In this document: positions 1-64,000 of the stretch, piece after piece
Position numbering within the stretch: position 1 is the first letter of the stretch
How the letters are laid out: each line of letters begins with the position of its first letter
Origin: Rhizobium indicum
Lineage (GTDB): Bacteria; Pseudomonadota; Alphaproteobacteria; Rhizobiales; Rhizobiaceae
Assembly (NCBI RefSeq): GCF_005862305.2
Contig: NZ_CP054021.1
Location: forward strand, 4,071,501 to 4,135,500
Length of the DNA: 64,000 nt
Direction of reading: 5' to 3'
The notes under the pieces: model-generated
What the model saw: only the letters and a program-made list of their open reading frames with translations
The model's database searches: none
Told to the model about the DNA's origin: nothing
Made by a program: the position numbers and the translations under genes

Positions 1-710
1 GTCCGTTCGGCCATTACGACAAGGGCCAGCTCCAGCGCGGCCTCAAGGTCTACACGGAAGTCTGTGCAGCCTGTCATTCGATGAAGCTCGTGCCTTTCCG
101 CACGCTCGACGAACTCGGCTATTCCGAGGCGCAGGTGAAGGCCTTCGCCGCGAATTACGAGGTCCAGGACGGTCCCGACGCCAGCGGCGAGATGTTTACC
201 CGCAAGGCGGTTCCTTCCGATTACTTCCCGTCGCCTTTCCCCAATGCTGAAGCCGCGGCTGCTTCCAACAATGGCGCGGCTCCGCCCGATTTTTCGTTGA
301 TCGCCAAGGCCCGCTCAGTCGAGCGCGGCTTTCCGCAGTTCGTTTTCGACATTTTCACGCAATATCAGGAAAGCGGCCCGGACTATATCCACGCACTGCT
401 GACCGGCTATGAAGAGCCGCCGGCCGGTTTCCAGGTGCCGCAGGGCGGACATTATAACCCTTATTTCAATGCTGCCGCCGTCCTTGCCATGCCGAAGCCG
501 CTCTCTGACGGCCAGGTGACCTATGACGATGGCGCGCCGGCGACGGTCGACCAGTATTCGAGGGACGTTACCGCCTTCCTGATGTGGGCCGCTGAGCCGC
601 ATCTCGATGAGCGCAAGCGCACCGGCTTCATGGTCATGATTTTCCTGGCGATCTTCACGGTGCTGATCTACCTGACGAAGCGCTCGATCTACGCCAATAA
701 GGAACATTGA
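1..710 (+). CDS. petC: cytochrome c1, 3' part of gene
   Basis: This is the C-terminal part of cytochrome c1, the c-type haem subunit of the cytochrome bc1 complex, which passes electrons from the Rieske protein to soluble or membrane cytochrome c on the periplasmic side. The reading frame is already open at the window edge (first full codon at base 3) and reads the haem-binding motif CAACH at bases 63-77, just before the first ATG at 81, so the ATG is internal. Near the C terminus a hydrophobic segment ([15 protein letters not shown]) followed by basic residues is the usual single membrane anchor. The Rieske and cytochrome b genes should lie just outside the window. A hairpin terminator follows. 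Confidence 0.93.
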
Positions 711-731
711 GCGGTTCCCCGCCGGATTTCG

Positions 732-758
732 AAAGGCGGCCTACGGGTCGCCTTTTTT
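732..758 (+). terminator. Rho-independent terminator after petC
   Basis: A 7-bp stem (AAAGGCG at 732-738 with CGCCTTT at 749-755) is followed by a T-run, 22 bases after the petC stop codon. It separates petC from apt. Confidence 0.7.
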
Positions 759-825
759 GTTGGTTCCGCCCCTGGCAATTGATAAAGTCCAGCCAGTTTC
801 ATGCGTTCGCAGATATGGATTTTCC

Positions 826-1368
826 ATGAACAATACGATTTCGGAGCTCGCAGCCAGCATCCGCTCCATTCCTGACTATCCCAAGCCCGGCATCATCTTC
901 CGCGACATCACCACGCTGCTTGGCAACCCTCGGGCTTTCCGCCGGGCGGTCGACGAACTCGTGCAGCCCTATGCGGGCACGAAGATCGACAAGATCGCCG
1001 GCATGGAGGCGCGCGGCTTCATCCTCGGCGGCGCGGTGGCGCACCAGCTTTCCTCAGGTTTCGTACCGATCCGCAAGAAAGGTAAGCTGCCGCACGAGAC
1101 CGTGCGCATCGCCTACAGCCTGGAATATGGCGTCGACGAGATGGAGATGCATCGCGATGCTGTCCAGCCCGGCGAGAAGGTGATCCTGGTCGACGATCTG
1201 ATCGCCACCGGCGGCACGGCGGTCGGTGCGACGAAGCTACTGCGCCAGATCGGCGCGGAAGTGGTCGGCGCCTGTTTCGTCATCGACCTGCCGGATCTTG
1301 GCGGCCGCAAGAAGCTGGAAGACCTCGGCGTCGTCGTGCATACGCTGGTTGAATTCTCCGGCCACTGA
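826..1368 (+). CDS. apt: adenine phosphoribosyltransferase
   Basis: The enzyme salvages adenine by condensing it with PRPP to AMP in the cytoplasm. The product is 180 residues, the normal size for the family. The PRPP-binding loop [14 protein letters not shown] lies at residues 119-132 and the family motif EARGF at 61-65. I chose the ATG at 826 because it gives the standard N terminus ([19 protein letters not shown]); an upstream in-frame start at 757 would add 23 unrelated residues and lies in the petC terminator. The gene is monocistronic and converges on the MaoC-like pair. Confidence 0.95.
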
Positions 1369-1392
1369 GCCCTCGTCCTGCTGCCTGCAGCG

Positions 1393-1860
1393 TCAGTCGA
1401 ATTCGAGCACGCCGCTTTCGAAGCGGATAACGGCATCGCCGTTTTGATTGACGCCCTCGCAGAGGATGGTGTTGAGGTGCCATCCCGGCCGCGACGCGAG
1501 CGCCCGGCTGGCGAGGAAGGCGACGGAGTAGGTGACGACGTCGCCTGCGAAGACCGGCCGCAGCCATTGCAGTTTCTGGAAACCGGGCGAAGGACCGAGG
1601 TTCGGCGACGTCTGGCCCCTTTGCGCGAGTGCGGCGCTCTGCCTTTCCCAAAAAGCGAGGAAGGTCCGCATCCAGGCGGCGGTGGTGTGCCAGCCCGAGG
1701 CGCAGAGATCGCCGAAGAGGGTGTCCTTGGCGGCTTCTTTGTCGACGTGGAAACGCTGCGGATCGTAGCGCGTCGCGAAACGGATGATGTTTTCCTCGGT
1801 AAAAGTGTAGCTGCCGATCTCGGCCTTCTCGCCAACCGCGTAAAGCTCGGACATCCTCAT
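1393..1860 (-). CDS. MaoC-like hot-dog dehydratase (second of pair)
   Basis: A 155-residue single hot-dog fold protein of the MaoC / (R)-specific enoyl-CoA hydratase group. The hydratase-type segment YDPQRFHVDKEAA (about residues 32-44), where Asp and His are the usual catalytic pair, is followed by GDLCASGWHT. The substrate cannot be read from the sequence; acyl-CoA derivatives are usual for the family. It starts with ATG overlapping the stop of the upstream paralogue by four bases (ATGA), so the two are translationally coupled and may form a hetero-oligomer. The two proteins share the pattern FDPQ/YDPQ-HxD-ASGWHT and look like an old tandem duplication. Confidence 0.82.
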   Translation of the reverse strand: MRMSELYAVGEKAEIGSYTFTEENIIRFATRYDPQRFHVDKEAAKDTLFGDLCASGWHTTAAWMRTFLAFWERQSAALAQRGQTSPNLGPSPGFQKLQWLRPVFAGDVVTYSVAFLASRALASRPGWHLNTILCEGVNQNGDAVIRFESGVLEFD

Positions 1861-2348
1861 GCTGATGTCTCCGGGTTTATGCCGATTTCCGCGGGCCGGG
1901 CGCGCATGCCGAACATGACCGAGTTCTCCGAGACGCAGACGAGTTCGCCGCGCTGGTTTTCCACGTCGTGGCGAAACTTGACGATGCCCATGCCGGGGCG
2001 CGATCGCATCGGCCGGGCTTCAAGCACGGTCGAGTGGCCGGACAGCGTGTCGCCGGCAAGCACCGGCTTTCGCCATTCCATCAGGTCGACGCCCGGCGCA
2101 CCTTCGCAGAGCGAGTTCAGCACATAGCTGTCGGCCATCATGCGCATGAACATCGAAGAGGTATGCCAGCCGGAGGCGGCAAGGCCGCCGAGAATGCTGG
2201 CGCGGCCGGCAGCCTCATCGAGATGCATCGGTTGCGGGTCGAATTCGCTTGCGAACTCAATGATTTCCTCTGTGGTCACCGGCTTCGGGCCAAGCGCGAA
2301 GCGGCGGCCGGGCTGGAAATCCTCGAAGGAAAGCTTTTCTGCCGACAT
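1857..2348 (-). CDS. MaoC-like hot-dog dehydratase (first of pair)
   Basis: A 163-residue MaoC-domain protein with the catalytic-type segment FDPQPMHLDEAAG and the AASGWHT motif. I chose the ATG at 2348 because a good Shine-Dalgarno (GGGAGGAGCG) precedes it and it gives MSAEKLSFEDFQPG, the usual start of this group; an upstream ATG adds nine residues without support. It is the first gene of a two-gene operon with the paralogue at 1393-1860. The role is probably acyl-CoA hydration or a related thioester reaction; the substrate is unknown. Confidence 0.83.
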   Translation of the reverse strand: MSAEKLSFEDFQPGRRFALGPKPVTTEEIIEFASEFDPQPMHLDEAAGRASILGGLAASGWHTSSMFMRMMADSYVLNSLCEGAPGVDLMEWRKPVLAGDTLSGHSTVLEARPMRSRPGMGIVKFRHDVENQRGELVCVSENSVMFGMRARPAEIGINPETSA

Positions 2349-2429
2349 TCGCTCCTCCCGCCATATGCAGCGCACAATGCTTACAATAGCATCCGCGCGG
2401 GCTCAATGATTCCGGGGAGATAAACCGGC

Positions 2430-3527
2430 ATGACTGAACTAAGGTCGATACTCGACGAGGCCGTGCGCCAGGAGCTGATTTCGCCGCAGGCGGGCGTGCG
2501 GCTTTTGCCGTTCCTGACGGAGCGCGGGGTCGTCATCGCTGAGGCACAGCCGGCAATGGAAGCGGAGGGGCAGGCCTGGTCGGATACCGAGACGCCACGC
2601 TTTGTGCGCGGCTTCCACGATGTGCTGATCACCATCGGCGTCGTGGTGGCGCTCGGCGGCCTCTGGGGGCTTGCCGCACTTTATGCCGTGCTGCCTGCGA
2701 TCATCGTGCTTTCGGAAATCCTGGTGCGCCGCCAGCGGCTCGCTTTGCCGGCCGTCAGCCTGACGATTGCGCTGTTCTGCTGGACATTCGTGCTGATGTC
2801 CTTCTTCTTCAAGCCGGGAACATCAGCCTTCAATGATATCGGGGCGGAGGCGACGCAGTTCGTCGCCGGCTTCCCGATCATTCTCGGCCTCTATTATGCC
2901 CGGTATCGCGTGCCTCTGTCGCTGGCGCTCTGCATCACCTCGGCCCTTGCGCTGGTGCTCACCCTGCTATTGCGCCTCATGCAATGGGCGAGCGGCGATC
3001 CGCAATTCTTCGCCAACCATCCCCTCCTGCTCGCGGTGGTCTTCCTCGTTTGCGCGCTCGGGCTGTTTGCAACGGCGCTCCATTTCGACCTCGGCGATCG
3101 GCTGCGCCGGACAACGCGCTCCGATATCGCCTTCTGGCTTCACCTCGGCGCGGCACCGGCCCTGCTCTTCAGCGTAAGGCTGCTGATGTCGTTCGACGGC
3201 AATTTGCTCGATGTTGCTCAGGAGGTATCGATCAAGACACCCATCATTGTTATCAGCGTGGTGGTGTTGATGCTGATCGGCCTTGTCATCGATCGACGCG
3301 CCTTCGTCACGTCAGGCCTGCTGTCGCTCGGTTTTGCGATCTACGGCATTTTCCGGCAGGGGAGTGCGACGGTTGACACCTATATCTTCACGACGCTGAT
3401 CGTCGTCGGAGCGATCGTGCTCATCATCGGTACCGGCTGGATGCCGCTGCGCCGCATCGTGCTGCGGGCACTGCCGGCTGCCATTTCGCAAAGACTGCCG
3501 CCGGCCGTCTTAGGGGCAACCCCGTAA
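2430..3527 (+). CDS. DUF2157-type polytopic membrane protein
   Basis: A 365-residue integral membrane protein. The N-terminal ~60 residues are soluble and resemble the DUF2157 N-terminal region (L-x-EAVRQELISPQ); about ten hydrophobic segments follow, starting at FHDVLITIGVVVALGGLWGL. Function is unknown for the family. The ATG at 2430 follows a purine-rich GGGGAGA ribosome-binding site. It is divergent from the MaoC pair, and a perfect 12-bp inverted repeat lies just past its stop. Confidence 0.75.
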   Translation: MTELRSILDEAVRQELISPQAGVRLLPFLTERGVVIAEAQPAMEAEGQAWSDTETPRFVRGFHDVLITIGVVVALGGLWGLAALYAVLPAIIVLSEILVRRQRLALPAVSLTIALFCWTFVLMSFFFKPGTSAFNDIGAEATQFVAGFPIILGLYYARYRVPLSLALCITSALALVLTLLLRLMQWASGDPQFFANHPLLLAVVFLVCALGLFATALHFDLGDRLRRTTRSDIAFWLHLGAAPALLFSVRLLMSFDGNLLDVAQEVSIKTPIIVISVVVLMLIGLVIDRRAFVTSGLLSLGFAIYGIFRQGSATVDTYIFTTLIVVGAIVLIIGTGWMPLRRIVLRALPAAISQRLPPAVLGATP

Positions 3528-3535
3528 ATGTTACG

Positions 3536-3570
3536 ATTTCGCCCAAACCGCTGAGCGATTTGGGCGAAAT
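3536..3570. repeat. 12-bp perfect inverted repeat, possible bidirectional terminator or repeat half-element
   Basis: ATTTCGCCCAAA (3536-3547) pairs with TTTGGGCGAAAT (3559-3570) around an 11-base loop. It sits between the convergent DUF2157 gene and ychF. The core (CCCAAA-CCGCTG-TTTGGGCG) matches half of the longer repeats at 6594 and 23441, so it may be a degenerate RIME-type element that now serves as a transcription end for both genes. Confidence 0.6.
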
Positions 3571-3599
3571 GAATTGATCGGGATAGCGGCAATTTCCGT

Positions 3600-4703
3600 T
3601 CAGGTGTTGAAGCGGAAGTGGATGACGTCGCCGTCCTGGACGACGTATTCCTTGCCTTCGTCGCGCGCCTTGCCGGCATCCTTGGCGCCGACTTCGCCGT
3701 TGTATTTGATGTAGTCGTCATAGGCGATGGTGTTGGCGCGGATGAAGCCACGCTCGAAATCCGAATGGATGACGCCGGCGGCCTGTGGCGCCTTGGTGCC
3801 GCGCTCGATCGTCCAGGCGCGCGTTTCCTTCGGGCCGACAGTGAAATAGGTGATGAGGTGGAGCAGCTTGTAGCCGGCACGGATCAGCCGGTCGAGGCCG
3901 GCCTCGTCAAGGTCGAGGGCGGAGAGGAATTCCTTGGCTTCCTCCTCGGGAAGCTGGGCAACCTCCGATTCGATCGCCGCCGAGATGACGACGGTTTCGG
4001 CACCCTGTTCCTTCGCCATGACGGCAACGGCCTCGGTGAATTCGTTGCCGGTCGAGGCATCGCCTTCGGCGACGTTGCAGACGTAGAGCACCGGATGCGA
4101 GGTCAGAAGATTGAGGCTCTTGAGGATGACGATTTCTTCCGCATCGAGCGTCGACAGCAGCGTGCGAACCGGCTTGCCTTCGTTGAGCAGCTTCAGCGAG
4201 GCATCCATGATCGGCAGCATCGCCACCGATTCCTTGTCCTTGCCGGTGGCGCGCTTGCGCGTCTGCTCGGTGCGGCGCTCCAGGCTTTCGAGGTCGGCAA
4301 GCATCAGCTCGGTCTCGATCGTCTCGGCATCGGCGACGGGGTTGATGCGGCCCTCGACATGAGTGATGTCGCTGTCTTCGAAGCAGCGGAGCACATGGAC
4401 GATGGCGTCGACCTCGCGGATATTGGCGAGGAACTGGTTGCCGAGGCCTTCACCCTTCGAGGCGCCGCGCACCAGGCCGGCAATGTCGACGAAGGAGATG
4501 CGGGTCGGGATCAGTTCCTTGGACTTGGCAATGTCGGCAAGCTTGCGCATGCGTGGATCGGGAACGGCGACTTCGCCGGTGTTCGGCTCGATGGTGCAGA
4601 AGGGATAATTCGCCGCCTGTGCGGCGGCCGTCTTGGTGAGCGCGTTGAAGAGGGTCGATTTGCCGACATTCGGCAGCCCGACGATACCGCATTTGAAGCC
4701 CAT
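3600..4703 (-). CDS. ychF: redox-regulated ATPase YchF (OLA1 family)
   Basis: A universally conserved Obg-family P-loop NTPase that prefers ATP and binds ribosomes. The G1 loop GLPNVGKST is at about residues 8-16, the G3 motif is DIAG, and the usual NKxD of GTPases is replaced by NVAE, as expected for an ATP-specific YchF. The C terminus is the TGS domain ([12 protein letters not shown], ending [10 protein letters not shown]). The ATG at 4703 gives [17 protein letters not shown] and 367 residues, normal length; the longer frame to 4796 has no family similarity. In many proteobacteria ychF sits beside pth and rplY; here pth is about 1.1 kb away with clpS and a GNAT gene between. Confidence 0.95.
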
Positions 4704-5044
4704 GGCTAAAACCTGCTGTTCTTGAATTCCTTGCTGGTGCCTATGGGATAAAGGAGCAATATGGTCAAGTCTTAGAGAGCTTTTAGCGTCGCTCACTTGC
4801 CGACAGATCGGTGCTGGCCTATTCTTGAAAGCGACGGAGATTTGGACGTATTGCTGATTTCACCAGAATGCCGGTCGCTGTTCGCATAGACGAAGTTGAC
4901 CTTTCGGTGACGATGCCGGCGACCAGCTCCTGCCCGTTTGAGGTCGGGAGCCGCACCGGTTAACCGTCAAAAATTCGTCATCGACAATGATTAGATGGTT
5001 TTGAAGATTGCTGACCCCATGTCATCAACGGGTGGATTTTTCCG
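4704..5044. other. intergenic region ychF-clpS
   Basis: A 341-base divergent region that should hold the promoters of ychF (leftward) and clpS (rightward). I see no repeat, hairpin terminator, RNA gene or convincing small ORF in it. Confidence 0.5.
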
Positions 5045-5356
5045 ATGAGTGACAATGACATTGCACTGAAACCGAAGGCCAAAGTGAAGCTCAAGCTGGA
5101 CAAGCCGAAGCTCTACAAGGTCATTCTCGTCAATGACGATTATACGCCGCGCGAATTGGTGATCATGATCCTGAAGGCCGTCTTCCGCATGAGCGAGGAG
5201 ACCGGCTACCGGGTGATGATGACGGCGCACAAGCTGGGTTCCTGCGTGGTCGTGGTCTGCGTCAGGGACATCGCCGAGACCAAGGCCAAGGAAGGCATCG
5301 ACCTTGCCAAGGGCATGGGCTTTCCGCTGATGTTCACCACCGAACCGGAGGAATAG
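5045..5356 (+). CDS. clpS: ATP-dependent Clp protease adaptor ClpS (short ClpS2-type)
   Basis: An N-recognin adaptor that delivers N-degron substrates to ClpAP. The 103-residue protein has the ClpS core LYKVILVNDDYTPRELVIM, whose NDDYTP lines the N-end pocket, and the helix motif MTAHKLGSC with a His in the position used for docking. Alphaproteobacteria usually carry two paralogues: ClpS1, which normally has clpA next to it, and a second one often called ClpS2. No clpA is adjacent here, and the Lys-rich N terminus (KPKAKVKLKLDKPK) fits ClpS2. The ribosome-binding site is weak. Confidence 0.88.
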   Translation: MSDNDIALKPKAKVKLKLDKPKLYKVILVNDDYTPRELVIMILKAVFRMSEETGYRVMMTAHKLGSCVVVVCVRDIAETKAKEGIDLAKGMGFPLMFTTEPEE

Positions 5357-5387
5357 GCGTTTTCCGAGGGCCGCCCCGAATATGGAT

Positions 5388-5840
5388 TCAGGGCCGGCGG
5401 ATCTGATAGCCGGTCTTGTCCTGCACGAAACCGCAATTCTCATAGAACCGCAACGTTGCCGGATTCTTCGAGCCGGTAAGCAGCATCACCTTGTAGCATC
5501 CGTCGTTCCAGGCGTCTGCGACCGCGTGGCCGATGACGGCGCGGGCATAGCCGCGCTTGCGATGATCGGCATGGGTGACGACGTTTTCGATGAGCGCATA
5601 GGGCGCGCCGTTCCGTGTCAGGTTCGGCACGACGACGCTTGTGACGGTGGCGACGGCGACCTCACCCGCAAAACCGATGAAGACGGTCATGCCGGGCTGG
5701 GCCAGGATGGCGAAAAAGCGTTCTTCGGCGATGGCCTCGTCAAGAACCGGATCGGTGGGGTTCAGGTGACGGTAAAGCCTCATGAGACCGGCAAGATCGC
5801 CGCGGGCAGCCGGGCGGATGACGACGTCTTGATCCGGCAT
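5388..5840 (-). CDS. GNAT family N-acetyltransferase
   Basis: A 150-residue acetyltransferase of the GNAT fold. The acetyl-CoA pyrophosphate loop is visible as HADHRKRGYARAVI, and the C-terminal part (NPATLRFYENCGF) is the typical beta-bulge region. The substrate is unknown. The ATG at 5840 lies only five bases past the pth stop, so it is probably co-transcribed with pth; the longer open frame runs through pth in another frame and is ignored. Confidence 0.85.
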   Translation of the reverse strand: MPDQDVVIRPAARGDLAGLMRLYRHLNPTDPVLDEAIAEERFFAILAQPGMTVFIGFAGEVAVATVTSVVVPNLTRNGAPYALIENVVTHADHRKRGYARAVIGHAVADAWNDGCYKVMLLTGSKNPATLRFYENCGFVQDKTGYQIRRP

Positions 5841-5845
5841 CGGTC

Positions 5846-6577
5846 TCAATCGCCCTTTTTGCCGAACATCTTTTTCAGCATGTCGGCCAACGGGCCGGTG
5901 GCCGGCAACTTCGGCTGATTGTGGTTGCGGGCCCGATGGATATGTGACTGGCCGGCCGGCTTCTTCTCGGCGTCCTTCTTTTCCTTCGCCGGTTTCTCCT
6001 CCTCGGCCTTTCCGCCGAGCGCCAGCGCGATCTTGTTCATCAGCTGCGAATCTTCGTTTCGCACCAGCATGTCGGCATTGTCGGCGAGCGTGTCGAGAAG
6101 CGGCTCCAGCCAGGCCTTGTCGGCCTTGGCGAAATCGCCGAGCACATGGTTCTGCACCATTTCCTTGATGCCGGGATGGCCGATACCGAGGCGTAGCCGC
6201 CGGTATTCCCTGCCGCAATGCGCATCGAGCGACTTGATGCCGTTGTGGCCGTTGTGGCCGCCGCCGGTCTTCAGCCGCGCCTTGCCCTCAGGAAGGTCGA
6301 GCTCGTCGTAGATGGCCACGAGATCGGCCGGCTGGAGCTTGTAGAAACGCATCGCTTCGCCGACGGACTCGCCGGAAAGGTTCATAAAGGTCTGCGGCTT
6401 CATCAGCAGCACTTTCTCGCCGCCGACCTCGCCCTCGGCGATCTCGGCCCTGAACTTCTTCGACCAGGGCGAAAAGCTGTGGCGCCTATGGATGGCGTCG
6501 ACGGCCATGAAGCCGATATTGTGGCGGTTGCCGACGTATTTGCCGCCGGGATTGCCGAGACCCGCGATGATCAGCAT
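5846..6577 (-). CDS. pth: peptidyl-tRNA hydrolase with long charged C-terminal tail
   Basis: The enzyme releases tRNA from peptidyl-tRNA that has dropped off ribosomes. Catalytic and binding residues are visible: Asn9, His19 (NRHNIGF) and Asp in IYDELDLP. The protein is 243 residues, about 50 longer than the E. coli enzyme; the extra part is a Lys/Glu-rich linker ending in [14 protein letters not shown], which could be an amphipathic helix. Such tails are common in Rhizobiales orthologues. The gene follows a RIME-like repeat and is probably followed in the same transcript by the GNAT gene. Confidence 0.94.
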
Positions 6578-6593
6578 GGCCTGTTTTTCCTCG

Positions 6594-6702
6594 CTAAAGC
6601 ATGTCGCGCAAAAGTGTGCAGCGGTTTTGCGACAAACGACATGCGTAAAAACAAAGACCTAAAGCACGACAAGCGAATCTGAAAGATCGCGACGCGCTTT
6701 AG
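6594..6702. repeat. RIME-like palindromic intergenic element, copy A
   Basis: About 109 bases made of two imperfect palindromes: one centred on AAAAGTGTGCAGCGGTTTT and one ending in GCGACGCGCTTTAG. It is the same family as the element at 23441-23543, but in the opposite orientation. RIME elements are non-coding mosaic repeats known from Rhizobium and relatives. It lies between pth and the solute-binding protein gene. Confidence 0.75.
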
Positions 6703-6769
6703 AACTTCCCGCCGTTCACCACCGCGAAATGAAAGCAAAGTCAAGCGGAAAGGGCAGTTGTCTTCGGAG

Positions 6770-7483
6770 TCATTCCGACAGGTTCATGCCGTATTTCAGG
6801 AAGATCTGCTTCTGGTCGCCATTGGCGATCAGCTTGTCGAGAGCAGCCTGCATCCTGGCGAGCAGATCGTCCGGAAAGTTCTTCTCGCAAGCGATGCCCA
6901 TTGGCTGGGCGGAGAGCACGGTCACCAATTCCACCGGCTGGTCGGCCTTCAGCTTTTCGAAATAGAGTTCGGAGATCGGCATCATGTCGATGCGCCGGCC
7001 AAGCAGCTTGCGTAGCGTCGCATTGAAGTCGCTGGCGACATCGAGCTTGGTGAAACCCTTCTCCTTCAGGATCGTCTCGGTATAGTCCTCGCGCTGCGTG
7101 CCGACCGTATACTTCTTCGCCTCGTCCAGATTGCCGGCGGTGACGCCCGAGCCCTTGCGGGTGATCAGGATGTTGCGGTCGATGAGCAGCGGCTCGACCC
7201 ATTTGAACAAGGGGTCGCGTGCGCCGTTGTGGGCGGTCGCAAAGACACAAGTCATCGGCGCCGTGCGGGCAAGGCCGAAGGCGCGCGCCCAGGGCATGAT
7301 CTCGATCGTGTAGTCGACGCCGATCGCGGCCATCACCTTTTCGACCTGCTCGACGGTCGCGCCCTTGATCTCCTTGCCTTCGCGATAGTTGAAGGGGGCA
7401 TAGTCCTCGGTCGTGAACGTCACCGTTTGCGCATGGGCGGTGCAGGGCAGCGCCAGGCATGCGAGAAGCAGGAGCTTTTTCAT
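6770..7483 (-). CDS. periplasmic solute-binding protein, family 3
   Basis: A 237-residue exported protein with a signal peptide (MKKLLLLACLALPCTAHAQ) and the fold-type pattern of extracellular solute-binding protein family 3 (TFTTEDYAPFNYREG at the mature N terminus, then IDMMPISELYFEK). Such proteins bind amino acids or similar small ligands. There is no permease or ATPase gene beside it, so it is an orphan. I chose the ATG at 7483, nine bases after an AAGGAG sequence; ATGs at 7489 and 7492 lie too close to it. It starts 25 bases after the GGDEF/EAL gene, so the two are probably one operon and the binding protein may feed the sensor. Confidence 0.82.
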   Translation of the reverse strand: MKKLLLLACLALPCTAHAQTVTFTTEDYAPFNYREGKEIKGATVEQVEKVMAAIGVDYTIEIMPWARAFGLARTAPMTCVFATAHNGARDPLFKWVEPLLIDRNILITRKGSGVTAGNLDEAKKYTVGTQREDYTETILKEKGFTKLDVASDFNATLRKLLGRRIDMMPISELYFEKLKADQPVELVTVLSAQPMGIACEKNFPDDLLARMQAALDKLIANGDQKQIFLKYGMNLSE

Positions 7484-7508
7484 CTGCATCATCTCCTTGG
7501 TTCTTCGT

Positions 7509-9860
7509 TCACGAGGCGCGTGCGACGGCCGATTGCGAGGCCGCCAGTTCCTCGATCAGCGTGGCTGCGTGCTGCGGACGATGGAAGAGATAGCCCTGGC
7601 CATAGTCAAGCCCCATCTGATGGAGCGTGCGGCATTCCTCTTCGGTCTCGATACCCTCGGCAATGACGGTGCAATTCATCTTGTGGGAAAGCGTGGTGAT
7701 GCCTTCGATCAGCATGCGGCTCTTCTGACGCACGTCGTCGTCGCCGTCGTTGATCGCGCGGGTGAAGGACTGGTCGATCTTGATGATGTCGACGGGGAAG
7801 CGGTTGAGGTAGCTCAGCGACGAATAGCCCGTGCCGAAATCGTCAAGCGCGATGCGGCAGCCGAAACGGCGAAGCTCCGTGACGATCAAGCGGATTTGCG
7901 GGTTGTCGTGCATCAGCACGGCTTCGGTGATCTCGACGACGATGCGCTCGGGCCGGATGCCGTGGCGGCCGACGATGGCGGCAAGACGGGCCGGCAGCGC
8001 CGGTTCGAACTGCAGCGGCGAGAAGTTGATGGCGAGATAGGTATCCTGCATGCCTGATATGCGGGAAATCTTCGCGAGGTTGGCGATCGCCTTTTCCATG
8101 ATGACGTTGCCGACGCGGACGATCTTTGCCGTTTCCTCGGCGACGCTGATGATCTCGGCCGGCGGCATCAAGCCCTTCTGCGGATGGTTGAGGCGCATCA
8201 GCGCCTCGAAGCCGGCAATGCCGCGGCCGTTCAGGGTGACGATCGGCTGCAGGAAGGCTTCGAACCAGTTGTCGACGAGGCCGGCTTCGATATTGGCCTC
8301 GATTTCGGCGCGGCTGCGGGCACGGTCGAGCATGGCATTGTCGAAGAGCTGCGCGCCGTTCTTGCCGTCGCGTTTCTTGGCATACATCGCCATGTCGGAT
8401 TTTTGCAGCAGTTCGGCCGCGGTTTCGGCATGATGCGGATAGATGGCGATGCCGACGGAAGCGCTCAGATGCATGTCGGGGGTGAATGGCGTTTCGAAGA
8501 TCGAGGCGATCTGCTCGCACATCACCTTGGCGCGGGTTTCGGCGTCCTTGGCCGGCAGCAGGATGGCAAATTCGTCGCCACCGAGACGGGCCGCCTCGTC
8601 GGAGGGGGCAAGATGGGTCTTCAGGCGCTCGACGAGCTCGACCAGTGCCATGTCACCGGCGGCATGGCCCATATTGTCGTTGATCCACTTGAAACGGTCG
8701 AGATCGACGAAGAGACAGGCGAGTTCCTGGCCGGCGGCATCGGCGGCGGCAATCTTGTTGTCGAGGACGGCTTCGAAGCCCTGGCGATTGAGAAGCCCGG
8801 TCAGGTGATCGGTGATTGCCTGGCGGTGGTTGCGGTCCTCGGAGGCCTTGAGTTCGGTCACATCGGTCATGACCGATAGCGAGAGGCGGTCTTGAGCGCC
8901 AGCTCCCGCCTCCGATTCCATGATGAGGACGTCCATGGTGCGGCCGTCCAGGCAAACGAACTTGACGGTGACGGTCATGCCGCTTTCGGCTTGGCGGCGC
9001 TTGACGAATTTGTCACGGGTCGCGGGGGTGACGAGATTGGCGAAGTTGCGGCCGATGACGGCGGCACGGTTATAACCTGTGGCAAGCAGCCAATAATCGC
9101 TGACGGCGGTGATGCGGTCTTCCTCGTCGAGCGAGAAGAGCATGGCGGGCGTCAGATTGTAGATGTCGGTGGCGCGGCGGTGTGCGAGCTTCAGCTCCTT
9201 TTCCTCGCTTTCGAGCTTGGTCTGCATCTCGTTGAAGCTATGGGCAAGCCGTCCCATCTCGTCGTTCGACTGCCAGTCGACATGATGGCGGGAGCCCAAC
9301 TGGCGGGTGGCCTCGATTGCCGCCGTCAGCCGCATCAGCGGCTGGATGACGAAGAAGCGATTGCCGATCAGCGCCGTGCCGAAAACGGTCAGCACCGCGA
9401 AGATGAAGATCGAGATGAAGACGACCTCTTCCTGCTTCAGGCCGGAAAACAGGCCGAGCGCAGGATAATAGACGCTGATGCTGCCGAGGTTTTTCGGACC
9501 GTCGACGGTGTTGTAGATGATGGCGCGCGACACCTGCACGAGCTTGCCGTCGAAGGAGCGCGGAATGGTGGACTGGCTGACGTCGAGCTGGCCTGACTGG
9601 TCACGCACTTCGACCCTGACGATGGCGCCCTGGGAAACGACCGTCGCGCTGATCTGGGTGACGCTGTCCTCATCGAGGTCCCACAGGGGTTTGGCCAGCG
9701 CCTGGGCATTGGCGACAAGAAGAACGGAGATATGGTCGCGTATTTCCTTGTCGGCCCGCTCGGAGGAAAGAAAAAGGAAGAGAACAAAGAGGGGAGCGAC
9801 AAAAACAAGCAGCGCTCCGCAAACTATCGCAAAAAATCTGTTCTCAACGGAATTGTTCAT
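7509..9860 (-). CDS. membrane GGDEF/EAL protein with HAMP and PAS domains
   Basis: A 783-residue c-di-GMP enzyme. An N-terminal membrane helix (about 9-32), a periplasmic sensor region of ~130 residues and a second helix (about 160-182) are followed by a HAMP linker, a PAS domain (about 250-360), a GGDEF domain with intact LGGDEFAILLP, and an EAL domain with GFEALMRLNHP and DDFGTGYSSLSYL. Both catalytic motifs look complete, so diguanylate cyclase or phosphodiesterase activity, or both, is possible. The ATG at 9860 begins just before the first membrane helix; the longer frame to 10100 overlaps rplY antisense. The orphan binding protein gene follows. Confidence 0.92.
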   Translation of the reverse strand: MNNSVENRFFAIVCGALLVFVAPLFVLFLFLSSERADKEIRDHISVLLVANAQALAKPLWDLDEDSVTQISATVVSQGAIVRVEVRDQSGQLDVSQSTIPRSFDGKLVQVSRAIIYNTVDGPKNLGSISVYYPALGLFSGLKQEEVVFISIFIFAVLTVFGTALIGNRFFVIQPLMRLTAAIEATRQLGSRHHVDWQSNDEMGRLAHSFNEMQTKLESEEKELKLAHRRATDIYNLTPAMLFSLDEEDRITAVSDYWLLATGYNRAAVIGRNFANLVTPATRDKFVKRRQAESGMTVTVKFVCLDGRTMDVLIMESEAGAGAQDRLSLSVMTDVTELKASEDRNHRQAITDHLTGLLNRQGFEAVLDNKIAAADAAGQELACLFVDLDRFKWINDNMGHAAGDMALVELVERLKTHLAPSDEAARLGGDEFAILLPAKDAETRAKVMCEQIASIFETPFTPDMHLSASVGIAIYPHHAETAAELLQKSDMAMYAKKRDGKNGAQLFDNAMLDRARSRAEIEANIEAGLVDNWFEAFLQPIVTLNGRGIAGFEALMRLNHPQKGLMPPAEIISVAEETAKIVRVGNVIMEKAIANLAKISRISGMQDTYLAINFSPLQFEPALPARLAAIVGRHGIRPERIVVEITEAVLMHDNPQIRLIVTELRRFGCRIALDDFGTGYSSLSYLNRFPVDIIKIDQSFTRAINDGDDDVRQKSRMLIEGITTLSHKMNCTVIAEGIETEEECRTLHQMGLDYGQGYLFHRPQHAATLIEELAASQSAVARAS

Positions 9861-9986
9861 GGTTCCGTCTACTCCCCAGGCCGGCCATATTTGCTGTCGT
9901 GCGTTGAGGCGGGCTTCTTCGCAACTGACGGAGCATGCTTTCACGAATTTGTTAAATGTTGCTGAAACGGGGCGTTTCCGGGCAAT

Positions 9987-10016
9987 GAAAAGCCCGCTTT
10001 CCAGGGGAAAGCGGGC
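9987..10016 (-). terminator. Rho-independent terminator after rplY
   Basis: An 11-bp stem (GCCCGCTTTCC at 9992-10002 with GGAAAGCGGGC at 10006-10016) followed on the minus strand by TTTTC, 29 bases past the rplY stop. Confidence 0.75.
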
Positions 10017-10044
10017 CATATGCTTTACAAATTGGTCGAAGCGA

Positions 10045-10653
10045 TCAGGCTTCGGCTCCACCTTCCGCAGCAGTCTCGTCAATGCCGCCAGCCGGGGCAA
10101 TGATGGTCGCGATCGTGAAGTCGCGGTCGATCACAGGAGTGACACCCTTCGGCAGGGTGACTTCCGCGATATGGATGCTGTCACCGATCTTCTTGCCGCT
10201 GAGGTCGATGTTGAAGAACTCAGGGATCGCATCGGCCGGGCAATGAACTTCGACTTCATGGCGAACGATGTTCAGAACGCCGCCGACCTTGAGGCCCGGG
10301 GACTTCTCTTCGTTGATGAAGTGAACGGGGATTTCAACGGTCACCTGGGTGTTGCCGGAGACGCGCAGGAAATCGACATGCATCGTGAAGTCACGGACCG
10401 GATCGAGCTGGTAGTCCTTCGGCAGAACCTTGTGCTTCTTGCCGTCGACGTCGATCGTCGCCACGGTGGTCATGAAACCACCGGCGTGAATGCGCTTCGT
10501 CACCTCATTGGTGTTGAGAGCGATGGCAATGGGGGCCTGCTTGTCACCATAGATGACAGCGGGAATCAAACCGTTGCGGCGAAGTTCACGGGCGGACCCC
10601 TTACCAACCCGTTCGCGCGCCTCGGCCTTGAGCTCGTAAGTTTCCTGGCTCAT
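10045..10653 (-). CDS. rplY: 50S ribosomal protein L25/general stress protein Ctc
   Basis: The protein binds 5S rRNA in the large subunit. It is the long form of 202 residues: an N-terminal L25 domain ([29 protein letters not shown]) and a C-terminal TL5/Ctc beta domain ([20 protein letters not shown]). In most proteobacteria rplY is directly followed by pth; here the GGDEF/EAL gene and binding protein gene are inserted between them on the same strand, after a terminator. The start ATG at 10653 follows a GAAAGG ribosome-binding site. Confidence 0.95.
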
Positions 10654-10949
10654 GGCTATTCCTTTCGAGGTTATTTGGAGAGTTCGGCGGCGGGCAAAAG
10701 CCTTGTTCCGACGAACCGGAGGCGGTATGACCCGACCTCATCCGCGTTGCCTCCAAGGGTGTCTACACGGACCGGTGGCCTATATTATAAGTCGATCGGA
10801 AACGCAAGTTGCGGATTTTGGTTGTTTTTTGCCCATATACACGCTTTCGCCAAGGTTTAACCATCGAAAACGAAATCGGCGGCGATTAATAAATCCTGCG
10901 TTTACCCGCCAATATAAGCAGGGCCGTCTCAATTTGCCGGTTGCCTCTC

Positions 10950-13034
10950 ATGTTGCGCGTCCTTTCCTGTATCACCGTCGAACACAGCCTTCCGCATCTG
11001 ATCTTCGCCACCATTATCTGTGTGCTCGGATCGATGCTGTCGATGCGCCTCTTCACCCGGGTGCGCCGATCGCAGGGGCTGCAGAAAACCAACTGGCTGT
11101 TTCTCTCCGGTTTCGTTGGCGGCTCGTCCATCTGGACGACGCATTTCATCGTCATGCTCGGTTACCAGACGCCGGTGGCGAACGGCTATGAGCCGACGTT
11201 GACGCTGCTGTCGCTGTTTGCCGCCGTCGCGACGACGATGATCGGCTTTGCCATCGCGTCAATCGCGCAGAAGAGCGCGCTTATTGAGGCAGGCGGCGTG
11301 ATCGTCGGCCTCGGCATCGCGGTCATGCACTATGTCGGGATCGCCGGTTACGAGATCGAGGGTCGTCTCGAATGGCAGGCCTCCTATGTCGTCGCCTCGC
11401 TGGTCTTCGCCGGCTTGTTCGGCGCGGTCGCCACCAATCGCATCGGTCGGCCGATCACGCGTTTCTGCCGCCACGGGGCTGCCCTTTCGCTGATCCTTGC
11501 GATCGTGCTCACGCATTTCACCGGCATGGCGGGACTGACGATCCTGCCGGATGCCACTGTTGCGGCACCCACCGAGATCATCTCGGACGGCATCATGACC
11601 GGTCTTGTCAGCGCCGTCATGATCATCATCCTGGCGCTGGGTGCCTCCACCTATATCATCGACATGCAGTCGACGCAGGCAGCCGTCGAGCGTTACCGCC
11701 ATCTGTCGCTGCATGACCCGCTGACCAATCTTGCCAATCGCGCCGCCTTCAACGAGCATCTGTCGGCTCTGGTCAACAAGCCGAAAGACATGACGGCCAA
11801 TATCGCCGTGCTTTCCTTCGACCTCGACCGTTTCAAGGAAATCAACGACGTTCATGGCCACGCCGCCGGCGATGCCGTGCTGCGCGCCGTCGCCGAGCGG
11901 CTGTCCAGGATCATGCAGAACGGCCAGTTCGTGGCGCGGGTCGGCGGCGACGAGTTCGTGGCCGTCATGTGCGATTATTTCGTCCGTTCAGACGCCAAGG
12001 GACTGGCACAACGCATGCTCGACGAGATCGCCCGGCCGATCGAATGGAACGGCCATGCGCTCACCGTCGGCTCCAGTATCGGTATCTCCACCTATCCCGG
12101 ACAGGCGGACACTTTGGACGACCTGCTGTCGCAGGCCGATATCGCCATGTATCGGGCAAAATCGACAGCGACCAACAGCATATGCTTCTACGAGCCCTCG
12201 ATGGACCAGGCAGCGCGCGAACGCAACGCGCTGGCGAGCGAGATGCGGGAAGGATTGGCGCGCGGCGAATTCGAGCTGTTCTACCAGCAGCAGAATGACA
12301 CGCTGACGCGCGACATCGTTGGCCTGGAAGTGCTCCTGCGCTGGAGACATCCCGTGCGCGGCTACATCTCACCCGTCGAATTCATTCCGATCGCGGAAAA
12401 GACCGGCTTTATTATTGAGCTTGGTGAATGGGTGCTGCGGGCCGCTTGCGCGGAAGCGGCGACCTGGAAGAACCCGCTGCGCATCGCCGTCAACGTCGCG
12501 CCGCAGCAGCTCGGCGACAACCGCCTACCGCAGATCGTGCATCAGATCCTTCTCGAGACCGGCCTGCCGGCGGCGCGACTCGAGATCGAGATCACCGAAT
12601 CCGGCATCATCGCCGATCATCAACATGCGCTGCAGGCAATCCGCCGGCTGAAAGCGCTTGGCGTGAAGGTGGCGATGGACGATTACGGCACGGGTTATTC
12701 GTCACTGTCGACACTGCAGAGCTTCCCGTTCGACAAGATCAAGATCGACCGCGCCTTCGTCGACGGCGTCGTCACCAACAAGCAGTCTGCGGCAATCGTG
12801 CGTTCGACGCTCATTCTTGCGGCAAGCCTCGACATACCGGTGCTTGCTGAAGGCGTCGAAAACGAAGACCATATCGACTTCCTGCGACGGGAAGGCTGTC
12901 TGCAGGTGCAGGGCTTCCTCTTCGGTAAGCCGGGACCGCGCTCGGGCATCGAGGCGATCGTCAACGGCGAGGTGCCGGCCGTACAGCAGGAAAGGGTTCT
13001 TGCGCCGGCCGTGAAGAAATCCGCGGCCGCGTGA
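10950..13034 (+). CDS. MHYT-GGDEF-EAL membrane c-di-GMP protein
   Basis: A 694-residue protein with seven N-terminal membrane helices of the MHYT sensor (conserved WTTHFIVMLGY and MHYVGIAGY), followed by GGDEF (VGGDEFVAVM) and EAL-type domains. MHYT domains are proposed to sense O2, CO or NO through copper. The EAL signature reads EVL instead of EAL (GLEVLLRWRHP), while the downstream DDYGTGYSSLSTL motif is intact. I chose the ATG at 10950; a TTG nine bases upstream is also open. It is divergent from rplY and ends two kilobases later just before a secreted-protein gene. Confidence 0.9.
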   Translation: MLRVLSCITVEHSLPHLIFATIICVLGSMLSMRLFTRVRRSQGLQKTNWLFLSGFVGGSSIWTTHFIVMLGYQTPVANGYEPTLTLLSLFAAVATTMIGFAIASIAQKSALIEAGGVIVGLGIAVMHYVGIAGYEIEGRLEWQASYVVASLVFAGLFGAVATNRIGRPITRFCRHGAALSLILAIVLTHFTGMAGLTILPDATVAAPTEIISDGIMTGLVSAVMIIILALGASTYIIDMQSTQAAVERYRHLSLHDPLTNLANRAAFNEHLSALVNKPKDMTANIAVLSFDLDRFKEINDVHGHAAGDAVLRAVAERLSRIMQNGQFVARVGGDEFVAVMCDYFVRSDAKGLAQRMLDEIARPIEWNGHALTVGSSIGISTYPGQADTLDDLLSQADIAMYRAKSTATNSICFYEPSMDQAARERNALASEMREGLARGEFELFYQQQNDTLTRDIVGLEVLLRWRHPVRGYISPVEFIPIAEKTGFIIELGEWVLRAACAEAATWKNPLRIAVNVAPQQLGDNRLPQIVHQILLETGLPAARLEIEITESGIIADHQHALQAIRRLKALGVKVAMDDYGTGYSSLSTLQSFPFDKIKIDRAFVDGVVTNKQSAAIVRSTLILAASLDIPVLAEGVENEDHIDFLRREGCLQVQGFLFGKPGPRSGIEAIVNGEVPAVQQERVLAPAVKKSAAA

Positions 13035-13136
13035 GTGGCAAATTGCCATTCTCTGCCGCAGCTGAGGTTGACATCGGCGCGCTTCGCATCTTTGGATGGC
13101 CCGCATTCAAAAAAGCGGCTGAGGAGAAATCGGACT

Positions 13137-14690
13137 ATGCGTCTCAAACTTGTCACGGCAACGAGCTTGCTGGCACTTTGCCTTGTCACCACGGCCCAGG
13201 GTGTCGAGATCAATCAGGATGGCGCCAATGCGGTCAAAGACACGCTGACGAAGCTGCTTCCCGAGGATCTGGCGAAGAGCGGCCTGATCACGGTCAATCC
13301 GGCGGGGGCGCGATACGAGATCATCTACGATCTGGCGAAGCTGCTTGCCAAGGCCGATCCGGCGACATTCGCGATCAACGGGCTGACGCCGTTCTCGATG
13401 TTCGCCACGCCGCTCGACAGCGGGCTCTGGAACATCGAGGGTGACAACAACCTCAACGTTTCCGGCCATTTCAAGGGCCCCGACCAGAAGCCGACGGATT
13501 TTTCCTATTCCATCGCTTCGCTTGTCTACACCGGCGTCTTCGACCCGGCGATCAGCTATCTGCGCTCCGGCACCTTCACCGGCAAGGACATCAAGGTCAC
13601 CAGCAAGTCCGACACCGAGGAAGTCCATGCCAGCATCGCCGCGATCGACCAAAAGCTGAGTTCGACGGACAGCGCGGGCGGCAACGGGCGTATCGATTTT
13701 GCGGGCAGCGGCTCGATGTCCACTTTCGTCGAGCAGGTTTCCGGCCTGCAAATGCCGCCCGTTGAAATCCGGGCTGATTCGATCGATTTCGATGCCAAGG
13801 TAAACGGCCTGCCGGCCAAGCAAATCCGCGAGATCGTCCTTTTCGTTCTCGACCATCTCGAAGAGAAGGAACTGAGCCCCGAAAACAGCGACAAGATAAA
13901 GGGAATGCTCAAGCAAGCCTTCCCGCTTCTTGCCTCGTTCAGCGAAACGATCGGGGTCAACAATCTGACCATCAGCAGCCAGATGGGCAATGGCGGCGTC
14001 AAGGCGTTCGATTACAATGTGGCTGTCGACGGGCCGAGCGACGCCATGCGTTTCGGCTTCGGCATCAATGCGCAGGATATCAGCCTCGACAGCCCGCTGA
14101 TGCCGGCAAGCTATTCGCCTTTCGTGCCGACCAGCTTCGATCTGCAGCTGGCCATTCCGAATATGGATTTCGCAACCTTCGGCGACGCATTCATGGCGGT
14201 GGATTTCAGCAGCGCCGAGGCGCCTGAGACGAGCGGCGAGGAGATGGCGAAGAAGCTCTTCCGCGACGGCCGGCTCGCCGTCGAGTTTCCGAAGATCAGC
14301 GCCAAATCCGATGTCTACGACCTCGATATGACCGGCAAGATCGAGGGGCGGGTCGACACCGAAAAGGACTATTCGATGGAAGCGACGATCCTTGCCCGTG
14401 ATCTCGACAAGACGATTGCCGCGGTTCAGGAGCTTGCCAAGACGGATCCCGATCTCAACCAGGTTTCCTTCGGCATCATGATGGTGAAGGGCTTCGCCAA
14501 GACCGATGCAGATGGCCGTTCGCGCTGGGACATCAGCATCAGCCGCGACGGCGCGATCGCCGTCAACGGGCAGGTGGTCAAGGGGCCGGATGGCCCGGAC
14601 CAGGATCAAGATCAGGGGCTGGAGTCAGACCAGGAGCAAGAACCGGATCAGGGGCAGGACGCGGTACCTGCGCCGCCGCAGCAGCCTTGA
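13137..14690 (+). CDS. secreted protein of unknown function with acidic Gln/Asp tail
   Basis: A 517-residue protein with a clear signal peptide (MRLKLVTATSLLALCLVTTAQG). The mature part is a long beta-rich region resembling AsmA/YdgA-like or DUF2125-type periplasmic proteins in composition (repeated short strands, IDFDAKVNGLP, LDMTGKIEGRVD), but I cannot assign a family with confidence. The last ~40 residues are low-complexity and rich in Asp, Gln, Glu and Pro (DQDQDQGLESDQEQEPDQGQ). The ATG at 13137 is preceded by GAGGAGAAAT, a good ribosome-binding site. It is followed by a terminator, and its upstream neighbour is the MHYT gene on the same strand 102 bases away. Confidence 0.7.
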   Translation: MRLKLVTATSLLALCLVTTAQGVEINQDGANAVKDTLTKLLPEDLAKSGLITVNPAGARYEIIYDLAKLLAKADPATFAINGLTPFSMFATPLDSGLWNIEGDNNLNVSGHFKGPDQKPTDFSYSIASLVYTGVFDPAISYLRSGTFTGKDIKVTSKSDTEEVHASIAAIDQKLSSTDSAGGNGRIDFAGSGSMSTFVEQVSGLQMPPVEIRADSIDFDAKVNGLPAKQIREIVLFVLDHLEEKELSPENSDKIKGMLKQAFPLLASFSETIGVNNLTISSQMGNGGVKAFDYNVAVDGPSDAMRFGFGINAQDISLDSPLMPASYSPFVPTSFDLQLAIPNMDFATFGDAFMAVDFSSAEAPETSGEEMAKKLFRDGRLAVEFPKISAKSDVYDLDMTGKIEGRVDTEKDYSMEATILARDLDKTIAAVQELAKTDPDLNQVSFGIMMVKGFAKTDADGRSRWDISISRDGAIAVNGQVVKGPDGPDQDQDQGLESDQEQEPDQGQDAVPAPPQQP

Positions 14691-14720
14691 GCGTTATCAA
14701 TTGGGATCAGAAATGAAAAG

Positions 14721-14746
14721 AAGCCGGCCTTGTGCCGGCTTTTTTG
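14721..14746 (+). terminator. Rho-independent terminator after secreted-protein gene
   Basis: AAGCCGGC (14721-14728) pairs with GCCGGCTT (14734-14741), followed by a T-run. Confidence 0.8.
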
Positions 14747-14883
14747 TGCCCAACGATCGTAACGGCGGTTTATTCTGGGCTTTCGTAGTCGCCGAACGCG
14801 GCTCGGCGACAATCAACGGGCCAGCAATTCATGCGGCTCGGAGCGCATGCCCGGTAATAGCTTGGTCTCTGATGCAGAAATTG

Positions 14884-14910
14884 AAAGAGCCGGTCGAATG
14901 CCGGCTCTTT
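14884..14910 (-). terminator. terminator at the prs stop codon
   Basis: A perfect 10-bp stem, AAAGAGCCGG (14884-14893) with CCGGCTCTTT (14901-14910), begins right after the prs stop codon on the minus strand. The T-run is short on the minus strand and better on the plus strand, so it may act in both directions. Confidence 0.65.
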
Positions 14911-15843
14911 TTAATCGAAGAGGCTGGAGACGGACTCTTCCTGAGCCGTTCGGCTGATGGCTTCGCCGATCAGAGGGGCCGTGGTCACGATGCGGATATT
15001 GTGCGCCGAGAGAACCGCGGTGGTCGGCTGGATCGAATCCGTGATGACGAGTTCGCGCAGCTTCGAGGAAGTGACGCGGGTGACTGCGCCGCCCGAGAGA
15101 ACGCCGTGGGTGATATAGGCGGTGACGCTGGATGCGCCCTTGGCCAGCATCGCGTCGGCCGCGTTGCAGAGCGTGCCGCCGGAATCGACGATGTCGTCGA
15201 TCAGCAGGCAGTCCTTGCCGCTGATGTCGCCGATGATGTTCATGACTTCGGATTCACCCGGCCGCTCGCGACGCTTGTCGACGATGGCCAGAAGACAGTC
15301 CAGCCGCTTGGCAAGCGCGCGGGCGCGAACCACACCACCGACGTCAGGCGAGACGACCACGACGTTGCTGAGGTCATAATGGCTCTTGATGTCGCGCGTC
15401 AGCACGGGCATGGCGAATAGATTGTCGGTCGGGATATCGAAGAAGCCTTGGATCTGCCCGGCATGGAGATCGAGCGTCATGACACGGTCGGCGCCGGCTT
15501 CGGTAATGAGGTTTGCGACCAGCTTGGCGGAGATCGGCGTGCGGCCTGAAGCACGGCGGTCCTGACGCGCATAGCCGAAATAGGGAAGGACGGCGGTGAT
15601 ACGGCGGGCTGAGGAACGACGCATGGCGTCGATCATGATCAGCAGTTCCATCAGGTGGTCGTTTGCGGGAAAAGCGGTGGGCTGTACAAGGAAAACGTCC
15701 TCGCCGCGCACATTTTCCTGGATTTCCACGAAGATTTCCTGATCGGCAAACCTTCGAACACTGGCTTTCCCCAAGGGAACGTTGAGATAGTTGCAGATCG
15801 CTTCGGCGAGTTGCCGGTTCGAATTGCCCGCGAAAACCTTCAT
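14911..15843 (-). CDS. prs: ribose-phosphate pyrophosphokinase
   Basis: It makes PRPP from ribose 5-phosphate and ATP, the precursor for purines, pyrimidines, histidine and NAD. The 310-residue protein has the class I features: catalytic-flexible-loop start [11 protein letters not shown], the PRPP-binding loop [13 protein letters not shown] and the Mg/ATP region [15 protein letters not shown]. It starts [20 protein letters not shown], normal for alphaproteobacteria. It stands alone with its own terminator. Confidence 0.97.
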
Positions 15844-15948
15844 TTTGGTCCGCCTGTTACGCGCTGATAGCCGCGCTTTTTAGTCAGCTTCCCCGTGAAT
15901 GCAAGGGCAAAGGCGCCACAGGCTTCCATATTTGCAAAAAGTTTGTGA

Positions 15949-16770
15949 CTAACCGCCCTGAGCCTGCCGCCAGGAAGAGAATTCCGCGATGGTTTTCGAG
16001 GCGATCTGCTGCATCACCGAGGCTGGAACGCCCGCCCATGGATCGGCCGCGGCCGTCGGCACGCTTTCCTGGCCCTGGATGCGGTGCAGACGGCCGCCGC
16101 CGCTGTCGAGAATGTCCCAGACATAGACCACGGTGACCTTGCCATCGTCGCTGAAGGCGGAGAGGTAGCCCTTGAGGATGTAGTCGCTGCTCGCGTCGTT
16201 CGAACTCTTGATGGAAAGGCCGTGCGCGCGCGCCTCGGCACCGAGCTGGCGCGAGAGCGGTGTCACGGCCTGCACCGGCGCGCCGATGATCGGTAGGAAG
16301 CGCACGGTATTGCCGCGGGCGGAGGAGGAACTGGGGGGGAGGGCGGCGGTCTGCTGCGGCTGTTGCGCCTCGGCCGGCGGAGCCGGTTGTGCGGCAAGCT
16401 CACCACTGGCCGCCGGCGGGGGCAGCGATTGTCCGTCGATCGGAGCAGAGGCGGCCGGTGAGGAGCCGCTTCTCGACAGGGCGTCTGCCTGTTCCTGCAT
16501 CGTCGTCGGCGCCGCGCCGGTGCCGGGCCGATAGGCCCGCTGCGACTGATCATAGGCTGGATGGTAGCCGCCCTGCTGCGAGCTTCCCGAGAAACGCGGC
16601 TGGCGGGTGCCCGCCAAACGCTCGGCTTCGCTCTGCGTCACCGGGCTCGACGGGGCTCCCCCGGAGGAATTGCCGATATCGACCTGGGGCGTCAGCGCAT
16701 CGGTCGTATTGCAGGCTGTCAATAGAGCCATGACGAACAGGAGCGTGGGCACAATCGCAGCTCGCGTCAT
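15949..16770 (-). CDS. putative lipoprotein, Pro/Gln-rich
   Basis: A 273-residue protein with a lipoprotein signal (MTRAAIVPTLLFVMALLTAC), with Cys20 as the lipidation site. Residues ~30-150 are low-complexity, rich in Ser, Pro, Ala and Gln; the folded C-terminal ~125 residues (NTVRFLPIIGAPVQAVTPLS to the end) contain SSDYILKGYLSAFSDDGKVT and VYVWDILDSGGGRLHRIQGQ, a pattern seen in small periplasmic lipoproteins of Rhizobiales of unknown role. I chose the ATG at 16770 because it directly begins the signal sequence. The region 15844-15948 before it holds the prs promoter. Confidence 0.75.
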   Translation of the reverse strand: MTRAAIVPTLLFVMALLTACNTTDALTPQVDIGNSSGGAPSSPVTQSEAERLAGTRQPRFSGSSQQGGYHPAYDQSQRAYRPGTGAAPTTMQEQADALSRSGSSPAASAPIDGQSLPPPAASGELAAQPAPPAEAQQPQQTAALPPSSSSARGNTVRFLPIIGAPVQAVTPLSRQLGAEARAHGLSIKSSNDASSDYILKGYLSAFSDDGKVTVVYVWDILDSGGGRLHRIQGQESVPTAAADPWAGVPASVMQQIASKTIAEFSSWRQAQGG

Positions 16771-16861
16771 CCCTTGGTCTGTCCTTCCCGCAATCGCAAT
16801 CAGCCCCACCCGAATTTATGCGGGTGGGGACGGTCATCTGTCAATTCCGGATTCTCACCGG

Positions 16862-18013
16862 TCAGAGCCCGATGAAATCGAGCGGATGGCGGGATAGCGC
16901 GCGCGGCGCGTCCGCTGTCGTCAGATAGGTCTGGCCGAGCGTCATCGCCGTGCCAGTATCGGAATCGGCGATGATCATGTGCACGAAGAGCGACATGTTC
17001 GGCTCGATCGGCTGCGGATTGCCGACATGGAACATCTGATGCTCCATCCAGGAGGGCGAGAAGCGGGCGCCGAGCGAATAACCGCAGGCATTCAGCCGGT
17101 GGCGGGCCAGGCCGCGCTCGTCAATGATCCTGGCATGCATGTCGAAGACATCGCCAAAGGTCTGGCCGGGCTCGAGCACGGTCTCGATCGCCTCGATAGT
17201 TTCACGGCAAGCGTTATAAAGCTCGCGGTGGCGATGCGTCGGCTCGCCGATGACGATCGTGCGCATCATGGCGGCATGGTAATGCGCATAGGCGCCGGCC
17301 CATTCGAGCGTCAGCTGGTCGTTGGCGTCGAGCTTGCGGCGGCCGGCCTTGTAGCGGCAAAGCAGGGCATCGGCGCCGGAGCCGATGATGAACTCGTTGG
17401 CGGGGTAGTCGCCGCCGCCGGAAAAGATCGCGCCCTGCATGGCGGCGAGGATATCGGCCTCGTCGGCGCCAGGTTTTGTCAGCCGGATCGCGGCATCGAG
17501 CGCATCGTCGGCGAGAACGGCGGCGCGCTCGACATAGGCGACCTCCGTCGGGCTCTTGATCAGGCGCAGGCGGCTGACGAGGTAGGAGGCGTCGACGATC
17601 TGGCCGAAGGTGGTCAATTGTGCGTCGAGCAGCCGGGCGACGCGGCCGGTCATGCCGTGCGTATCATATTCGATGCCGATGCGGGCGCCGAGCAGGTCCA
17701 TCTCGACCAGCAGGTTCTTCAAGTCGAGCGTCGGGTCGGCGTTGACCCGGTCGACCCAGATATGGATGTCCTCGAGGATCGAGGTATGCCTGGCCTGGCG
17801 AAGATCGGCCGAGCGGGTGATCAGCGCCATGGTGCCGTCGCTCTTGACGACCAGCGTCTGGAAGAAGCAGTAGCCGAAGGTGTCGTAGCCGGTCAGCCAG
17901 TACATGCTTTCCTGGGCGAAGAGCAGCAAGGCGTCGAGCTTTTCTTCCTTCATCTTCTCGGTGAGGCGCGCAAGCCGGCTTGCGAATTCGGCCTTTTCGA
18001 AATGCAGTGCCAT
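16862..18013 (-). CDS. M24-family pita-bread hydrolase (creatinase/ectoine-hydrolase-like), metal ligands missing
   Basis: A 383-residue protein with the creatinase N-terminal domain (LTEKMKEEKLDALLLFAQES, WLTGYDTFGYCFF) and a C-terminal pita-bread fold of the Xaa-Pro peptidase family M24. The usual metal ligands do not appear: the Asp-Asp segment reads LEWAGAYAHYHAAMMRT, the HGxGH-like loop reads CGYSLGARFSP, and the first Glu position reads SLFVHMIIAD. This suggests a metal-free hydrolase in the manner of creatinase or ectoine hydrolase rather than a true aminopeptidase; the substrate is unknown. The ATG at 18013 follows GGAGACTTG. It partly overlaps nothing but starts six bases after the pgeF stop region, so the two are co-transcribed. 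Confidence 0.82.
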   Translation of the reverse strand: MALHFEKAEFASRLARLTEKMKEEKLDALLLFAQESMYWLTGYDTFGYCFFQTLVVKSDGTMALITRSADLRQARHTSILEDIHIWVDRVNADPTLDLKNLLVEMDLLGARIGIEYDTHGMTGRVARLLDAQLTTFGQIVDASYLVSRLRLIKSPTEVAYVERAAVLADDALDAAIRLTKPGADEADILAAMQGAIFSGGGDYPANEFIIGSGADALLCRYKAGRRKLDANDQLTLEWAGAYAHYHAAMMRTIVIGEPTHRHRELYNACRETIEAIETVLEPGQTFGDVFDMHARIIDERGLARHRLNACGYSLGARFSPSWMEHQMFHVGNPQPIEPNMSLFVHMIIADSDTGTAMTLGQTYLTTADAPRALSRHPLDFIGL

Positions 18014-18018
18014 TCTGC

Positions 18019-18813
18019 TCAAGTCTCCCTGATTGATATCGCGGAAATCTGGCGGCCGTAATCCGGCTCCTTGCGATGTGTCGTCCTACGGTAGGAAAAG
18101 AAGCGCTCATTGTCCGGATAGGTGCAGAGGCCGAGGCTTTCGGCACGCACGCCGGCTTTCGTCAACCGGTCGACCGTCAGCGCCGGCAGGTCGAACATGG
18201 CGTGGCCGGGCGCTTCGGAAGGTACGAAAAAGCGCTCGTCCTCCGGGTTTTCGGCGACGAAACGCTCGACGAACTCAGGGCCGACCTCATAGCTCGCCTG
18301 GCTGATCGAGGGGCCGAGGCAGGCGACGATGCGAGCGCGGTCCGCACCGAGCGCCTCCATGGCGGCGATGGTGTTTTCGAGCACGCCCGTCAGCGCCCCC
18401 TTCCAGCCGGCGTGGGCGGCACCGATGACGCGATTGTCCGGGTCGGCAAACAGGATGGGTCCGCAATCGGCGGCGAGCACGCCAAGCGCAATGCAAGGAG
18501 TGCGCGTTACCATCGCATCCGCGTCGGGGCGGGCGCCGTCGTAATCGGCGCCGATCGTCACTACATCGGGGGAATGGACCTGATGCACGGTTGCCAGCCG
18601 CTCGACCGGCAAGCCGAACCAGGCGGCGACGCGACGGCGGTTCTCCAGGACCTTGTCGCGTTCGTCGCTGGAGCCGAGGCCGACATTGAGGCCGCGATAC
18701 AGCCCTTCGGAAACGCCGCCGGCCCGAGTGAAATAACCGTGCCGGATCGTGGCGCCCGCCGCTTCGTTCAGGAGCGCGCTTTCGATCGGTGCGGGAGAGG
18801 CCGCGTCCTGCAT
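18019..18813 (-). CDS. pgeF: peptidoglycan editing factor / multicopper-oxidase-fold purine nucleoside phosphorylase
   Basis: A 264-residue YfiH/DUF152 protein. Family members bind Zn or Cu and have been shown to remove misincorporated serine from peptidoglycan precursors and to phosphorolyse purine nucleosides. The metal residues are visible: HQVHS, ADCGPILF and AAHAGWKG. It sits in the minus-strand block lgt - midA - pgeF - M24 hydrolase, which keeps the same order in other Rhizobiales. The ATG at 18813 gives MQDAASPAPIESALL. Confidence 0.93.
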   Translation of the reverse strand: MQDAASPAPIESALLNEAAGATIRHGYFTRAGGVSEGLYRGLNVGLGSSDERDKVLENRRRVAAWFGLPVERLATVHQVHSPDVVTIGADYDGARPDADAMVTRTPCIALGVLAADCGPILFADPDNRVIGAAHAGWKGALTGVLENTIAAMEALGADRARIVACLGPSISQASYEVGPEFVERFVAENPEDERFFVPSEAPGHAMFDLPALTVDRLTKAGVRAESLGLCTYPDNERFFSYRRTTHRKEPDYGRQISAISIRET

Positions 18814-18924
18814 CTGTGATTCCGGGGTTTTCGAGGGGTTTGTTATTATCCCAAGCGCATCGCATATACGGCGCGCTTCAAGTTCTTGTTTCGGGCGGAT
18901 GTTGAACCAGCCGCGTGCGCCCTG

Positions 18925-20025
18925 TCAATCCACCGGACGAAAGGGCATGAGATCGAGGGCGGGATAGGAGACCGCCATCACCTTGAAGAGTTCGCCCATC
19001 CGGCCTTCACCGGCGCCGGCGAGCCTTTCGACCGCCGCCTGGATGACCTGCTGGGTTTGCAGCTCGCGATCGCGGCCGAGGGCGGTTGCGCGCTCGAGGA
19101 TGCCGAGGCCGGTCAGGAAATCACCCTGATGCAGGGCGCCGTTCAGATGGAGGCCGGCCGCGAGCGCCGTTTCGGCGAGCTGCTGGAAGTCGACATGGCT
19201 CGTCAGATCGGCTTCGCCGGGATGGGCGAGCGGCGGGTCGAATTCATGCATGCGCACCGCCTGCAGCGTATCGCCGAAGCCCGTGACGAGATGGCCGTAG
19301 TCGATCGTAAGCGCCGTGCCGCCGAAGGCGCGCAGCCGCTCACAGATCGCCATCATCACCGCCTGGCGGGCAGGCGAGATCTCAAAGAGGGTGCCGACCG
19401 GCACGTTCTGCACCGGTTCGGGAAGAAGCGTGGGATCGAGACCGGCGACGCCGGCGGCGAAAGTCAGCTCGCCATCGGCGTCGATACCGACCATGCGCTC
19501 ACGGAAACCCGTCGGCATGCGGACGAACTGGCGGATCGGGATGGCGTCGAAGAGTTCGTTGGCGGCAATCAGCGTGAAGCCGGGCGGTACTTCGTCGAAG
19601 CCATCATGCCAGGTGATCTTCTCGCCGTGCGGTTCGAGCGTCTGGCTCTGGACGTCGCGCAGCCGCTCGCTGGTTTCGACGAGATGCACGGTCATGGCGT
19701 CGAAAAGCGGTGGAGCGATGCGGGAGATGACGCGCAGCATGTCTGATATCATGGTGCCGCGGCCGGGGCCGATCTCGACGAGGCGCACATCAGTCGGTGT
19801 GCCATGGCGCTGCCACGCATGGACGATGAAGACGCCGATCATCTCGCCGAAGATCTGGCTGACCTCCGGCGCGGTGACGAAATCACCGGAACGGCCGAAG
19901 GGCTCGCGGGTGCGGTAATAGCCGTGTTCGGGGTCTGCCAGGCAGAGCGAGAAATAATCGGTGACGCTGATCGGGCCGTTGGCCTGGATAATCGCCTTGA
20001 TCTTTTCGCCTAGAGCGGTGGTCAT
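18925..20025 (-). CDS. MidA/NDUFAF7-family SAM-dependent protein arginine methyltransferase
   Basis: A 366-residue class I methyltransferase of the DUF185 family, whose mitochondrial member NDUFAF7 methylates an arginine of complex I subunit NDUFS2. The SAM site is VRLVEIGPGRGTMISDMLR; the family N terminus ISVTDYFSLCLADPEHGYY with PFGRSGDFVTAPEVSQIFGE is clear. I chose the ATG at 20025 (MTTALGEKIKAII); an upstream frame would run into lgt. It starts 20 bases past the lgt stop, so the two are one operon. A role in respiratory complex I assembly is inferred from the family. Confidence 0.9.
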   Translation of the reverse strand: MTTALGEKIKAIIQANGPISVTDYFSLCLADPEHGYYRTREPFGRSGDFVTAPEVSQIFGEMIGVFIVHAWQRHGTPTDVRLVEIGPGRGTMISDMLRVISRIAPPLFDAMTVHLVETSERLRDVQSQTLEPHGEKITWHDGFDEVPPGFTLIAANELFDAIPIRQFVRMPTGFRERMVGIDADGELTFAAGVAGLDPTLLPEPVQNVPVGTLFEISPARQAVMMAICERLRAFGGTALTIDYGHLVTGFGDTLQAVRMHEFDPPLAHPGEADLTSHVDFQQLAETALAAGLHLNGALHQGDFLTGLGILERATALGRDRELQTQQVIQAAVERLAGAGEGRMGELFKVMAVSYPALDLMPFRPVD

Positions 20026-20044
20026 GTCGCGCGTCCTGCCGTTT

Positions 20045-20893
20045 TCAGAGCTGCAGCGCAGCCTGGCGGCGAGCCCGCAGCATCGCCCAGAGGCCAAGCA
20101 GGATCATCGGGGAGGAGAGCACCATGCCCATGGTCAGCCAGTTCGTGCCGAGAAGGTAACCGAGCTGGGCATCAGGCTCGCGGAAGAATTCGACGAAGAT
20201 GCGTGACAGCGCATAACCGCAGACGAAGACGCCTGTAATGAAGCCGGGGCTTTTCAGCGCGCGCAAGCCATAGACGAAGGCGGCCAGCACCAGGAGCAGA
20301 ACGATGCCTTCGAGGCCGGCTTCGTAAAGCTGGCTCGGATGGCGGGCGAAGGGACCGCCGGTCGGGAAGACCACGGCCCAGGGCACGTCGGTCAACCGGC
20401 CCCACAGTTCGCCATTGATGAAATTGGCGATGCGGCCGAAGAACAGGCCGAAGGGAACGACGGCGGCGACGATGTCGAACAGGCTCCAGACCGGGATGGC
20501 GTTGCGGCGGGCAAAGAGGATCATCGCGATCGTCGTGCCGGTCAGACCGCCGTGGAAGGACATGCCGCCATTCCAGATCTCCAGCGCACGGACGGGACTG
20601 CGCAGGACGGCGGGGAGATCATAGAAGAAAATATAGCCGAGACGACCGCCGAGGACGACGCCAAGCGCTGCCCAGACGATGAAATCGTCGAGCTGCGTCT
20701 TTGATATCGGCGAGACGTTGCCGGGCCAGAGACTGTCATTGGCGGCGATGCGGCGCGCATAGGCCCAGCCGAGCAGGATGCCGGCGACGTAAGCGAGACC
20801 GTACCAGTGAATCGCCAGCGGACCGATCGAAAAGGCGATCGGATCGATATCCGGGAAAGGCATGATGGCAAGGAGATCGGCTGCTGTCGGCAA
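20045..20893 (-). CDS. lgt: prolipoprotein diacylglyceryl transferase
   Basis: The inner-membrane enzyme adds diacylglycerol from phosphatidylglycerol to the lipobox cysteine of prolipoproteins. The Lgt signature [14 protein letters not shown] is present, as are the conserved [11 protein letters not shown] and GGMSFHGGL segments and seven hydrophobic helices. The 282-residue form uses a TTG start at 20893 preceded by GGGTGG; an ATG at 20863 ([11 protein letters not shown]) would give 272 residues but has no clear ribosome-binding site. Confidence 0.93.
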
Positions 20894-21094
20894 GGTTTTC
20901 CACCCGTTGAGTTGCGCGGAACATGCCGCTGCGATCCCGGACGGTCAAGTCCATTGTTCGTGATGGCCAGTTCCCGGCCGGTTCCGGCAAGCTTATCCCG
21001 TGTAAAGCGCTTGCATCGTCGATGGCGAAGCCCTACCTCAATCCTCGAGGCCCTGAAGGGCTGAATTCACCTCATGCCAAGGGAGAAAAACGCC

Positions 21095-21355
21095 ATGACG
21101 ACCGGAACGAACCGAATCATGGACGAATTCGCCAAGCTGATGACCGATGCGGCCGGTGCCGCCCAGGGCGTCCGCAAGGAGATCGAAACCGCCTTCAACG
21201 CTCAGGCCGAGCGTTGGCTGAACAGCATGGACATCGTCAAGCGCGAGGAGTTCGAGGCCGTGCGCGAGATGGCGATCAAGGCACGCGACGAGAACGAGGC
21301 GCTTGCCGCCCGCATCGCAGCGCTCGAGGCGAAGCTTGCCGGCGAGGGCGCTTAA
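21095..21355 (+). CDS. UbiK/BMFP-family accessory factor (YqiC-like)
   Basis: An 86-residue coiled-coil protein of the BMFP family. In enterobacteria the homologue UbiK helps the ubiquinone biosynthesis complex and binds membranes. The protein has the typical layout: an amphipathic N-terminal helix (NRIMDEFAKLMTDAAGAAQG), the motif VKREEFEAVREMA and a C-terminal coiled coil (ENEALAARIAALEAKL). The ATG at 21095 follows GGGAGAAAAA; an earlier ATG at 21074 lies upstream of that site. Divergent from lgt. Confidence 0.85.
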   Translation: MTTGTNRIMDEFAKLMTDAAGAAQGVRKEIETAFNAQAERWLNSMDIVKREEFEAVREMAIKARDENEALAARIAALEAKLAGEGA

Positions 21356-21370
21356 GTCCCGATAAGACAC

Positions 21371-21406
21371 AGATGCGGCGTTGCCTTCATGCCACACGCC
21401 GCATCT
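21371..21406 (+). terminator. 11-bp hairpin after the UbiK-like gene
   Basis: AGATGCGGCGT (21371-21381) pairs with ACGCCGCATCT (21396-21406), 15 bases past the stop. No T-run follows, so it may be a weak terminator or an mRNA 3'-end stabiliser. The rest of the gap to the YbjN gene (21407-21744) shows no gene that I can support. Confidence 0.45.
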
Positions 21407-21744
21407 TCCGTAAAAAAACCAGGTGAGTTTTCCACCTGTGGACACTGCCAAAAAAGCCAATTCGCAGAGTCGCTTATTCTCCCTTCTGAATTGAATTTCG
21501 AAGAGCCTTTCCACAGTGGTCGGTCCTATTTTCCGTTCGGGGGGCTGGCAGGGGGCAAGGGGCGCTATACACTGATTTTAAATGATGATTCGAAGCGACT
21601 TGGTAAGCTCCGGGCAGGTTATCTGCGTTAAGTCTGGCAGCGGTTCAACGATCATCCGAGTGGTGGTTCCGGTATTTTGCGTGTGTCTTTCTTGTGTTCG
21701 TACACCAAGTTAGGTCGCATTCGTTCCGGTCAAGAAGGTGCTGC

Positions 21745-22245
21745 ATGAACCTGATGGAATTGGAAGTCGAGCGTCAGTCGAACCCGGTCGATATGATCGA
21801 GTACGTTGCCTCCAACAACGACTGGTCGTTCGAACGGTCCGGCGAGGACGAGATCGCGATGACGGTCGAGGGCCGCTGGACGGACTACCATGTCTCCTTC
21901 TCCTGGATGGAGGAATTCGAGGCGCTGCATCTTGGCTGCGCTTTCGATATCAAAGTTCCCGACATCAGGGTCAACGAGGTGGTCAAGCTGCTCTCGGCGA
22001 TCAACGGGCAGGTGCTGATGGGTCATTTCGACCTCTGGCGCCAGGAAGATGTCGTCATTTTCCGCCAATCGCTGCTGCTTGCCGGCGGTGCGGAGCCTAC
22101 CAATCGCCAGGTGGAGGTGCTGCTTTCCAGCGCGCTCGATACCTGCGAAGCCTATTTCCAGGCATTCCAGTTCGTCGTCTGGTCCGGCATGGAAGCGACG
22201 AAGGCGATGGAAGCCGTGCTGTTTGAAACGGTCGGCGAGGCATAA
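21745..22245 (+). CDS. YbjN-domain protein
   Basis: A 166-residue soluble protein of the YbjN family (putative bacterial sensory transduction regulator; fold like type III secretion chaperones). Family-type segments are NPVDMIEYVASNNDWSFER and FDLWRQEDVVIFRQSLLLAG. The molecular function is not established for this family. The ATG at 21745 follows AGAAGG. The next gene, proC, starts one base after its stop codon, so they form an operon. Confidence 0.85.
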   Translation: MNLMELEVERQSNPVDMIEYVASNNDWSFERSGEDEIAMTVEGRWTDYHVSFSWMEEFEALHLGCAFDIKVPDIRVNEVVKLLSAINGQVLMGHFDLWRQEDVVIFRQSLLLAGGAEPTNRQVEVLLSSALDTCEAYFQAFQFVVWSGMEATKAMEAVLFETVGEA

Positions 22246-22246
22246 G

Positions 22247-23074
22247 ATGCCGACGACCCCTTTTCCCTCGACACATCCCGTCGTCCTGATCGGTGCCGGA
22301 AACATGGGCGGGGCGATGCTCTCCGGCTGGCTGAAAAGCGGCGTTCCGGGCTCGGCCGTCATCGTTGTCGATCCCGGCCCGTCGCCGGCCATGCTTTCGA
22401 CGATCAGCGAGGCTGGTGCGACCCATCTGACCGCGCTTCCTACGGATTTGAAGGCAAGCGTGCTGTTCCTCGCCGTCAAGCCGCAGGTGATGGAGACGGT
22501 GCTGCCGGCGGTGAAGAGCGCCGTCGGGCCGGATACGGTCGTCGTCTCGGTCGCAGCGGGCAAGACGCTCGGTTTCCTCGAGAAGCATCTTGGTAAGGCC
22601 GCCATGGTGCGGGCCATGCCGAACACGCCGGCCATGGTCGGGCGTGGTGTCACCGGCGCTTTTGCGAATTCAGGAGTCAGCGATCCGCAGCGCGAACGCG
22701 TCCATTCGCTTCTCAGCGTCTCGGGGCCGGTCGAATGGGTGCCGGCGGAAGCCGATATCGATGCCGTGACGGCGCTTTCGGGCAGCGGTCCGGCTTATGT
22801 TTTCTATCTCGTCGAATGTATGGCGGAGGCAGGCCGTAAACTCGGCCTGCAGGCGGACCTCGCCATGCGTCTTGCGCGGGAAACAGTCGCGGGGGCTGGT
22901 GAACTCATGCACCAGTCCCCCGACGACGCTTCGCGGCTGCGCGAGAACGTGACCTCTCCCGGCGGGACCACGGCGGCGGCGCTCGCCGTGCTGATGGCCG
23001 AAGACGGCATGCAGCCCTTGTTCGACGCAGCCCTTGCGGCGGCGCGCAAGCGGGCCGAGGAACTGGCTGGCTGA
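22247..23074 (+). CDS. proC: pyrroline-5-carboxylate reductase
   Basis: It catalyses the last step of proline synthesis, reducing pyrroline-5-carboxylate with NAD(P)H. The 275-residue protein has the Rossmann motif [10 protein letters not shown] near the N terminus, VKPQVM, and the C-terminal dimerisation signature with SGSGPAYVF and [14 protein letters not shown]. The start ATG at 22247 is directly after the YbjN stop; the open frame continues upstream inside ybjN but is not part of the gene. It is followed ten bases later by csaA. Confidence 0.95.
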
Positions 23075-23084
23075 CGGAGACCAT

Positions 23085-23426
23085 ATGGCCGAAGAGATCA
23101 CCTACGCCGATTTCGAGCGTGTCGATATCCGCGTCGGAACGATCATCGAAGCCAGTCCCTTTCCGGAGGCGCGCAAGCCGGCGTTCAAACTCCTGATCGA
23201 TTTCGGTCCTGACATCGGCATTAAAAAATCCTCAGCGCAGATCACCGTGCATTATACGCCGGAAAGCCTGATCGGCCGGCAGGTGCTCGGCGTCGTCAAT
23301 TTCCCGCCGCGCCAGATCGGGCCATTCCGCTCGGAAGTACTGACGCTGGGTTTCGAGGATGAGAACGGCGCGATCGTGCTTGCTGCGGTCGAACAGCCGG
23401 TGCCGAACGGCCAAAAGATGATGTGA
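23085..23426 (+). CDS. csaA: CsaA-type tRNA-binding OB-fold protein
   Basis: A 113-residue protein consisting of a single tRNA-binding OB domain ([44 protein letters not shown]). CsaA proteins are homodimers, described as export-related chaperones and as tRNA-binding proteins. It is the third gene of ybjN-proC-csaA, with the ATG at 23085 after GGAGACC. Confidence 0.9.
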
Positions 23427-23440
23427 GCGCGAGCTCACAC

Positions 23441-23543
23441 TAAAGCGCGTCGCGTCGAATCGGATTCACGCGACGCGCTTCAAGTCTTTATTTTATGCAA
23501 GTCGTTATCCCAAAACCGCTGCGCACTTTTGGGCGACATGCAT
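23441..23543. repeat. RIME-like palindromic intergenic element, copy B
   Basis: About 103 bases with two palindromes: GCGCGTCGCGT with ACGCGACGCGC around GAATCGGATTC-type bases, and CCCAAAACCGCTGCGCACTTTTGGG. It is the inverse of the copy at 6594-6702 and fills the gap between the convergent csaA and metallo-hydrolase genes, ending on the stop codon of the latter. Confidence 0.8.
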
Positions 23544-24238
23544 TAGTTGTTCGGAGCTTCGCCTGACGTGGTCGCATCGGATCCTCCACGAGGCCTGATC
23601 TCCTGCAGGAATGGATTGCTTCGCCGCTCGTCGCCGATGCGGCCGCCGGGGCCGTGGCCGCAGATGAAGCCGACGTCGTCGCCGAGCGGCAATACCTTGT
23701 CGCGGATCGAATCGAGAAGCTGCTGATGATTGCCGCCGGGCAGGTCGGTGCGGCCGATCGAGCCGTTGAAAAGCACGTCGCCGAGATGAGCGAAATTCTG
23801 CGCACGGTTGAAATAGATGACGTGGCCGGGGGCATGGCCGGGCGTGTGATAGACTTCGAATTCATGGGCGCCGAAAGAGATCTTGTCGCCATCCTTCAGC
23901 CAGCGGTCGGGCACGACGTCGCGCAATCCTGATATGCCGTATTTTTCAGCCTGCGTTTCGATCCGTTGCAGCAGCGGCAGATCGTCCTGATGCGGGCCGA
24001 CCACGTCGATGCCGAGGGCTTCCTTCAATTCACTGGCGCCGCCGGCATGGTCGAGATGGCCGTGTGTCAGCCAGATTTCCTTGATGGTCAGGCCGTTCTG
24101 GGCAATCGCCTGCAGGATGAGCGGCACGTCGCCGCCGGGATCGACGACGACGCCTTCCTTGGTATCGGGATCGAAGAAGATCGTGCAGTTCTGCTGGAAG
24201 GGTGTCACCGGAATGATGCCGGCCTGGAGCATGCCCAT
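23543..24238 (-). CDS. metallo-beta-lactamase-fold hydrolase, glyoxalase II-like
   Basis: A 231-residue MBL-fold enzyme. The metal motif is LTHGHLDHAGG, with further ligands in YHTPGHAPGH, HLGDVLF and FICGHGPG. The layout resembles the YcbL-type glyoxalase II group that hydrolyses glutathione thioesters; the true substrate is not known. I chose the ATG at 24238 (MGMLQAGIIPVTPFQQNC), after GCGAGGCAC; the longer frame to 24475 has no similarity upstream. Its stop codon touches the RIME-like repeat. Confidence 0.87.
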   Translation of the reverse strand: MGMLQAGIIPVTPFQQNCTIFFDPDTKEGVVVDPGGDVPLILQAIAQNGLTIKEIWLTHGHLDHAGGASELKEALGIDVVGPHQDDLPLLQRIETQAEKYGISGLRDVVPDRWLKDGDKISFGAHEFEVYHTPGHAPGHVIYFNRAQNFAHLGDVLFNGSIGRTDLPGGNHQQLLDSIRDKVLPLGDDVGFICGHGPGGRIGDERRSNPFLQEIRPRGGSDATTSGEAPNN

Positions 24239-24524
24239 ATGTGCCTCGCTTCGTGTCTCTGTTGCTTCGGGTATAGTCCGAAACCACGGCAAGGACAGCC
24301 GGAATCTTCCGCCATTGCGGCCTGCCTCACGGCAAAAAGACGGACTGAAACAAGAGTTTATGCCTCTCTTCGCCATTGCCGTAGAGCGGAAAAATCGAAT
24401 TTTCTTCAATTCTTCAAGGCACTTGGATGAAATCTCCACAAGCGGCATTTCGCTGGGCGGAGTGCCGGGGAACATCGTGGAACCCCGCGCGTTGTCAGCC
24501 CATCGAAACCAAGGAGACGCTCAC

Positions 24525-25142
24525 ATGACCTTGAAGAGAAACATTCTGTTGGCTGGAGCCGTGCTCCTGGCAAGCAGTGGTCTTGCGCAGGCGGAGATGA
24601 TGGCCACGACGGTCAATGATCTCAACGTTCGCGCCGGCCCGGGGCCGCAATATCCGACGGTCGGCCTTGCTACCCGCGGTTCGACCGCGGTGCTTGATGG
24701 CTGCATCGAAGGCAGCCGCTGGTGCCGTGTCGACGTCAACGGCATGCGCGGCTGGGTCTATGCCGATTATCTGCAGGTCGATCATGGCGGCAGCTCTGTC
24801 ATCGTCGAACAGCACCGCGCCGAGATCGGCGTTCCCAGCGTGACTTACGAGTCCACTGCAAGTGTCGTTCCGGCCGATCCGCAGCCGGCACCGGGCGACG
24901 AGTTGCTCGGCCCCGTGGGAGCGGTCGAGACCATCACCCCGCCGGAGACGGTCCGCACCTATATCGACACCAATCCAGGCCAGACGGTACAGCTTGGCGG
25001 CGACGTCGTCGTCGGCGCGGAAGTGCCTGGCGATGTCACCTTCCAGACGATTCCCGACTACGAGTACCGCTATACGAGGATCAACGATCGGCCGGTGCTG
25101 GTCGATCCCGGTACGCGCCGGATCGTCTACGTCTATCAATGA
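24525..25142 (+). CDS. secreted SH3-domain protein with C-terminal DUF1236
   Basis: A 205-residue exported protein: signal peptide (MTLKRNILLAGAVLLASSGL, cleaved after AQA), a bacterial SH3b domain (TVNDLNVRAGPGPQYPTVG to MRGWVYADYLQV), a Pro-rich linker, and a C-terminal DUF1236 segment (YRYTRINDRPVLVDPGTRRI). SH3b domains often bind cell-wall peptides. Two Cys residues (GCIEGSRWC) could form a disulfide. The ATG at 24525 follows AAGGAGACG. No operon partner is evident. Confidence 0.85.
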   Translation: MTLKRNILLAGAVLLASSGLAQAEMMATTVNDLNVRAGPGPQYPTVGLATRGSTAVLDGCIEGSRWCRVDVNGMRGWVYADYLQVDHGGSSVIVEQHRAEIGVPSVTYESTASVVPADPQPAPGDELLGPVGAVETITPPETVRTYIDTNPGQTVQLGGDVVVGAEVPGDVTFQTIPDYEYRYTRINDRPVLVDPGTRRIVYVYQ

Positions 25143-25270
25143 CGTGATCGACAGAAACTGAGGCGAGGCGGACATCGGACCGCCTCGTTCCGGGGCGCTT
25201 CTCCCTGCCTTAATCCCGCACCGGTTGATTTTTCTTAACGCTTTCCTCCAAAATATGATAAAATACTAAT

Positions 25271-25288
25271 ATGCCGAAGGTTCGGCAT
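25271..25288. promoter_or_regulatory. palindrome in the leader of the small Gly-rich gene
   Basis: ATGCCGAA (25271-25278) is followed by GG and TTCGGCAT (25281-25288), a perfect 8-bp inverted repeat. It lies just after an AT-rich stretch (ATATGATAAAATACTAAT) that could hold the -10 region, and 36 bases before the start codon. It could be an operator or a leader hairpin. Confidence 0.4.
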
Positions 25289-25324
25289 GGATCGGCGATC
25301 GGGGAGATCGCAGAGGAGGAAATC

Positions 25325-25594
25325 ATGGAAGCCCTACTTCCGCTCATCACACAATTGATTGCCGGCGCAATCGGCGGCAACGCCGCGAGCGCCGCTTTGA
25401 AGCAGCAGGCGATCAACGTCGTCGCCCGTACGATCGCCGGTGCGATCGGCGGCGTCGCCGGCGGCATGCTGCTCAGCATGGTCGGTGGGGAAGCGGCTAT
25501 GACCGGCCTGATCGCCGACGGCATCGGCGGCCTGATCGGCGGCGGCATTCTCTCGACGCTCGCGGGACTGGTCATGGCGCGGGCGCATAGATAA
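25325..25594 (+). CDS. small Gly-rich hydrophobic protein
   Basis: An 89-residue protein made of hydrophobic stretches with many GxxxG and GG pairs (LIAGAIGGNAASAA, IAGAIGGVAGGMLLSMVGG, GIGGLIGGGILSTLAGL), a glycine-zipper-like composition suited to membrane helix packing. I do not recognise a family. The ATG at 25325 has a strong ribosome-binding site (AGAGGAGGAAATC); an ATG 18 codons upstream lies inside an 8-bp palindrome and is less likely. The gene stands alone, followed by a RIME-like repeat. Confidence 0.65.
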   Translation: MEALLPLITQLIAGAIGGNAASAALKQQAINVVARTIAGAIGGVAGGMLLSMVGGEAAMTGLIADGIGGLIGGGILSTLAGLVMARAHR

Positions 25595-25613
25595 AGGCCC
25601 GACGGGTCTGTAT

Positions 25614-25718
25614 CTACAGCGCCGCGCGTCTTTTCAGACGCGCAAAGGACGCTGTAGCACTTTGAACCGCTGCGTAATTTCATCCTTAAACCGATTCCGA
25701 TTTAAGGAATTATGCAGT
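25614..25718. repeat. RIME-like palindromic intergenic element, copy C
   Basis: A large stem-loop (CTACAGCG ... CGCTGTAG, 25614-25657, with an inner GCGCGTC/GACGCGC stem) is followed by a second palindrome (CCTTAAA ... TTTAAGG, 25684-25707) holding CGATTCCGA. It is a second sub-type related to the element at 44206-44290. Confidence 0.75.
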
Positions 25719-25742
25719 GGCCGGACCGATTGCGTGAGGCCC

Positions 25743-26228
25743 TTATCCGGCGGCGATCGCCGCCGGATAGACTTCCTTCATGTAGTCGTTCATCGGCGTT
25801 TCGGAGATCGTCGACGGCGCGAAGCGATACGGGCCGATTTCGGAAACCGGGTCGATGACAGTCTGGCGGATGATACCGTTCAGGAAGCAATCCGGGGTCG
25901 GCGTATGAATGACGCCGTCCTTGGTGAAGAAAATGTTGGCGCCGGTCGCTTCGGCGATCTGGCCGCGATAATCGAGCATCATTGCATCGGCGTAGCCCTT
26001 GGCTTCGGCGGCGTGCTTGGAAATGGTGCAGATCATGTAGAGACCGGCAGCCTTGGAGGCGCAGGGCGCCGTCTTCGCATCGGGACGCGGTATTCGGCGA
26101 TATCGAGGCGGAGGCCCTTCAGCTTTTCGCTCGGGTTGAAATAGCTGCCCCATTGCCAGATGGCGATGGCGACATTGATGCGGTTGGCCTGCGTCCCCGT
26201 CCAGCTGATTCAAAGGAATCGAAGCCAT
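25743..26228 (-). pseudogene. ilvE: decayed branched-chain aminotransferase copy (ilvE remnant)
   Basis: Reading leftward from 26228, the N terminus [11 protein letters not shown] of a rhizobial IlvE is joined directly to codons from the middle of the protein ([35 protein letters not shown]). A one-base loss near 26088 then shifts the frame into [19 protein letters not shown] and on to [13 protein letters not shown] and [11 protein letters not shown]; after RQTVI a second block of roughly 40-50 codons is missing before [11 protein letters not shown] and the normal C terminus [15 protein letters not shown]. The remains encode ~160 of about 295 residues and lack the N-terminal third including the conserved substrate-side residues. 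It cannot make an active enzyme; a functional ilvE must exist elsewhere. It is divergent from the MarR gene. Confidence 0.85.
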
Positions 26229-26492
26229 CCCCAAACTCCTCCGGCGCTTCAACGCTATGCCTGTTGATTGTTGTCCCCATTACGTTTTATCCACAGACGC
26301 AAGGGGAAATCGCGTATTGCGTCGGAGTGCCGGACGGGCCTTGTTTTCTGGGGAAATGCCAGGGAGATGAGAGGGCGTGCGGGGCTCCCGCAGAGTTCGC
26401 GGAAGCTAATAGCGACGCAAATTTATGTCAATAAAGCTGACATATCTTCGCGAAAGCTTCCGGCAGCGCGCGGAAAAGAAAGGAAATGCCGA

Positions 26493-26984
26493 GTGTCACG
26501 ACAGACCGGCCCGAAAGCAGGCAAGCCAGAGCCGCTAGCCACGCCGATGGAAGATACTGATATCATCGATTTCGAGATCATCGAGCTGTTCTTCTTCGCC
26601 TATCGCGACTTCGTTTCCGATCCTGACGCTATCCTCGAAAAGAGCGGCTTCGGCCGGGCGCATCACCGCGTCGTGCATTTCGTCAACCGCAATCCCGGTA
26701 TGACGGTAGCCGATCTCCTCGAAACGCTGAAGATCACCAAGCAGAGCCTTGCAAGGGTGCTGAAACAGCTGATCGACTCAGGCTATATTCGCCAGGTGGC
26801 AGGTCCTGAAGACCGGCGGCAGCGCAAGCTCTATCCGACGAAATCGGGACGAGAGCTGGCGCTTGCCCTTGCCGAGCCGCAATCGCGCCGCATTGAGCGG
26901 GCATTCGAAGGGGCTTCTGCGGAGGTGCGGGAGGGCGTAAAAGCTTTCCTCAGCGGCATGCGGGACAGACAGAAGGCGGATTGA
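26493..26984 (+). CDS. MarR-family transcriptional regulator (PetP-like)
   Basis: A 163-residue winged-helix regulator: FGRAHHRVVHFVNRNPGMT, the recognition helix region LLETLKITKQSLARVLKQL and wing DRRQRKLYPT are typical of MarR. I chose the GTG at 26493 because AAAGGAAATG precedes it; an ATG at 26547 is the alternative, and the long frame upstream to 26268 is unsupported. The stop codon abuts the ATG of the next gene (TGAATG), an OmpR-type regulator. The order MarR-OmpR matches PetP-PetR, described upstream of the bc1 genes in Rhodobacter; here the bc1 genes are 26 kb away. Confidence 0.85.
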   Translation: MSRQTGPKAGKPEPLATPMEDTDIIDFEIIELFFFAYRDFVSDPDAILEKSGFGRAHHRVVHFVNRNPGMTVADLLETLKITKQSLARVLKQLIDSGYIRQVAGPEDRRQRKLYPTKSGRELALALAEPQSRRIERAFEGASAEVREGVKAFLSGMRDRQKAD

Positions 26985-27686
26985 ATGGCGGTCAAGACAG
27001 ATATTTCCGACGATGCGGCGCACTTGCTGGTGGTCGATGACGACTCCCGCATCCGTGCGCTGCTCAATCGCTATCTCGCCGAAAACGGCTTCCGTGTCAC
27101 CGTCGCCGCCGACGGCGCCGAGGCGCAGCGCAAGCTTGCGGGTCTCGATTTCGACCTGATCATCATGGATGTGATGATGCCCGGCGAATCCGGCATCGAG
27201 GTTACCCGCGGGCTTCGCGCCATCAAGAACGTTCCGATCATCATGCTGACGGCGCTGGCAGAATCGGGCAACCGCATCGAAGGCCTCGAGGCGGGCGCCG
27301 ATGACTATCTTTCCAAGCCCTTCGACCCGCGCGAACTGGTGCTGCGCATCAACAACATCCTGCGCCGCAACGCCGGCGGCGAGGGACCGAAGATCGAACA
27401 GGTGATGTTCGGCCCCTACACCTTCTCGCTGACCCGCAAGGAGCTGAAGAAAGCCAGCGAGGTGATCCGGCTCACCGACCGCGAGCAGGAGATCATGCTG
27501 CTCTTTGCGCGGCGCGCCGGCGACACGATCCCCCGCCATGAACTGATCGGCAACGATACCGAAGTCGGCGAGCGGACGATCGACGTGCAGATCAACCGGC
27601 TGAGGCGTAAGATCGAGGACGATCCCGCCAATCCCGTCTGGCTGCAGACCGTGCGCGGCATCGGATACAGGCTGAGCATCGACTAA
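26985..27686 (+). CDS. OmpR-family response regulator (PetR-like)
   Basis: A 233-residue two-domain regulator: receiver domain with VVDDDSRIR, phosphoacceptor Asp in LIIMDVMMPGESG, Thr in MLTALAE and Lys in YLSKPFDP, then an OmpR-type winged-helix DNA-binding domain (ERTIDVQINRLRRKIEDDP, VRGIGYRL). It sits between the MarR-type gene and a histidine kinase 24 bases downstream, which is its probable partner. The regulon cannot be read from the sequence. Confidence 0.93.
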   Translation: MAVKTDISDDAAHLLVVDDDSRIRALLNRYLAENGFRVTVAADGAEAQRKLAGLDFDLIIMDVMMPGESGIEVTRGLRAIKNVPIIMLTALAESGNRIEGLEAGADDYLSKPFDPRELVLRINNILRRNAGGEGPKIEQVMFGPYTFSLTRKELKKASEVIRLTDREQEIMLLFARRAGDTIPRHELIGNDTEVGERTIDVQINRLRRKIEDDPANPVWLQTVRGIGYRLSID

Positions 27687-27710
27687 ACTCAAGGTTCGGG
27701 ACCGGCGCTG

Positions 27711-29087
27711 ATGGTGACGATCGACAGCTTGCGGCGGGAAGACCGCACTTCTGCGCCGGGCTGGCGCTCGATCGTCCGCTGGCTGCGCCGGCGGCTGCCG
27801 ACCGGACTTTACGCGCGTTCGCTACTGATCATCATCATTCCGATGGTGCTCCTGCAATCCGTCGTCGCCGCCGTTTTCATGGAGCGCCACTGGCAGATGG
27901 TAACGGAGCGGCTGTCGCTTGCGGTCACCCGTGACATCGCCGCGATCATCGAGATCATCGAGACCTATCCGCAGAATTCGGACTATAGCGAGATCATCCG
28001 CATCGCCCGCGACCAGCTCAGCCTGCAGATCTCGATCGAGCCGGACGGCGACCTGCCGCCACCGCGCGTCAAGCCGTTCTTCTCGATCCTCGACGGCATC
28101 CTCAGCGACGAGATCACCGACGAGATCCATCGGCCTTTCTGGATCGACACGGTCGGCAACTCGAACCTCGTCGAGATCCGCATCAAACTCGACAACAAGA
28201 TCCTGCGGGTACTGACCAAACGCAGCCAGACCTATGCCTCGAACACGCATATCTTCATCGTCTGGATGGTCGGCACCTCGCTAGTGCTGATCGGCATCTC
28301 GATCCTCTTCCTGCGCGGGCAGATCCGGCCGATCCTGACCTTGGCGCGCGCGGCCGAAAGCTTCGGCAAGGGGCAGAAGCCCGATAATTTCTATCCGCGG
28401 GGCGCCGACGAGGTCAGGCGCGCCGGCCTTGCCTTCATCCTGATGCGCGAGCGAATCGAACGACAGATCGAGCAGCGCACCGCGATGCTCTCCGGCGTCA
28501 GCCATGATCTGCGCACCATCCTCACCCGCTTCAAGCTGCAGCTGGCGCTGGCCGGCGACAATCCCGACCTGCATGGGCTGAACGACGACGTCAATGATAT
28601 GCAGACCATGCTGGAGGCCTATATGGCCTTTGCACGCGGCGAGGTCGAAGAGGATGTCGGCGAGCTGAAACTCAGTGAGATCTTCGCGAAGCTGGAATCC
28701 GATTTCGCCCTGCACGGCAAAAAATTCAGCTACTCCATCGAAGGCGATGACGATATATCCGTCCGGCCGAACGCTTTCATGCGGCTCGTCACCAACCTTG
28801 CCTCGAATGCGCGCCGATATGCCGATAGGCTCGACATCGAGGCCAAGCACAACGCCAAATGGCTGACCGTCATCTTCGACGATGACGGGCCTGGCATTCC
28901 CGAAAAGAACCGTGAGGATGTGTTCAAACCATTCTTCCGGCTGGATACGGCGCGTAACCTCGATGCATCAGGCACCGGGCTCGGCCTTGCGATCGCCCGC
29001 GACATTGCCCGTAGCCACGGCGGCAACGTCACGCTCAGTGACAGCCCGCTCGGCGGGCTGAGGGCGACGATCCGCATCCCGGCTTAA
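27711..29087 (+). CDS. EnvZ-type sensor histidine kinase
   Basis: A 458-residue inner-membrane kinase: first helix about 35-55 (SLLIIIIPMVLLQSVVAAVF), a periplasmic loop of ~115 residues, second helix about 180-202, HAMP, the HisKA box SGVSHDLRTILTRF with the phospho-His, and an ATPase domain with NLASNARRY, DDDGPGIPEKNR and GTGLGLAIA. It is the partner of the OmpR-type regulator immediately upstream. The gene ends four bases inside the convergent HxlR-type gene. Confidence 0.92.
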   Translation: MVTIDSLRREDRTSAPGWRSIVRWLRRRLPTGLYARSLLIIIIPMVLLQSVVAAVFMERHWQMVTERLSLAVTRDIAAIIEIIETYPQNSDYSEIIRIARDQLSLQISIEPDGDLPPPRVKPFFSILDGILSDEITDEIHRPFWIDTVGNSNLVEIRIKLDNKILRVLTKRSQTYASNTHIFIVWMVGTSLVLIGISILFLRGQIRPILTLARAAESFGKGQKPDNFYPRGADEVRRAGLAFILMRERIERQIEQRTAMLSGVSHDLRTILTRFKLQLALAGDNPDLHGLNDDVNDMQTMLEAYMAFARGEVEEDVGELKLSEIFAKLESDFALHGKKFSYSIEGDDDISVRPNAFMRLVTNLASNARRYADRLDIEAKHNAKWLTVIFDDDGPGIPEKNREDVFKPFFRLDTARNLDASGTGLGLAIARDIARSHGGNVTLSDSPLGGLRATIRIPA

Positions 29088-29467
29088 GCGTTGGCGGTAG
29101 CCGCCAGCTTGACGGCTTTGCGCGCATCGAAATCGTCGAGGTGTTCGACGATCCAGCGCCATAGCGAGACGACCTGCATGAGGAGGTCGCGTCCGAGCGG
29201 CGTCAACTCGTATTCGACGCGCGGCGGCACTTGGGGATAAAGCGTGCGGATGACGAGGCCATCCCTTTCGAGGGTGCGCAGCGTCTGCGTCAGCACTTTC
29301 TGGCTGATGCCCTCGACCCTCTCCATAAGGCGCGAGAAGCGCAGAGGAGCGCCGGCATCGGAGAGCACATGCAGGATGCGCAGCGGCCATTTCGCCGCCG
29401 CCCGTTCGATCAGTTCACGGGCCCGCCCATCTTGTTCGTCCGTCATACTGCTGCAGAAATCGAACAT
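29084..29467 (-). CDS. HxlR-family transcriptional regulator
   Basis: A 127-residue winged-helix regulator with the HxlR pattern KWPLRILHVLSDAGAPLRFS, GISQKVLTQTLRTLERDGLV and YPQVPPRVEYELTPLGRDL. Many HxlR proteins sense aldehydes, quinones or other electrophiles through an N-terminal Cys; here Cys4 in MFDFCSSMTDEQ is a candidate. The ATG at 29467 gives normal length; longer starts would reach into the SDR gene. Divergent from an SDR oxidoreductase, which is the likely target. Confidence 0.82.
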   Translation of the reverse strand: MFDFCSSMTDEQDGRARELIERAAAKWPLRILHVLSDAGAPLRFSRLMERVEGISQKVLTQTLRTLERDGLVIRTLYPQVPPRVEYELTPLGRDLLMQVVSLWRWIVEHLDDFDARKAVKLAATANA

Positions 29468-29509
29468 GTCACTGGTCAACTCAGTTACCTCAAGGTGTGT
29501 ATAGATCGT

Positions 29510-29538
29510 TTGGGTACCTTCTTTCGATCGGATACAAT
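29510..29538 (+). promoter_or_regulatory. promoter/operator of the SDR gene
   Basis: A candidate sigma-70 promoter TTGGGT (29510-29515), 17-base spacer, TACAAT (29533-29538). Repeated TACCT half-sites (29486-29490 and 29515-29519) and a GATCG/CGATC inverted repeat overlap it, as expected if the divergent HxlR regulator controls it. Confidence 0.5.
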
Positions 29539-29579
29539 AGATCATACATGAACCGGGAACCAAACAAGGAGGGTTTCCG

Positions 29580-30446
29580 ATGTTCAGAGTCTGGTTGATA
29601 ACAGGGAGTTCACGCGGTCTCGGCCGGGCGCTGGCGGAGGCGGTATTGGCCGCCGGCGACAATCTGGTGGCGACGGCGCGCGATCCCGGCCAGCTTGCCG
29701 ATCTTTCCGAACGGTATGGCGATCAGGTCCTGACGCTGGCGCTTGACGTGACAGACGAGGCAGCGGCAGCGGCGGCAGTCAAGGCTGGTGTGAAGCGGTT
29801 CGGGCGCATCGACGTGCTTGTCAACAATGCCGGCTACGGCAATATCGGCTCGATCGAGGATACCAGCCTTGCCGATTTCCGGGCCCAGATCGAGACCAAC
29901 CTCTTCGGCACGGTCATCATGACCAAGGCAGTTATTGCCCTGATGCGCGGGCAGGGGGCGGGGCACATCATCCAGTTCTCATCCGTCGGCGGCCGGATCG
30001 GACCTGCCGGCCGCGGCGCCTATTCGACGGCGAAATTCGGTGTCGAGGGTTTTTCCGAGGTGTTGTCGAAGGAGGTCGCGCCGTTCGGCATCAGGGTAAC
30101 GGTGATCGAGCCCGGCGGCTTCAGGACCGATTTCGCCGGCTCTTCGACGGTGCTTGCCGAAGGGCGACAGGACTATGCGGAGACGGTCGGCGCTACGGTG
30201 CGATTCCAGCGTGAATATGATGGTCGGCAGCCCGGCGATCCTGCCAAAGCGGCTGCGGTCGTCATCCACATCGCCGATCTCGACGAGCCGCCATTCCGGC
30301 TGCTGCTCGGCAGCGATGCGGTCCACAATGTCGAAAAGGCGGATGCGGCGCGTATCGAAGCCGATCGGATGTGGCGCACCGTCAGCGTCTCGACCGATTT
30401 TGATGCTGAGGCCGAGTCGCTACCCTGGAAAAAGAAGGCCGGTTGA
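29580..30446 (+). CDS. short-chain dehydrogenase/reductase
   Basis: A 288-residue classical SDR with the cofactor loop TGSSRGLG, NNAGYG, catalytic Ser in IIQFSSVGG and YSTAK. Arg in the first loop (SSRG) suggests NADP(H). The substrate is unknown; the pairing with a divergent HxlR regulator suggests a role in detoxifying a reactive carbonyl or quinone. The ATG at 29580 follows AAGGAGGG, a strong ribosome-binding site. Confidence 0.9.
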   Translation: MFRVWLITGSSRGLGRALAEAVLAAGDNLVATARDPGQLADLSERYGDQVLTLALDVTDEAAAAAAVKAGVKRFGRIDVLVNNAGYGNIGSIEDTSLADFRAQIETNLFGTVIMTKAVIALMRGQGAGHIIQFSSVGGRIGPAGRGAYSTAKFGVEGFSEVLSKEVAPFGIRVTVIEPGGFRTDFAGSSTVLAEGRQDYAETVGATVRFQREYDGRQPGDPAKAAAVVIHIADLDEPPFRLLLGSDAVHNVEKADAARIEADRMWRTVSVSTDFDAEAESLPWKKKAG

Positions 30447-30459
30447 CCCAGGCAAAACA

Positions 30460-30485
30460 AAAGCGCCGCTGAAAAGCGGCGCTTT
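30460..30485. terminator. bidirectional terminator between SDR and BA14K genes
   Basis: AAAGCGCCGCT (30460-30470) pairs with AGCGGCGCTTT (30475-30485) around a GAAA loop. The minus-strand side is followed by TTGTTTTG, so it best serves the leftward BA14K gene but can also end the SDR transcript. Confidence 0.75.
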
Positions 30486-30506
30486 GCATCAGGGATATTC
30501 GACGAT

Positions 30507-30956
30507 TCAGCCGGCGGTGCAGAAGTGGCTGCGACCGTCATTGCCGATATAAGTGCCGCTGCGCGGATCGAAGGTGCGGTAGCGGTAGGAGCAGTAACGC
30601 TGCCATTGCGGCGACCAGGGCTCCACCGCCGTGCGGACCGGCTCGTAATATTGCGGCTGATCGACATAGACGCGGCGCGGGGCGCGATAGACCGGAGCCG
30701 GCTCGTAGTAATCCGGCTCGTAGGCCGGGTCGATGTAGCGGCGCTCTTCGTAAACCGGACCGTTATTGGCATTGGCGATGGCAGAGCCGACGATCAGGCC
30801 GGTCGCAAGGCCGACGGCGCCGCCGACCCACGCATCGTTGTTGCCGTGATTGCCATGGCGCCAATGGCGGTCGCGGGCCGACGCTTCACCGATGGCGGAA
30901 AGCGTGAGTGCGGCAGCGGTTGCCGTCAGCAGAAGGGTCTTGGCGAGCCTGTTCAT
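30507..30956 (-). CDS. BA14K-domain secreted protein
   Basis: A 149-residue protein with a signal peptide (MNRLAKTLLLTATAAALTLS, cleaved near ASA), a His/Asn-rich patch (RHWRHGNHGNNDAW), a hydrophobic Gly-containing segment (VGGAVGLATGLIVGSAIA), a Tyr/Pro-rich linker and the C-terminal BA14K motif (WQRYCSYRYRTFDPRSGTY with DGRSHFC). BA14K proteins are immunoreactive, lectin-like surface proteins first described in Brucella. The start ATG at 30956 was chosen to begin the signal peptide. Confidence 0.87.
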   Translation of the reverse strand: MNRLAKTLLLTATAAALTLSAIGEASARDRHWRHGNHGNNDAWVGGAVGLATGLIVGSAIANANNGPVYEERRYIDPAYEPDYYEPAPVYRAPRRVYVDQPQYYEPVRTAVEPWSPQWQRYCSYRYRTFDPRSGTYIGNDGRSHFCTAG

Positions 30957-31103
30957 CAGCATAAATCCTAATCCCGGGAACCGAACGCCGGTCCCTTTCT
31001 CGATGGTCGCAGTCGTACAGATTTTTAGCTGAACGAAGGCTGAACGACAAAACCCGGCATTGCTGCCGGGCTTCAACTCGAATTCGCCAGCCTTGTTAAG
31101 GGT

Positions 31104-31319
31104 TCAGCCCGCAATCTGCAGATTGACGGCCTTCGGGCCCTTGCCGCGGCGATCCGGCTCCGTGTCGAAGCTTACCTTCTGGTTTTCCGTCAGACCGGCC
31201 AGGCCGGAGGCCTGAACGGCAGAAATGTGAACGAAGATATCGGCGCCGCCCCGGTCCGGCTTGATGAAGCCGAAGCCTTTGTCGGTATTGAAGAATTTTA
31301 CAGTGCCAGTCTCTGCCAT
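31104..31319 (-). CDS. CspA-family cold shock protein
   Basis: A 71-residue single cold-shock domain with the RNA-binding motifs GTVKFFNTDKGFGFI (RNP1) and DIFVHISAV (RNP2). Such proteins bind single-stranded RNA and DNA and melt mRNA structure. Several paralogues are normal in rhizobia, so the temperature response of this copy cannot be inferred. The ribosome-binding site GAGGC is weak, and a long leader (31320 upward) is likely. Confidence 0.95.
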   Translation of the reverse strand: MAETGTVKFFNTDKGFGFIKPDRGGADIFVHISAVQASGLAGLTENQKVSFDTEPDRRGKGPKAVNLQIAG

Positions 31320-31805
31320 GCCTCAGGTCCTTTTCTCTCTGCCCGCCATCCACACGGGCAGCATCATAGCATTGCCTCCTTGCGGGAGGTGTTGGCAGGC
31401 AATTCTTGAAATTTGAGAAAAAGGTCCCCTCTACCTCGGCCTGTTCCAGGCAGGACTTTCGCCCGCCATTTTCGGAACCGGCTGACCGGGATATTAGCGT
31501 TCCCGGCGCGCAAATACTTAAGGACTTCCCATGCTCGCAAAATGCCCGAACGCGCTGAGAGTGCTGCGTTTAAAGGATTTTGGCAAGCAAAAGTTTTTTA
31601 ACGTGTCGTTGCGGGCACACCCCTGCCGATATCCAATTTGCGCAAAAACGCAAAATTTCCTTCGCCGATAGGGAATGATTAACGTTTTATATCGTCGGCA
31701 ATATAAGTTCCGAGCAGATTTTCCCAAAAATGCAACGTGAACGCGTCTCCCGCATTCGATAAATTTTTTTCCCGATGGGTGACCCACCCATATTTGGACG
31801 CGTGT
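31320..31805. other. 486-base intergenic region upstream of the cold shock gene
   Basis: The region must hold the leader and promoter of the leftward cold shock gene. It is less GC-rich than its neighbours between 31590 and 31790 (for example AACGTTTTATATCGTCGGCAA). No ORF, tRNA or repeat was found in it that I can support. Confidence 0.45.
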
Positions 31806-32696
31806 TCACGTGGCTGGCAGGCGTCGGCGGGTCAATCCCGGCACGAGTTCGACCACAAGCATAGCGATAAACATGAGCGCGCAACCTGCATAACCTGTTA
31901 CCGGCATCGTCTCACCGAGCAGCAGGGCTGCAAGCGAGGCACCGAAGAGCGCTTCGGAAGAAAGAAAGATCGCGGCCTGCGAAGGCGTCGTGTAGCGCTG
32001 GGCGATCACCTGCAGCACGAACGCCACGCCCGAGGAAAAGATGCCGACATAAAGGATTTCCGGCGCCGCGGCCTGTATTGCCGAAAGGCTGACAGGTTCG
32101 ACGGCTGCGGCAACGGCCAGCGCACAGACTGCGGTAACGGCAAATTGCGTGGCGGAGAGCGCGAGCGGCCTTCCGGTCTCCGAAACGGTCGTGCCGGCAA
32201 GGGTGATCTGGATCGCCCAGAAGACGGCACAGACGACGGTCAGCAGATCGCCAGGTGTCAGCGCCGAGAGGTGGCCGCCGGACAGGAGATAGATGCCGGT
32301 GACCGCCATCAGCGCGCCTGGCCAGATGATCCAATGCGGGGCACGGCGCAGAAAGAACACGGCGATAACAGGTACGAAGACGACATAGAGGCCGGTGATG
32401 AAGCTGGAATTCGTCACCGTCGTCGTCTGCAGGCCGACCTGCTGCGTGGCTGCGCCGCCGAAAAGGGCAAGGCCGATCAGGATATAGAGCTTCGCATGGC
32501 GTGCGCTGGTCTTCTCCTTTGCCTTGCGCGCTTCAAAAAGGACGAAGGGCAGCACGGCCAGCGTGGCGACGGCAAAGCGCAGGCCAATGAACCAGAAGGG
32601 GCCGATCGCCTTCATCGCCGTCGACTGCGCGACGAAGCCGCCGCCCCAGATGGCGGCTGCGAGCAATAGGAGAAGGTTCGCCTGAACGCGCGTCAT
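31806..32696 (-). CDS. EamA/DMT-superfamily transporter
   Basis: A 296-residue inner-membrane protein with ten predicted helices in two EamA repeats (AIWGGGFVAQSTAM, FWFIGLRFAVATLAV in the first; FWAIQITLAG and LGETMPVTGYAGCALMF in the second). The family exports or imports amino acids, nucleotides or other metabolites; the substrate is unknown. ATG at 32696. Confidence 0.9.
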   Translation of the reverse strand: MTRVQANLLLLLAAAIWGGGFVAQSTAMKAIGPFWFIGLRFAVATLAVLPFVLFEARKAKEKTSARHAKLYILIGLALFGGAATQQVGLQTTTVTNSSFITGLYVVFVPVIAVFFLRRAPHWIIWPGALMAVTGIYLLSGGHLSALTPGDLLTVVCAVFWAIQITLAGTTVSETGRPLALSATQFAVTAVCALAVAAAVEPVSLSAIQAAAPEILYVGIFSSGVAFVLQVIAQRYTTPSQAAIFLSSEALFGASLAALLLGETMPVTGYAGCALMFIAMLVVELVPGLTRRRLPAT

Positions 32697-32795
32697 GTCG
32701 TCCTCAATGGGAAGGGAGATGTGCCCCGGCGGTTAGCAGTTGCGTTTCCTCCAGGCAAGGGTGAAGATTTCATGCCTGACGACGGAGGTGAGGCC

Positions 32796-33263
32796 ATGCG
32801 ACACCAAGAATGGAAGCCGGCCGGTGATGCCTCGCCCAGAACGGCAGGCTATTCCGGCACGCCGCTCGTCAGGAAACTCGGCCTTGCACACGGGCAGGCG
32901 GCTGCTCTTCTCGGCATTCCTGAAACGATCGTCGCCATCAATGGTTTCGACGGTTTTGCGTCGGTCGTCCGCGCGCTTCCCGAGACGCCTCAGCGCATGT
33001 TCGACTATGTGCATTTGTTTACGACAGAACGGGCGGCGCTGGAGGCGGCCGCGCTTGCGCTTTTCCATGCCCTGAGGCGGGATGGGATGGTCTGGATTTC
33101 CTGGCCGAAGAAGAGTTCCCGCGTGCCGACCGACATCACCGAGGACGTGCTGCGGGAGGTTCTGCTCCCAATCGGTCTGGTCGACGTCAAAGTCTGCGCC
33201 GTCGACGAGATCTGGTCCGGGCTGAAGTTTGTCATCCGCAAGGAGCTGCGCGGCGCGTTGTGA
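32796..33263 (+). CDS. DUF3052-family protein
   Basis: A 155-residue protein with the DUF3052 pattern AGYSGTPLVRKLGLAHGQAA and WISWPKKSSRVPTDITED, ending VDEIWSGLKFVIRKE. Its function is not known. The ATG at 32796 lies after GGAGGTGAGG; an ATG at 32772 upstream is possible. Divergent from the EamA transporter, convergent with the sugar dehydrogenase gene. Confidence 0.82.
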   Translation: MRHQEWKPAGDASPRTAGYSGTPLVRKLGLAHGQAAALLGIPETIVAINGFDGFASVVRALPETPQRMFDYVHLFTTERAALEAAALALFHALRRDGMVWISWPKKSSRVPTDITEDVLREVLLPIGLVDVKVCAVDEIWSGLKFVIRKELRGAL

Positions 33264-33267
33264 CGTC

Positions 33268-34410
33268 TCAGCCGTTACGGGCTTGGGCCCTCGAGATCCT
33301 GAGCAGCGCGCCGTCGTCCTCGTCCGTAACCATCAGCAGCGCTCCGTCGGGTGCAACGACGACGTCGCGGACGCGGCCGTATTCGCCCTTGAACAGGCGC
33401 TCTTCGGTAACGAAGGCGCCGCCGTCGTCACGCTGCATGCGCGAGAGCAGCTGGAACTTCAGCGCCGCGACGAGGAAATTGCCGTCCCATTCCGGGAACA
33501 TGGCGCCGCGATAGACGACGAGCGCGCCCGGCGCGATCGAAGGATCCCAATAATGCAGCGGCTGTTCCAGCCCCTCCTTGGCGGTGCCTTCGCCGATCTC
33601 GGCACCCGAATAGTCTCGGCCATAGGTGATGATCGGCCAGCCGTAATTCTTGCCGGCCTCGGGCTGATTGATCTCGTCGCCGCCGCGCGCGCCGTGTTCG
33701 ACGGTATAGAGCTTGCCATCCTTGGCGTCGAAGGTGATGCCCTGCGGGTTGCGGTGGCCTTTCGACCAGATTTCCGGCAACGCCTTGCCGCCGTCCTTGA
33801 ACGGATTGTCGGCAGGAATGCTGCCATCGGCATTGATGTGGATGATCGAGCCGGCATCGTCCTGCCAGTTCTGCGAGCGGTCGCGATTGCCGCGATCGCC
33901 GACGCTGATGAACAGCGAGCCGTCACCTGATATCGCGATACGCGAGCCGTACTGGATATTGCCTGACGTGAAGCGCCGCATCGTGAAGATAGGCGTCACG
34001 GCATCGAGTGCCTTTTCGTCAGTGGAAAGCGTGGCGCTGAAGGCTTGAGTGCCGGAGCCCTGGCTGTTGGCGATGGCGGCGGTGAAATAGAGTTTGCGAG
34101 ATGTGGCAAAGTCCGGTGCGAGCGCCACGTCCATCAGGCCACCCTGGCCACGGGCGCTGACCTTGGGCACGCCCCCAATCGGGTCGGAGACCTTGCCGTC
34201 GCGGACGATGCGCATGCGGCCCGGCCGCTCGGTGACGAGATAGGCGCCATCGGGCAACACCTCCACCGCCCAGGGATGTTCGAGGCCGTCGGCGAGCTTG
34301 TCGACACGAACCGCGAGATCCTGAGTGTTGATGGTATCGGCTGCATCCGCGGACACGGCGCCGAACAGGACCAGCGCTGCGGCGAAATGGAAGGCGGGCA
34401 TTCTCTTCAT
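33268..34410 (-). CDS. PQQ-dependent soluble aldose/sorbosone-type dehydrogenase
   Basis: A 379-residue periplasmic protein with a signal peptide (MKRMPAFHFAAALVLFGAVS, then ADA) and a six-bladed beta-propeller of the glucose/sorbosone dehydrogenase family (LEHPWAVEVLPDGAYLVTER, GQGGLMDVALAPDF, WSKGHRNPQGITFD, VEHGARGGDEIN). Such enzymes oxidise aldoses with PQQ. I chose the ATG at 34410 after GGGGAAGC. It is 59 bases downstream of the sortase gene and on the same strand, probably co-transcribed. Confidence 0.9.
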   Translation of the reverse strand: MKRMPAFHFAAALVLFGAVSADAADTINTQDLAVRVDKLADGLEHPWAVEVLPDGAYLVTERPGRMRIVRDGKVSDPIGGVPKVSARGQGGLMDVALAPDFATSRKLYFTAAIANSQGSGTQAFSATLSTDEKALDAVTPIFTMRRFTSGNIQYGSRIAISGDGSLFISVGDRGNRDRSQNWQDDAGSIIHINADGSIPADNPFKDGGKALPEIWSKGHRNPQGITFDAKDGKLYTVEHGARGGDEINQPEAGKNYGWPIITYGRDYSGAEIGEGTAKEGLEQPLHYWDPSIAPGALVVYRGAMFPEWDGNFLVAALKFQLLSRMQRDDGGAFVTEERLFKGEYGRVRDVVVAPDGALLMVTDEDDGALLRISRAQARNG

Positions 34411-34469
34411 CTTGCTTCCCCGTCGTCTCTTCAGGCTGAACGTGGAGCGGGCAGGGGAGAGCTTCAACC

Positions 34470-35243
34470 TCATTCGGTCTGCAATAACGGCTTTGTGTTC
34501 GGCGGCTGAACCGAGCCCGTCGCCTGGTCGTCGACCAATTCTGTCTCAAGGATGTAGCGCAGCGGCCCGCGTTCGGTGGCATTGAAGGGCCAGCAGGTGG
34601 TCAGCACCAGGCGGTGGCCATCGGAGGAGGGATCGATGCCGTTGGCATCCCACGGGGCGATGCGGCCCTCGCCGGCCTTGAAGGTCAATAGTTTGCCGTC
34701 GCGGCGAGTGACCTCGATCGTATCGCCCGGCCTTATATATTGCAGCCAGCGGAAATGCGTGTCGCGATGGGCGGCGATGACGGAGGTGCCTTCCTCGCCG
34801 GGCTGCGGCGTGTTGGCGAGCCAGGCCGGACCGAAGGCCAGAGCCTCGCCGGAGGCGCCGGAGAGCACGATCGCCTCCTTGCCGAGGCGCGGGGCGCGCA
34901 CCTTGGCCTCCGTGGTGAAATCCGCCCAGGGCCAGGGTTTTGTCTCTTTCCCCTGAAGCTCCGCGGCGAAGGCGCGTTTCAGCAGGATCTGGGAGAGTTC
35001 CGCTTTCGCCTTTAGCAGGAAACCGTCGCCGATCAGCGCCAAGCCATAGAAGGCAAGGCCGGCGATGGCAAAGGCGATCGCCTTTTCGATCGAGGAAAGA
35101 CGCCAGAGGAAGAAACCCTTCCGCTGGCGAGGCTTTGGCATGTCGTGGGCCGTGGCGGCGGCCATGGCGAGTTCCAGATAGGTCGGAAGCGGCTCGAATT
35201 CGGCCGCTTCCTCGTTCTGGCTTGCGGAGAGCCTAGAGACCAT
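34470..35243 (-). CDS. class GN sortase
   Basis: A 257-residue membrane-anchored transpeptidase of the sortase class found in Gram-negative bacteria. A cytoplasmic N terminus, one helix at about 55-75 (AIAFAIAGLAFYGLALIG), and the catalytic domain with His159 (VIAAHRDTHF), Cys217 (VLTTCWPFN) and Arg229 (GPLRY) are visible. It overlaps the end of its substrate gene by 11 bases, so the two form a closed sortase-substrate pair; the dehydrogenase gene follows. Confidence 0.9.
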   Translation of the reverse strand: MVSRLSASQNEEAAEFEPLPTYLELAMAAATAHDMPKPRQRKGFFLWRLSSIEKAIAFAIAGLAFYGLALIGDGFLLKAKAELSQILLKRAFAAELQGKETKPWPWADFTTEAKVRAPRLGKEAIVLSGASGEALAFGPAWLANTPQPGEEGTSVIAAHRDTHFRWLQYIRPGDTIEVTRRDGKLLTFKAGEGRIAPWDANGIDPSSDGHRLVLTTCWPFNATERGPLRYILETELVDDQATGSVQPPNTKPLLQTE

Positions 35244-37620
35244 TGCGCTTGGCTCCGACCGCGATCATGCGCTTGAGGCGGCGGCGCCAGACGGCCAGTC
35301 CGCTTGCCGCCGTCAGCGCCAGGAGCAGCATGGTCAGCCCGCGGATGATCTGCTCGTCGGCGCGCGTCGCCGTCTGCGGCAGGTTCACGGTCGTGCTTTT
35401 TTGCGCGATTATGGTGGCTGCCTTGGCGGTCGGGGCTGCGGCCATCATGTTTGCGATCTCAGGCGATGCGACAAGTGCCTGTGTTTCGGCTGCAGCCTGC
35501 TCCGGTCCGGCGTTTCCTGCCGGCGTAGCCGAGCCACGACGTTCTACGCCGCCAAGAGGAGCAGCGTTTTCGCCGGAGACTTTATCGAAATCCCAGCCAT
35601 CCGGCAGGTTGAGCGGCAGCTTGGCCGAGCCGAGCGGCTGATCGGCCGGGCGCGACGGGGTGACATCCACGGCGACCAAGCTGGTGACGCGGGAGACGAG
35701 ATGGTGGACGAGCGCCACGGTCTCGATATCTTTGTCGAGCGCGGCCGGATCCTGCCGTTCATAGGCACGGGCCTCGAAATCGTCGATCTTGCGCCGTGCC
35801 CAGAGCTTGGAAATACCGTTGCCGTCGGCGGCATTGGCGATATCCATCTCGACGCGCCAGGGCTGATCGCCTGTCTTGCCGATGATCTGCAGCTTGCCGG
35901 CGGGCTTATCGTCAGGCAGCTGCGCGGTCAGCACGACGGGTTCGCCGCTGTAGAGGTCCGGCATCGGGTTCGGCGTGATATCCTCGACTTTTATGCCTTG
36001 GAAGGTCGCGGCGATATCGGTCATGGCCGGGTTCTGCAGCTTGGCGAAAAGCTCGCCCATGCGGCTTGCCACCTGGTCGGTCGAGCCGATCGCCGTAAAG
36101 GTCCCGCGGCCGATCTCGGCAGCTTTGGTCATGAAATAGGTGTTCGGGGCCGAGCCGATGCCGACGGTGAAGACGCGGGCATCGCCGCGGTTTGCGGTGA
36201 TTTCCTGGAACAGCTGCCGTTCGTTGCCGATCGCGCCATCCGTCAGGAACACGACCTGACGCAGCGCGCCGCTTATAACCGGTCCCTGGTTTCGCAACGC
36301 ATCCTCAAGAGCAGGCAGCATTTCCGTGCCGCCGTCAGCGGTGAGGCCCCTGACATAGGCGATCGCCTTTTCGCGATTGTCAGGCGTCGCAGCAACGAGA
36401 CCCTTGAAATAGTCAGTCATCGTATCGTCGAAACGGATGACGTTGAAGCGGTCGTCGGGGTTCAGCTTGGAGATGGCAAGCGCCAGGCTCTGCCTCGCCT
36501 GCTCGATCGACGGGCCGGACATGGAGCCGGAATTGTCGATGACGAAGACCACTTCGCGTTTTGCCGGCGGCGCTGCCGTATCCGGGGCCGTGGGCGGGGT
36601 GACGAAGGCGAGCAGATAGGTCTTACCATCAATCACTTCGCGGAAGAGGCCGGCGCTCGGCATCTTTCCGGGAGCGGCCTTCCAGGTGAGTTCGAAATCC
36701 TTATCGGCGGGAACGGTGTCCGCCTTCAGGCTGATCGTCCTCGCCTGGTCGCCATCCTGGCTGATATCGACCGCATGGAAGGACGACTTAACATCGCCGA
36801 GTGGGAAACCGGCCCGGAGGTCGACGGTCAGCGAAACCGGATTGATCCTGGCGTTCTCACGCGGATCGAGCACGGGGGCTTCGATCTTGTCGCGGTTTTC
36901 CACCGGGTCGCGCGGCGTGGCGAAACCGGCGCCGTTGTTGAACTCGACAGTCTGGACGATCGGCGCCGGATTGTAGCGCGGAGCGACGACCATCGGGAAG
37001 CGCAACGAGAACTCGCCACCCGACTGGTGGATGGTCTGCTGATATTCGATCTGGACGACGATGGTTTCGCCGGGACCGATATTGGCGACCTGGTTGGTGA
37101 AGATGTTCGGCCGCTGCTGCTCGAGCAAAGCCGTCTTCTTGCCCTCGGCCTTGGCCTGTTCGTAGATCTCGCGGGCTTCCTGGCGCGGTTTGATCTGGCC
37201 TTCGATGAAGCGTTCGCCGATCTGCATTTTCAGCGCGTCGACGGCGGAATTGTCCGGCAGCGGGAAGACATAGGTGCCTTCGACCCAACCCTGGCTCGGA
37301 TTCTGGAAGCGCTGCGTCACCTTCACCCTGGCGATCGGGCCGGAGACATCGATGGCGACATCGGTTTTCAGCCGCGGCGCTTCGACATAGAAGCCCGGCT
37401 CTTTCGACGGAAAGAGCAGCGAGCCGCTATTGACGTCGTTCGGCCGGACAAGCGCTGCGAGCTGGGCGGATGCCTGCGGCGTCTCGGCGGCGCGGGCGGC
37501 GGAGGCAAGCCCCAGTATCGCGGCGATGCAGGCGGCAAAGGCGGTGACGGCAACAAGGACTGAAACGGAAATTCGGCGCGCACGAATGCGCCCTATGGCA
37601 AACTCATCTTCCAGAAACAT
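35233..37620 (-). CDS. sortase substrate: VIT/VWA surface protein
   Basis: A 795-residue protein with a signal peptide (about 15-45, ending ASAARA), a VIT domain (about 80-210), a von Willebrand A domain with the MIDAS motif VIDNSGSMSG, and a C-terminal sorting signal: LPQTA at 747-751, a hydrophobic segment (IIRGLTMLLLALTAASGLAV) and an RRRLKR tail. This is the target of the sortase encoded immediately downstream. VIT/VWA proteins resemble inter-alpha-trypsin inhibitor heavy chain and mediate protein-protein contacts. I chose the ATG at 37620, seven bases after GAGGG; another ATG at 37626 is too close to that site. Confidence 0.88.
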   Translation of the reverse strand: MFLEDEFAIGRIRARRISVSVLVAVTAFAACIAAILGLASAARAAETPQASAQLAALVRPNDVNSGSLLFPSKEPGFYVEAPRLKTDVAIDVSGPIARVKVTQRFQNPSQGWVEGTYVFPLPDNSAVDALKMQIGERFIEGQIKPRQEAREIYEQAKAEGKKTALLEQQRPNIFTNQVANIGPGETIVVQIEYQQTIHQSGGEFSLRFPMVVAPRYNPAPIVQTVEFNNGAGFATPRDPVENRDKIEAPVLDPRENARINPVSLTVDLRAGFPLGDVKSSFHAVDISQDGDQARTISLKADTVPADKDFELTWKAAPGKMPSAGLFREVIDGKTYLLAFVTPPTAPDTAAPPAKREVVFVIDNSGSMSGPSIEQARQSLALAISKLNPDDRFNVIRFDDTMTDYFKGLVAATPDNREKAIAYVRGLTADGGTEMLPALEDALRNQGPVISGALRQVVFLTDGAIGNERQLFQEITANRGDARVFTVGIGSAPNTYFMTKAAEIGRGTFTAIGSTDQVASRMGELFAKLQNPAMTDIAATFQGIKVEDITPNPMPDLYSGEPVVLTAQLPDDKPAGKLQIIGKTGDQPWRVEMDIANAADGNGISKLWARRKIDDFEARAYERQDPAALDKDIETVALVHHLVSRVTSLVAVDVTPSRPADQPLGSAKLPLNLPDGWDFDKVSGENAAPLGGVERRGSATPAGNAGPEQAAAETQALVASPEIANMMAAAPTAKAATIIAQKSTTVNLPQTATRADEQIIRGLTMLLLALTAASGLAVWRRRLKRMIAVGAKRNGL

Positions 37621-37950
37621 TGGCATACCCTCAATAACCAATTTCGGATGCCGGATGATGCGGCTTCGATCTCGGCGCGCTCGCGACCGAATTGCGGCGT
37701 GGCGCGGCATTTGTTGCGGCTTATTCGTGGCAATGGCCGAATCCGACGATGCCACTGATTTCAGGGGATAAATCCGGATGACTTCAGAGATTGATTCAAG
37801 ATCTTCGCATGGCGTTTCGACCTCGTGAAGCAAGCCTCTCCGAAGGGGACGGCATGCCGGGTGGGCGGCGTGGCGAACCGATCAATAAGAATCATGCCAC
37901 CATGACGCCTTTCCGCTTGAAATGCCGTCATACATTGGACATAGAGCTAA

Positions 37951-39207
<1,257 letters not shown>

Positions 39208-39230
39208 GCGGTTCTCAAAAACACCAATCG

Positions 39231-39260
39231 AAGGCCTGCTGGCGACGGCGGGCCTTTTTC
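39231..39260 (+). terminator. Rho-independent terminator after aatA
   Basis: AAGGCCTGC (39231-39239) pairs with GCGGGCCTT (39248-39256, one G-T pair), followed by TTTTC. Confidence 0.8.
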
Positions 39261-39272
39261 TTTGCGGCGACG

Positions 39273-39301
39273 TTGACGATGTAGCTGCATGTAGCTACAT
39301 T
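39273..39301 (+). promoter_or_regulatory. promoter with palindromic operator of the toxin-antitoxin operon
   Basis: TTGACG (39273-39278), 17-base spacer, TACATT (39296-39301). The spacer and -10 contain the direct repeat ATGTAGCT (39279-39286 and 39289-39296), and the second copy extends into the perfect palindrome ATGTAGCTACAT (39289-39300). The start codon is at 39309, about eight bases past the -10, so the transcript would have almost no leader. Autorepression by the antitoxin is the expected function of the palindrome. Confidence 0.7.
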
Positions 39302-39308
39302 TACCCTC

Positions 39309-39569
39309 ATGAAGACCGTTTCGATCCGTGATGCGAAGAACCGCCTGACCGAACTCGCCCGTGAGGTCGAGGAAGGTGAAACCATTGTCGTGACACGCAA
39401 CGGCCGGCCGGTGTTCGATCTCGTGCCGCATCAAAAACGCGGCGGTTTGAACCTGGAGGCCGGCGAAGCCTATCTTCGTTCCAAGGGTATCACGCGGACG
39501 GAGATGTATATCGCCGACGACTTCGACGATCCGTTGCCCGAAGATTTCCTTCTCAAGCCGCTGCCGTGA
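39309..39569 (+). CDS. Phd/YefM-type antitoxin
   Basis: An 86-residue antitoxin with the Phd/YefM dimerisation and DNA-binding N terminus (KTVSIRDAKNRLTELAREVE, GETIVVTRNGRPVFDLVP) and a C-terminal tail (ADDFDDPLPEDFLLKPLP) that should cover the toxin active site. It neutralises the PIN-domain protein encoded next and probably represses its own promoter through the ATGTAGCTACAT palindrome. Its stop overlaps the toxin start. Confidence 0.9.
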   Translation: MKTVSIRDAKNRLTELAREVEEGETIVVTRNGRPVFDLVPHQKRGGLNLEAGEAYLRSKGITRTEMYIADDFDDPLPEDFLLKPLP

Positions 39570-39958
39570 TCATGCGTGTGCTACTCGACACGCATATGGT
39601 CATCGCAATCGTCCAACGAAAGCTGACGGACCGTTTTCCTGATGTCCAACGCGTGCTTTTGAACGCTGCGACCGAAGGTTTCGTCAGCGTCGCAAGCCTT
39701 TGGGAAATCGCGATCAAGACACGACTTGGCAAGTTGCAGCCGGGACTAACCCTGGACGTTATTCCAGCCTACCTGCAGGGCACCGGGCTGACGATCCTGC
39801 CCATCGATATCGCGCACGTCATCACCGCCGCCGACTCCGAGCCGGAGACGCGCGATCCCTTCGATCGCCTGCTGCTTGCGCAATGCAAGGTCGAGGGGCT
39901 GCAGCTTGCAACAGTCGACCGGCTGCTCGTTGATCATCCATTGGCCCTGCGGCTCTAA
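39566..39958 (+). CDS. PIN-domain ribonuclease toxin (VapC family)
   Basis: A 130-residue PIN-domain protein with the acidic active-site residues visible: Asp in VLLDTHMV, Glu in SLWEIAIK, Asp in DPFDRLLLAQ and Asp in TVDRLLVDHP. VapC-type toxins are Mg-dependent RNases that cut tRNA or rRNA. The GTG at 39566 overlaps the antitoxin stop by four bases; an ATG at 39572 is an alternative start. Confidence 0.9.
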   Translation: MIMRVLLDTHMVIAIVQRKLTDRFPDVQRVLLNAATEGFVSVASLWEIAIKTRLGKLQPGLTLDVIPAYLQGTGLTILPIDIAHVITAADSEPETRDPFDRLLLAQCKVEGLQLATVDRLLVDHPLALRL

Positions 39959-40139
39959 GTTCACGTTCCGATTCAATATGCTCCTCATCTGAATCCGCTT
40001 TACCTCGCAAGTCGTTGAATTCCGATTCAAAACGTGACGCAGAGGGACGTTTTGGCGGGTGATCTGCGGTTGCGGGTTGGCATCAAACCAACTAGATATC
40101 CGGCATCAGTTTAAGTCGCCGCTTCGGGAGGCCGGGATT

Positions 40140-41045
40140 TTGCAGCAGAGTGCCGTGATCGTCTGTTCGGATGTCAACATGCTGCCGGCCGCCTGCTGCA
40201 CCCTGCTTTCCGTCAAGCGCAATCTCTCAGGTTCCACTGTTGAGTTTCTGCTTCTCGGCATCGACCTCAAGCCGAACGAGATCGCCGAGGTCGGAAATTT
40301 CGCTCGGCTGCACGGCATGGCTATCAAGGTGCTGCCCTACAATACGCCGGATACGGCGCTGCAGGCGCGGGGTCGCTGGTCGGGCGCGACGCTCGCGCGG
40401 CTCTACATGGATCTGCACATTCCCGATCATGTCGAGCGCCTGCTTTATCTCGATGCCGATGTGCTTGCGGTTGCGCCGGTCGACGACATCTTCGCCATGG
40501 ATTTGCAGGGCAAGGCGCTTGCCGCCATAGACGATTATGTCATGGCCTTTCCCGAGAAGGCCGGCGCACGGCAGCGGAAGATCGGCATGGGCGAGGGCGG
40601 CCGCTATTTCAATGCGGGCGTGCTGCTGTTCGACTGGTCGGCCTGTCGGTCGAGGGGGCTTTTTGCCAGGACACGGGAGATTTTCGAGGAGCGGTCGCAT
40701 CTTTTCGAGAATAACGACCAGGATGCGCTGAACGTCACTTTCGATGGCGACTGGCTGGTGCTCGATCCGCGCTGGAACACGCAGACCGGCCTCCTGCCTT
40801 TCGTCGGCCAGCCGGCGATCATCCATTTCACCGGCCGGAAAAAGCCGTGGCAGGCGACTGTGCCGTGGGTGCATCGCCGGATGGCCAAGCGTTATGCCGA
40901 GGATCTCGCCAATACGCCATGGGCTTCCTTCTGCAGGCAGCCGTCGATGACGGGCCGGATCGCGGGGTTCCTTTCGCATTTGGGAAAGCGGATCGGCGGG
41001 CTGGCGCGGCTGGCACGGACACGCGCTTATTTCAGCAACAGCTAG
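40140..41045 (+). CDS. GT8-family glycosyltransferase
   Basis: A 301-residue GT-A-fold glycosyltransferase of family 8 (galactosyl/glucosyl transferases of LPS and related glycans). The DxD metal motif is in LLYLDADVLAVAPVDDIF, with YFNAGVLLFD, NDQDALN and the C-terminal HFTGRKKPW typical of the family. I chose the TTG at 40140 because GGGAGG precedes it by eight bases and family similarity begins there; a GTG at 40059 is the alternative. It is followed 46 bases later by a gene of unknown function on the same strand. Confidence 0.85.
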   Translation: MQQSAVIVCSDVNMLPAACCTLLSVKRNLSGSTVEFLLLGIDLKPNEIAEVGNFARLHGMAIKVLPYNTPDTALQARGRWSGATLARLYMDLHIPDHVERLLYLDADVLAVAPVDDIFAMDLQGKALAAIDDYVMAFPEKAGARQRKIGMGEGGRYFNAGVLLFDWSACRSRGLFARTREIFEERSHLFENNDQDALNVTFDGDWLVLDPRWNTQTGLLPFVGQPAIIHFTGRKKPWQATVPWVHRRMAKRYAEDLANTPWASFCRQPSMTGRIAGFLSHLGKRIGGLARLARTRAYFSNS

Positions 41046-41091
41046 TGGGGCGGCAAAGCGCATCGTCCTTGGAAAGTGCATGTGAGCCGAT

Positions 41092-41961
41092 ATGGAAGCA
41101 ATCCCCAGCGACACGCAGACAATGGCCGCCCCGGATAGCGGCTTCAATTTTCTGACGCCGGAGGCGTGGAAGGCGCTGTTGTCGCATTATTCCCACGTCG
41201 TGCTGGTGGCAAACAGCGAAGCCGTCGACTTCAAACGGCTGCGAAGCGAATTGCCGGAGACGGCGCTCTACGTCTTCTTCAACAATGTCTATAAGGTGCT
41301 CGACGAACCCTTCGCCGGCCATGCGGTGCTGTTTGCCCGCAGCGGCGTGATGGGCGCCAATATCGTCCACAGGCGCGAGGCGGCGGATGTCCTGCGCTTC
41401 TTTGCCGGCGACGATTTTTTGGGCGTCGTCAACATTCGCGTTTCCCCGGAGGAAAACTTCAGCGAAGAGGGCCGCTTCGAAGGCGCTGAAACCCGTCACC
41501 TTGATCTGACGAAAATGCTCGTCGATCTCTACCCGGTGGGCAAGATCGCGACGAGTGGTTTTGCGGTGGCGCTGTGGCTCGCCGAGCTGCAACTGCCGGG
41601 CAAGATCCTGCTTGCCGGCTTTTCGGCGAAGAGGAGCGAGAAGTGGAAGGTCTTCGACGTGCACGACTGGACGTTCGAGCAGATCTTCCTGCGTCTCTTT
41701 GCACGGATGGGCACGATCTCGATGATGGGCGGCGTGGACGCTAGCCCCTATGCGGCAATTGCCAGACGGTTTCCACAGGTGCCGCCGATCGAGATCGCGA
41801 TGACGGCGGCCGAAGTCCTGTCGGAACGGCTCCACAACGCAAATAGCCAGATCGACAGGCTCATGTCCGTCACCAAATCCATCCGCGCCATCGAGGGTTT
41901 CTTCCGGCGCTTCAAGCCGAAAACCCGCAAGCAGCGTTTCCTCGAAAAGTCGAAGGAATGA
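41092..41961 (+). CDS. protein of unknown function, possibly GT29/GT42-like glycosyltransferase
   Basis: A 289-residue soluble protein. The middle part has a pattern reminiscent of sialyltransferase-type (GT29/GT42) folds: VVLVANSEAVDFKRLRSELP, FFNNVYKVLDEPF, then TSGFAVALWLAELQLPGKIL, LAGFSAK and VHDWTFEQ, where a conserved Gly and a His-x-Trp-x-x-Glu would be expected. The C terminus is basic and helical (SIRAIEGFFRRFKPKTRK). I give this as a weak inference; no catalytic residue is proven. It lies next to the GT8 gene and may act on the same surface glycan. Confidence 0.6.
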   Translation: MEAIPSDTQTMAAPDSGFNFLTPEAWKALLSHYSHVVLVANSEAVDFKRLRSELPETALYVFFNNVYKVLDEPFAGHAVLFARSGVMGANIVHRREAADVLRFFAGDDFLGVVNIRVSPEENFSEEGRFEGAETRHLDLTKMLVDLYPVGKIATSGFAVALWLAELQLPGKILLAGFSAKRSEKWKVFDVHDWTFEQIFLRLFARMGTISMMGGVDASPYAAIARRFPQVPPIEIAMTAAEVLSERLHNANSQIDRLMSVTKSIRAIEGFFRRFKPKTRKQRFLEKSKE

Positions 41962-42057
41962 CTGTCGAAGCTCTCCTCAAAAGGTGGGGCTGGCAGGCCG
42001 CTCTGTGAGTTGACGCTACGTGCACGGATAGCTGCTCTTGTCGGGGAGGCGCAGCCT

Positions 42058-43155
42058 TCAAAGCCCCAGCGCCGTCAGCATGACGAAGGTGGCGAAGAGG
42101 ATGAAATGCGTCATGCCCTCGATGGCGTTGGTCTCGCCGTCGTTGAGGTTGATCGCGGCGGCAATCAGCGTGATCGCCACCATCACCGTCTGTACCGGGG
42201 TCATCGCCATGATGAAGGGCTGGCCGGTATAGAGCGCGATCGCCTCCATGACGGGCACCGTCAGAATGACCGTCGACAGCGAGGCGCCCATGGCGATGTT
42301 GACCGTCGCCTGCATGCGGTTCCTGAGTGCTGCCCTCAACGCGGTCAGGATCTCGGGGGCGGCCGAAATCGCTGCGACGACGACGGCGGTCACGGCGATC
42401 GGCGCGCCGCTGTCGCGCAGGCCTTCGGTCATGAAGGCCGCCATGAACTCCGCGAGCAGGCCGATGATGACGACGCCGGCGAGAATGGTGGCGATCGAGA
42501 TCGCGGCCGACCCGTCGGGGCCATGCGCATCCGGGCTTTCTTTCTTCCGTTCGGAGCGCGGATAGCTGTAGCTGAAGAAATAGCTGTGCTGGCCAACCTG
42601 CATGCGCAGGAAGAGGCCGTAGAGCGCGATCATTGCGACGATGGTGAAGGCGGAATAATAGTGCCATTTGTCGCTGGGCACGAATTCCGGCACGATCATC
42701 GAAATGCCCATGGCGGTGAGGATCATCACGCCGTAGGTCTTGCCGGAATTGTCGTTGTAGGGCTGTTCGCCGTGCTTGAGGCCGCCGAGCAGAGCGGCCA
42801 GGCCGAGAATGCCGTTGATATCGAGCATCAAGGCCGAATAGATAGTGTCGCGCACCAGCGTCGGCGAGCTCTCGCTGCCCATCATGATGGCGAGGATGAT
42901 GACTTCGACGGCGACGGCTGAGAGCGTCAGGATCATCGTGCCATAGGGATCGCCGACCTTGACGGCGAGCAACTCGGCATGATGGGCCACGCGGATCGAG
43001 GCGAGTACGATGGTGCCGACCAGGCCAGCGGCGGCAATCAGTGCGACGCCGCGCCCCATCTCGATCACCGCGTGTTCCAAGAAATAGGCGATCGCTGCAA
43101 CGACAAGTGCGGCGACCAAAAACTTTTCCTCTTTAAAGCGTGACGCGATCCCCAA
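42058..43155 (-). CDS. CaCA-family calcium/proton antiporter (ChaA-like)
   Basis: A 365-residue inner-membrane antiporter with eleven predicted helices and two alpha-repeat motifs: one around GTMILTLSAVAVEVIILAIM and one around AVVVAAISAAPEILTALRAA, each with the key acidic residue (Glu). A hydrophilic loop (YPRSERKKESPDAHG) joins the halves. It exchanges cytoplasmic Ca2+ (or Na+/K+) for protons. ATG at 43155. The divergent region to 43386 holds its promoter. Confidence 0.88.
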   Translation of the reverse strand: MGIASRFKEEKFLVAALVVAAIAYFLEHAVIEMGRGVALIAAAGLVGTIVLASIRVAHHAELLAVKVGDPYGTMILTLSAVAVEVIILAIMMGSESSPTLVRDTIYSALMLDINGILGLAALLGGLKHGEQPYNDNSGKTYGVMILTAMGISMIVPEFVPSDKWHYYSAFTIVAMIALYGLFLRMQVGQHSYFFSYSYPRSERKKESPDAHGPDGSAAISIATILAGVVIIGLLAEFMAAFMTEGLRDSGAPIAVTAVVVAAISAAPEILTALRAALRNRMQATVNIAMGASLSTVILTVPVMEAIALYTGQPFIMAMTPVQTVMVAITLIAAAINLNDGETNAIEGMTHFILFATFVMLTALGL

Positions 43156-43386
43156 GCCTTAGCTCCTGTCCCGATTCGTGCGTTCTATCTAAGTCACTGA
43201 TTTCGCATATCAAGAAAGCTCCGGTCGAGTGCCATTTGCAGTCTTCGGCGTTTAATGGAATACTGAACGTCATCGGGGCCGGAAAGCAGATCGCGGCGTC
43301 CTCGAATTCTCGTCAAGCGGCCGCGATGATCCGGATCTTTTCCGGAAGCGTGCGAATGCGCAACAAGAAGATGAGGAGACGGATGC

Positions 43387-43674
43387 ATGATCAAGGTGGT
43401 CTACGAAGTCGTGCCGCATGACGGCGGCTGGGCCTACAGGCTGGGAGGTGTCTATTCAGAGGCATTCCCGACCCATGCCGATGCGCTCGAAGCTGCGCGC
43501 ATCGTCGCGGCCGAACAGCAGGTCGGCGGCGATTCCGCCGAGATCAGTTGGCAGGACGAGAACGGCAAGTGGCATGAAGAATATGCCGAAGGCGGCGACC
43601 GGCCGGAAACCGAGGTGGTGGACGGCCAGTGGAAGGATCGCCCGGCCGAGGCCTCGCAAGGCATCGGCAGCTAA
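43387..43674 (+). CDS. DUF2188-family small protein
   Basis: A 95-residue acidic protein with the DUF2188 pattern: VVPHDGGWAYRLGGVYSEAF, THADALEAARIVAAEQQ and WQDENGKWHEEYA. Function unknown; similar proteins resemble stress-induced small proteins. The ATG at 43387 follows GGAGACGG. The gene overlaps the convergent GrpB-family gene by four bases. Confidence 0.8.
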   Translation: MIKVVYEVVPHDGGWAYRLGGVYSEAFPTHADALEAARIVAAEQQVGGDSAEISWQDENGKWHEEYAEGGDRPETEVVDGQWKDRPAEASQGIGS

Positions 43675-44186
43675 CCATCTCCCGCCAATGCCCGCGCGAC
43701 GATCGCATCGACGAATTCGCGCTTACGCGCAGTATAGCGGTCGCCGTCCATCCGGAATTCGGCTGCCAGCCTGCGTTTGAGTACGGCATAATCGGCCGCC
43801 GCCTGCGGATGCGCGATGAGATAATCCCGGAAAGCCAGCCTGTTTCGATGAGTGCCGTTGCCGGAAGGGCAAAGGTAGACCCGTTCTGCCGGCACCGAAC
43901 CTTTCGATAGAAAAGCCCAGACATCGTCGTCATAGCGGTTGCCGCGCGGCTCGTAGCCTTCGGCCAGGAGCACGCCTGTGGCGCCGTCGACATGCCCGAG
44001 GCCGGGAAGGACGATGTCGATATCGATGAGCGGCTTGGCTGTCATGCGTGGTATCGACGTGCTGCCGATGTGGTCGATGGAGAGCGCCTGCGGCAACAAG
44101 GCCAGCAACCCGTCGCGGATACGTCGGAAGGCTTGCGGCCATTGCGGATCGTAGGGCACTAGTTCAACCGGATTGTGCGTTCTCAT
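43671..44186 (-). CDS. GrpB-family protein (nucleotidyltransferase-fold)
   Basis: A 171-residue UPF0157/GrpB protein: VELVPYDPQWPQAF, HIGSTSIPRMTAKPLIDIDI with the GS and D-x-D residues of the minimal nucleotidyltransferase fold, and RLAFRDYLIAHP. The family function is not known; despite the name it is unrelated to GrpE. ATG at 44186 opposite the RIME-like element. Confidence 0.85.
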   Translation of the reverse strand: MRTHNPVELVPYDPQWPQAFRRIRDGLLALLPQALSIDHIGSTSIPRMTAKPLIDIDIVLPGLGHVDGATGVLLAEGYEPRGNRYDDDVWAFLSKGSVPAERVYLCPSGNGTHRNRLAFRDYLIAHPQAAADYAVLKRRLAAEFRMDGDRYTARKREFVDAIVARALAGDG

Positions 44187-44205
44187 TCCCGTCCCGCTGG
44201 AGTGG

Positions 44206-44290
44206 CGCGCGTCCGACAGAATGCGCTAAGGACGCTCCATTATTTTGAAATTTGCGCATGATTCTTTCCGAAAATCGATTCCGATTTTCG
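44206..44290. repeat. RIME-like palindromic intergenic element, copy D
   Basis: A degenerate copy related to the element at 25614: GCGCGTCC ... AAGGACGCT, then TTGCGCATGATTCTTTCCG and a perfect stem CGAAAATCG/CGATTTTCG (44270-44290) around ATTC. It lies between the GrpB gene and the LysR gene stop. Confidence 0.6.
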
Positions 44291-44293
44291 TGG

Positions 44294-45193
44294 TCACGCA
44301 CCGGCCGAATATCGGTGATAGTCCTGCAGGCCCTTGACCAGTACGTCGAAAGTGGCGCGGCAGCGCGGTGAAGTCTTCAGGTTCTCATGCATCGCCACCC
44401 ACGTGCCGAGCGGAATGGCGAAGGCATCGGGCAGGACGTGGACAAGGTCAGGGTTCCCTCGGGCAAGTCCGATCTGGCAGAAACCGATGCCGACGCCGGC
44501 GCGGATCGCCGAAAGCTGGGCAAGATTGCTGTCGGTTCTGTAGGAGAAATTGATGCCGGGCACCGCATAGCGTTTCATCGCCATGCGGACATAGGCCGTC
44601 TGCCGGTCGAAGCCGATGAGCCGGTGGTTTGCGAGGTCGGCCAGGGTTTGCGGAATGCCGTGTCGTTCGAGATAGCGGCGATGGGCATGAAAGCCGAGGG
44701 GGATATCGCCGATGCGGCGCACGACGAGTGCAGCCTGCTGCGGCTCGGCCATGCGCACGGCAATATCGGCCTCGCGGTTCACCAGATCCTCGATCATATC
44801 GGATGCCGAGAGTTCGATCTGCAGTTCGGGATAGGTCTCCTGCAGCGGTCCGAGAATCGCCGGCAGCACTTCGACGGCGATGACTTCGCTGGCGCTGACC
44901 CTGACCGTTCCCGCCACGCGCTCGCGCTGGCCGGATGCGGTGCGCAAAAGGGCGGCGGTGGTTGCCGCCAGCGTTTCGGCATAGGGCTTCAGCGCCAGTG
45001 CGGCGTCGGTCGGCAGCAGGCCATTCGGTGAGCGGGTGAAGAGTTCGGCGCCGATCGCCAGTTCCAGTGCATCGACATGGCGGCCTATGGTCGGCTGGGT
45101 CAGCCCCAGTTCGCGGGCGGCGGCCGAAAGCGACCCCTGCTGAAGCACAGTCAGAAAACTGCGGTAGAAATCCCAGCTCGGTTCCTCGCTCAT
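44294..45193 (-). CDS. LysR-family transcriptional regulator
   Basis: A 299-residue LysR protein with the N-terminal winged helix (WDFYRSFLTVLQQGSLSAAA, LTQPTIGRHVDALE) and an effector domain starting near residue 90. I chose the ATG at 45193; the open frame continues upstream to 45520 but overlaps the divergent gene and lacks similarity. It is divergent from an NAD(P)-binding epimerase-like gene 94 bases away, which is the usual target arrangement; an AT-rich ATATATTTTTGTATAT stretch lies at the gap. Confidence 0.9.
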   Translation of the reverse strand: MSEEPSWDFYRSFLTVLQQGSLSAAARELGLTQPTIGRHVDALELAIGAELFTRSPNGLLPTDAALALKPYAETLAATTAALLRTASGQRERVAGTVRVSASEVIAVEVLPAILGPLQETYPELQIELSASDMIEDLVNREADIAVRMAEPQQAALVVRRIGDIPLGFHAHRRYLERHGIPQTLADLANHRLIGFDRQTAYVRMAMKRYAVPGINFSYRTDSNLAQLSAIRAGVGIGFCQIGLARGNPDLVHVLPDAFAIPLGTWVAMHENLKTSPRCRATFDVLVKGLQDYHRYSAGA

Positions 45194-45287
45194 ATATTTT
45201 TGTATATCAGATGTATTTCTTTCGTCAATTTCGTTTATGCCGCTCTGATGGCATGATCCTCTCATCCGATCGAAGGAGATGATTGTC

Positions 45288-46310
45288 ATGAGCAGTGAAA
45301 TGAAGACGACGGCCCTGGTTCTCGGCGCAACCGGCGGTATCGGCAGCGCGGTTGCCCGCAAGCTGCTTGCGCGCGGCTGGCGCATTCGGGCGCTTAACCG
45401 TGATGCTGCCAAGGCGTCGAGGAGCGAGTCGGCTTTCGAATGGGTGCAGGGCGATGCGATGAATGCCGGTGACGTCCTGAGGGCGGCTGAAGGCGTCGGC
45501 CTGATCGTCCATGCCGTCAATCCGCCCGGCTACCGCGACTGGGAAACGCTGGTGCTGCCGATGCTCGACAATGCCATCGCCGCTGCTCGCGCTGTCGGCG
45601 TGCGCATCGTGCTGCCGGGCAACGTCTATAATTTTGGGCCTGATGCTCTGCCGGCGCCGACGGAAGAAAGCCCGCAGCATCCGGTGACGAAGAAGGGGGC
45701 GATCCGGGTCGAAATGGAGAAGCGGCTGAAGGCGGCGTCACAGTCCGGCGCCGGCGTCATCATTGTCAGGGCGGGGGATTTCTTCGGCCCAGGCACGACG
45801 GCCAATAGCTGGTTTTCGTCCGGTCTCGTGACCCCAGGTAAGCCGGTCGGCACGATCAGGAACCCGGGTCGGCGCGGCATCGGTCATCAATGGGTCTACC
45901 TGCCCGACATGGCGGAAACCATCGCCCAGCTCGTCGAGCGGGCCGATCGGCTGCCGGCCTTCGCCGTCTATCACATGGAGGGCTTCTGGGATGCGGACGG
46001 TATGCAGATGGCCGAAGCAATCAAGCGCGTCGCCGGCGGCAAGGCGAAGATCGGTGGCTTTCCCTGGTGGATCGTGCCGCTGGCGGCGCCCTTTATTCCT
46101 GTGATGCGGGAGATCAAGGAGATGCGCTATCTCTGGAAGGTGCCGGTGCGGATGCGGAATACCAGGCTTACGGCGGAACTCGCCAGCGAACCGCAGACAC
46201 CGATCGACGAGGCGGTCAGGGCTTCGCTCGTGGCGCTCGGCTGCCTGCCCGAACCGCATCGTGACACGGCAGTTGCCTTTATCGGCCACCCGTCGCAGAA
46301 CGCGGGTTAG
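45288..46310 (+). CDS. NAD(P)-binding epimerase/NmrA-like reductase
   Basis: A 340-residue Rossmann-fold protein of the atypical/extended SDR group: cofactor loop LVLGATGGIGSAVARKLL, GNVYNFGPDA, then GPGTTANSWF. The substrate is unknown. I chose the ATG at 45288, nine bases after AAGGAG; an ATG at 45279 overlaps that site. Divergent from the LysR gene, which probably regulates it. Convergent and overlapping by four bases with the APH-like gene. Confidence 0.85.
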   Translation: MSSEMKTTALVLGATGGIGSAVARKLLARGWRIRALNRDAAKASRSESAFEWVQGDAMNAGDVLRAAEGVGLIVHAVNPPGYRDWETLVLPMLDNAIAAARAVGVRIVLPGNVYNFGPDALPAPTEESPQHPVTKKGAIRVEMEKRLKAASQSGAGVIIVRAGDFFGPGTTANSWFSSGLVTPGKPVGTIRNPGRRGIGHQWVYLPDMAETIAQLVERADRLPAFAVYHMEGFWDADGMQMAEAIKRVAGGKAKIGGFPWWIVPLAAPFIPVMREIKEMRYLWKVPVRMRNTRLTAELASEPQTPIDEAVRASLVALGCLPEPHRDTAVAFIGHPSQNAG

Positions 46311-47107
46311 CTCTCGAGTTCGGCCAGCGCGATCCGGGCGACCGTCAGGGCCGTTTCTGCCTGCTGAATATTCGGATCGCCGAGGAACCAGGCGGCGGAA
46401 AGACCGGAATAGGCGGCGACCCATTGCAGCAGCCGCTTCGGCTCCAGCTTCGCCTCCGCTGAGACGATGGCGAGTTGGCGGCGAAAACGGGCGGGATCGG
46501 TGATGACAGGCAGTTCCTCGTTGGCGAAGATATTGGCGAAATCGAAGCCGCGTTCGCCGTACAGCCGCTTCGGATCGATCGCCAGCCAGCCGCGTGCCTC
46601 GAAATCGAGGATATTGTCGTGGTGGATGTCGCCGTGGAGGATGGTCACATCACGCTGATCGGCAAGGAGGATGTTGGCGATCGCCGAGCAATCGGCAAGC
46701 GTGCCGCCATGCTTGCCTGCTGCCGGCTCCAGATCGCGGAACCAGCGGGTAAGGGGGATGGGATCGGGAAGCGGTTTTTCGCGCGGCGCATGCAGCCGTG
46801 CCGCCGTGCCGCAGAGGATGCGGCTTGCCTCGTCGTCCTCGCCGTTCATGGCCATGGCAAGCAGCGAGCGTTTTCCCGTCGCCCTTTCGAGCAGCACGGC
46901 ATCACCTTCATGGGCATAGACATAGGCTGCGCCGTCACCGTCCCACCACTGCATCAGAAGCGCGCCGTATCGTTCGTCGATATCGGCCGCCACTTTCAGC
47001 ATGGCAGGCCTGTCCTGCCAGAGGACCGGCAGGAGGCGGCTGGAGTGGGTGATGATGGGGTCGCCGTCTGATATCAGCGACCAGCGATCAAGATAGGGAG
47101 CAAACAT
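46307..47107 (-). CDS. APH(6)-family aminoglycoside/hydroxyurea phosphotransferase
   Basis: A 266-residue kinase-fold protein of the family that includes StrB/APH(6). The catalytic loop is TILHGDIHHDNILDF (His-Gly-Asp and Asn), followed by LAIDPKRLYGERGFDFANIF, where the Asp binds Mg. Family members phosphorylate streptomycin or related compounds; many chromosomal relatives in rhizobia have no proven drug target. ATG at 47107. Confidence 0.85.
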   Translation of the reverse strand: MFAPYLDRWSLISDGDPIITHSSRLLPVLWQDRPAMLKVAADIDERYGALLMQWWDGDGAAYVYAHEGDAVLLERATGKRSLLAMAMNGEDDEASRILCGTAARLHAPREKPLPDPIPLTRWFRDLEPAAGKHGGTLADCSAIANILLADQRDVTILHGDIHHDNILDFEARGWLAIDPKRLYGERGFDFANIFANEELPVITDPARFRRQLAIVSAEAKLEPKRLLQWVAAYSGLSAAWFLGDPNIQQAETALTVARIALAELES

Positions 47108-47140
47108 GGCGGCACCCTACAAAAACGCGTCGAAGATGGA

Positions 47141-47162
47141 AATCCCGCCTTTCGGCGGGATT
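47141..47162 (-). terminator. Rho-independent terminator after the OYE gene
   Basis: AATCCCGCC (47141-47149) pairs with GGCGGGATT (47154-47162) around a four-base loop, 20 bases past the stop of the leftward OYE gene. Confidence 0.7.
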
Positions 47163-47181
47163 CGCGTTGGCGTGTGAAAGG

Positions 47182-48306
47182 TCAGGCGACCTTTTCGAGA
47201 ATGGGATAGTCGATATAGCCCTTGCCGGTGCCGCCATAGAAGGTCGACTGTTCGGGCGTGTTGAGCGGCAGATTGTGTACCAGGCGCTCGACGAGATCGG
47301 GATTGGCGATGAAAGGCTTGCCGAAGGCGACGAGTTCGGCGCGGCCGCCCTCGACGGCTTCAATCGCCAGATCGCGATCGTAGCCATTGTTGACCATCCA
47401 GTCGGCTTTGCCGCCGGCCTTTTCATAAGTCTGGCGAAGTGCCTTGTAATCGAAGGCGGGATTGTCGCCCTGCTTGTAGTCGCGGTCGCCGCCGGTCTGG
47501 CCTTCGACGATATGGATATAGGCGAGGTCGTATTTGGCCAGTCCTTCGACGACATTTGCGAAGGTCGCCTGCGGATTGGAATCGTAGCTTTCGCCTGATG
47601 GCGTCACCGGCGAGATGCGGATCGCGGTGCGGCCCGCGCCGATTTCCTTGACCACGGCATCGACGACTTCGAAGGTCAGACGGGTGCGGTTTTCGATCGA
47701 GCCGCCATATTGGTCGGTCCGATCGTTGATACCGTCGCGGATGAACTGGTCGAGCAGGTAACCGTTGGCGCCGTGAATCTCGACACCGTCGAAGCCGGCG
47801 TCGATCGCCGCCCGGGCAGCCTTGCGGTAATCCTCGATGATGCCGGGGATTTCGGCCGTTTCGAGCGCGCGCGGCTCGGAGGTGTCGGCAAAGCTGCCCG
47901 TGCCGTCGGCATTGACCAGATAGGTCTTGGCCTTGGCGACGCGGTTGGTCGAAGAAACCGGCTTGCCGTCATTCGGCTGCAGCGTCGTGTGCGAGATGCG
48001 GCCGACATGCCACATCTGGACGACGATCTTGCCGCCGGCTGCGTGAACGGCGTCGGTCACGCGCTTCCAGCCGTCGAGAGCCTCTTTGCTGTAGAGACCA
48101 GGCACGTTGGCATAACCCTGGCCCTGATGGGTGATCGCGGTTGCTTCGGTGATGATCAGGCCAGCGGTAGCGCGCTGACGGTAATATTCGACGTTGAGGT
48201 CGTTGGGGATTGCGCCCGGCGAGCGGTTGCGGGTGAGCGGCGCCATGACGATGCGGTTCTTGACGGATATGTCGCCGACTTTCGTGGGTTCGAAAAGCTT
48301 GGCCAT
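47182..48306 (-). CDS. old yellow enzyme family NADH:flavin oxidoreductase (NemA-like)
   Basis: A 374-residue FMN-dependent ene-reductase (N-ethylmaleimide reductase type). It has the barrel start LFEPTKVGDISVKNRIVMAP, LTRNRS, the substrate-binding EIHGANGYLLDQFIRD, YGGSIENRTR, and C-terminal FGKPFIANPDLVERL. Such enzymes reduce electrophilic alkenes, nitro compounds and quinones. I chose the ATG at 48306 after GAAAGGACC. It is the last gene of a leftward set ArsR-MFS-OYE, with 25 bases to the MFS stop. Confidence 0.92.
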   Translation of the reverse strand: MAKLFEPTKVGDISVKNRIVMAPLTRNRSPGAIPNDLNVEYYRQRATAGLIITEATAITHQGQGYANVPGLYSKEALDGWKRVTDAVHAAGGKIVVQMWHVGRISHTTLQPNDGKPVSSTNRVAKAKTYLVNADGTGSFADTSEPRALETAEIPGIIEDYRKAARAAIDAGFDGVEIHGANGYLLDQFIRDGINDRTDQYGGSIENRTRLTFEVVDAVVKEIGAGRTAIRISPVTPSGESYDSNPQATFANVVEGLAKYDLAYIHIVEGQTGGDRDYKQGDNPAFDYKALRQTYEKAGGKADWMVNNGYDRDLAIEAVEGGRAELVAFGKPFIANPDLVERLVHNLPLNTPEQSTFYGGTGKGYIDYPILEKVA

Positions 48307-48331
48307 GATGGTCCTTTCTTTTGCGGGAGGA

Positions 48332-49498
48332 TCACTCGGCAGGGGCAAGGGCGGCCCGGCCCCTGGCGGAGAGATAGGTGAGCGCTGTCGCGCCAAGGCC
48401 GATCAGGGCCATCAAGGCTGCGGCGAGCGGAACGCGGGTGAGATCGAAGCCGGCGTCGATGACCAGGCCACCCACCCAGGCGCCGAGCGCATTGCCGGTG
48501 TTGAAGGCGCCGATATTGATCGTCGAGACGAGGTTCGGGGCGCCCTTGCCGAAGCCGACGACGCCGACTTGCAGCGCCGGTACGGCAGCAAAGCTTGCCA
48601 TCGCCCAGAGGAAGAGGGTGATTTCAGCCGGGATGAAGAAGCGGCTCGTATAGCTGAAGGCGATCGAAGTGATGGCGATCGCGGCGAAGACGCCGGCAAG
48701 CGTCGCGCCGAGCCGCCAATCGGCAAGCTTGCCGCCGACGAGGTTGCCGATGGTCAGCCCGAGGCCGATCAGGAACAGCGTCCAGGTGACGCCTTCCGGC
48801 GAAACGCCGGTGACGTCGCGCAGTAGCGGCGCGATATAGGTGAAGAGGGTAAACATCGAGGCGGCGAAGAAGACGGTGGTGGAAAGTGCCAGCCACAGGC
48901 CGCCATTCCTGAGTGCTGCGATCTCGCGCAGGATGCTGCCGTTTTCTTGCTGCTTGTCCCTGGGCAGGATGGCGATCAGGCCGAGAATGGTGACGATACC
49001 GATGACGGTGACGACGCCGAAGGTGGCGCGCCAGCCATAAGCCTGGCCGATCGCAGTGCCGAGCGGCACGCCGAGAACATTGGCAAGTGTCAGGCCGGTA
49101 AACATCAGCGCGATGGCGCGGGCCTTGCGGTCTTCGGCAACGAGGCCGGCGGCGACCACCGAGCCGATGCCGAAGAAGGCGCCGTGGCAGAGTGCTGTCA
49201 CGACACGGGCGATCATCAGCACCCAGTAGTCGCTCGCCAGAGCGCACAGCAGGTTGCCGGCGATGAAGAAGGCCATCAGCGCAATCAGGGCGGTGCGGCG
49301 CTTCAGCTTCGCAGTCGAAATCGCCATTACAGGTGCGCCGATCGCGACCGCCAGGGCATAACCGGTCACCAGCCACCCGGCCTGCGGGATGCTGACCGAG
49401 AGATCGGCGGCGACCTCCGGCAACAGACCCATGATGACGAATTCGGTGGTGCCTATCGCAAACGAGCTCAAGGCAAGAACGAGGAGGGCGAGGGGCAT
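48332..49498 (-). CDS. MFS transporter, AraJ/sugar-efflux type
   Basis: A 388-residue inner-membrane protein with twelve predicted helices. It has MFS-type motifs: FAIGTTEFVIMGLLPEVA typical of the DHA1/AraJ group and GAFFGIGSVVAAG. Substrate unknown; efflux of a toxic compound is likely from the context between an ArsR-type regulator and an old yellow enzyme. ATG at 49498 lies directly at the end of the ArsR gene. Confidence 0.9.
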   Translation of the reverse strand: MPLALLVLALSSFAIGTTEFVIMGLLPEVAADLSVSIPQAGWLVTGYALAVAIGAPVMAISTAKLKRRTALIALMAFFIAGNLLCALASDYWVLMIARVVTALCHGAFFGIGSVVAAGLVAEDRKARAIALMFTGLTLANVLGVPLGTAIGQAYGWRATFGVVTVIGIVTILGLIAILPRDKQQENGSILREIAALRNGGLWLALSTTVFFAASMFTLFTYIAPLLRDVTGVSPEGVTWTLFLIGLGLTIGNLVGGKLADWRLGATLAGVFAAIAITSIAFSYTSRFFIPAEITLFLWAMASFAAVPALQVGVVGFGKGAPNLVSTINIGAFNTGNALGAWVGGLVIDAGFDLTRVPLAAALMALIGLGATALTYLSARGRAALAPAE

Positions 49499-49499
49499 T

Positions 49500-49793
49500 C
49501 TAAAGGTCCTGCGTCAGTTGCTTGAGGAAAGCGGCGATGGTTTCTTCGTTGCGCTTGTAAAAGATCCACTGGCCGACGCGTTTGGTAGTGACGAGGCCGG
49601 CGCGATGCAGCGTGCCGAGATGAGCCGAGACCGTCGACTGTGACAGGCCGCAGCGCTCGAACTGGCTGGCGCAGACGCCCATTTCGAAAGGATGCTCCTG
49701 CGAGGGGAAATGCTCCTCGGGATTTTTCAGCCAGTTCAGAATGTCCATCCGGGTGGGATGGGCGAGCGCCTTGATAATTTCGTCTTTGTCCAT
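49500..49793 (-). CDS. ArsR-family regulator
   Basis: A 97-residue winged-helix repressor with ALAHPTRMDILNWL and the recognition helix CGLSQSTVSAHLGTLHRAG. Two Cys residues lie near the DNA-binding helices (GVCASQFERCGLSQ), not the classical CVCDL metal motif, but suited to thiol-based sensing. The ATG at 49793 is preceded by a 7-bp inverted repeat ATATCGA/TCGATAT. Leader of the operon with the MFS and OYE genes; in S. meliloti the orthologue is next to the AbcR sRNAs and lsrB, as here. Confidence 0.87.
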   Translation of the reverse strand: MDKDEIIKALAHPTRMDILNWLKNPEEHFPSQEHPFEMGVCASQFERCGLSQSTVSAHLGTLHRAGLVTTKRVGQWIFYKRNEETIAAFLKQLTQDL

Positions 49794-49829
49794 CGTCTTT
49801 CGCCGAACTGTAAATCGTCTCTGGCCGAT

Positions 49830-49853
49830 ATATCGATCGTCAGACTTCGATAT
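49830..49853 (-). promoter_or_regulatory. inverted repeat upstream of the ArsR gene, likely operator
   Basis: ATATCGA (49830-49836) and TCGATAT (49847-49853) form a perfect 7-bp inverted repeat with a 10-base spacer, 37 bases before the ArsR start codon. Autoregulation of the ArsR-MFS-OYE operon is the probable role. Confidence 0.6.
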
Positions 49854-49907
49854 GCAAATCACGGAGGCGTGAGGCGATGGATTTTCTTGAATGAGCAAAA
49901 TTTAGGC

Positions 49908-50023
49908 AAAAAAAGAGGGCCACCGGAAAACCAGGGCCCTTATAATTGTGAAGGTCAAAAAACCTCCAGAGGGGAACAGCTAATGCGGTGGTACTGGGAG
50001 AGAAACCACAAGATGCATCAGCT
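49908..50023 (-). ncRNA. AbcR-type (alpha-r15 family) small RNA, copy 1
   Basis: A minus-strand sRNA of about 116 bases in the ArsR-lsrB gap, which is where the tandem AbcR1/AbcR2 genes lie in Sinorhizobium. It ends in a Rho-independent terminator: GGGCC/GGCCC-type stem (49914-49940) followed on the minus strand by seven T. A promoter TTGAAA, 17-base spacer, CATATC (rightmost -10 base 50035) places the start near 50023. The middle carries single-stranded pyrimidine-rich motifs CTCTCCCAG and TTCCCCTCTGG of the kind AbcR RNAs use to pair with ribosome-binding sites of transporter mRNAs with Hfq. The exact 5' end is inferred. Confidence 0.85.
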
Positions 50024-50131
50024 GAGAGGGATATGGTGCTTCCTTGAGCAGGTTTCAATGCTTTTTTGTGCATGTCTGCTATGCGTCGCACAAATTTTTT
50101 GCGGTGCGGCATTTCGCTGAGGAAGAAAGGC

Positions 50132-50247
50132 AAAAAAAGAGGGCCACTGGAAAACCAGGGCCCTTATAAGTGTGAAGGTCAAAAACCTCCAGAGGGGAAC
50201 AGCTAATGCGGTGGAACTGGGAGGAAAAGCCACCATGTGCATCAGCT
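50132..50247 (-). ncRNA. AbcR-type (alpha-r15 family) small RNA, copy 2
   Basis: A second tandem copy 224 bases from the first, same strand. The 3' half is nearly identical (terminator with T-run 50132-50138; CTCCAGAGGGGAACAGCT and its flanks), while the 5' part has diverged. Its promoter has the same layout: TTGCCG, 17-base spacer, CATATC (-10 at 50254-50259), start near 50247. The motif TTCCTCCCAG replaces CTCTCCCAG of copy 1. Which copy corresponds to AbcR1 or AbcR2 cannot be decided from sequence alone. Confidence 0.85.
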
Positions 50248-50347
50248 ATGAGCGATATGGTGGTTTATTGGGCAAGCGGCAACCCTCATTTGTGCATGCC
50301 AGTCATGCGTGTTCTGCATAGTCGGCAATTCATCAATAAAACCGGGC

Positions 50348-51244
50348 TCAAAAGTTCCAGTTTCTGGCCTTGCTGACGATGAAATCGCGGAAGGCTTTCA
50401 GCTTGGCGGCGTTCTTGATCTCATCGGGATAGCAGAAATACGTGTCGAAGGAGGGGACGTCGGCATTGATCGCCAGCTGGATCAGGCCTGGGTCGCGGCC
50501 GACGATGTAATCCGGCAGGCAGGCGACGCCGATGCCGAGCAGCGCGGCCCGCTTGATCGAGGTCTGGCTGTTGATTTGCAGATGCGGGATGCGCTTGTTG
50601 TCGGAGGAGCGGCCGGCGACCTCAAGCCAGTTGACATCGAGCAGGTAACTCGGCGCCGGTTCGCCGAAGGTGATGATGCGGTGATTGTCGAGATCCTCGA
50701 CCTTCTGCGGCTCGCCGTGACGGTTGATGTAGGACGGGGCCGCATAGACGTGCATGTGCACGGTGAAGAGCTTGCGTTGGATGAGGTCGGATTGCTGCGG
50801 CTGACGCAGACGGATCGCGCAGTCGGCATGACGCATGTTCACATCCACTTCCTCATTGTCGAGGATCAGCTGGATCTGCACATCGGGATAGAGCTGCAGG
50901 AATTCCTGGATCTTGTCGGTCAGCCAGCCCTGGCCGAGGCCGACCGTCGTCGTGACGCGCAGCTTGCCGGATGGCGTCTCGGTCGTCTCGGTGAGCTGCA
51001 TCTTCACGGTTTCGAGCTTCAGCAGCACGTCATGGGCGGTGCGGTAAAGCAGTTCGCCCTGTTCCGTCAGAATCAGGCCACGCGCATGGCGGTGAAACAG
51101 CTTGGTGCCGACATCCTGCTCCAGCGCGCTGACCTGGCGGCTGATGGCGGATTGGGACAGATGCAGTTTATCCGCCGCATGCGTGAACGAACCCGCCTCG
51201 GCAGCTGCGTGAAAAATACGCAGCTTGTCCCAATCCAATGGCAT
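50348..51244 (-). CDS. lsrB: LysR-type redox regulator LsrB
   Basis: A 298-residue LysR regulator, start MPLDWDKLRIFHAAAEAGSF, with HTH LSQSAISRQVSALEQDVG and an effector domain. Its place between trxB and the AbcR sRNAs matches S. meliloti LsrB, which controls oxidative stress genes and LPS genes and is needed for symbiosis; Cys residues in the effector domain (HADCAIRL, GVACLPDYI, FCYPDE) could be redox switches. The ATG at 51244 was preferred over a start five codons upstream. 22 bases separate it from trxB. Confidence 0.9.
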   Translation of the reverse strand: MPLDWDKLRIFHAAAEAGSFTHAADKLHLSQSAISRQVSALEQDVGTKLFHRHARGLILTEQGELLYRTAHDVLLKLETVKMQLTETTETPSGKLRVTTTVGLGQGWLTDKIQEFLQLYPDVQIQLILDNEEVDVNMRHADCAIRLRQPQQSDLIQRKLFTVHMHVYAAPSYINRHGEPQKVEDLDNHRIITFGEPAPSYLLDVNWLEVAGRSSDNKRIPHLQINSQTSIKRAALLGIGVACLPDYIVGRDPGLIQLAINADVPSFDTYFCYPDEIKNAAKLKAFRDFIVSKARNWNF

Positions 51245-51266
51245 TCCCCCACCCCTCATGCCGATC

Positions 51267-52241
51267 TTACTCCGCGGCCACGGCGACGGGCATGTGGCCC
51301 GTCAGATATCGCTCGGCTTCAAGTGCTGCCATGCACCCGAGGCCCGCGGCAGTGATCGCCTGGCGGAACGTATCATCCGTCACGTCGCCCGCAGCATAGA
51401 CGCCGTCCAGGCTGGTCGCAGTCGAATCCGGCGCGGTCCAGAGATAACCATTGTCCTTCAGCTTCAGCTTGTCCTTGAAGAGCTCGGTTGCCGGAGCATG
51501 GCCGATGGCGACGAAGACGCCATCGATCACCATGTCCGTGATCGTGCCGGTTCTGACGTCGCGCAGGCGCGCGCCGGTTACGGATTGCGGCATCGGCGGC
51601 TTGGCCGGCGTGCCGGTAATCTCAGCCACTTCGGTGTTCCACAGAACCTTGATGTTCTCCTTGGAGAACAGGCGTTCCTGCAGGATCTTCTCGGCTCGGA
51701 AAAAGTCGCGGCGATGCACTACTGTCACCGACTTCGCGATATTGGAGAGATAGAGCGCCTCCTCGACGGCGCTGTTGCCGCCGCCGACCACGATCACATC
51801 CTTGTTGCGATAGAAGAAACCGTCGCAAGTGGCGCAGGCCGAAACGCCGAAGCCCTGGAAATGCTGCTCGCTCTCAATGCCGAGCCACTTGGCCTTGGCG
51901 CCGGTGGCAATGATCAGCGTATCGGCGGTCCAGACCTGGCCGCTGTCGGTGCGGGCGACGAAGGGGCGCTGGTTCATGTCGACTTCGGTCACCAAGTCGT
52001 TGACGATCTCGGCGCCGACATGTTTTGCCTGCTGCAGCATCTGTTCCATCAACCAGGGACCCTGGATCGGATCGGCAAAGCCCGGATAGTTCTCGACATC
52101 GGTGGTGATCATCAGCTGGCCGCCCTGTTCGAGACCGGCGATCAAAACCGGTTTCAGCATGGCGCGCGCGGCATAGACCGCGGCGGTATAGCCTGCAGGT
52201 CCGGAACCGATGATGAGCACCTTCGTATGGCGGGCGGGCAT
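51267..52241 (-). CDS. trxB: thioredoxin reductase
   Basis: A 324-residue FAD enzyme that reduces thioredoxin with NADPH. It has the FAD loop LIIGSGPAGYTAAVYAAR, the redox-active disulfide CATC in VSACATCDGFF, the NADPH loop VVGGGNSAVEEALYL, and the C-terminal AAGDVTDDTFRQA. It is probably co-transcribed with lsrB, which follows on the same strand. ATG at 52241 after GAAAGGAAATG. Confidence 0.97.
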   Translation of the reverse strand: MPARHTKVLIIGSGPAGYTAAVYAARAMLKPVLIAGLEQGGQLMITTDVENYPGFADPIQGPWLMEQMLQQAKHVGAEIVNDLVTEVDMNQRPFVARTDSGQVWTADTLIIATGAKAKWLGIESEQHFQGFGVSACATCDGFFYRNKDVIVVGGGNSAVEEALYLSNIAKSVTVVHRRDFFRAEKILQERLFSKENIKVLWNTEVAEITGTPAKPPMPQSVTGARLRDVRTGTITDMVIDGVFVAIGHAPATELFKDKLKLKDNGYLWTAPDSTATSLDGVYAAGDVTDDTFRQAITAAGLGCMAALEAERYLTGHMPVAVAAE

Positions 52242-52471
52242 GTCATTTCCTTTCGACTGGCAGGAGGGCGGCAGCTAGATAGCAATTGCGGCCGCTTCGC
52301 ATCCCTGCGCCATTTATGAACGTCCAATGCTTTTATTCAAGGGCAGCCTTGCGTTACCAACAAGGCAAATCACCCGGATGTGCAAGAATCCGTCAGCGGC
52401 GTGAAACTTTCTTGCGTATTCCGCGGCTTTATATAGAAGCTCCCCGCGGAGAATTAAAGAAAGGCAATGAT

Positions 52472-52939
52472 GTGGGTCGTGCGGAACTCGACGTCATCGA
52501 TATAAAGATCCTCCGGGAACTGCAGGCCGATGGCCGCATGACCAATGTGGAGCTCGCCGATCGCGTCGGCATCTCGGCGCCGCCTTGCCTGCGCCGGGTG
52601 CGCAAGCTCGAGGAAGCCGGCATCATTGAGGGCTACCACGCGATGCTGAACAGCCCGAAGCTCGGCTTCGACCTCGTCGCTTTCTGCATGGTCGGCCTCA
52701 AGCACCAGTCGGAAGGCAATCTCAAAGCCTTCGCCGCTGCCACCGCCGAATGGCCGCTGGTGCGCCAGGCCTGGATGGTTTCCGGCGACAGCGATTTCCT
52801 GCTGCATTGCGTGGCGGAGAATCTCACTCGCTTCCAGGATTTCGTTATCGAGGTGCTGACGGCGAACGAACATGTCGATACCGTGCGCACCATGCTGACG
52901 ATCCGGCAGGTGAAGAAGCTGGGCCTAGTGGAAGTCTAA
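52472..52939 (+). CDS. Lrp/AsnC-family transcriptional regulator
   Basis: A 155-residue regulator with the AsnC-type HTH (LDVIDIKILRELQADGRMTN, SAPPCLRRVRKLEEAGII) and a C-terminal ligand-binding RAM domain (WPLVRQAWMVSGDSDFLLHC). Start: GTG at 52472 following AGAAAGG; it yields normal family length, whereas the open frame continues upstream to 52286 without similarity. Divergent from trxB, as in S. meliloti. The ligand is unknown. Confidence 0.88.
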   Translation: MGRAELDVIDIKILRELQADGRMTNVELADRVGISAPPCLRRVRKLEEAGIIEGYHAMLNSPKLGFDLVAFCMVGLKHQSEGNLKAFAAATAEWPLVRQAWMVSGDSDFLLHCVAENLTRFQDFVIEVLTANEHVDTVRTMLTIRQVKKLGLVEV

Positions 52940-52970
52940 AGCCACTCGGCAGATAGACCGTCATCGCCAA

Positions 52971-54317
52971 CTACTTGCGCGAGATATAGCCGCCCCGGTT
53001 GATGCCGTGGCGCTGAAGTTTGTCATAAAACGTCTTTCTCGGAATGCCGAGCGCCTCGAGGGTGCGGCGGACGTCGCCGTCATTGGCCGACAGCGCGTCG
53101 CGAATGATCTCCGCCTCGTAGCGTTCCAGCCGTTCGGGAAGCGTCGCATCCGTCGGCTGCGGAGGGACCGCTGCCGCTCCACCGCCTTCCACGCCAAGCA
53201 CCACGCGTTCGGCATAATGCGAGAGCTCGCGGACATTGCCCGGCCATGTGTGCGAGGCGAGATGCCGCCGCACATCAGGTGAAAGCGGTGGGACATCGCG
53301 ACGGAAGCGCTCGGCGGCGCGCGCGGCGAAGTGCGAAAACAGCAGCGGAATATCGTCGCGGCGTTCTCTCAGCGGCGGTATGGAGATCGTCACGACATTC
53401 AGCCTGTAATAGAGATCCTCGCGAAAATCGCCGCGCACCGAGGGATCCCCGAGGTCGATCTTGGCCGCCGCGACGACGCGAAGATCGACCGGACGCACCT
53501 CGTTGGTGCCGAGCGGCGTGATCTCGCGCATCTCCAGCACCCTCAGCATCTTGACCTGCGTGGCGGCCGGCATGCTTTCGATTTCGTCGAGGAAAAGCGT
53601 GCCGCCGCTTGCATGTTCGATGCGGCCCGTGCGGCGCTTCTGGGCGCCGGTAAAGGCGCCGGCCTCGTGGCCGAACAGTTCGCTTTCGATGACGGTTTCG
53701 GGCAGCGCGCCACAGTTCAACGCCACGAAATTGCCCTTCCGGCGGTGGCTCCATTGATGCAGGAGCTGGGCAACCACTTCTTTGCCGCTGCCCGTTTCCC
53801 CGGCGACGAGCACGTCCACGTCGGTATCGGCAATATGGCGAAGAATGTTTCTGAGGTTTTCCATGACAGGCGTCTGGCCGATCAGCGGCAAATTCTCCTG
53901 CGCATCTTCGGCTGCCTTCCGCAGCATGCGGTTTTCCAGAACAAGCCGCCGCTTCTCGCTTGCGCGACGCACGCTCTGGACGAGCCGATCGGCTGCGAAG
54001 GGTTTGGCGATGAAATCATAGGCACCATCCTGGATCGCCTGAACGGCCATGGGGATATCGCCGTGGCCGGTCATCAATATCACCGGGAGGTCGGCATCCA
54101 TGCCTTGCAGCGTGGCGAAAAGTTGCAGTCCGTCGATCTCCGGCATGCGGATATCGGTGACGACGGGGCCGGCAAAGTCCGCCGGCAGGTCCCCCAGCGC
54201 GGCTTTTGCACCGTCATAGGCGGAAACGGAAAATCCGGCGAGTTCGAGCGTCTGGGTGGTGGCGCGGCGCAGATCCTTGTCGTCATCGATCAGCGCAACG
54301 GGCATCGGTGTGTCCAT
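52971..54317 (-). CDS. dctD: C4-dicarboxylate response regulator DctD
   Basis: A 448-residue sigma-54 activator of the NtrC type: receiver domain ([14 protein letters not shown], Asp in [12 protein letters not shown], Lys in FIAKPFAAD), AAA+ domain with Walker A GETGSGKE, the sigma-54 contact loop GAFTGA, Walker [11 protein letters not shown], and a C-terminal Fis-type HTH ([19 protein letters not shown]). Phosphorylated by DctB, it activates dctA. Four bases separate it from dctB, so they are one operon. Confidence 0.95.
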
Positions 54318-54321
54318 GACC

Positions 54322-56190
54322 TTAAGCCTTCCTCAGCTGAACGATGAACCGGGTTCCGTCGCTGTCGCTTGCAACCTCCATCCGGCCGCCGTAGTCGCCG
54401 ATGATATCCTTGGAGATGACGAGGCCAAGGCCGAGGCCGCTTTCCTTCGAGGTGTTGAACGGCGTGAACAAGCCCTTGCGAATATCAGGCGGGATGCCGG
54501 GGCCGTTGTCGGCGACCGTCACCGTTACCATCCCTGCATCGGTGGATGTTCTGACCTCGACGCGACCGTCTCCGGCCTTCGGCGCCACCGCCTCCAGGGC
54601 GTTTTGAAGCAGGTTGATGAGCACCTGCTCGAGACGAATCCGGTTTCCCATCACCTGCAGTTCGTCGGGCGGCAGGTCGATGTCGAGCGTATCCATCCGC
54701 CCGGCAAACCGGCTGCGCAACAGCATCACCGCCCCCTCGATGACGTCTTTCAATCCGGTTGGTTCGGCGCTGCCGCGGCCTTTGCGGGCAAAGGTCTTCA
54801 GCTCCTCGGTGATCGAACCGATACGCTCCGTCAGCGCCGCGATGCTTTCGAGATTTTCGCCGGCAGGCGCAGTCTGGCCGCGATCGAGGAAGGTGCGGGC
54901 GTTATCGGCATAGGCACGGATGGTCGCCACCGGCTGGTTGATCTCATGGGCAACGCCGGCGGCCACCTGACCCAGGATGGCCAACCGGTTGGCCTGCACC
55001 AGATCCTGTTGCACGGCTTGCAGCTTCTGCTCCGTGCTCTTGTGGCCGATGATTTCAGCCTGCAGCCGGTCCCGCGCCTGGCTGAGATCCAGTGTCCGCT
55101 CGACTACCCGCCGTTCCAGTTCCTCCCGCGCCTGCTGTTCGCTGGAGATTCGCAGGGCGATCGCATGGCGGCGGCGCAAAAGGAAGGCTGCTCCGGCCAG
55201 CAGTGGCAAGAGTATCAGCAATGCCAGCATGCGGGCTTCGCGAATCCCCGCATCGACGGACGGCCCCAGCGCCACCAGATGCTGCAAATGCCATGCGGTC
55301 GCCGGCACCGACGTTGCGACATCGAGAAACCTGGTTTTCCCGGCATCGCCGGGCATGACGATCTCGACGACATCGAGCCCGTCGCCGAGGTTTCGGACCA
55401 TGTCGAGGGGCAGGGGTTGAAGTGGCGCATCGCCGAATTGAAGGCTTTCGCGGATCGCCGTCAGCCGGTCTTTGGCGATCCGGCCGATCGTCATGAACCG
55501 CCATGATGGAAGACTGGTGATGAGGACAATGCCGCGCTCGTCAACGACGTAGGACGGGGTGCCTGAGGCGTTCCAATCCGCCTCGACGTCGTCGAACTCG
55601 ACCTTGACCACGACGACGCCCAGCAGGCCATCGCTGCCCGAAATCCGTTGGGAGATATAGAGGCCCGGCTTCTTGCTGACCGTGCCGAGCGCGAAGTGCT
55701 CGGCCTGTCCTCGTTCGACCGCCCCCTGAAAATACTCGCGGAAACGATAGTCATTGCCGACGAAACTCGTCGGTTCGCGCCAGTTGCTGGCCGAAACCGC
55801 CATGCCGTCCTTGTCGATGACATAGATGACGGCAGCCTTCGTGCCCGCCGCCAAATTTTCCAGCTTCTGACTGAGGCGCTCGAACGCGCCGGCATCGTTT
55901 CCCGCCAGTGCGGCGGCGAGTGCCGCGTCCTGCGACAGCACGAAGGGAAGCGCCCGGTATTTTTCGAGAACCGTGCGCAGCAAAGCCGCATTCAGCCTCG
56001 AATCCATGCGGGCCTGTTCCTCGAGGGCAACCTCCGCACGGTGCCGACCGATCTCGCCGCTGGCCCATAGGCTTGCCACGACAGCGAGGAGGGCGAGCAC
56101 AGTGTAGACCCACCACATCCGGCGGATGCGGTGTTGCAGGGGCAGCGAAGGCCACAATTTCTGCGACAGGGACATGGCAAATTTGTGCAT
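54322..56190 (-). CDS. dctB: C4-dicarboxylate sensor histidine kinase DctB
   Basis: A 622-residue membrane kinase: helix at about 25-45 ([19 protein letters not shown]), a ~250-residue periplasmic double-PAS/dCACHE sensor for succinate and related acids, second helix near 300-325, a linker coiled coil, the HisKA box [13 protein letters not shown] and an ATPase domain with [10 protein letters not shown] and GLGLGLVI. The ATG at 56190 lies inside the first DctD binding site; an in-frame ATG at 56175 (MSLSQKLW) would leave the site free, and neither has a perfect ribosome-binding site. Confidence 0.94.
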
Positions 56191-56235
56191 CTTTCCGCAT
56201 GAAACGCAAATGGATTTGTGCGGATTTCCGCATTG
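56183..56235 (+). promoter_or_regulatory. two DctD upstream activating sites
   Basis: Site 1 (56183-56202) and site 2 (56216-56235) share the pattern TTGTGC-N6-CCGCAT. Site 2 contains the perfect dyad TGCGGA-TT-TCCGCA (56219-56232); site 1 is degenerate on its left arm. They lie about 75-125 bases before the sigma-54 promoter, as described for rhizobial dctA, where tandem DctD sites are required for full activation. Site 1 overlaps the dctB start. Confidence 0.8.
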
Positions 56236-56307
56236 TTTAATGAGCCATTAGGAGCCCCGTAAATTTTTCCTTAATAAATTCAATCTGTTGGATGGTCGGC
56301 GCAAAAC

Positions 56308-56322
56308 TGGCACGGCGATTGC
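56308..56322 (+). promoter_or_regulatory. dctA: sigma-54 promoter of dctA
   Basis: TGGCAC (56308-56313), 5-base spacer, TTGC (56319-56322), an exact match to the -24/-12 consensus of RpoN promoters, 95 bases before the dctA ATG. Confidence 0.9.
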
Positions 56323-56416
56323 GAAGAACCTGGGCAACAACGGCTGAGCTGTTGGACTTGAAGCGAACGGCTCGGGAGGCCGGAGTTCGTTCCGGACGAG
56401 CCATTAGGAGGACATC

Positions 56417-57751
56417 ATGATCGCAGCACCACTCGATGCAGTCGCAGACAGCAAGGGCAAGAAGCCCTTTTATACCCATCTTTACGTTCAGGTTCTCGCC
56501 GCCATCGCCGCGGGTATCCTTCTCGGCCATTTCTATCCCGAATTCGGCACCCAGCTGAAGCCGCTCGGCGATGCCTTCATCAAGCTCGTCAAGATGATCA
56601 TTGCCCCCGTCATCTTCCTGACGGTTGCGACCGGCATTGCCGGCATGAGCGACCTGCAGAAGGTCGGCCGCGTCGCCGGCAAGGCGATGCTCTACTTCCT
56701 GACATTCTCGACATTGGCGCTCATCATTGGCCTGATCGTCGCCAATGTCGTCCAGCCCGGCGCCGGCATGAACATCGATCCTGCCTCGCTGGATCCGGCC
56801 GCCGTCGCCGGCTACGCCGCAAAGGCGCATGAGCAGAGCATCGTCGGTTTCCTGACCAACATCATCCCGACGACGATCGTCGGCGCTTTTGCCGATGGCG
56901 ACATTCTGCAGGTACTGTTCTTCTCGGTGCTCTTCGGCATCGCGCTCGCCATGGTCGGCGAAAAGAGCGAACCGGTCGTCAACTTCCTCAATGCCCTGAC
57001 GGCGCCCGTGTTCAAGCTCGTCGCCATCCTCATGAAGGCAGCGCCGATCGGCGCCTTCGGCGCCATGGCATTCACCATCGGCAAGTACGGCGTCGGATCG
57101 ATCGCCAACCTCGCCATGCTGATCGGCACCTTCTACATCACCTCTCTGCTCTTCGTCCTCGTCGTTCTCGGCGCGGTCGCCCGCTACAACGGCTTCTCGA
57201 TCGTGGCGCTGCTGCGCTACATCAAGGAAGAACTGCTGCTGGTCCTCGGCACCTCGTCTTCGGAGGCTGCCCTTCCGGGGCTGATGAACAAGATGGAAAA
57301 GGCTGGCTGCAAGCGCTCGGTCGTCGGTCTCGTCATCCCGACCGGTTATTCCTTCAATCTCGACGGCACCAACATCTACATGACGCTGGCAGCGCTGTTC
57401 ATTGCCCAGGCAACCGGTATTCAGCTTTCCTGGGGTGATCAGATCCTGCTGCTGCTGGTCGCGATGCTGAGCTCCAAGGGTGCCGCAGGCATCACCGGCG
57501 CCGGCTTCATCACGCTTGCCGCAACGCTCTCCGTCGTGCCCTCCGTGCCGGTCGCCGGCATGGCGCTTATCCTCGGCATCGACCGCTTCATGTCGGAATG
57601 CCGGGCGCTGACCAACCTCGTCGGCAATGCGGTCGCCACGATCGTTGTGGCACGTTGGGAAAACGAGCTGGATACGGCGCAGCTTGCCGCGGCACTGGGC
57701 GGCCAGACCGGAGAGGATATTTCGGCTGCCGGGCTGCAGCCGGCTGAATAA
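56417..57751 (+). CDS. dctA: C4-dicarboxylate transport protein DctA
   Basis: A 444-residue secondary carrier of the DAACS family for succinate, malate and fumarate, essential for nitrogen fixation in bacteroids. Conserved features: [20 protein letters not shown], the serine-rich re-entrant loop [18 protein letters not shown], and [23 protein letters not shown] at 56417 after TAGGAGGAC. Expression requires DctD and sigma-54 acting at the promoter upstream. Confidence 0.97.
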
Positions 57752-57785
57752 CTGACCGAACTGTCCGCAGTCCTAAAATTCTTTC

Positions 57786-57816
57786 AACGGCCCGTCATCC
57801 AGCGGGCCGTTTCTCT
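57786..57816 (+). terminator. Rho-independent terminator after dctA
   Basis: AACGGCCCG (57786-57794) pairs with CGGGCCGTT (57803-57811), followed by TCTCTTTTC. Confidence 0.75.
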
Positions 57817-57824
57817 TTTCTGCC

Positions 57825-58883
57825 TCAGCTGCGATTGTCGCCGAAAAGGCTGTTGTAAATGGCGCCGATCGCGCTCGCTTCTTTCTCCAGTGCGAAATTC
57901 GCCCTGACATGCCGCAGCGCATTCTCGCCATGCGCGATCGCCAGCGCGGGATCTGCGATATAGGGCGCGATTGCCCGCGTCAGCGCCTCGCCATCGCCGG
58001 CGGCGACGACCGAGCCCGTCTCGCCCGTGACGATGAGTTCGGCATAGGCGCCGGCGTCCGATGCCACCACCGCAGTGCGCGAGGCCATGGCTTCGAGCGG
58101 CGTCAGGCCGAAACCCTCGTTGCGGGAGGGGGCGACGTAAAGCGTCAGGCGGCGATACCAGACCTTGATGTCAGGCACTTCGCCGAGGAAGAGGATACGG
58201 TCGCTGAGCCCGGCGGCCGCGACATCCGCCTTAAGTTTGTCGCCAAATGCCGTGTGTTCGGCCGTCACCCGGCCGGAGACGACCGCCGTCCACTCGGGGT
58301 GCTGCGGCAGCAGTTCGATCATCGCCTGGACGAAAAGATCGGTGCCCTTCTGATGGCGCACGCGGCCGAAGCAGCCGATGAGATGGCGGCCCGGCAGGCT
58401 GGTGGCGGCGATGCCGTCCTCCGCTGTTTCCGGCGGATGGAACAGAGCAAGGTCGACGCCGTGCTGGATGACCGTGTGCGGCACCTCGAGGAACGAGCCG
58501 GATCGATCGCTAGTCGCGATGACGGCGTCCATGCGACGGATCAGCCATTTCGTATAGGCGGTGTGCCGGCGTTGCGCGGCCGAGGTGAAGAGAAGCTTCA
58601 GCGGCATGCGCAACAGTTGGCGCAGCAGGATGCCGACCGCCATCTCGTTGTTGCGGCGAGCGTGCCAGACGCGCTGGCGCCGGCGCGCCGGCGGGCGCCA
58701 GAGGCCGAGGAGCTGCCGCCCCTTAAGTTTCGGCAGGTCCTCCGGCAGGCCGGGCCCGAGTGTCGCGATCTTGATGCCGAGCCGGATCTGGCATGGGATG
58801 AGCTGGACGATAGTCGATGTGACGCCGGAGAGCCGGCGCTTGAAATTGGGCGCAATGATCTCGACGTCACGGATATCGGGCAA
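57825..58883 (-). CDS. lpcC: LPS-core mannosyltransferase (LpcC/LpsB type)
   Basis: A 352-residue GT4 glycosyltransferase. In R. leguminosarum LpcC transfers mannose to Kdo in the LPS core; the S. meliloti orthologue is LpsB. It starts MPDIRDVEIIAPNFKRRLSG, has the GT-B C-terminal nucleotide-sugar site GCFGRVRHQKGTDLFV and the EX7E motif in EGFGLTPLEAMASRTAV. Located between dctA and greA. ATG at 58883; a TATC-rich upstream. Confidence 0.88.
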   Translation of the reverse strand: MPDIRDVEIIAPNFKRRLSGVTSTIVQLIPCQIRLGIKIATLGPGLPEDLPKLKGRQLLGLWRPPARRRQRVWHARRNNEMAVGILLRQLLRMPLKLLFTSAAQRRHTAYTKWLIRRMDAVIATSDRSGSFLEVPHTVIQHGVDLALFHPPETAEDGIAATSLPGRHLIGCFGRVRHQKGTDLFVQAMIELLPQHPEWTAVVSGRVTAEHTAFGDKLKADVAAAGLSDRILFLGEVPDIKVWYRRLTLYVAPSRNEGFGLTPLEAMASRTAVVASDAGAYAELIVTGETGSVVAAGDGEALTRAIAPYIADPALAIAHGENALRHVRANFALEKEASAIGAIYNSLFGDNRS

Positions 58884-58910
58884 GGGAGGGGTCTCGCGGC
58901 TGGCGGGCGA

Positions 58911-59387
58911 TCAGCCCCAGGAAACCTGGAGGATTTCGTAGGCCTTGGAGCCGCCCGGCGCATTGACCTCGATGGAATCTCCGACTTCCTTGCCGATCAG
59001 AGCACGGGCGATCGGCGAGGAGATGGAGATGCGGCCGGCCTTGACGTCGGCTTCCTGGTCGCCGACGATCTGGTAGGTCTTTTCTTCATCGGTGTCCTCG
59101 TCGATGAGTTTCACCTTGGCGCCGAACTTGATCTTGTCGCCCGACATCTTGGTGAGGTCGATGACCTCGGCGCGCGCCGTCAGGTCTTCCAGCTCGCTGA
59201 TGCGGCCTTCGTTGTGACTCTGGGCTTCCTTGGCGGCGTGGTATTCGGCGTTTTCGGAAAGGTCGCCATGGGCACGGGCTTCGGCGATCGCCTCGATGAT
59301 TCGAGGGCGCTCCTCCTGCTGACGCCAGCGCAGCTCTTCCTGCAGCTTGACGAAACCGCCCGGTGTCATCGGTACCTTTTCAACCAT
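58911..59387 (-). CDS. greA: transcription elongation factor GreA
   Basis: A 158-residue factor that rescues backtracked RNA polymerase by stimulating transcript cleavage. It has the N-terminal coiled coil ([37 protein letters not shown], with the tip acidic residues DLSENAEY) and the C-terminal FKBP-like domain ([20 protein letters not shown]). The ATG at 59387 gives [12 protein letters not shown], the usual start; the frame to 59435 is longer without support. 27 bases lie between its stop and the lpcC start, so the two can be co-transcribed. Confidence 0.96.
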
Positions 59388-59603
59388 TTTTCTGTCCTTC
59401 AATCCTCGTATCCGCACAATTAGCGGCGAACACAAAAGAAAACAGGTCCCGAAGGGGAGCTTCGGAACCGTGCCACAATCTTAGTCGGACGCTTATAGCA
59501 GATCGCCAAGGCCGATTTCCAGAAAATTCGCATAAAAGAAACGCGGCCCGCCCCGATATCAGGTGGTGCGACTTGAAAATGGGCAGAAATCGGATCGTCC
59601 CGA

Positions 59604-59634
59604 TTGACTCTGCATGCCGGAACATATAGTGAAC
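59604..59634 (+). promoter_or_regulatory. promoter with exact LexA (SOS) box, radical-SAM/UdgX operon
   Basis: GAAC (59620-59623), seven bases, GAAC (59631-59634): an exact match to the alphaproteobacterial LexA box GAAC-N7-GAAC established for Rhizobium. A candidate -35 TTGACT (59604-59609) and -10 TATAGT (59625-59630, spacer 15) overlap the box. The start codon is at 59641, so transcription would begin within a few bases of it. Confidence 0.72.
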
Positions 59635-59640
59635 ATACTA

Positions 59641-60873
59641 ATGAAGAAGTCGCTCACAGAACGCTTGGCCATCCTTTCCGATGCCGCGAAATATGATGCT
59701 TCCTGCGCTTCCAGTGGAACGGTGAAGCGTGATTCTCGGGCAAGCGGCGGGCTCGGTTCGACCGAGGGATCCGGCATCTGTCATGCCTATGCACCGGACG
59801 GGCGGTGCATTTCGCTTCTGAAAATACTGCTGACCAATTTCTGCATCTACGACTGCGCCTATTGCGTCAATCGCTCGTCGAGCAATGTCGAACGGGCGCG
59901 CTTCACGCCCGAAGAGGTCATCTGGCTGACGCTGGAATTCTACCGCCGCAACTATATCGAAGGCCTGTTCCTTTCCTCCGGCATTATTCGTTCGTCCGAT
60001 TACACGATGGAAGAGATGGTCCGCATCGTCCGCGAACTGCGCGTGACACATAATTTCCGCGGCTATATCCATCTGAAATCGATCCCCGAGGCGTCGCCGC
60101 GTCTGATTGAGGAAGCGGGGCTTCATGCAGACAGACTGTCGCTCAATATCGAGTTGCCGACGGATAACGGCATCACCCGCTTCGCGCCGGAAAAGAAGCC
60201 TGCCAATATCAGGCGATCGATGGGGGATCTGAGGTTGAAGATCGAGGCCGCCGGCGAACCGACGCTGCGCACGAAGAAGCGTCAGCGTTTCGTGCCGGCC
60301 GGCCAAAGCACACAGATGATCGTCGGCGCCGATGGCGCGAACGATGCGACCATCCTTGCGACCAGCGGCCGGCTTTACAGCAGCTACGGGCTGAAGCGCG
60401 TCTATTATTCCGCCTTCAGCCCGATTCCGGACTCGTCGAAAAACCTGCCGCTGATCAAGCCGCCGCTGATGCGCGAGCACCGGCTCTATCAGGCCGACTG
60501 GCTCTATCGATTCTACGGTTTCGGCATCGACGAGATCACCGCAAACCAGGCGGGCGGCATGCTCGATCTCAGCCTCGACCCCAAGCTTGCCTGGGCGCTC
60601 GCCAATCGGGCCGAATTTCCCGTCGATATTAACAAGGCCGAGCGTGAGCGGTTGCTGCGCGTGCCCGGTCTCGGCACCAAGACCGTCAAAGCGATCGTTT
60701 CGGCGCGGCGTTTTCGCCGGTTGCGGCTCGATGATCTCCAGCGGCTCGGCATTTCGATCAAGAAGGTTCAGTCTTTCATCTCGGCGGAAGGCTGGTCGCC
60801 GCGCCGATTGATCGAGCGCCCCGACCTTCGCGCCATGTTCGAACCGCAACCCGAACAATTGTCGTTGCTGTGA
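59641..60873 (+). CDS. DNA modification/repair radical-SAM protein (TIGR03916-type)
   Basis: A 410-residue protein of the putative DNA modification/repair radical SAM family that is found next to UdgX-type genes. The 4Fe-4S motif is C68-x3-C72-x2-C75 (NFCIYDCAYCVNR), followed by a TIM-barrel-type region (GLFLSSGIIRSSDYTMEEMV, LSLNIELPTD), and near the C terminus a helix-hairpin-helix (LRVPGLGTKTVKAIVSARRF) that would contact DNA. The chemistry is not known. I chose the ATG at 59641, giving MKKSLTERLAILSDAAKYDA as in relatives; an ATG at 59614 precedes the LexA box. It overlaps the next gene by one base. Confidence 0.9.
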   Translation: MKKSLTERLAILSDAAKYDASCASSGTVKRDSRASGGLGSTEGSGICHAYAPDGRCISLLKILLTNFCIYDCAYCVNRSSSNVERARFTPEEVIWLTLEFYRRNYIEGLFLSSGIIRSSDYTMEEMVRIVRELRVTHNFRGYIHLKSIPEASPRLIEEAGLHADRLSLNIELPTDNGITRFAPEKKPANIRRSMGDLRLKIEAAGEPTLRTKKRQRFVPAGQSTQMIVGADGANDATILATSGRLYSSYGLKRVYYSAFSPIPDSSKNLPLIKPPLMREHRLYQADWLYRFYGFGIDEITANQAGGMLDLSLDPKLAWALANRAEFPVDINKAERERLLRVPGLGTKTVKAIVSARRFRRLRLDDLQRLGISIKKVQSFISAEGWSPRRLIERPDLRAMFEPQPEQLSLL

Positions 60874-62327
60874 TGCGCCGGGTCGTGCTTGCAGGACGCG
60901 GGGAGCTTGCCGAATGGCGTGACGCCGCGCGCGCTTTCGCGGTCGCCGGCATCCTGCCGGAAGAGATCGATTGGCGCGAAAAAAGCGAGGAGGCGGACCT
61001 TGCGTTTCAACGCGACGCCATGCCGCCGGCGCCTATCATGGCACGCAAGCCGATGACGGTGCCGCCCGCCTTCATCGATCTCGCGGAGACAGTTCTCTGC
61101 CATTCCGACGCGGCGCGTTTTTCCCTGCTTTACCGTCTGCTCTGGCGGCTGCAACTGGACCGGCAACTGCTTGAAGTGGCTTCCGACGAGGACGTCGCCC
61201 GTGCCAGGCTGATGGCGAAAAACGTTCGGCGCGACGCGCACAAGATGACGGCCTTCGTTCGCTTCAAGGAGGTTGGTGCGGTGTCGGTGGGCCGTCGAAA
61301 ATTCCTCGCCTGGTTCGAGCCGGATCACCATATCGTCAGGCGCACAGCGCCCTTCTTTCAACGGCGCTTCACCGACATGGACTGGCTGATCGCGACGCCC
61401 AAGGGATCGGCCGCCTGGGACGGCGAGCGGCTGACGATGAGCGACGAACCGTGTGAAAAACCCAATCTCATCGATGCTACCGACGAACTTTGGCGCACCT
61501 ACTACGCCAGCATTTTCAATCCGGCGCGGTTGAAGCTGAAGGCGATGCAGGCGGAGATGCCGAAAAAATACTGGAAGAACCTGCCGGAAGCCGATCTCAT
61601 CCCTGGGCTGATCGCATCGGCGGAGAGCCAGGTGCGGGCCATGGCTGCACGGGAGGCGACCCAGTCGTTGCCCTTTCACGATCGCCTGCAGGAAGCCGCG
61701 CGCAGCATTCCGGCCGAGCCCGAAGCGCCGGCGGGCACGCTGGAAGCACTGCGCGCGGAAGCTGCCGCCTGCACCCGCTGTCCGCTTCATGCGAAGGCCA
61801 CGCAAACCGTATTCGGGGAGGGGCCACGCGATGCCGAGGTGATGTTCGTTGGCGAGCAGCCGGGCGACCAGGAGGATATATCAGGGCGCCCCTTCGTCGG
61901 TCCGGCCGGCAGGCTGCTGGATCAGGTGATCACTGAAGCGGGCATTGATCGCTCAACGCTTTACGTCACCAATGCCGTCAAGCATTTCAAATATGAGCCG
62001 CGCGGCAAGCGTCGCATCCATCAGAAGCCCAATATGGGCGAGGTGAAGCATTGCCGCTGGTGGCTCAATCTGGAGATGGCACTGATCAAGCCGAAGCTCA
62101 TCGTTGCGATGGGGGCGACGGCGCTCGCGGCGCTGACCGATACGAAACAGCGGCTTCAGGATGTCAGGGGGAAAGCGATCGCGATCGATGAGGAGCGAAC
62201 GCTCTTCGTGACGGTGCATCCATCCTATCTGCTGCGTATTCCCGATGAGCGGCTGAGAGCGGAGGAACTGGCACGATTTCGCGAAGATATGCTGATGGTT
62301 CAGCGCCTTATGGTGGCCGCTGCATAA
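60873..62327 (+). CDS. udgX: DUF4130-UdgX fusion: uracil-DNA crosslinking protein
   Basis: A 484-residue fusion. The N-terminal ~250 residues are DUF4130 ([33 protein letters not shown]), of unknown activity. The C-terminal part is a family 4-like UDG of the UdgX type: iron-sulfur Cys at C300/C303 (CTRCPLH), motif [10 protein letters not shown] (327-335), the UdgX-specific loop KRRIH at 379-383, and motif B HPSYLLR. In UdgX the His of this loop forms a covalent bond with the abasic site after uracil removal. The ATG at 60873 overlaps the radical-SAM stop (TGATG). Confidence 0.92.
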
Positions 62328-62370
62328 ACTGATTCAGAAGCCTCCGGTGGTGCCCCAATGCCAAGGCTGG

Positions 62371-62395
62371 CGCCATCGCTCATCGAGCGATGGCG
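62371..62395. terminator. hairpin between udgX and carB stops
   Basis: CGCCATCGCT (62371-62380) pairs with AGCGATGGCG (62386-62395), a 10-bp stem with a five-base loop and no T-run, between two convergent genes. Confidence 0.55.
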
Positions 62396-62404
62396 TTCCG
62401 TATC

Positions 62405-64000
62405 TCAGGCGAAATAGCTCTGCAGCGGCCGCACTTCCAGATTGCCGGCCTTCAGCGCCTTGATTGCCTGGGCGGCGGCTTCGGCGCCTGCCATCGTCGT
62501 GTAATAGGGCACCTTCTGCATCAGCGTCGCACGGCGCAGCGACTTGGAGTCGGAGATCGCCTTGTTGCCATCGGTGGTGTTGATGACGAGCTGGACCTGG
62601 CGGTTGCGGATCGCGTCCTCGATGTGCGGACGGCCTTCCAGCACCTTGTTGATCTTGGTGGCGGTGATACCGTTTTCGGCGAGGAAGCGGGCGGTGCCGC
62701 CGGTCGCCAGCACTTTGAAGCCCTGTTCGACGAGGATGCTGATCGCCGGCAGCACGCGCGGCTTGTCGGCGTCGCGGACGGAGACGAAGACCGTGCCGTC
62801 ACGCGGCAGCTCGACGCCGGCGCCGAGTTGCGACTTGGCGAAGGCCAGTGCAAAATCGGTATCGAGGCCGATGACTTCACCGGTCGAGCGCATTTCCGGG
62901 CCGAGCAGCGTGTCGACGCCGGGGAAACGGGCGAAGGGGAAGACGGCTTCCTTGACAGCGATGTGCTTCAGCTTGCGCGGATCGGGCTTTTCGCCGTAGG
63001 CGGCGAAGGTCGCATCGAGTTTTTCGCCGGCCATGACGCGGGCGGCGATCTTGGCGATCGGCGCGCCGATGGTCTTGGCGACGAAGGGCACGGTTCGCGA
63101 GGCGCGCGGATTGACTTCGAGAACGTAGACGGTGCCGTCCTTGATGGCGAACTGGACGTTCATCAGGCCGCCGACATTGAGCGCCTTGGCCATGGCTTTC
63201 GCCTGGCGTTCCAGCTCGTCGAGCATCTCGTTGGAGAGCGTGCGCGGCGGCAGCGAGCAGGCGCTGTCGCCGGAATGGATGCCGGCTTCCTCGATATGCT
63301 CCATGATGCCGGCGACATAGACGTCGGTGCCGTCCGAGAGGCAGTCGACGTCGACTTCGATGGCGTGGCTGAGATAGCTGTCGAAGAGCAGCGGGTTCTT
63401 GCCGAGCAGAGTGTTGATCTGGCCGGTCTTGTCGTTGGGATAGCGCTGCTTGATATCCTCAGGCACCAGTTCAGGCACGGTATCGAGCAGGTAGCTCTGC
63501 AGCTGGCCTTCCGAATGCAGGATCTGCATGGCGCGGCCGCCAAGCACGTAAGAGGGACGCACGACCAGCGGGAAGCCGATTTCGGTGGCGACCATGCGGG
63601 CCTGCTCGACCGAATAAGCAATGCCGTTGTTCGGCTGGTTGAGGTCGAGCTTCATCAGGAGCTTCTGGAAGCGGTCGCGGTCCTCGGCAAGGTCGATCAT
63701 ATCGGGCGCGGTGCCGAGGATCGGGATGCCGTTCTTTTCCAGCGCCTCGGCAAGCTTCAGCGGCGTCTGGCCGCCGAACTGGACGATGACGCCGACGACT
63801 TCACCTCTTTCCTGTTCTGCCCGCAGGATCTCGATCACGTCCTCGGCCGTCAGCGGCTCGAAATAGAGGCGGTCCGACGTGTCGTAGTCGGTCGAGACTG
63901 TTTCCGGGTTGCAGTTGATCATGATCGCCTCATAACCCGCATCCTTCAGCGCGAAGGCGGCGTGGCAGCAGCAATAGTCGAACTCGATGCCCTGGCCGAT
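62405..64000 (-). CDS. carB: carbamoyl-phosphate synthase large subunit, C-terminal part
   Basis: The gene continues past the right edge; about 531 codons of the 3' part are present. It covers the end of the CPSase connector with the conserved [18 protein letters not shown], the second ATP-grasp domain ([38 protein letters not shown]) and the MGS-like regulatory domain ([20 protein letters not shown]). It makes carbamoyl phosphate for pyrimidines and arginine. The ATG at 63922 is internal, since the frame stays open to 64000 with typical sequence ([20 protein letters not shown]). Confidence 0.95.

Follow-up and report, generated by a model that had tools for sequence, protein, structure and literature searches.

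Operons made up of the families TIGR03916, TIGR03915 and TIGR03914 are the closest described relatives of a two-gene locus found in Rhizobium indicum, within a 64,000-nt stretch of contig NZ_CP054021.1 (hereafter the window). The two are alike in that both window proteins score above the curated TIGR03916 and TIGR03915 cut-offs, which agrees with the pairing of a radical-SAM protein and a DUF4130-UdgX fusion read from the locus in an earlier note. NCBI names the TIGR03916 protein a "putative DNA modification/repair radical SAM protein", and the one-line descriptions of that family are silent on the regulation, the clamp motif and the second cysteine site reported here. We take the radical-SAM protein of the window to be COG4277. 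A LexA-linked COG1573-COG4277 operon of Bacteroidetes (PMC8565304) is probably the same operon as the window pair; its LexA control was predicted there, with reports cited for Alphaproteobacteria and Verrucomicrobia, so that SOS control of such an operon is already published and is not new. That account casts the operon as UDG-based base excision repair, whereas among the loci compared here DUF4130 is the constant component and UDG an optional one, and the alphaproteobacterial operator abuts the start codon.

Two individual enzymes offer further points of comparison. The UdgX of Mycobacterium smegmatis has the motifs GEQPG, KRRIH and HPS in common with the window protein, but in the window UdgX is fused to DUF4130, is encoded beside a radical-SAM gene behind a LexA-type operator, and is only predicted to cross-link. 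Spore photoproduct lyase, SplB, also belongs to the radical-SAM enzymes and has links to DNA repair and to SOS (PMC3765255, PMC8565304). No SplB family profile appears among the matches of the window proteins at E 0.001, however, and the window enzyme is set apart by an HHH-like region and a second cysteine triad, and carries a predicted clamp motif. Sequence comparison yields the box and its conservation, the promoter geometry, the gene pairing, the cysteines and the tail motif described below, and from these we put at roughly two in three the probability that the locus encodes an SOS-induced, replisome-tethered radical-SAM/DUF4130 module for lesion processing, in which UdgX would be an optional abasic-site trap.

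Direct reading of the window bears out the layout first proposed, with an exact GAAC-N7-GAAC box lying over TATAGT and ending 6 nt before the ATG of the radical-SAM gene, and with the two genes overlapping by one base (Table 1). The start of the radical-SAM gene given in the table is favoured because most of 120 listed homologues are 410 aa long; a longer in-frame ATG at 59614 is not favoured by homologue lengths. An alternative in-frame GTG start for the fusion gene lies at 60870, and the ATG is favoured since most of the closest homologues among the matches listed have 484 aa.

Table 1. Features of the radical-SAM/DUF4130-UdgX operon, in window coordinates.
Feature	Position	Strand	Remarks
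Candidate -35 element TTGACT	59604-59609	+	15 nt ahead of TATAGT; read directly
LexA box GAAC-N7-GAAC, GAACATATAGTGAAC	59620-59634	+	exact match; read directly
Candidate -10 element TATAGT	59625-59630	+	within LexA box; read directly
ATACTA spacer, 6 nt	59635-59640	+	between LexA box and ATG
Radical-SAM gene, 410 aa, TIGR03916 rSAM_link_UDG	59641-60873	+	start ATG 59641-59643, stop TGA 60871-60873
Codons for QLSLL, residues 406-410, predicted C-terminal clamp-binding motif	60856-60870	+	codons read; conservation
DUF4130-UdgX fusion gene, 484 aa	60873-62327	+	TIGR03915/DUF4130 then UdgX; ATG 60873-60875
DUF4130 (PF13566) match	61116-61589	+	constant partner domain; Pfam profile match

The LexA box and the geometry of the promoter

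Taken alone, an exact GAAC-N7-GAAC box is unremarkable. The window holds four, against a mean of 1.87 in shuffled sequence (at least four in 17 of 100 shuffles), and the 7.53-Mb genome holds 223, against 154 for the backward control. The excess of four boxes over 1.87 expected is so slight as to suit a chance match, with the operon lying outside LexA regulation, yet that explanation is extremely improbable in view of the conservation of the box in place, its replacement by another motif outside the class, and the controls. The window box stands above chance by virtue of its A/T-rich core, a class with 13 sites in the genome and none in the backward control, and of its conservation in place. 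In the alignment of orthologous upstream regions that the earlier note had proposed as a check, the exact box is kept at the start of the radical-SAM orthologue in 116 of 120 loci, the window's included (39/40 and 77/80 in the two sets, the 77 comprising 71 forward and 6 reverse), and in 0/480 control windows; identity across the aligned loci is 0.57 in the N7 core and 0.26, the chance level, in the flanks.

The family search found 31 genomes and contributed 30 loci, since the match in the remaining genome, G043 (76% complete), is truncated; the class search gave 17 matches, 11 of them over the cut-off, and 10 enter the box count once the window's own is removed. The 80-locus set is the best 80 of 592 confirmed and for that reason leans to close relatives, and the 40- and 80-locus sets may share species. 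The truncated locus L055 was excluded from the box count and itself carries an exact box. Loci L156-L184, from the phylum, stand outside all counts; a separate retrieval supplied 32 loci from outside the class. At these 32, taken to be beta- and gammaproteobacterial, CTGT-N8-ACAG replaces the GAAC box in 22, with one mismatch in five more (control 0/191).

Within the R. indicum genome the same box class occurs near uvrA/ssb, near SRAP and near three imuA-like genes (weak ImuA matches). An exact box lies 48 nt ahead of the lexA match, recA has one-mismatch boxes only, and UDG genes that are not beside a radical-SAM gene have an exact box in 0/9 cases, within 250 nt of the start of the match rather than of the gene. 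An operator of GAAC-N7-GAAC form at the promoter, conserved in orthologues, is the mark by which members of the alphaproteobacterial LexA regulon are recognized, and it is found here; together, conservation in place, the motif switch and the presence of the box class at other genes argue strongly for the LexA control that had been suggested. Two box-less genomes, G226 and G319, are in keeping with it, as their LexA matches comprise the C-terminal half only. Exceptions are of several kinds: G336, G502 and G585, of one genus, keep LexA, and the repeat upstream of their lexA genes was not seen at the radical-SAM operon; no box was found at the G554 locus or at the Xanthomonas locus L140; and in G022 the fusion gene, about 490 kb away from the radical-SAM gene, is without an exact box. 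As a separate observation, an inverted repeat, GTCTCA-N5-TGAGAC, is present at L189, L210 and L140 and degenerate in L201; no copy was seen close to lexA in L221-L223.

A standard sigma-70 scan with spacers of 16-18 nt returned no promoter between 59400 and 59720, and the spacer separating the window's TTGACT from TATAGT is short. Among 110 alphaproteobacterial forward-box loci, TTG is found 13-19 nt ahead of the box-core hexamer in 60, versus 7-12 in shifted windows, the commonest TTG-to-core spacing being 17 nt (33 occurrences). The distance from the box to the first in-frame ATG is 2 nt in 46 of 106 loci and no more than 7 nt in 80. The start of transcription would lie within about 4 nt of the ATG in the window, and at about 0 nt from it in loci with the 2-nt distance. 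The region ahead of the window's radical-SAM gene yielded no Shine-Dalgarno-like word; such words are present in 8/40 loci, so a leaderless start is not universal. The near-leaderless arrangement predicted in the earlier note, with a start about 4 nt from the ATG and no Shine-Dalgarno sequence, is well supported by this comparison, and the predicted geometry is common among related loci. A precedent for such transcripts is provided by Sinorhizobium, with 171 leaderless mRNAs (PMC3616915). Placed in the LexA (SOS) regulon, the operon would be held silent by LexA covering both the -10 element and the transcript start; DNA damage, through cleavage of LexA, would then yield an mRNA beginning at, or a few bases before, its AUG and translated without a Shine-Dalgarno sequence.

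DUF4130 and UdgX as partners

DUF4130 lies downstream of the radical-SAM gene at 110/112 loci (78/80, and 32/32 outside the class); at the two without it in view the contigs stop 123 and 697 nt past the match. Twelve of its residues (H123, R130, F131, P150, F162, R165, I173, W207, Y210, R219, W234 and E239, in the 484-aa numbering) are identical in 111/111 sequences. No solved DUF4130 structure was found, and the best match among PDB profiles, a tryptophan 2,3-dioxygenase, was not used as a fold assignment (E 0.5). The UDG portion of the window protein matches solved UdgX chains such as 6iod at 171.7 bits and, counted from the GTG start, carries GEQPG at 328, KRRIH at 380 and HPS at 450, corresponding to motif A, the R-loop with its nucleophilic His, and motif B of UdgX as defined in PMC10359453. 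The nucleophile is aligned in 84/86 sequences; L125 has Pro at that position and L208 is unaligned there.

The earlier note had suggested that the radical-SAM enzyme might resolve the covalent UdgX-DNA adduct, and the shared operon, its tight coupling in this lineage and the intact UdgX motifs of the window protein fit such a role. The UDG domain is absent, however, at 5/78 and 20/32 loci (the latter outside the class) with DUF4130 in view, absence being scored by BLAST with the window's UDG domain, by which very distant UDGs could be missed. Furthermore, TIGR03914 is missing above its cut-off in 4/5 DUF4130-only genomes, whose completeness is not stated and in which weaker UDG matches are present, and four genomes of the family have UDG-only relatives without a radical-SAM gene. 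Because DUF4130 is the constant partner and the UDG domain is often missing, adduct resolution is not supported as the core role, and we regard it as improbable. The best reading of these comparisons is that UdgX is an optional module; fused to DUF4130 in this lineage, it is predicted to excise uracil and then to hold the abasic site covalently.

Cysteines and C-terminal tail of the radical-SAM protein

The radical-SAM protein scores 570.8 bits against TIGR03916 (curated cut-off 343.5) and slightly above the cut-off of PF04055. Its CxxxCxxC motif, CIYDCAYC, occupies residues 68-75. Six cysteines are invariant in 151/151 radical-SAM proteins, all distinct (L110 being excluded for a broken frame): C68, C72 and C75 of that motif, and C22, C47 and C56 outside it. 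The first triad would carry the SAM-cleaving 4Fe-4S cluster and the second is predicted to form another metal site. An HHH-like region (about 313-368) matches HHH_3 and HHH_5 slightly below the Pfam cut-offs and the ComEA HHH at E 0.0088, and through it the protein is predicted to bind DNA. Fold searches returned weak matches to a HydE/HydG core and to the HHH of ComEA/RuvA, and no solved structure for the whole protein.

The protein ends in a tail that fits the strict beta-clamp-binding motif Q-phi-x-[L/M]-[F/L], as defined in PMC11139829. The strict form is found in 118/151 radical-SAM proteins, versus 3/1337 background ORFs, and in 116/120 further homologues, Bacteroidota names among them; it was found in 0/110 DUF4130 proteins. 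Similar C-terminal motifs, Q-phi-x-L-F/L, are described for Pol II, Pol IV, Pol V, Hda and the MutS and MutL of Caulobacter (PMC11139829), which are clamp-tethered but are not radical-SAM enzymes, and a narrow literature search for the combination of a clamp-binding motif with radical SAM found no precedent. A hydrophobic degradation signal or a folding element might also produce such a tail: the motif sits at the extreme C-terminus, with no residue after it, in 110/151 proteins, and 14/151 have Trp at its fifth position, an ending that weakened binding in one tested motif according to the same review. This interpretation is nonetheless unlikely, given that the Gln and Leu are invariant in 151/151 behind a variable linker, that up to six residues follow the motif in the remaining proteins, and that the strict form lies far over background and recurs in homologues with Bacteroidota names. 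We therefore prefer the clamp-binding interpretation, under which QLSLL would dock the radical-SAM protein on the beta sliding clamp for action at replication forks. The invariant six cysteines and the predicted clamp-binding motif are new here. The earlier note was silent on these more informative features, the tail and the second triad.

Predicted role at the replication fork

The radical-SAM protein and DUF4130 would together process a DNA lesion, and the most likely means would be radical chemistry at the damaged nucleotide; that the radical-SAM enzyme acts on a lesion is our best guess. More specifically, and with somewhat less than even confidence, we propose that an enzyme with two metal sites sits on the replication clamp in the SOS response and, in concert with DUF4130, acts at the fork to repair or rewrite a DNA base. 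In other radical-SAM enzymes a second three-cysteine site can support insertion chemistry, and the box class is shared by genes that match ImuA weakly; both points would suit a pair that modifies undamaged DNA, the nucleotide pool or a fork protein, with SOS control serving tolerance or mutagenesis rather than repair. We consider this rather doubtful, since the HHH-like region and the frequent UDG fusion indicate damaged DNA as the target. Other origins were also considered and set aside: PHROGs gave weak matches only, the best at E 1.6e-6, to families of radical-SAM and UDG/polymerase type, and PADLOC matched neither protein to any family at E 0.01, so that neither a phage nor an anti-phage defence origin was adopted.

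As read from sequence, the SOS-type control and clamp-type tail point to a putative DNA-processing step at the replication fork, and with DUF4130 as constant partner they suggest where and when to look for it, namely at forks after damage. If this is true, radical-SAM DNA repair would extend past spore photoproduct lyase to the tool kit of the replisome. Clean targets for mutants are the five C-terminal residues and the second triad of cysteines. TIGR03916 genes, whose family names give the activity as putative only, are common, being found above the cut-off in 96/397 genomes drawn from the phylum.

The operon and its probable LexA box

We consider the operon, with a probability of about 0.68 on comparative sequence grounds, to encode a lesion-processing module that would be SOS-induced and clamp-docked, composed of a radical-SAM protein and DUF4130, with UdgX as an optional addition. 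The box, the candidate -10 within it, the ATG and the one-base overlap of the two genes are all present as an earlier note described them. The first gene product matches TIGR03916 (570.8 bits in a profile search), its radical-SAM domain scoring slightly above the Pfam cut-off and its HHH matches slightly below theirs; the second is TIGR03915/DUF4130 fused to TIGR03914/UdgX, with GEQPG, KRRIH and HPS motifs. The best-named homologues of both, among the matches listed, are those of Rhizobium leguminosarum.

Positions of features (window coordinates unless a contig or locus is named; G000 is the genome of the window)
Feature	Position	Strand	Remark
Window	G000:C1:4071501-4135500	+	assembly of 7.53 Mb
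GreA-like gene (presumed)	58911-59435	-	divergent, upstream neighbour
GAAC-N7-GAAC box	59620-59634		contains TATAGT
Radical-SAM gene	59641-60873	+	410 aa
DUF4130-UdgX gene	60873-62327	+	484 aa
Carbamoyl-phosphate synthase large subunit-like gene (presumed)	62405-64000	-	convergent, downstream neighbour
LexA-class box, L036	G000:C1 ~2369985		
LexA-class box, L034	G000:C1 ~874237		
UdgX-like piece	G000:C3:450251-450406		52 residues
GTCTCA-N5-TGAGAC, L189	750-766		
GTCTCA-N5-TGAGAC, L140	2956-2972		
GTCTCA-N5-TGAGAC, L210			

Taken alone, the operon's box supports no claim; exact boxes number 4 in the window against 1.87 expected, and 223 in the assembly against 154 for the backward control. The class with core AWAW occurs at 13 genome sites versus none for that control. 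Beyond the operon, members of this class are found close to ssb/uvrA and to an SRAP gene, to three genes whose ImuA matches (55.7-65.2 bits) stay under the cut-off of 150, to an Ogt-like gene with a LigT-like gene, and to genes of the DUF5680 and ParB-like types; the genes adjoining four of the 13 are left unnamed. The lexA gene has its own exact box, 48 nt upstream of the LexA family match, and recA has one-mismatch boxes only. At L036 the box stands between the Ogt-like methyltransferase-domain gene and the LigT-like RNA phosphoesterase gene, possible further members of the SOS regulon; at L034 it precedes by 49 nt the ATG of the DUF5680 gene, possibly an uncharacterised SOS gene, where a Shine-Dalgarno-like AGAGGAG is found. 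A LexA-class box precedes each of the weak ImuA-match genes (L038, L040, L042), of which one is on a second contig, C2.

The earlier note had proposed looking for the box upstream of orthologous genes. At 116 of 120 pooled loci an exact copy stands there, in a span reaching from 100 nt ahead of the match start to 10 nt past it, against 0/480 control windows of the same loci (one-mismatch sites, 24/480), and flanks 20-60 nt upstream of it show chance-level identity (0.26). The radical-SAM gene is present in 31 of the 61 family genomes drawn, and at all 30 family loci returned an exact box begins 19-47 nt ahead of the match start. Within the class, 11/192 genomes exceed the TIGR03916 cut-off, the window's included, and nine of the other ten have the box, L045 being without it. 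Named loci (best 80 of 592) comprise 71 with an exact forward box, 6 reversed, 2 with one mismatch and a single Xanthomonas with none. A shortened radical-SAM gene in G212 (L055), matching only profile positions 270-399, keeps its start and exact box and is apparently a decaying copy.

Outside the class the motif changes. TIGR03916 is over cut-off in 96 of 397 phylum genomes drawn, and among all 32 outside-class loci CTGT-N8-ACAG is exact at 22, has one mismatch at 5 and is missing at 5, within 200 nt of the chosen start; the same 22 stand in a 110-nt window (control 0/191). Both G319, which lacks this motif and matches Psychrobacter, and the boxless class genome G226 give C-terminal-half LexA matches only, as would be expected if LexA itself were missing. 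Three genomes of one genus (G336, G502, G585) retain LexA; the repeat TTAGTAGTAATACTACTAA upstream of their lexA genes, which we take to be the Xanthomonad LexA box, was not seen at their radical-SAM operon. G554 has a LexA-like match under cut-off and an operon without a box. As a rule the operon is predicted to be controlled by the local LexA, and real exceptions exist; the conserved placement, the motif switch and the controls make the LexA control claimed for this operon highly probable. In three loci without a known LexA box (L189, L140, L210), the region preceding the radical-SAM gene contains GTCTCA-N5-TGAGAC, an inverted repeat that is perhaps the operator of another regulator; L201 has a degenerate form.

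LexA-type control of a COG1573-COG4277 operon has been predicted for Bacteroidetes in a passage of a 2021 NAR paper (PMC8565304), which there cites Verrucomicrobia and Caulobacter reports. In a 2013 Biol Direct paper (PMC3765255), DUF4130 is connected with radical-SAM proteins resembling SplB and with UDGs. The text examined of two UdgX papers (PMC10359453, PMC10776899) mentions neither SOS nor radical; a portion of the former proposes that UdgX protects abasic sites. The second Cys triad and the clamp-type tail described below are new features.

Near-leaderless geometry

Where a -10 inside the box lies 6 nt before the ATG, the predicted transcript start falls on the A. An in-frame ATG follows the forward box at 106/110 loci, at 2 nt in 46 of the 106 and within 7 nt in 80. 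At 60/110 loci a TTG stands 13-19 nt ahead of the core hexamer, most commonly at 17 nt (33 occurrences), versus 7-12 in shifted windows. Some relatives with 13-15 nt between box and ATG have, by eye, a TAT-like -10 after the box, about 6 nt before the ATG. Shine-Dalgarno-like words occur at 8/40 loci, so that the layout is common, not universal. In S. meliloti, part of one report describes 171 mapped leaderless mRNAs, every one AUG-initiated (PMC3616915). This geometry agrees with the leaderless start previously suggested. The candidate promoter of the operon in the window has a 15-nt spacer and is not found by a standard scan. We regard a near-leaderless mRNA as very likely.

The radical-SAM protein and its partners

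All six cysteines of the window's protein are Cys in 151/151 aligned sequences, and in 119-121 of 121 when aligned with homologues of the G319 protein. The SAM-cluster motif is made up of three of them; the others (22, 47, 56) lie N-terminal to it, and their invariance makes a second metal site, Fe-S or zinc, fairly likely. LipA and TYW1 have N-terminal three-Cys clusters.

The C-terminus reads Q-x-x-L, then mostly F, L, W or I, with Q and L invariant (151/151). Against the clamp-binding motif as defined in the relevant part of PMC11139829 (Q-phi-x-[L/M]-[F/L] or a hexamer form), the strict pentamer is found in 118/151 and the hexamer only in 3/151, with a background of 3/1337 among other mechanical ORFs of at least 150 aa from the same loci. 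Homologues of the G319 protein, among them Psychrobacter, Moraxella, Ornithobacterium and Chryseobacterium, have the strict motif in 116/120. The same source portion places C-terminal motifs in Pol II, Pol IV and, for one motif, Pol III alpha, and reports weaker binding with a last-position Trp in the one motif tested; 14/151 tails end the motif in Trp. A literature search pairing "clamp-binding motif" with "radical SAM" gave no match for that wording. Such tails make docking on the clamp likely, and on balance we favour an enzyme that would act on DNA.

The earlier note had the enzyme resolving, as one option, the UdgX adduct. Every one of the 30 family genomes with a full-length DUF4130-UdgX fusion has the radical-SAM gene; the 31st genome with that gene is 76% complete and gives a truncated match. 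In G022 (L061) the fusion gene lies ~490 kb from the radical-SAM gene and lacks an exact box. Six genomes carry UDG-only relatives (51-58% identity), and four of these genomes lack the radical-SAM gene; neither the six relatives nor three more distant UDG genes have an exact box at up to 250 nt from the match start (0/9). Of the best 80 of 592 named loci, 73 hold fusions and 5 have DUF4130 alone; at the other 2 no partner is in view, the contigs breaking off 123 and 697 nt past the match. Among the five DUF4130-only genomes, four have no TIGR03914 match over cut-off, with weaker UDG matches occurring. Outside the class, DUF4130 is at 32/32 loci and a UDG also at 12/32. Since DUF4130 is kept where UDG is absent, the core would be radical SAM plus DUF4130, and adduct resolution is very unlikely to be the enzyme's core role.

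The UdgX nucleophile is His in 84/86 aligned proteins, the window's included (exceptions L125 and L208). In UDG-bearing proteins KRRIH is exact in 30/85, GEQPG in 81/85 and an HPS-type motif in 70/85; KRRIH occurs in 117/120 of the closest fusions. Another contig of the R. indicum genome holds a 52-residue segment with 48% identity to the UdgX domain, perhaps a remnant copy.
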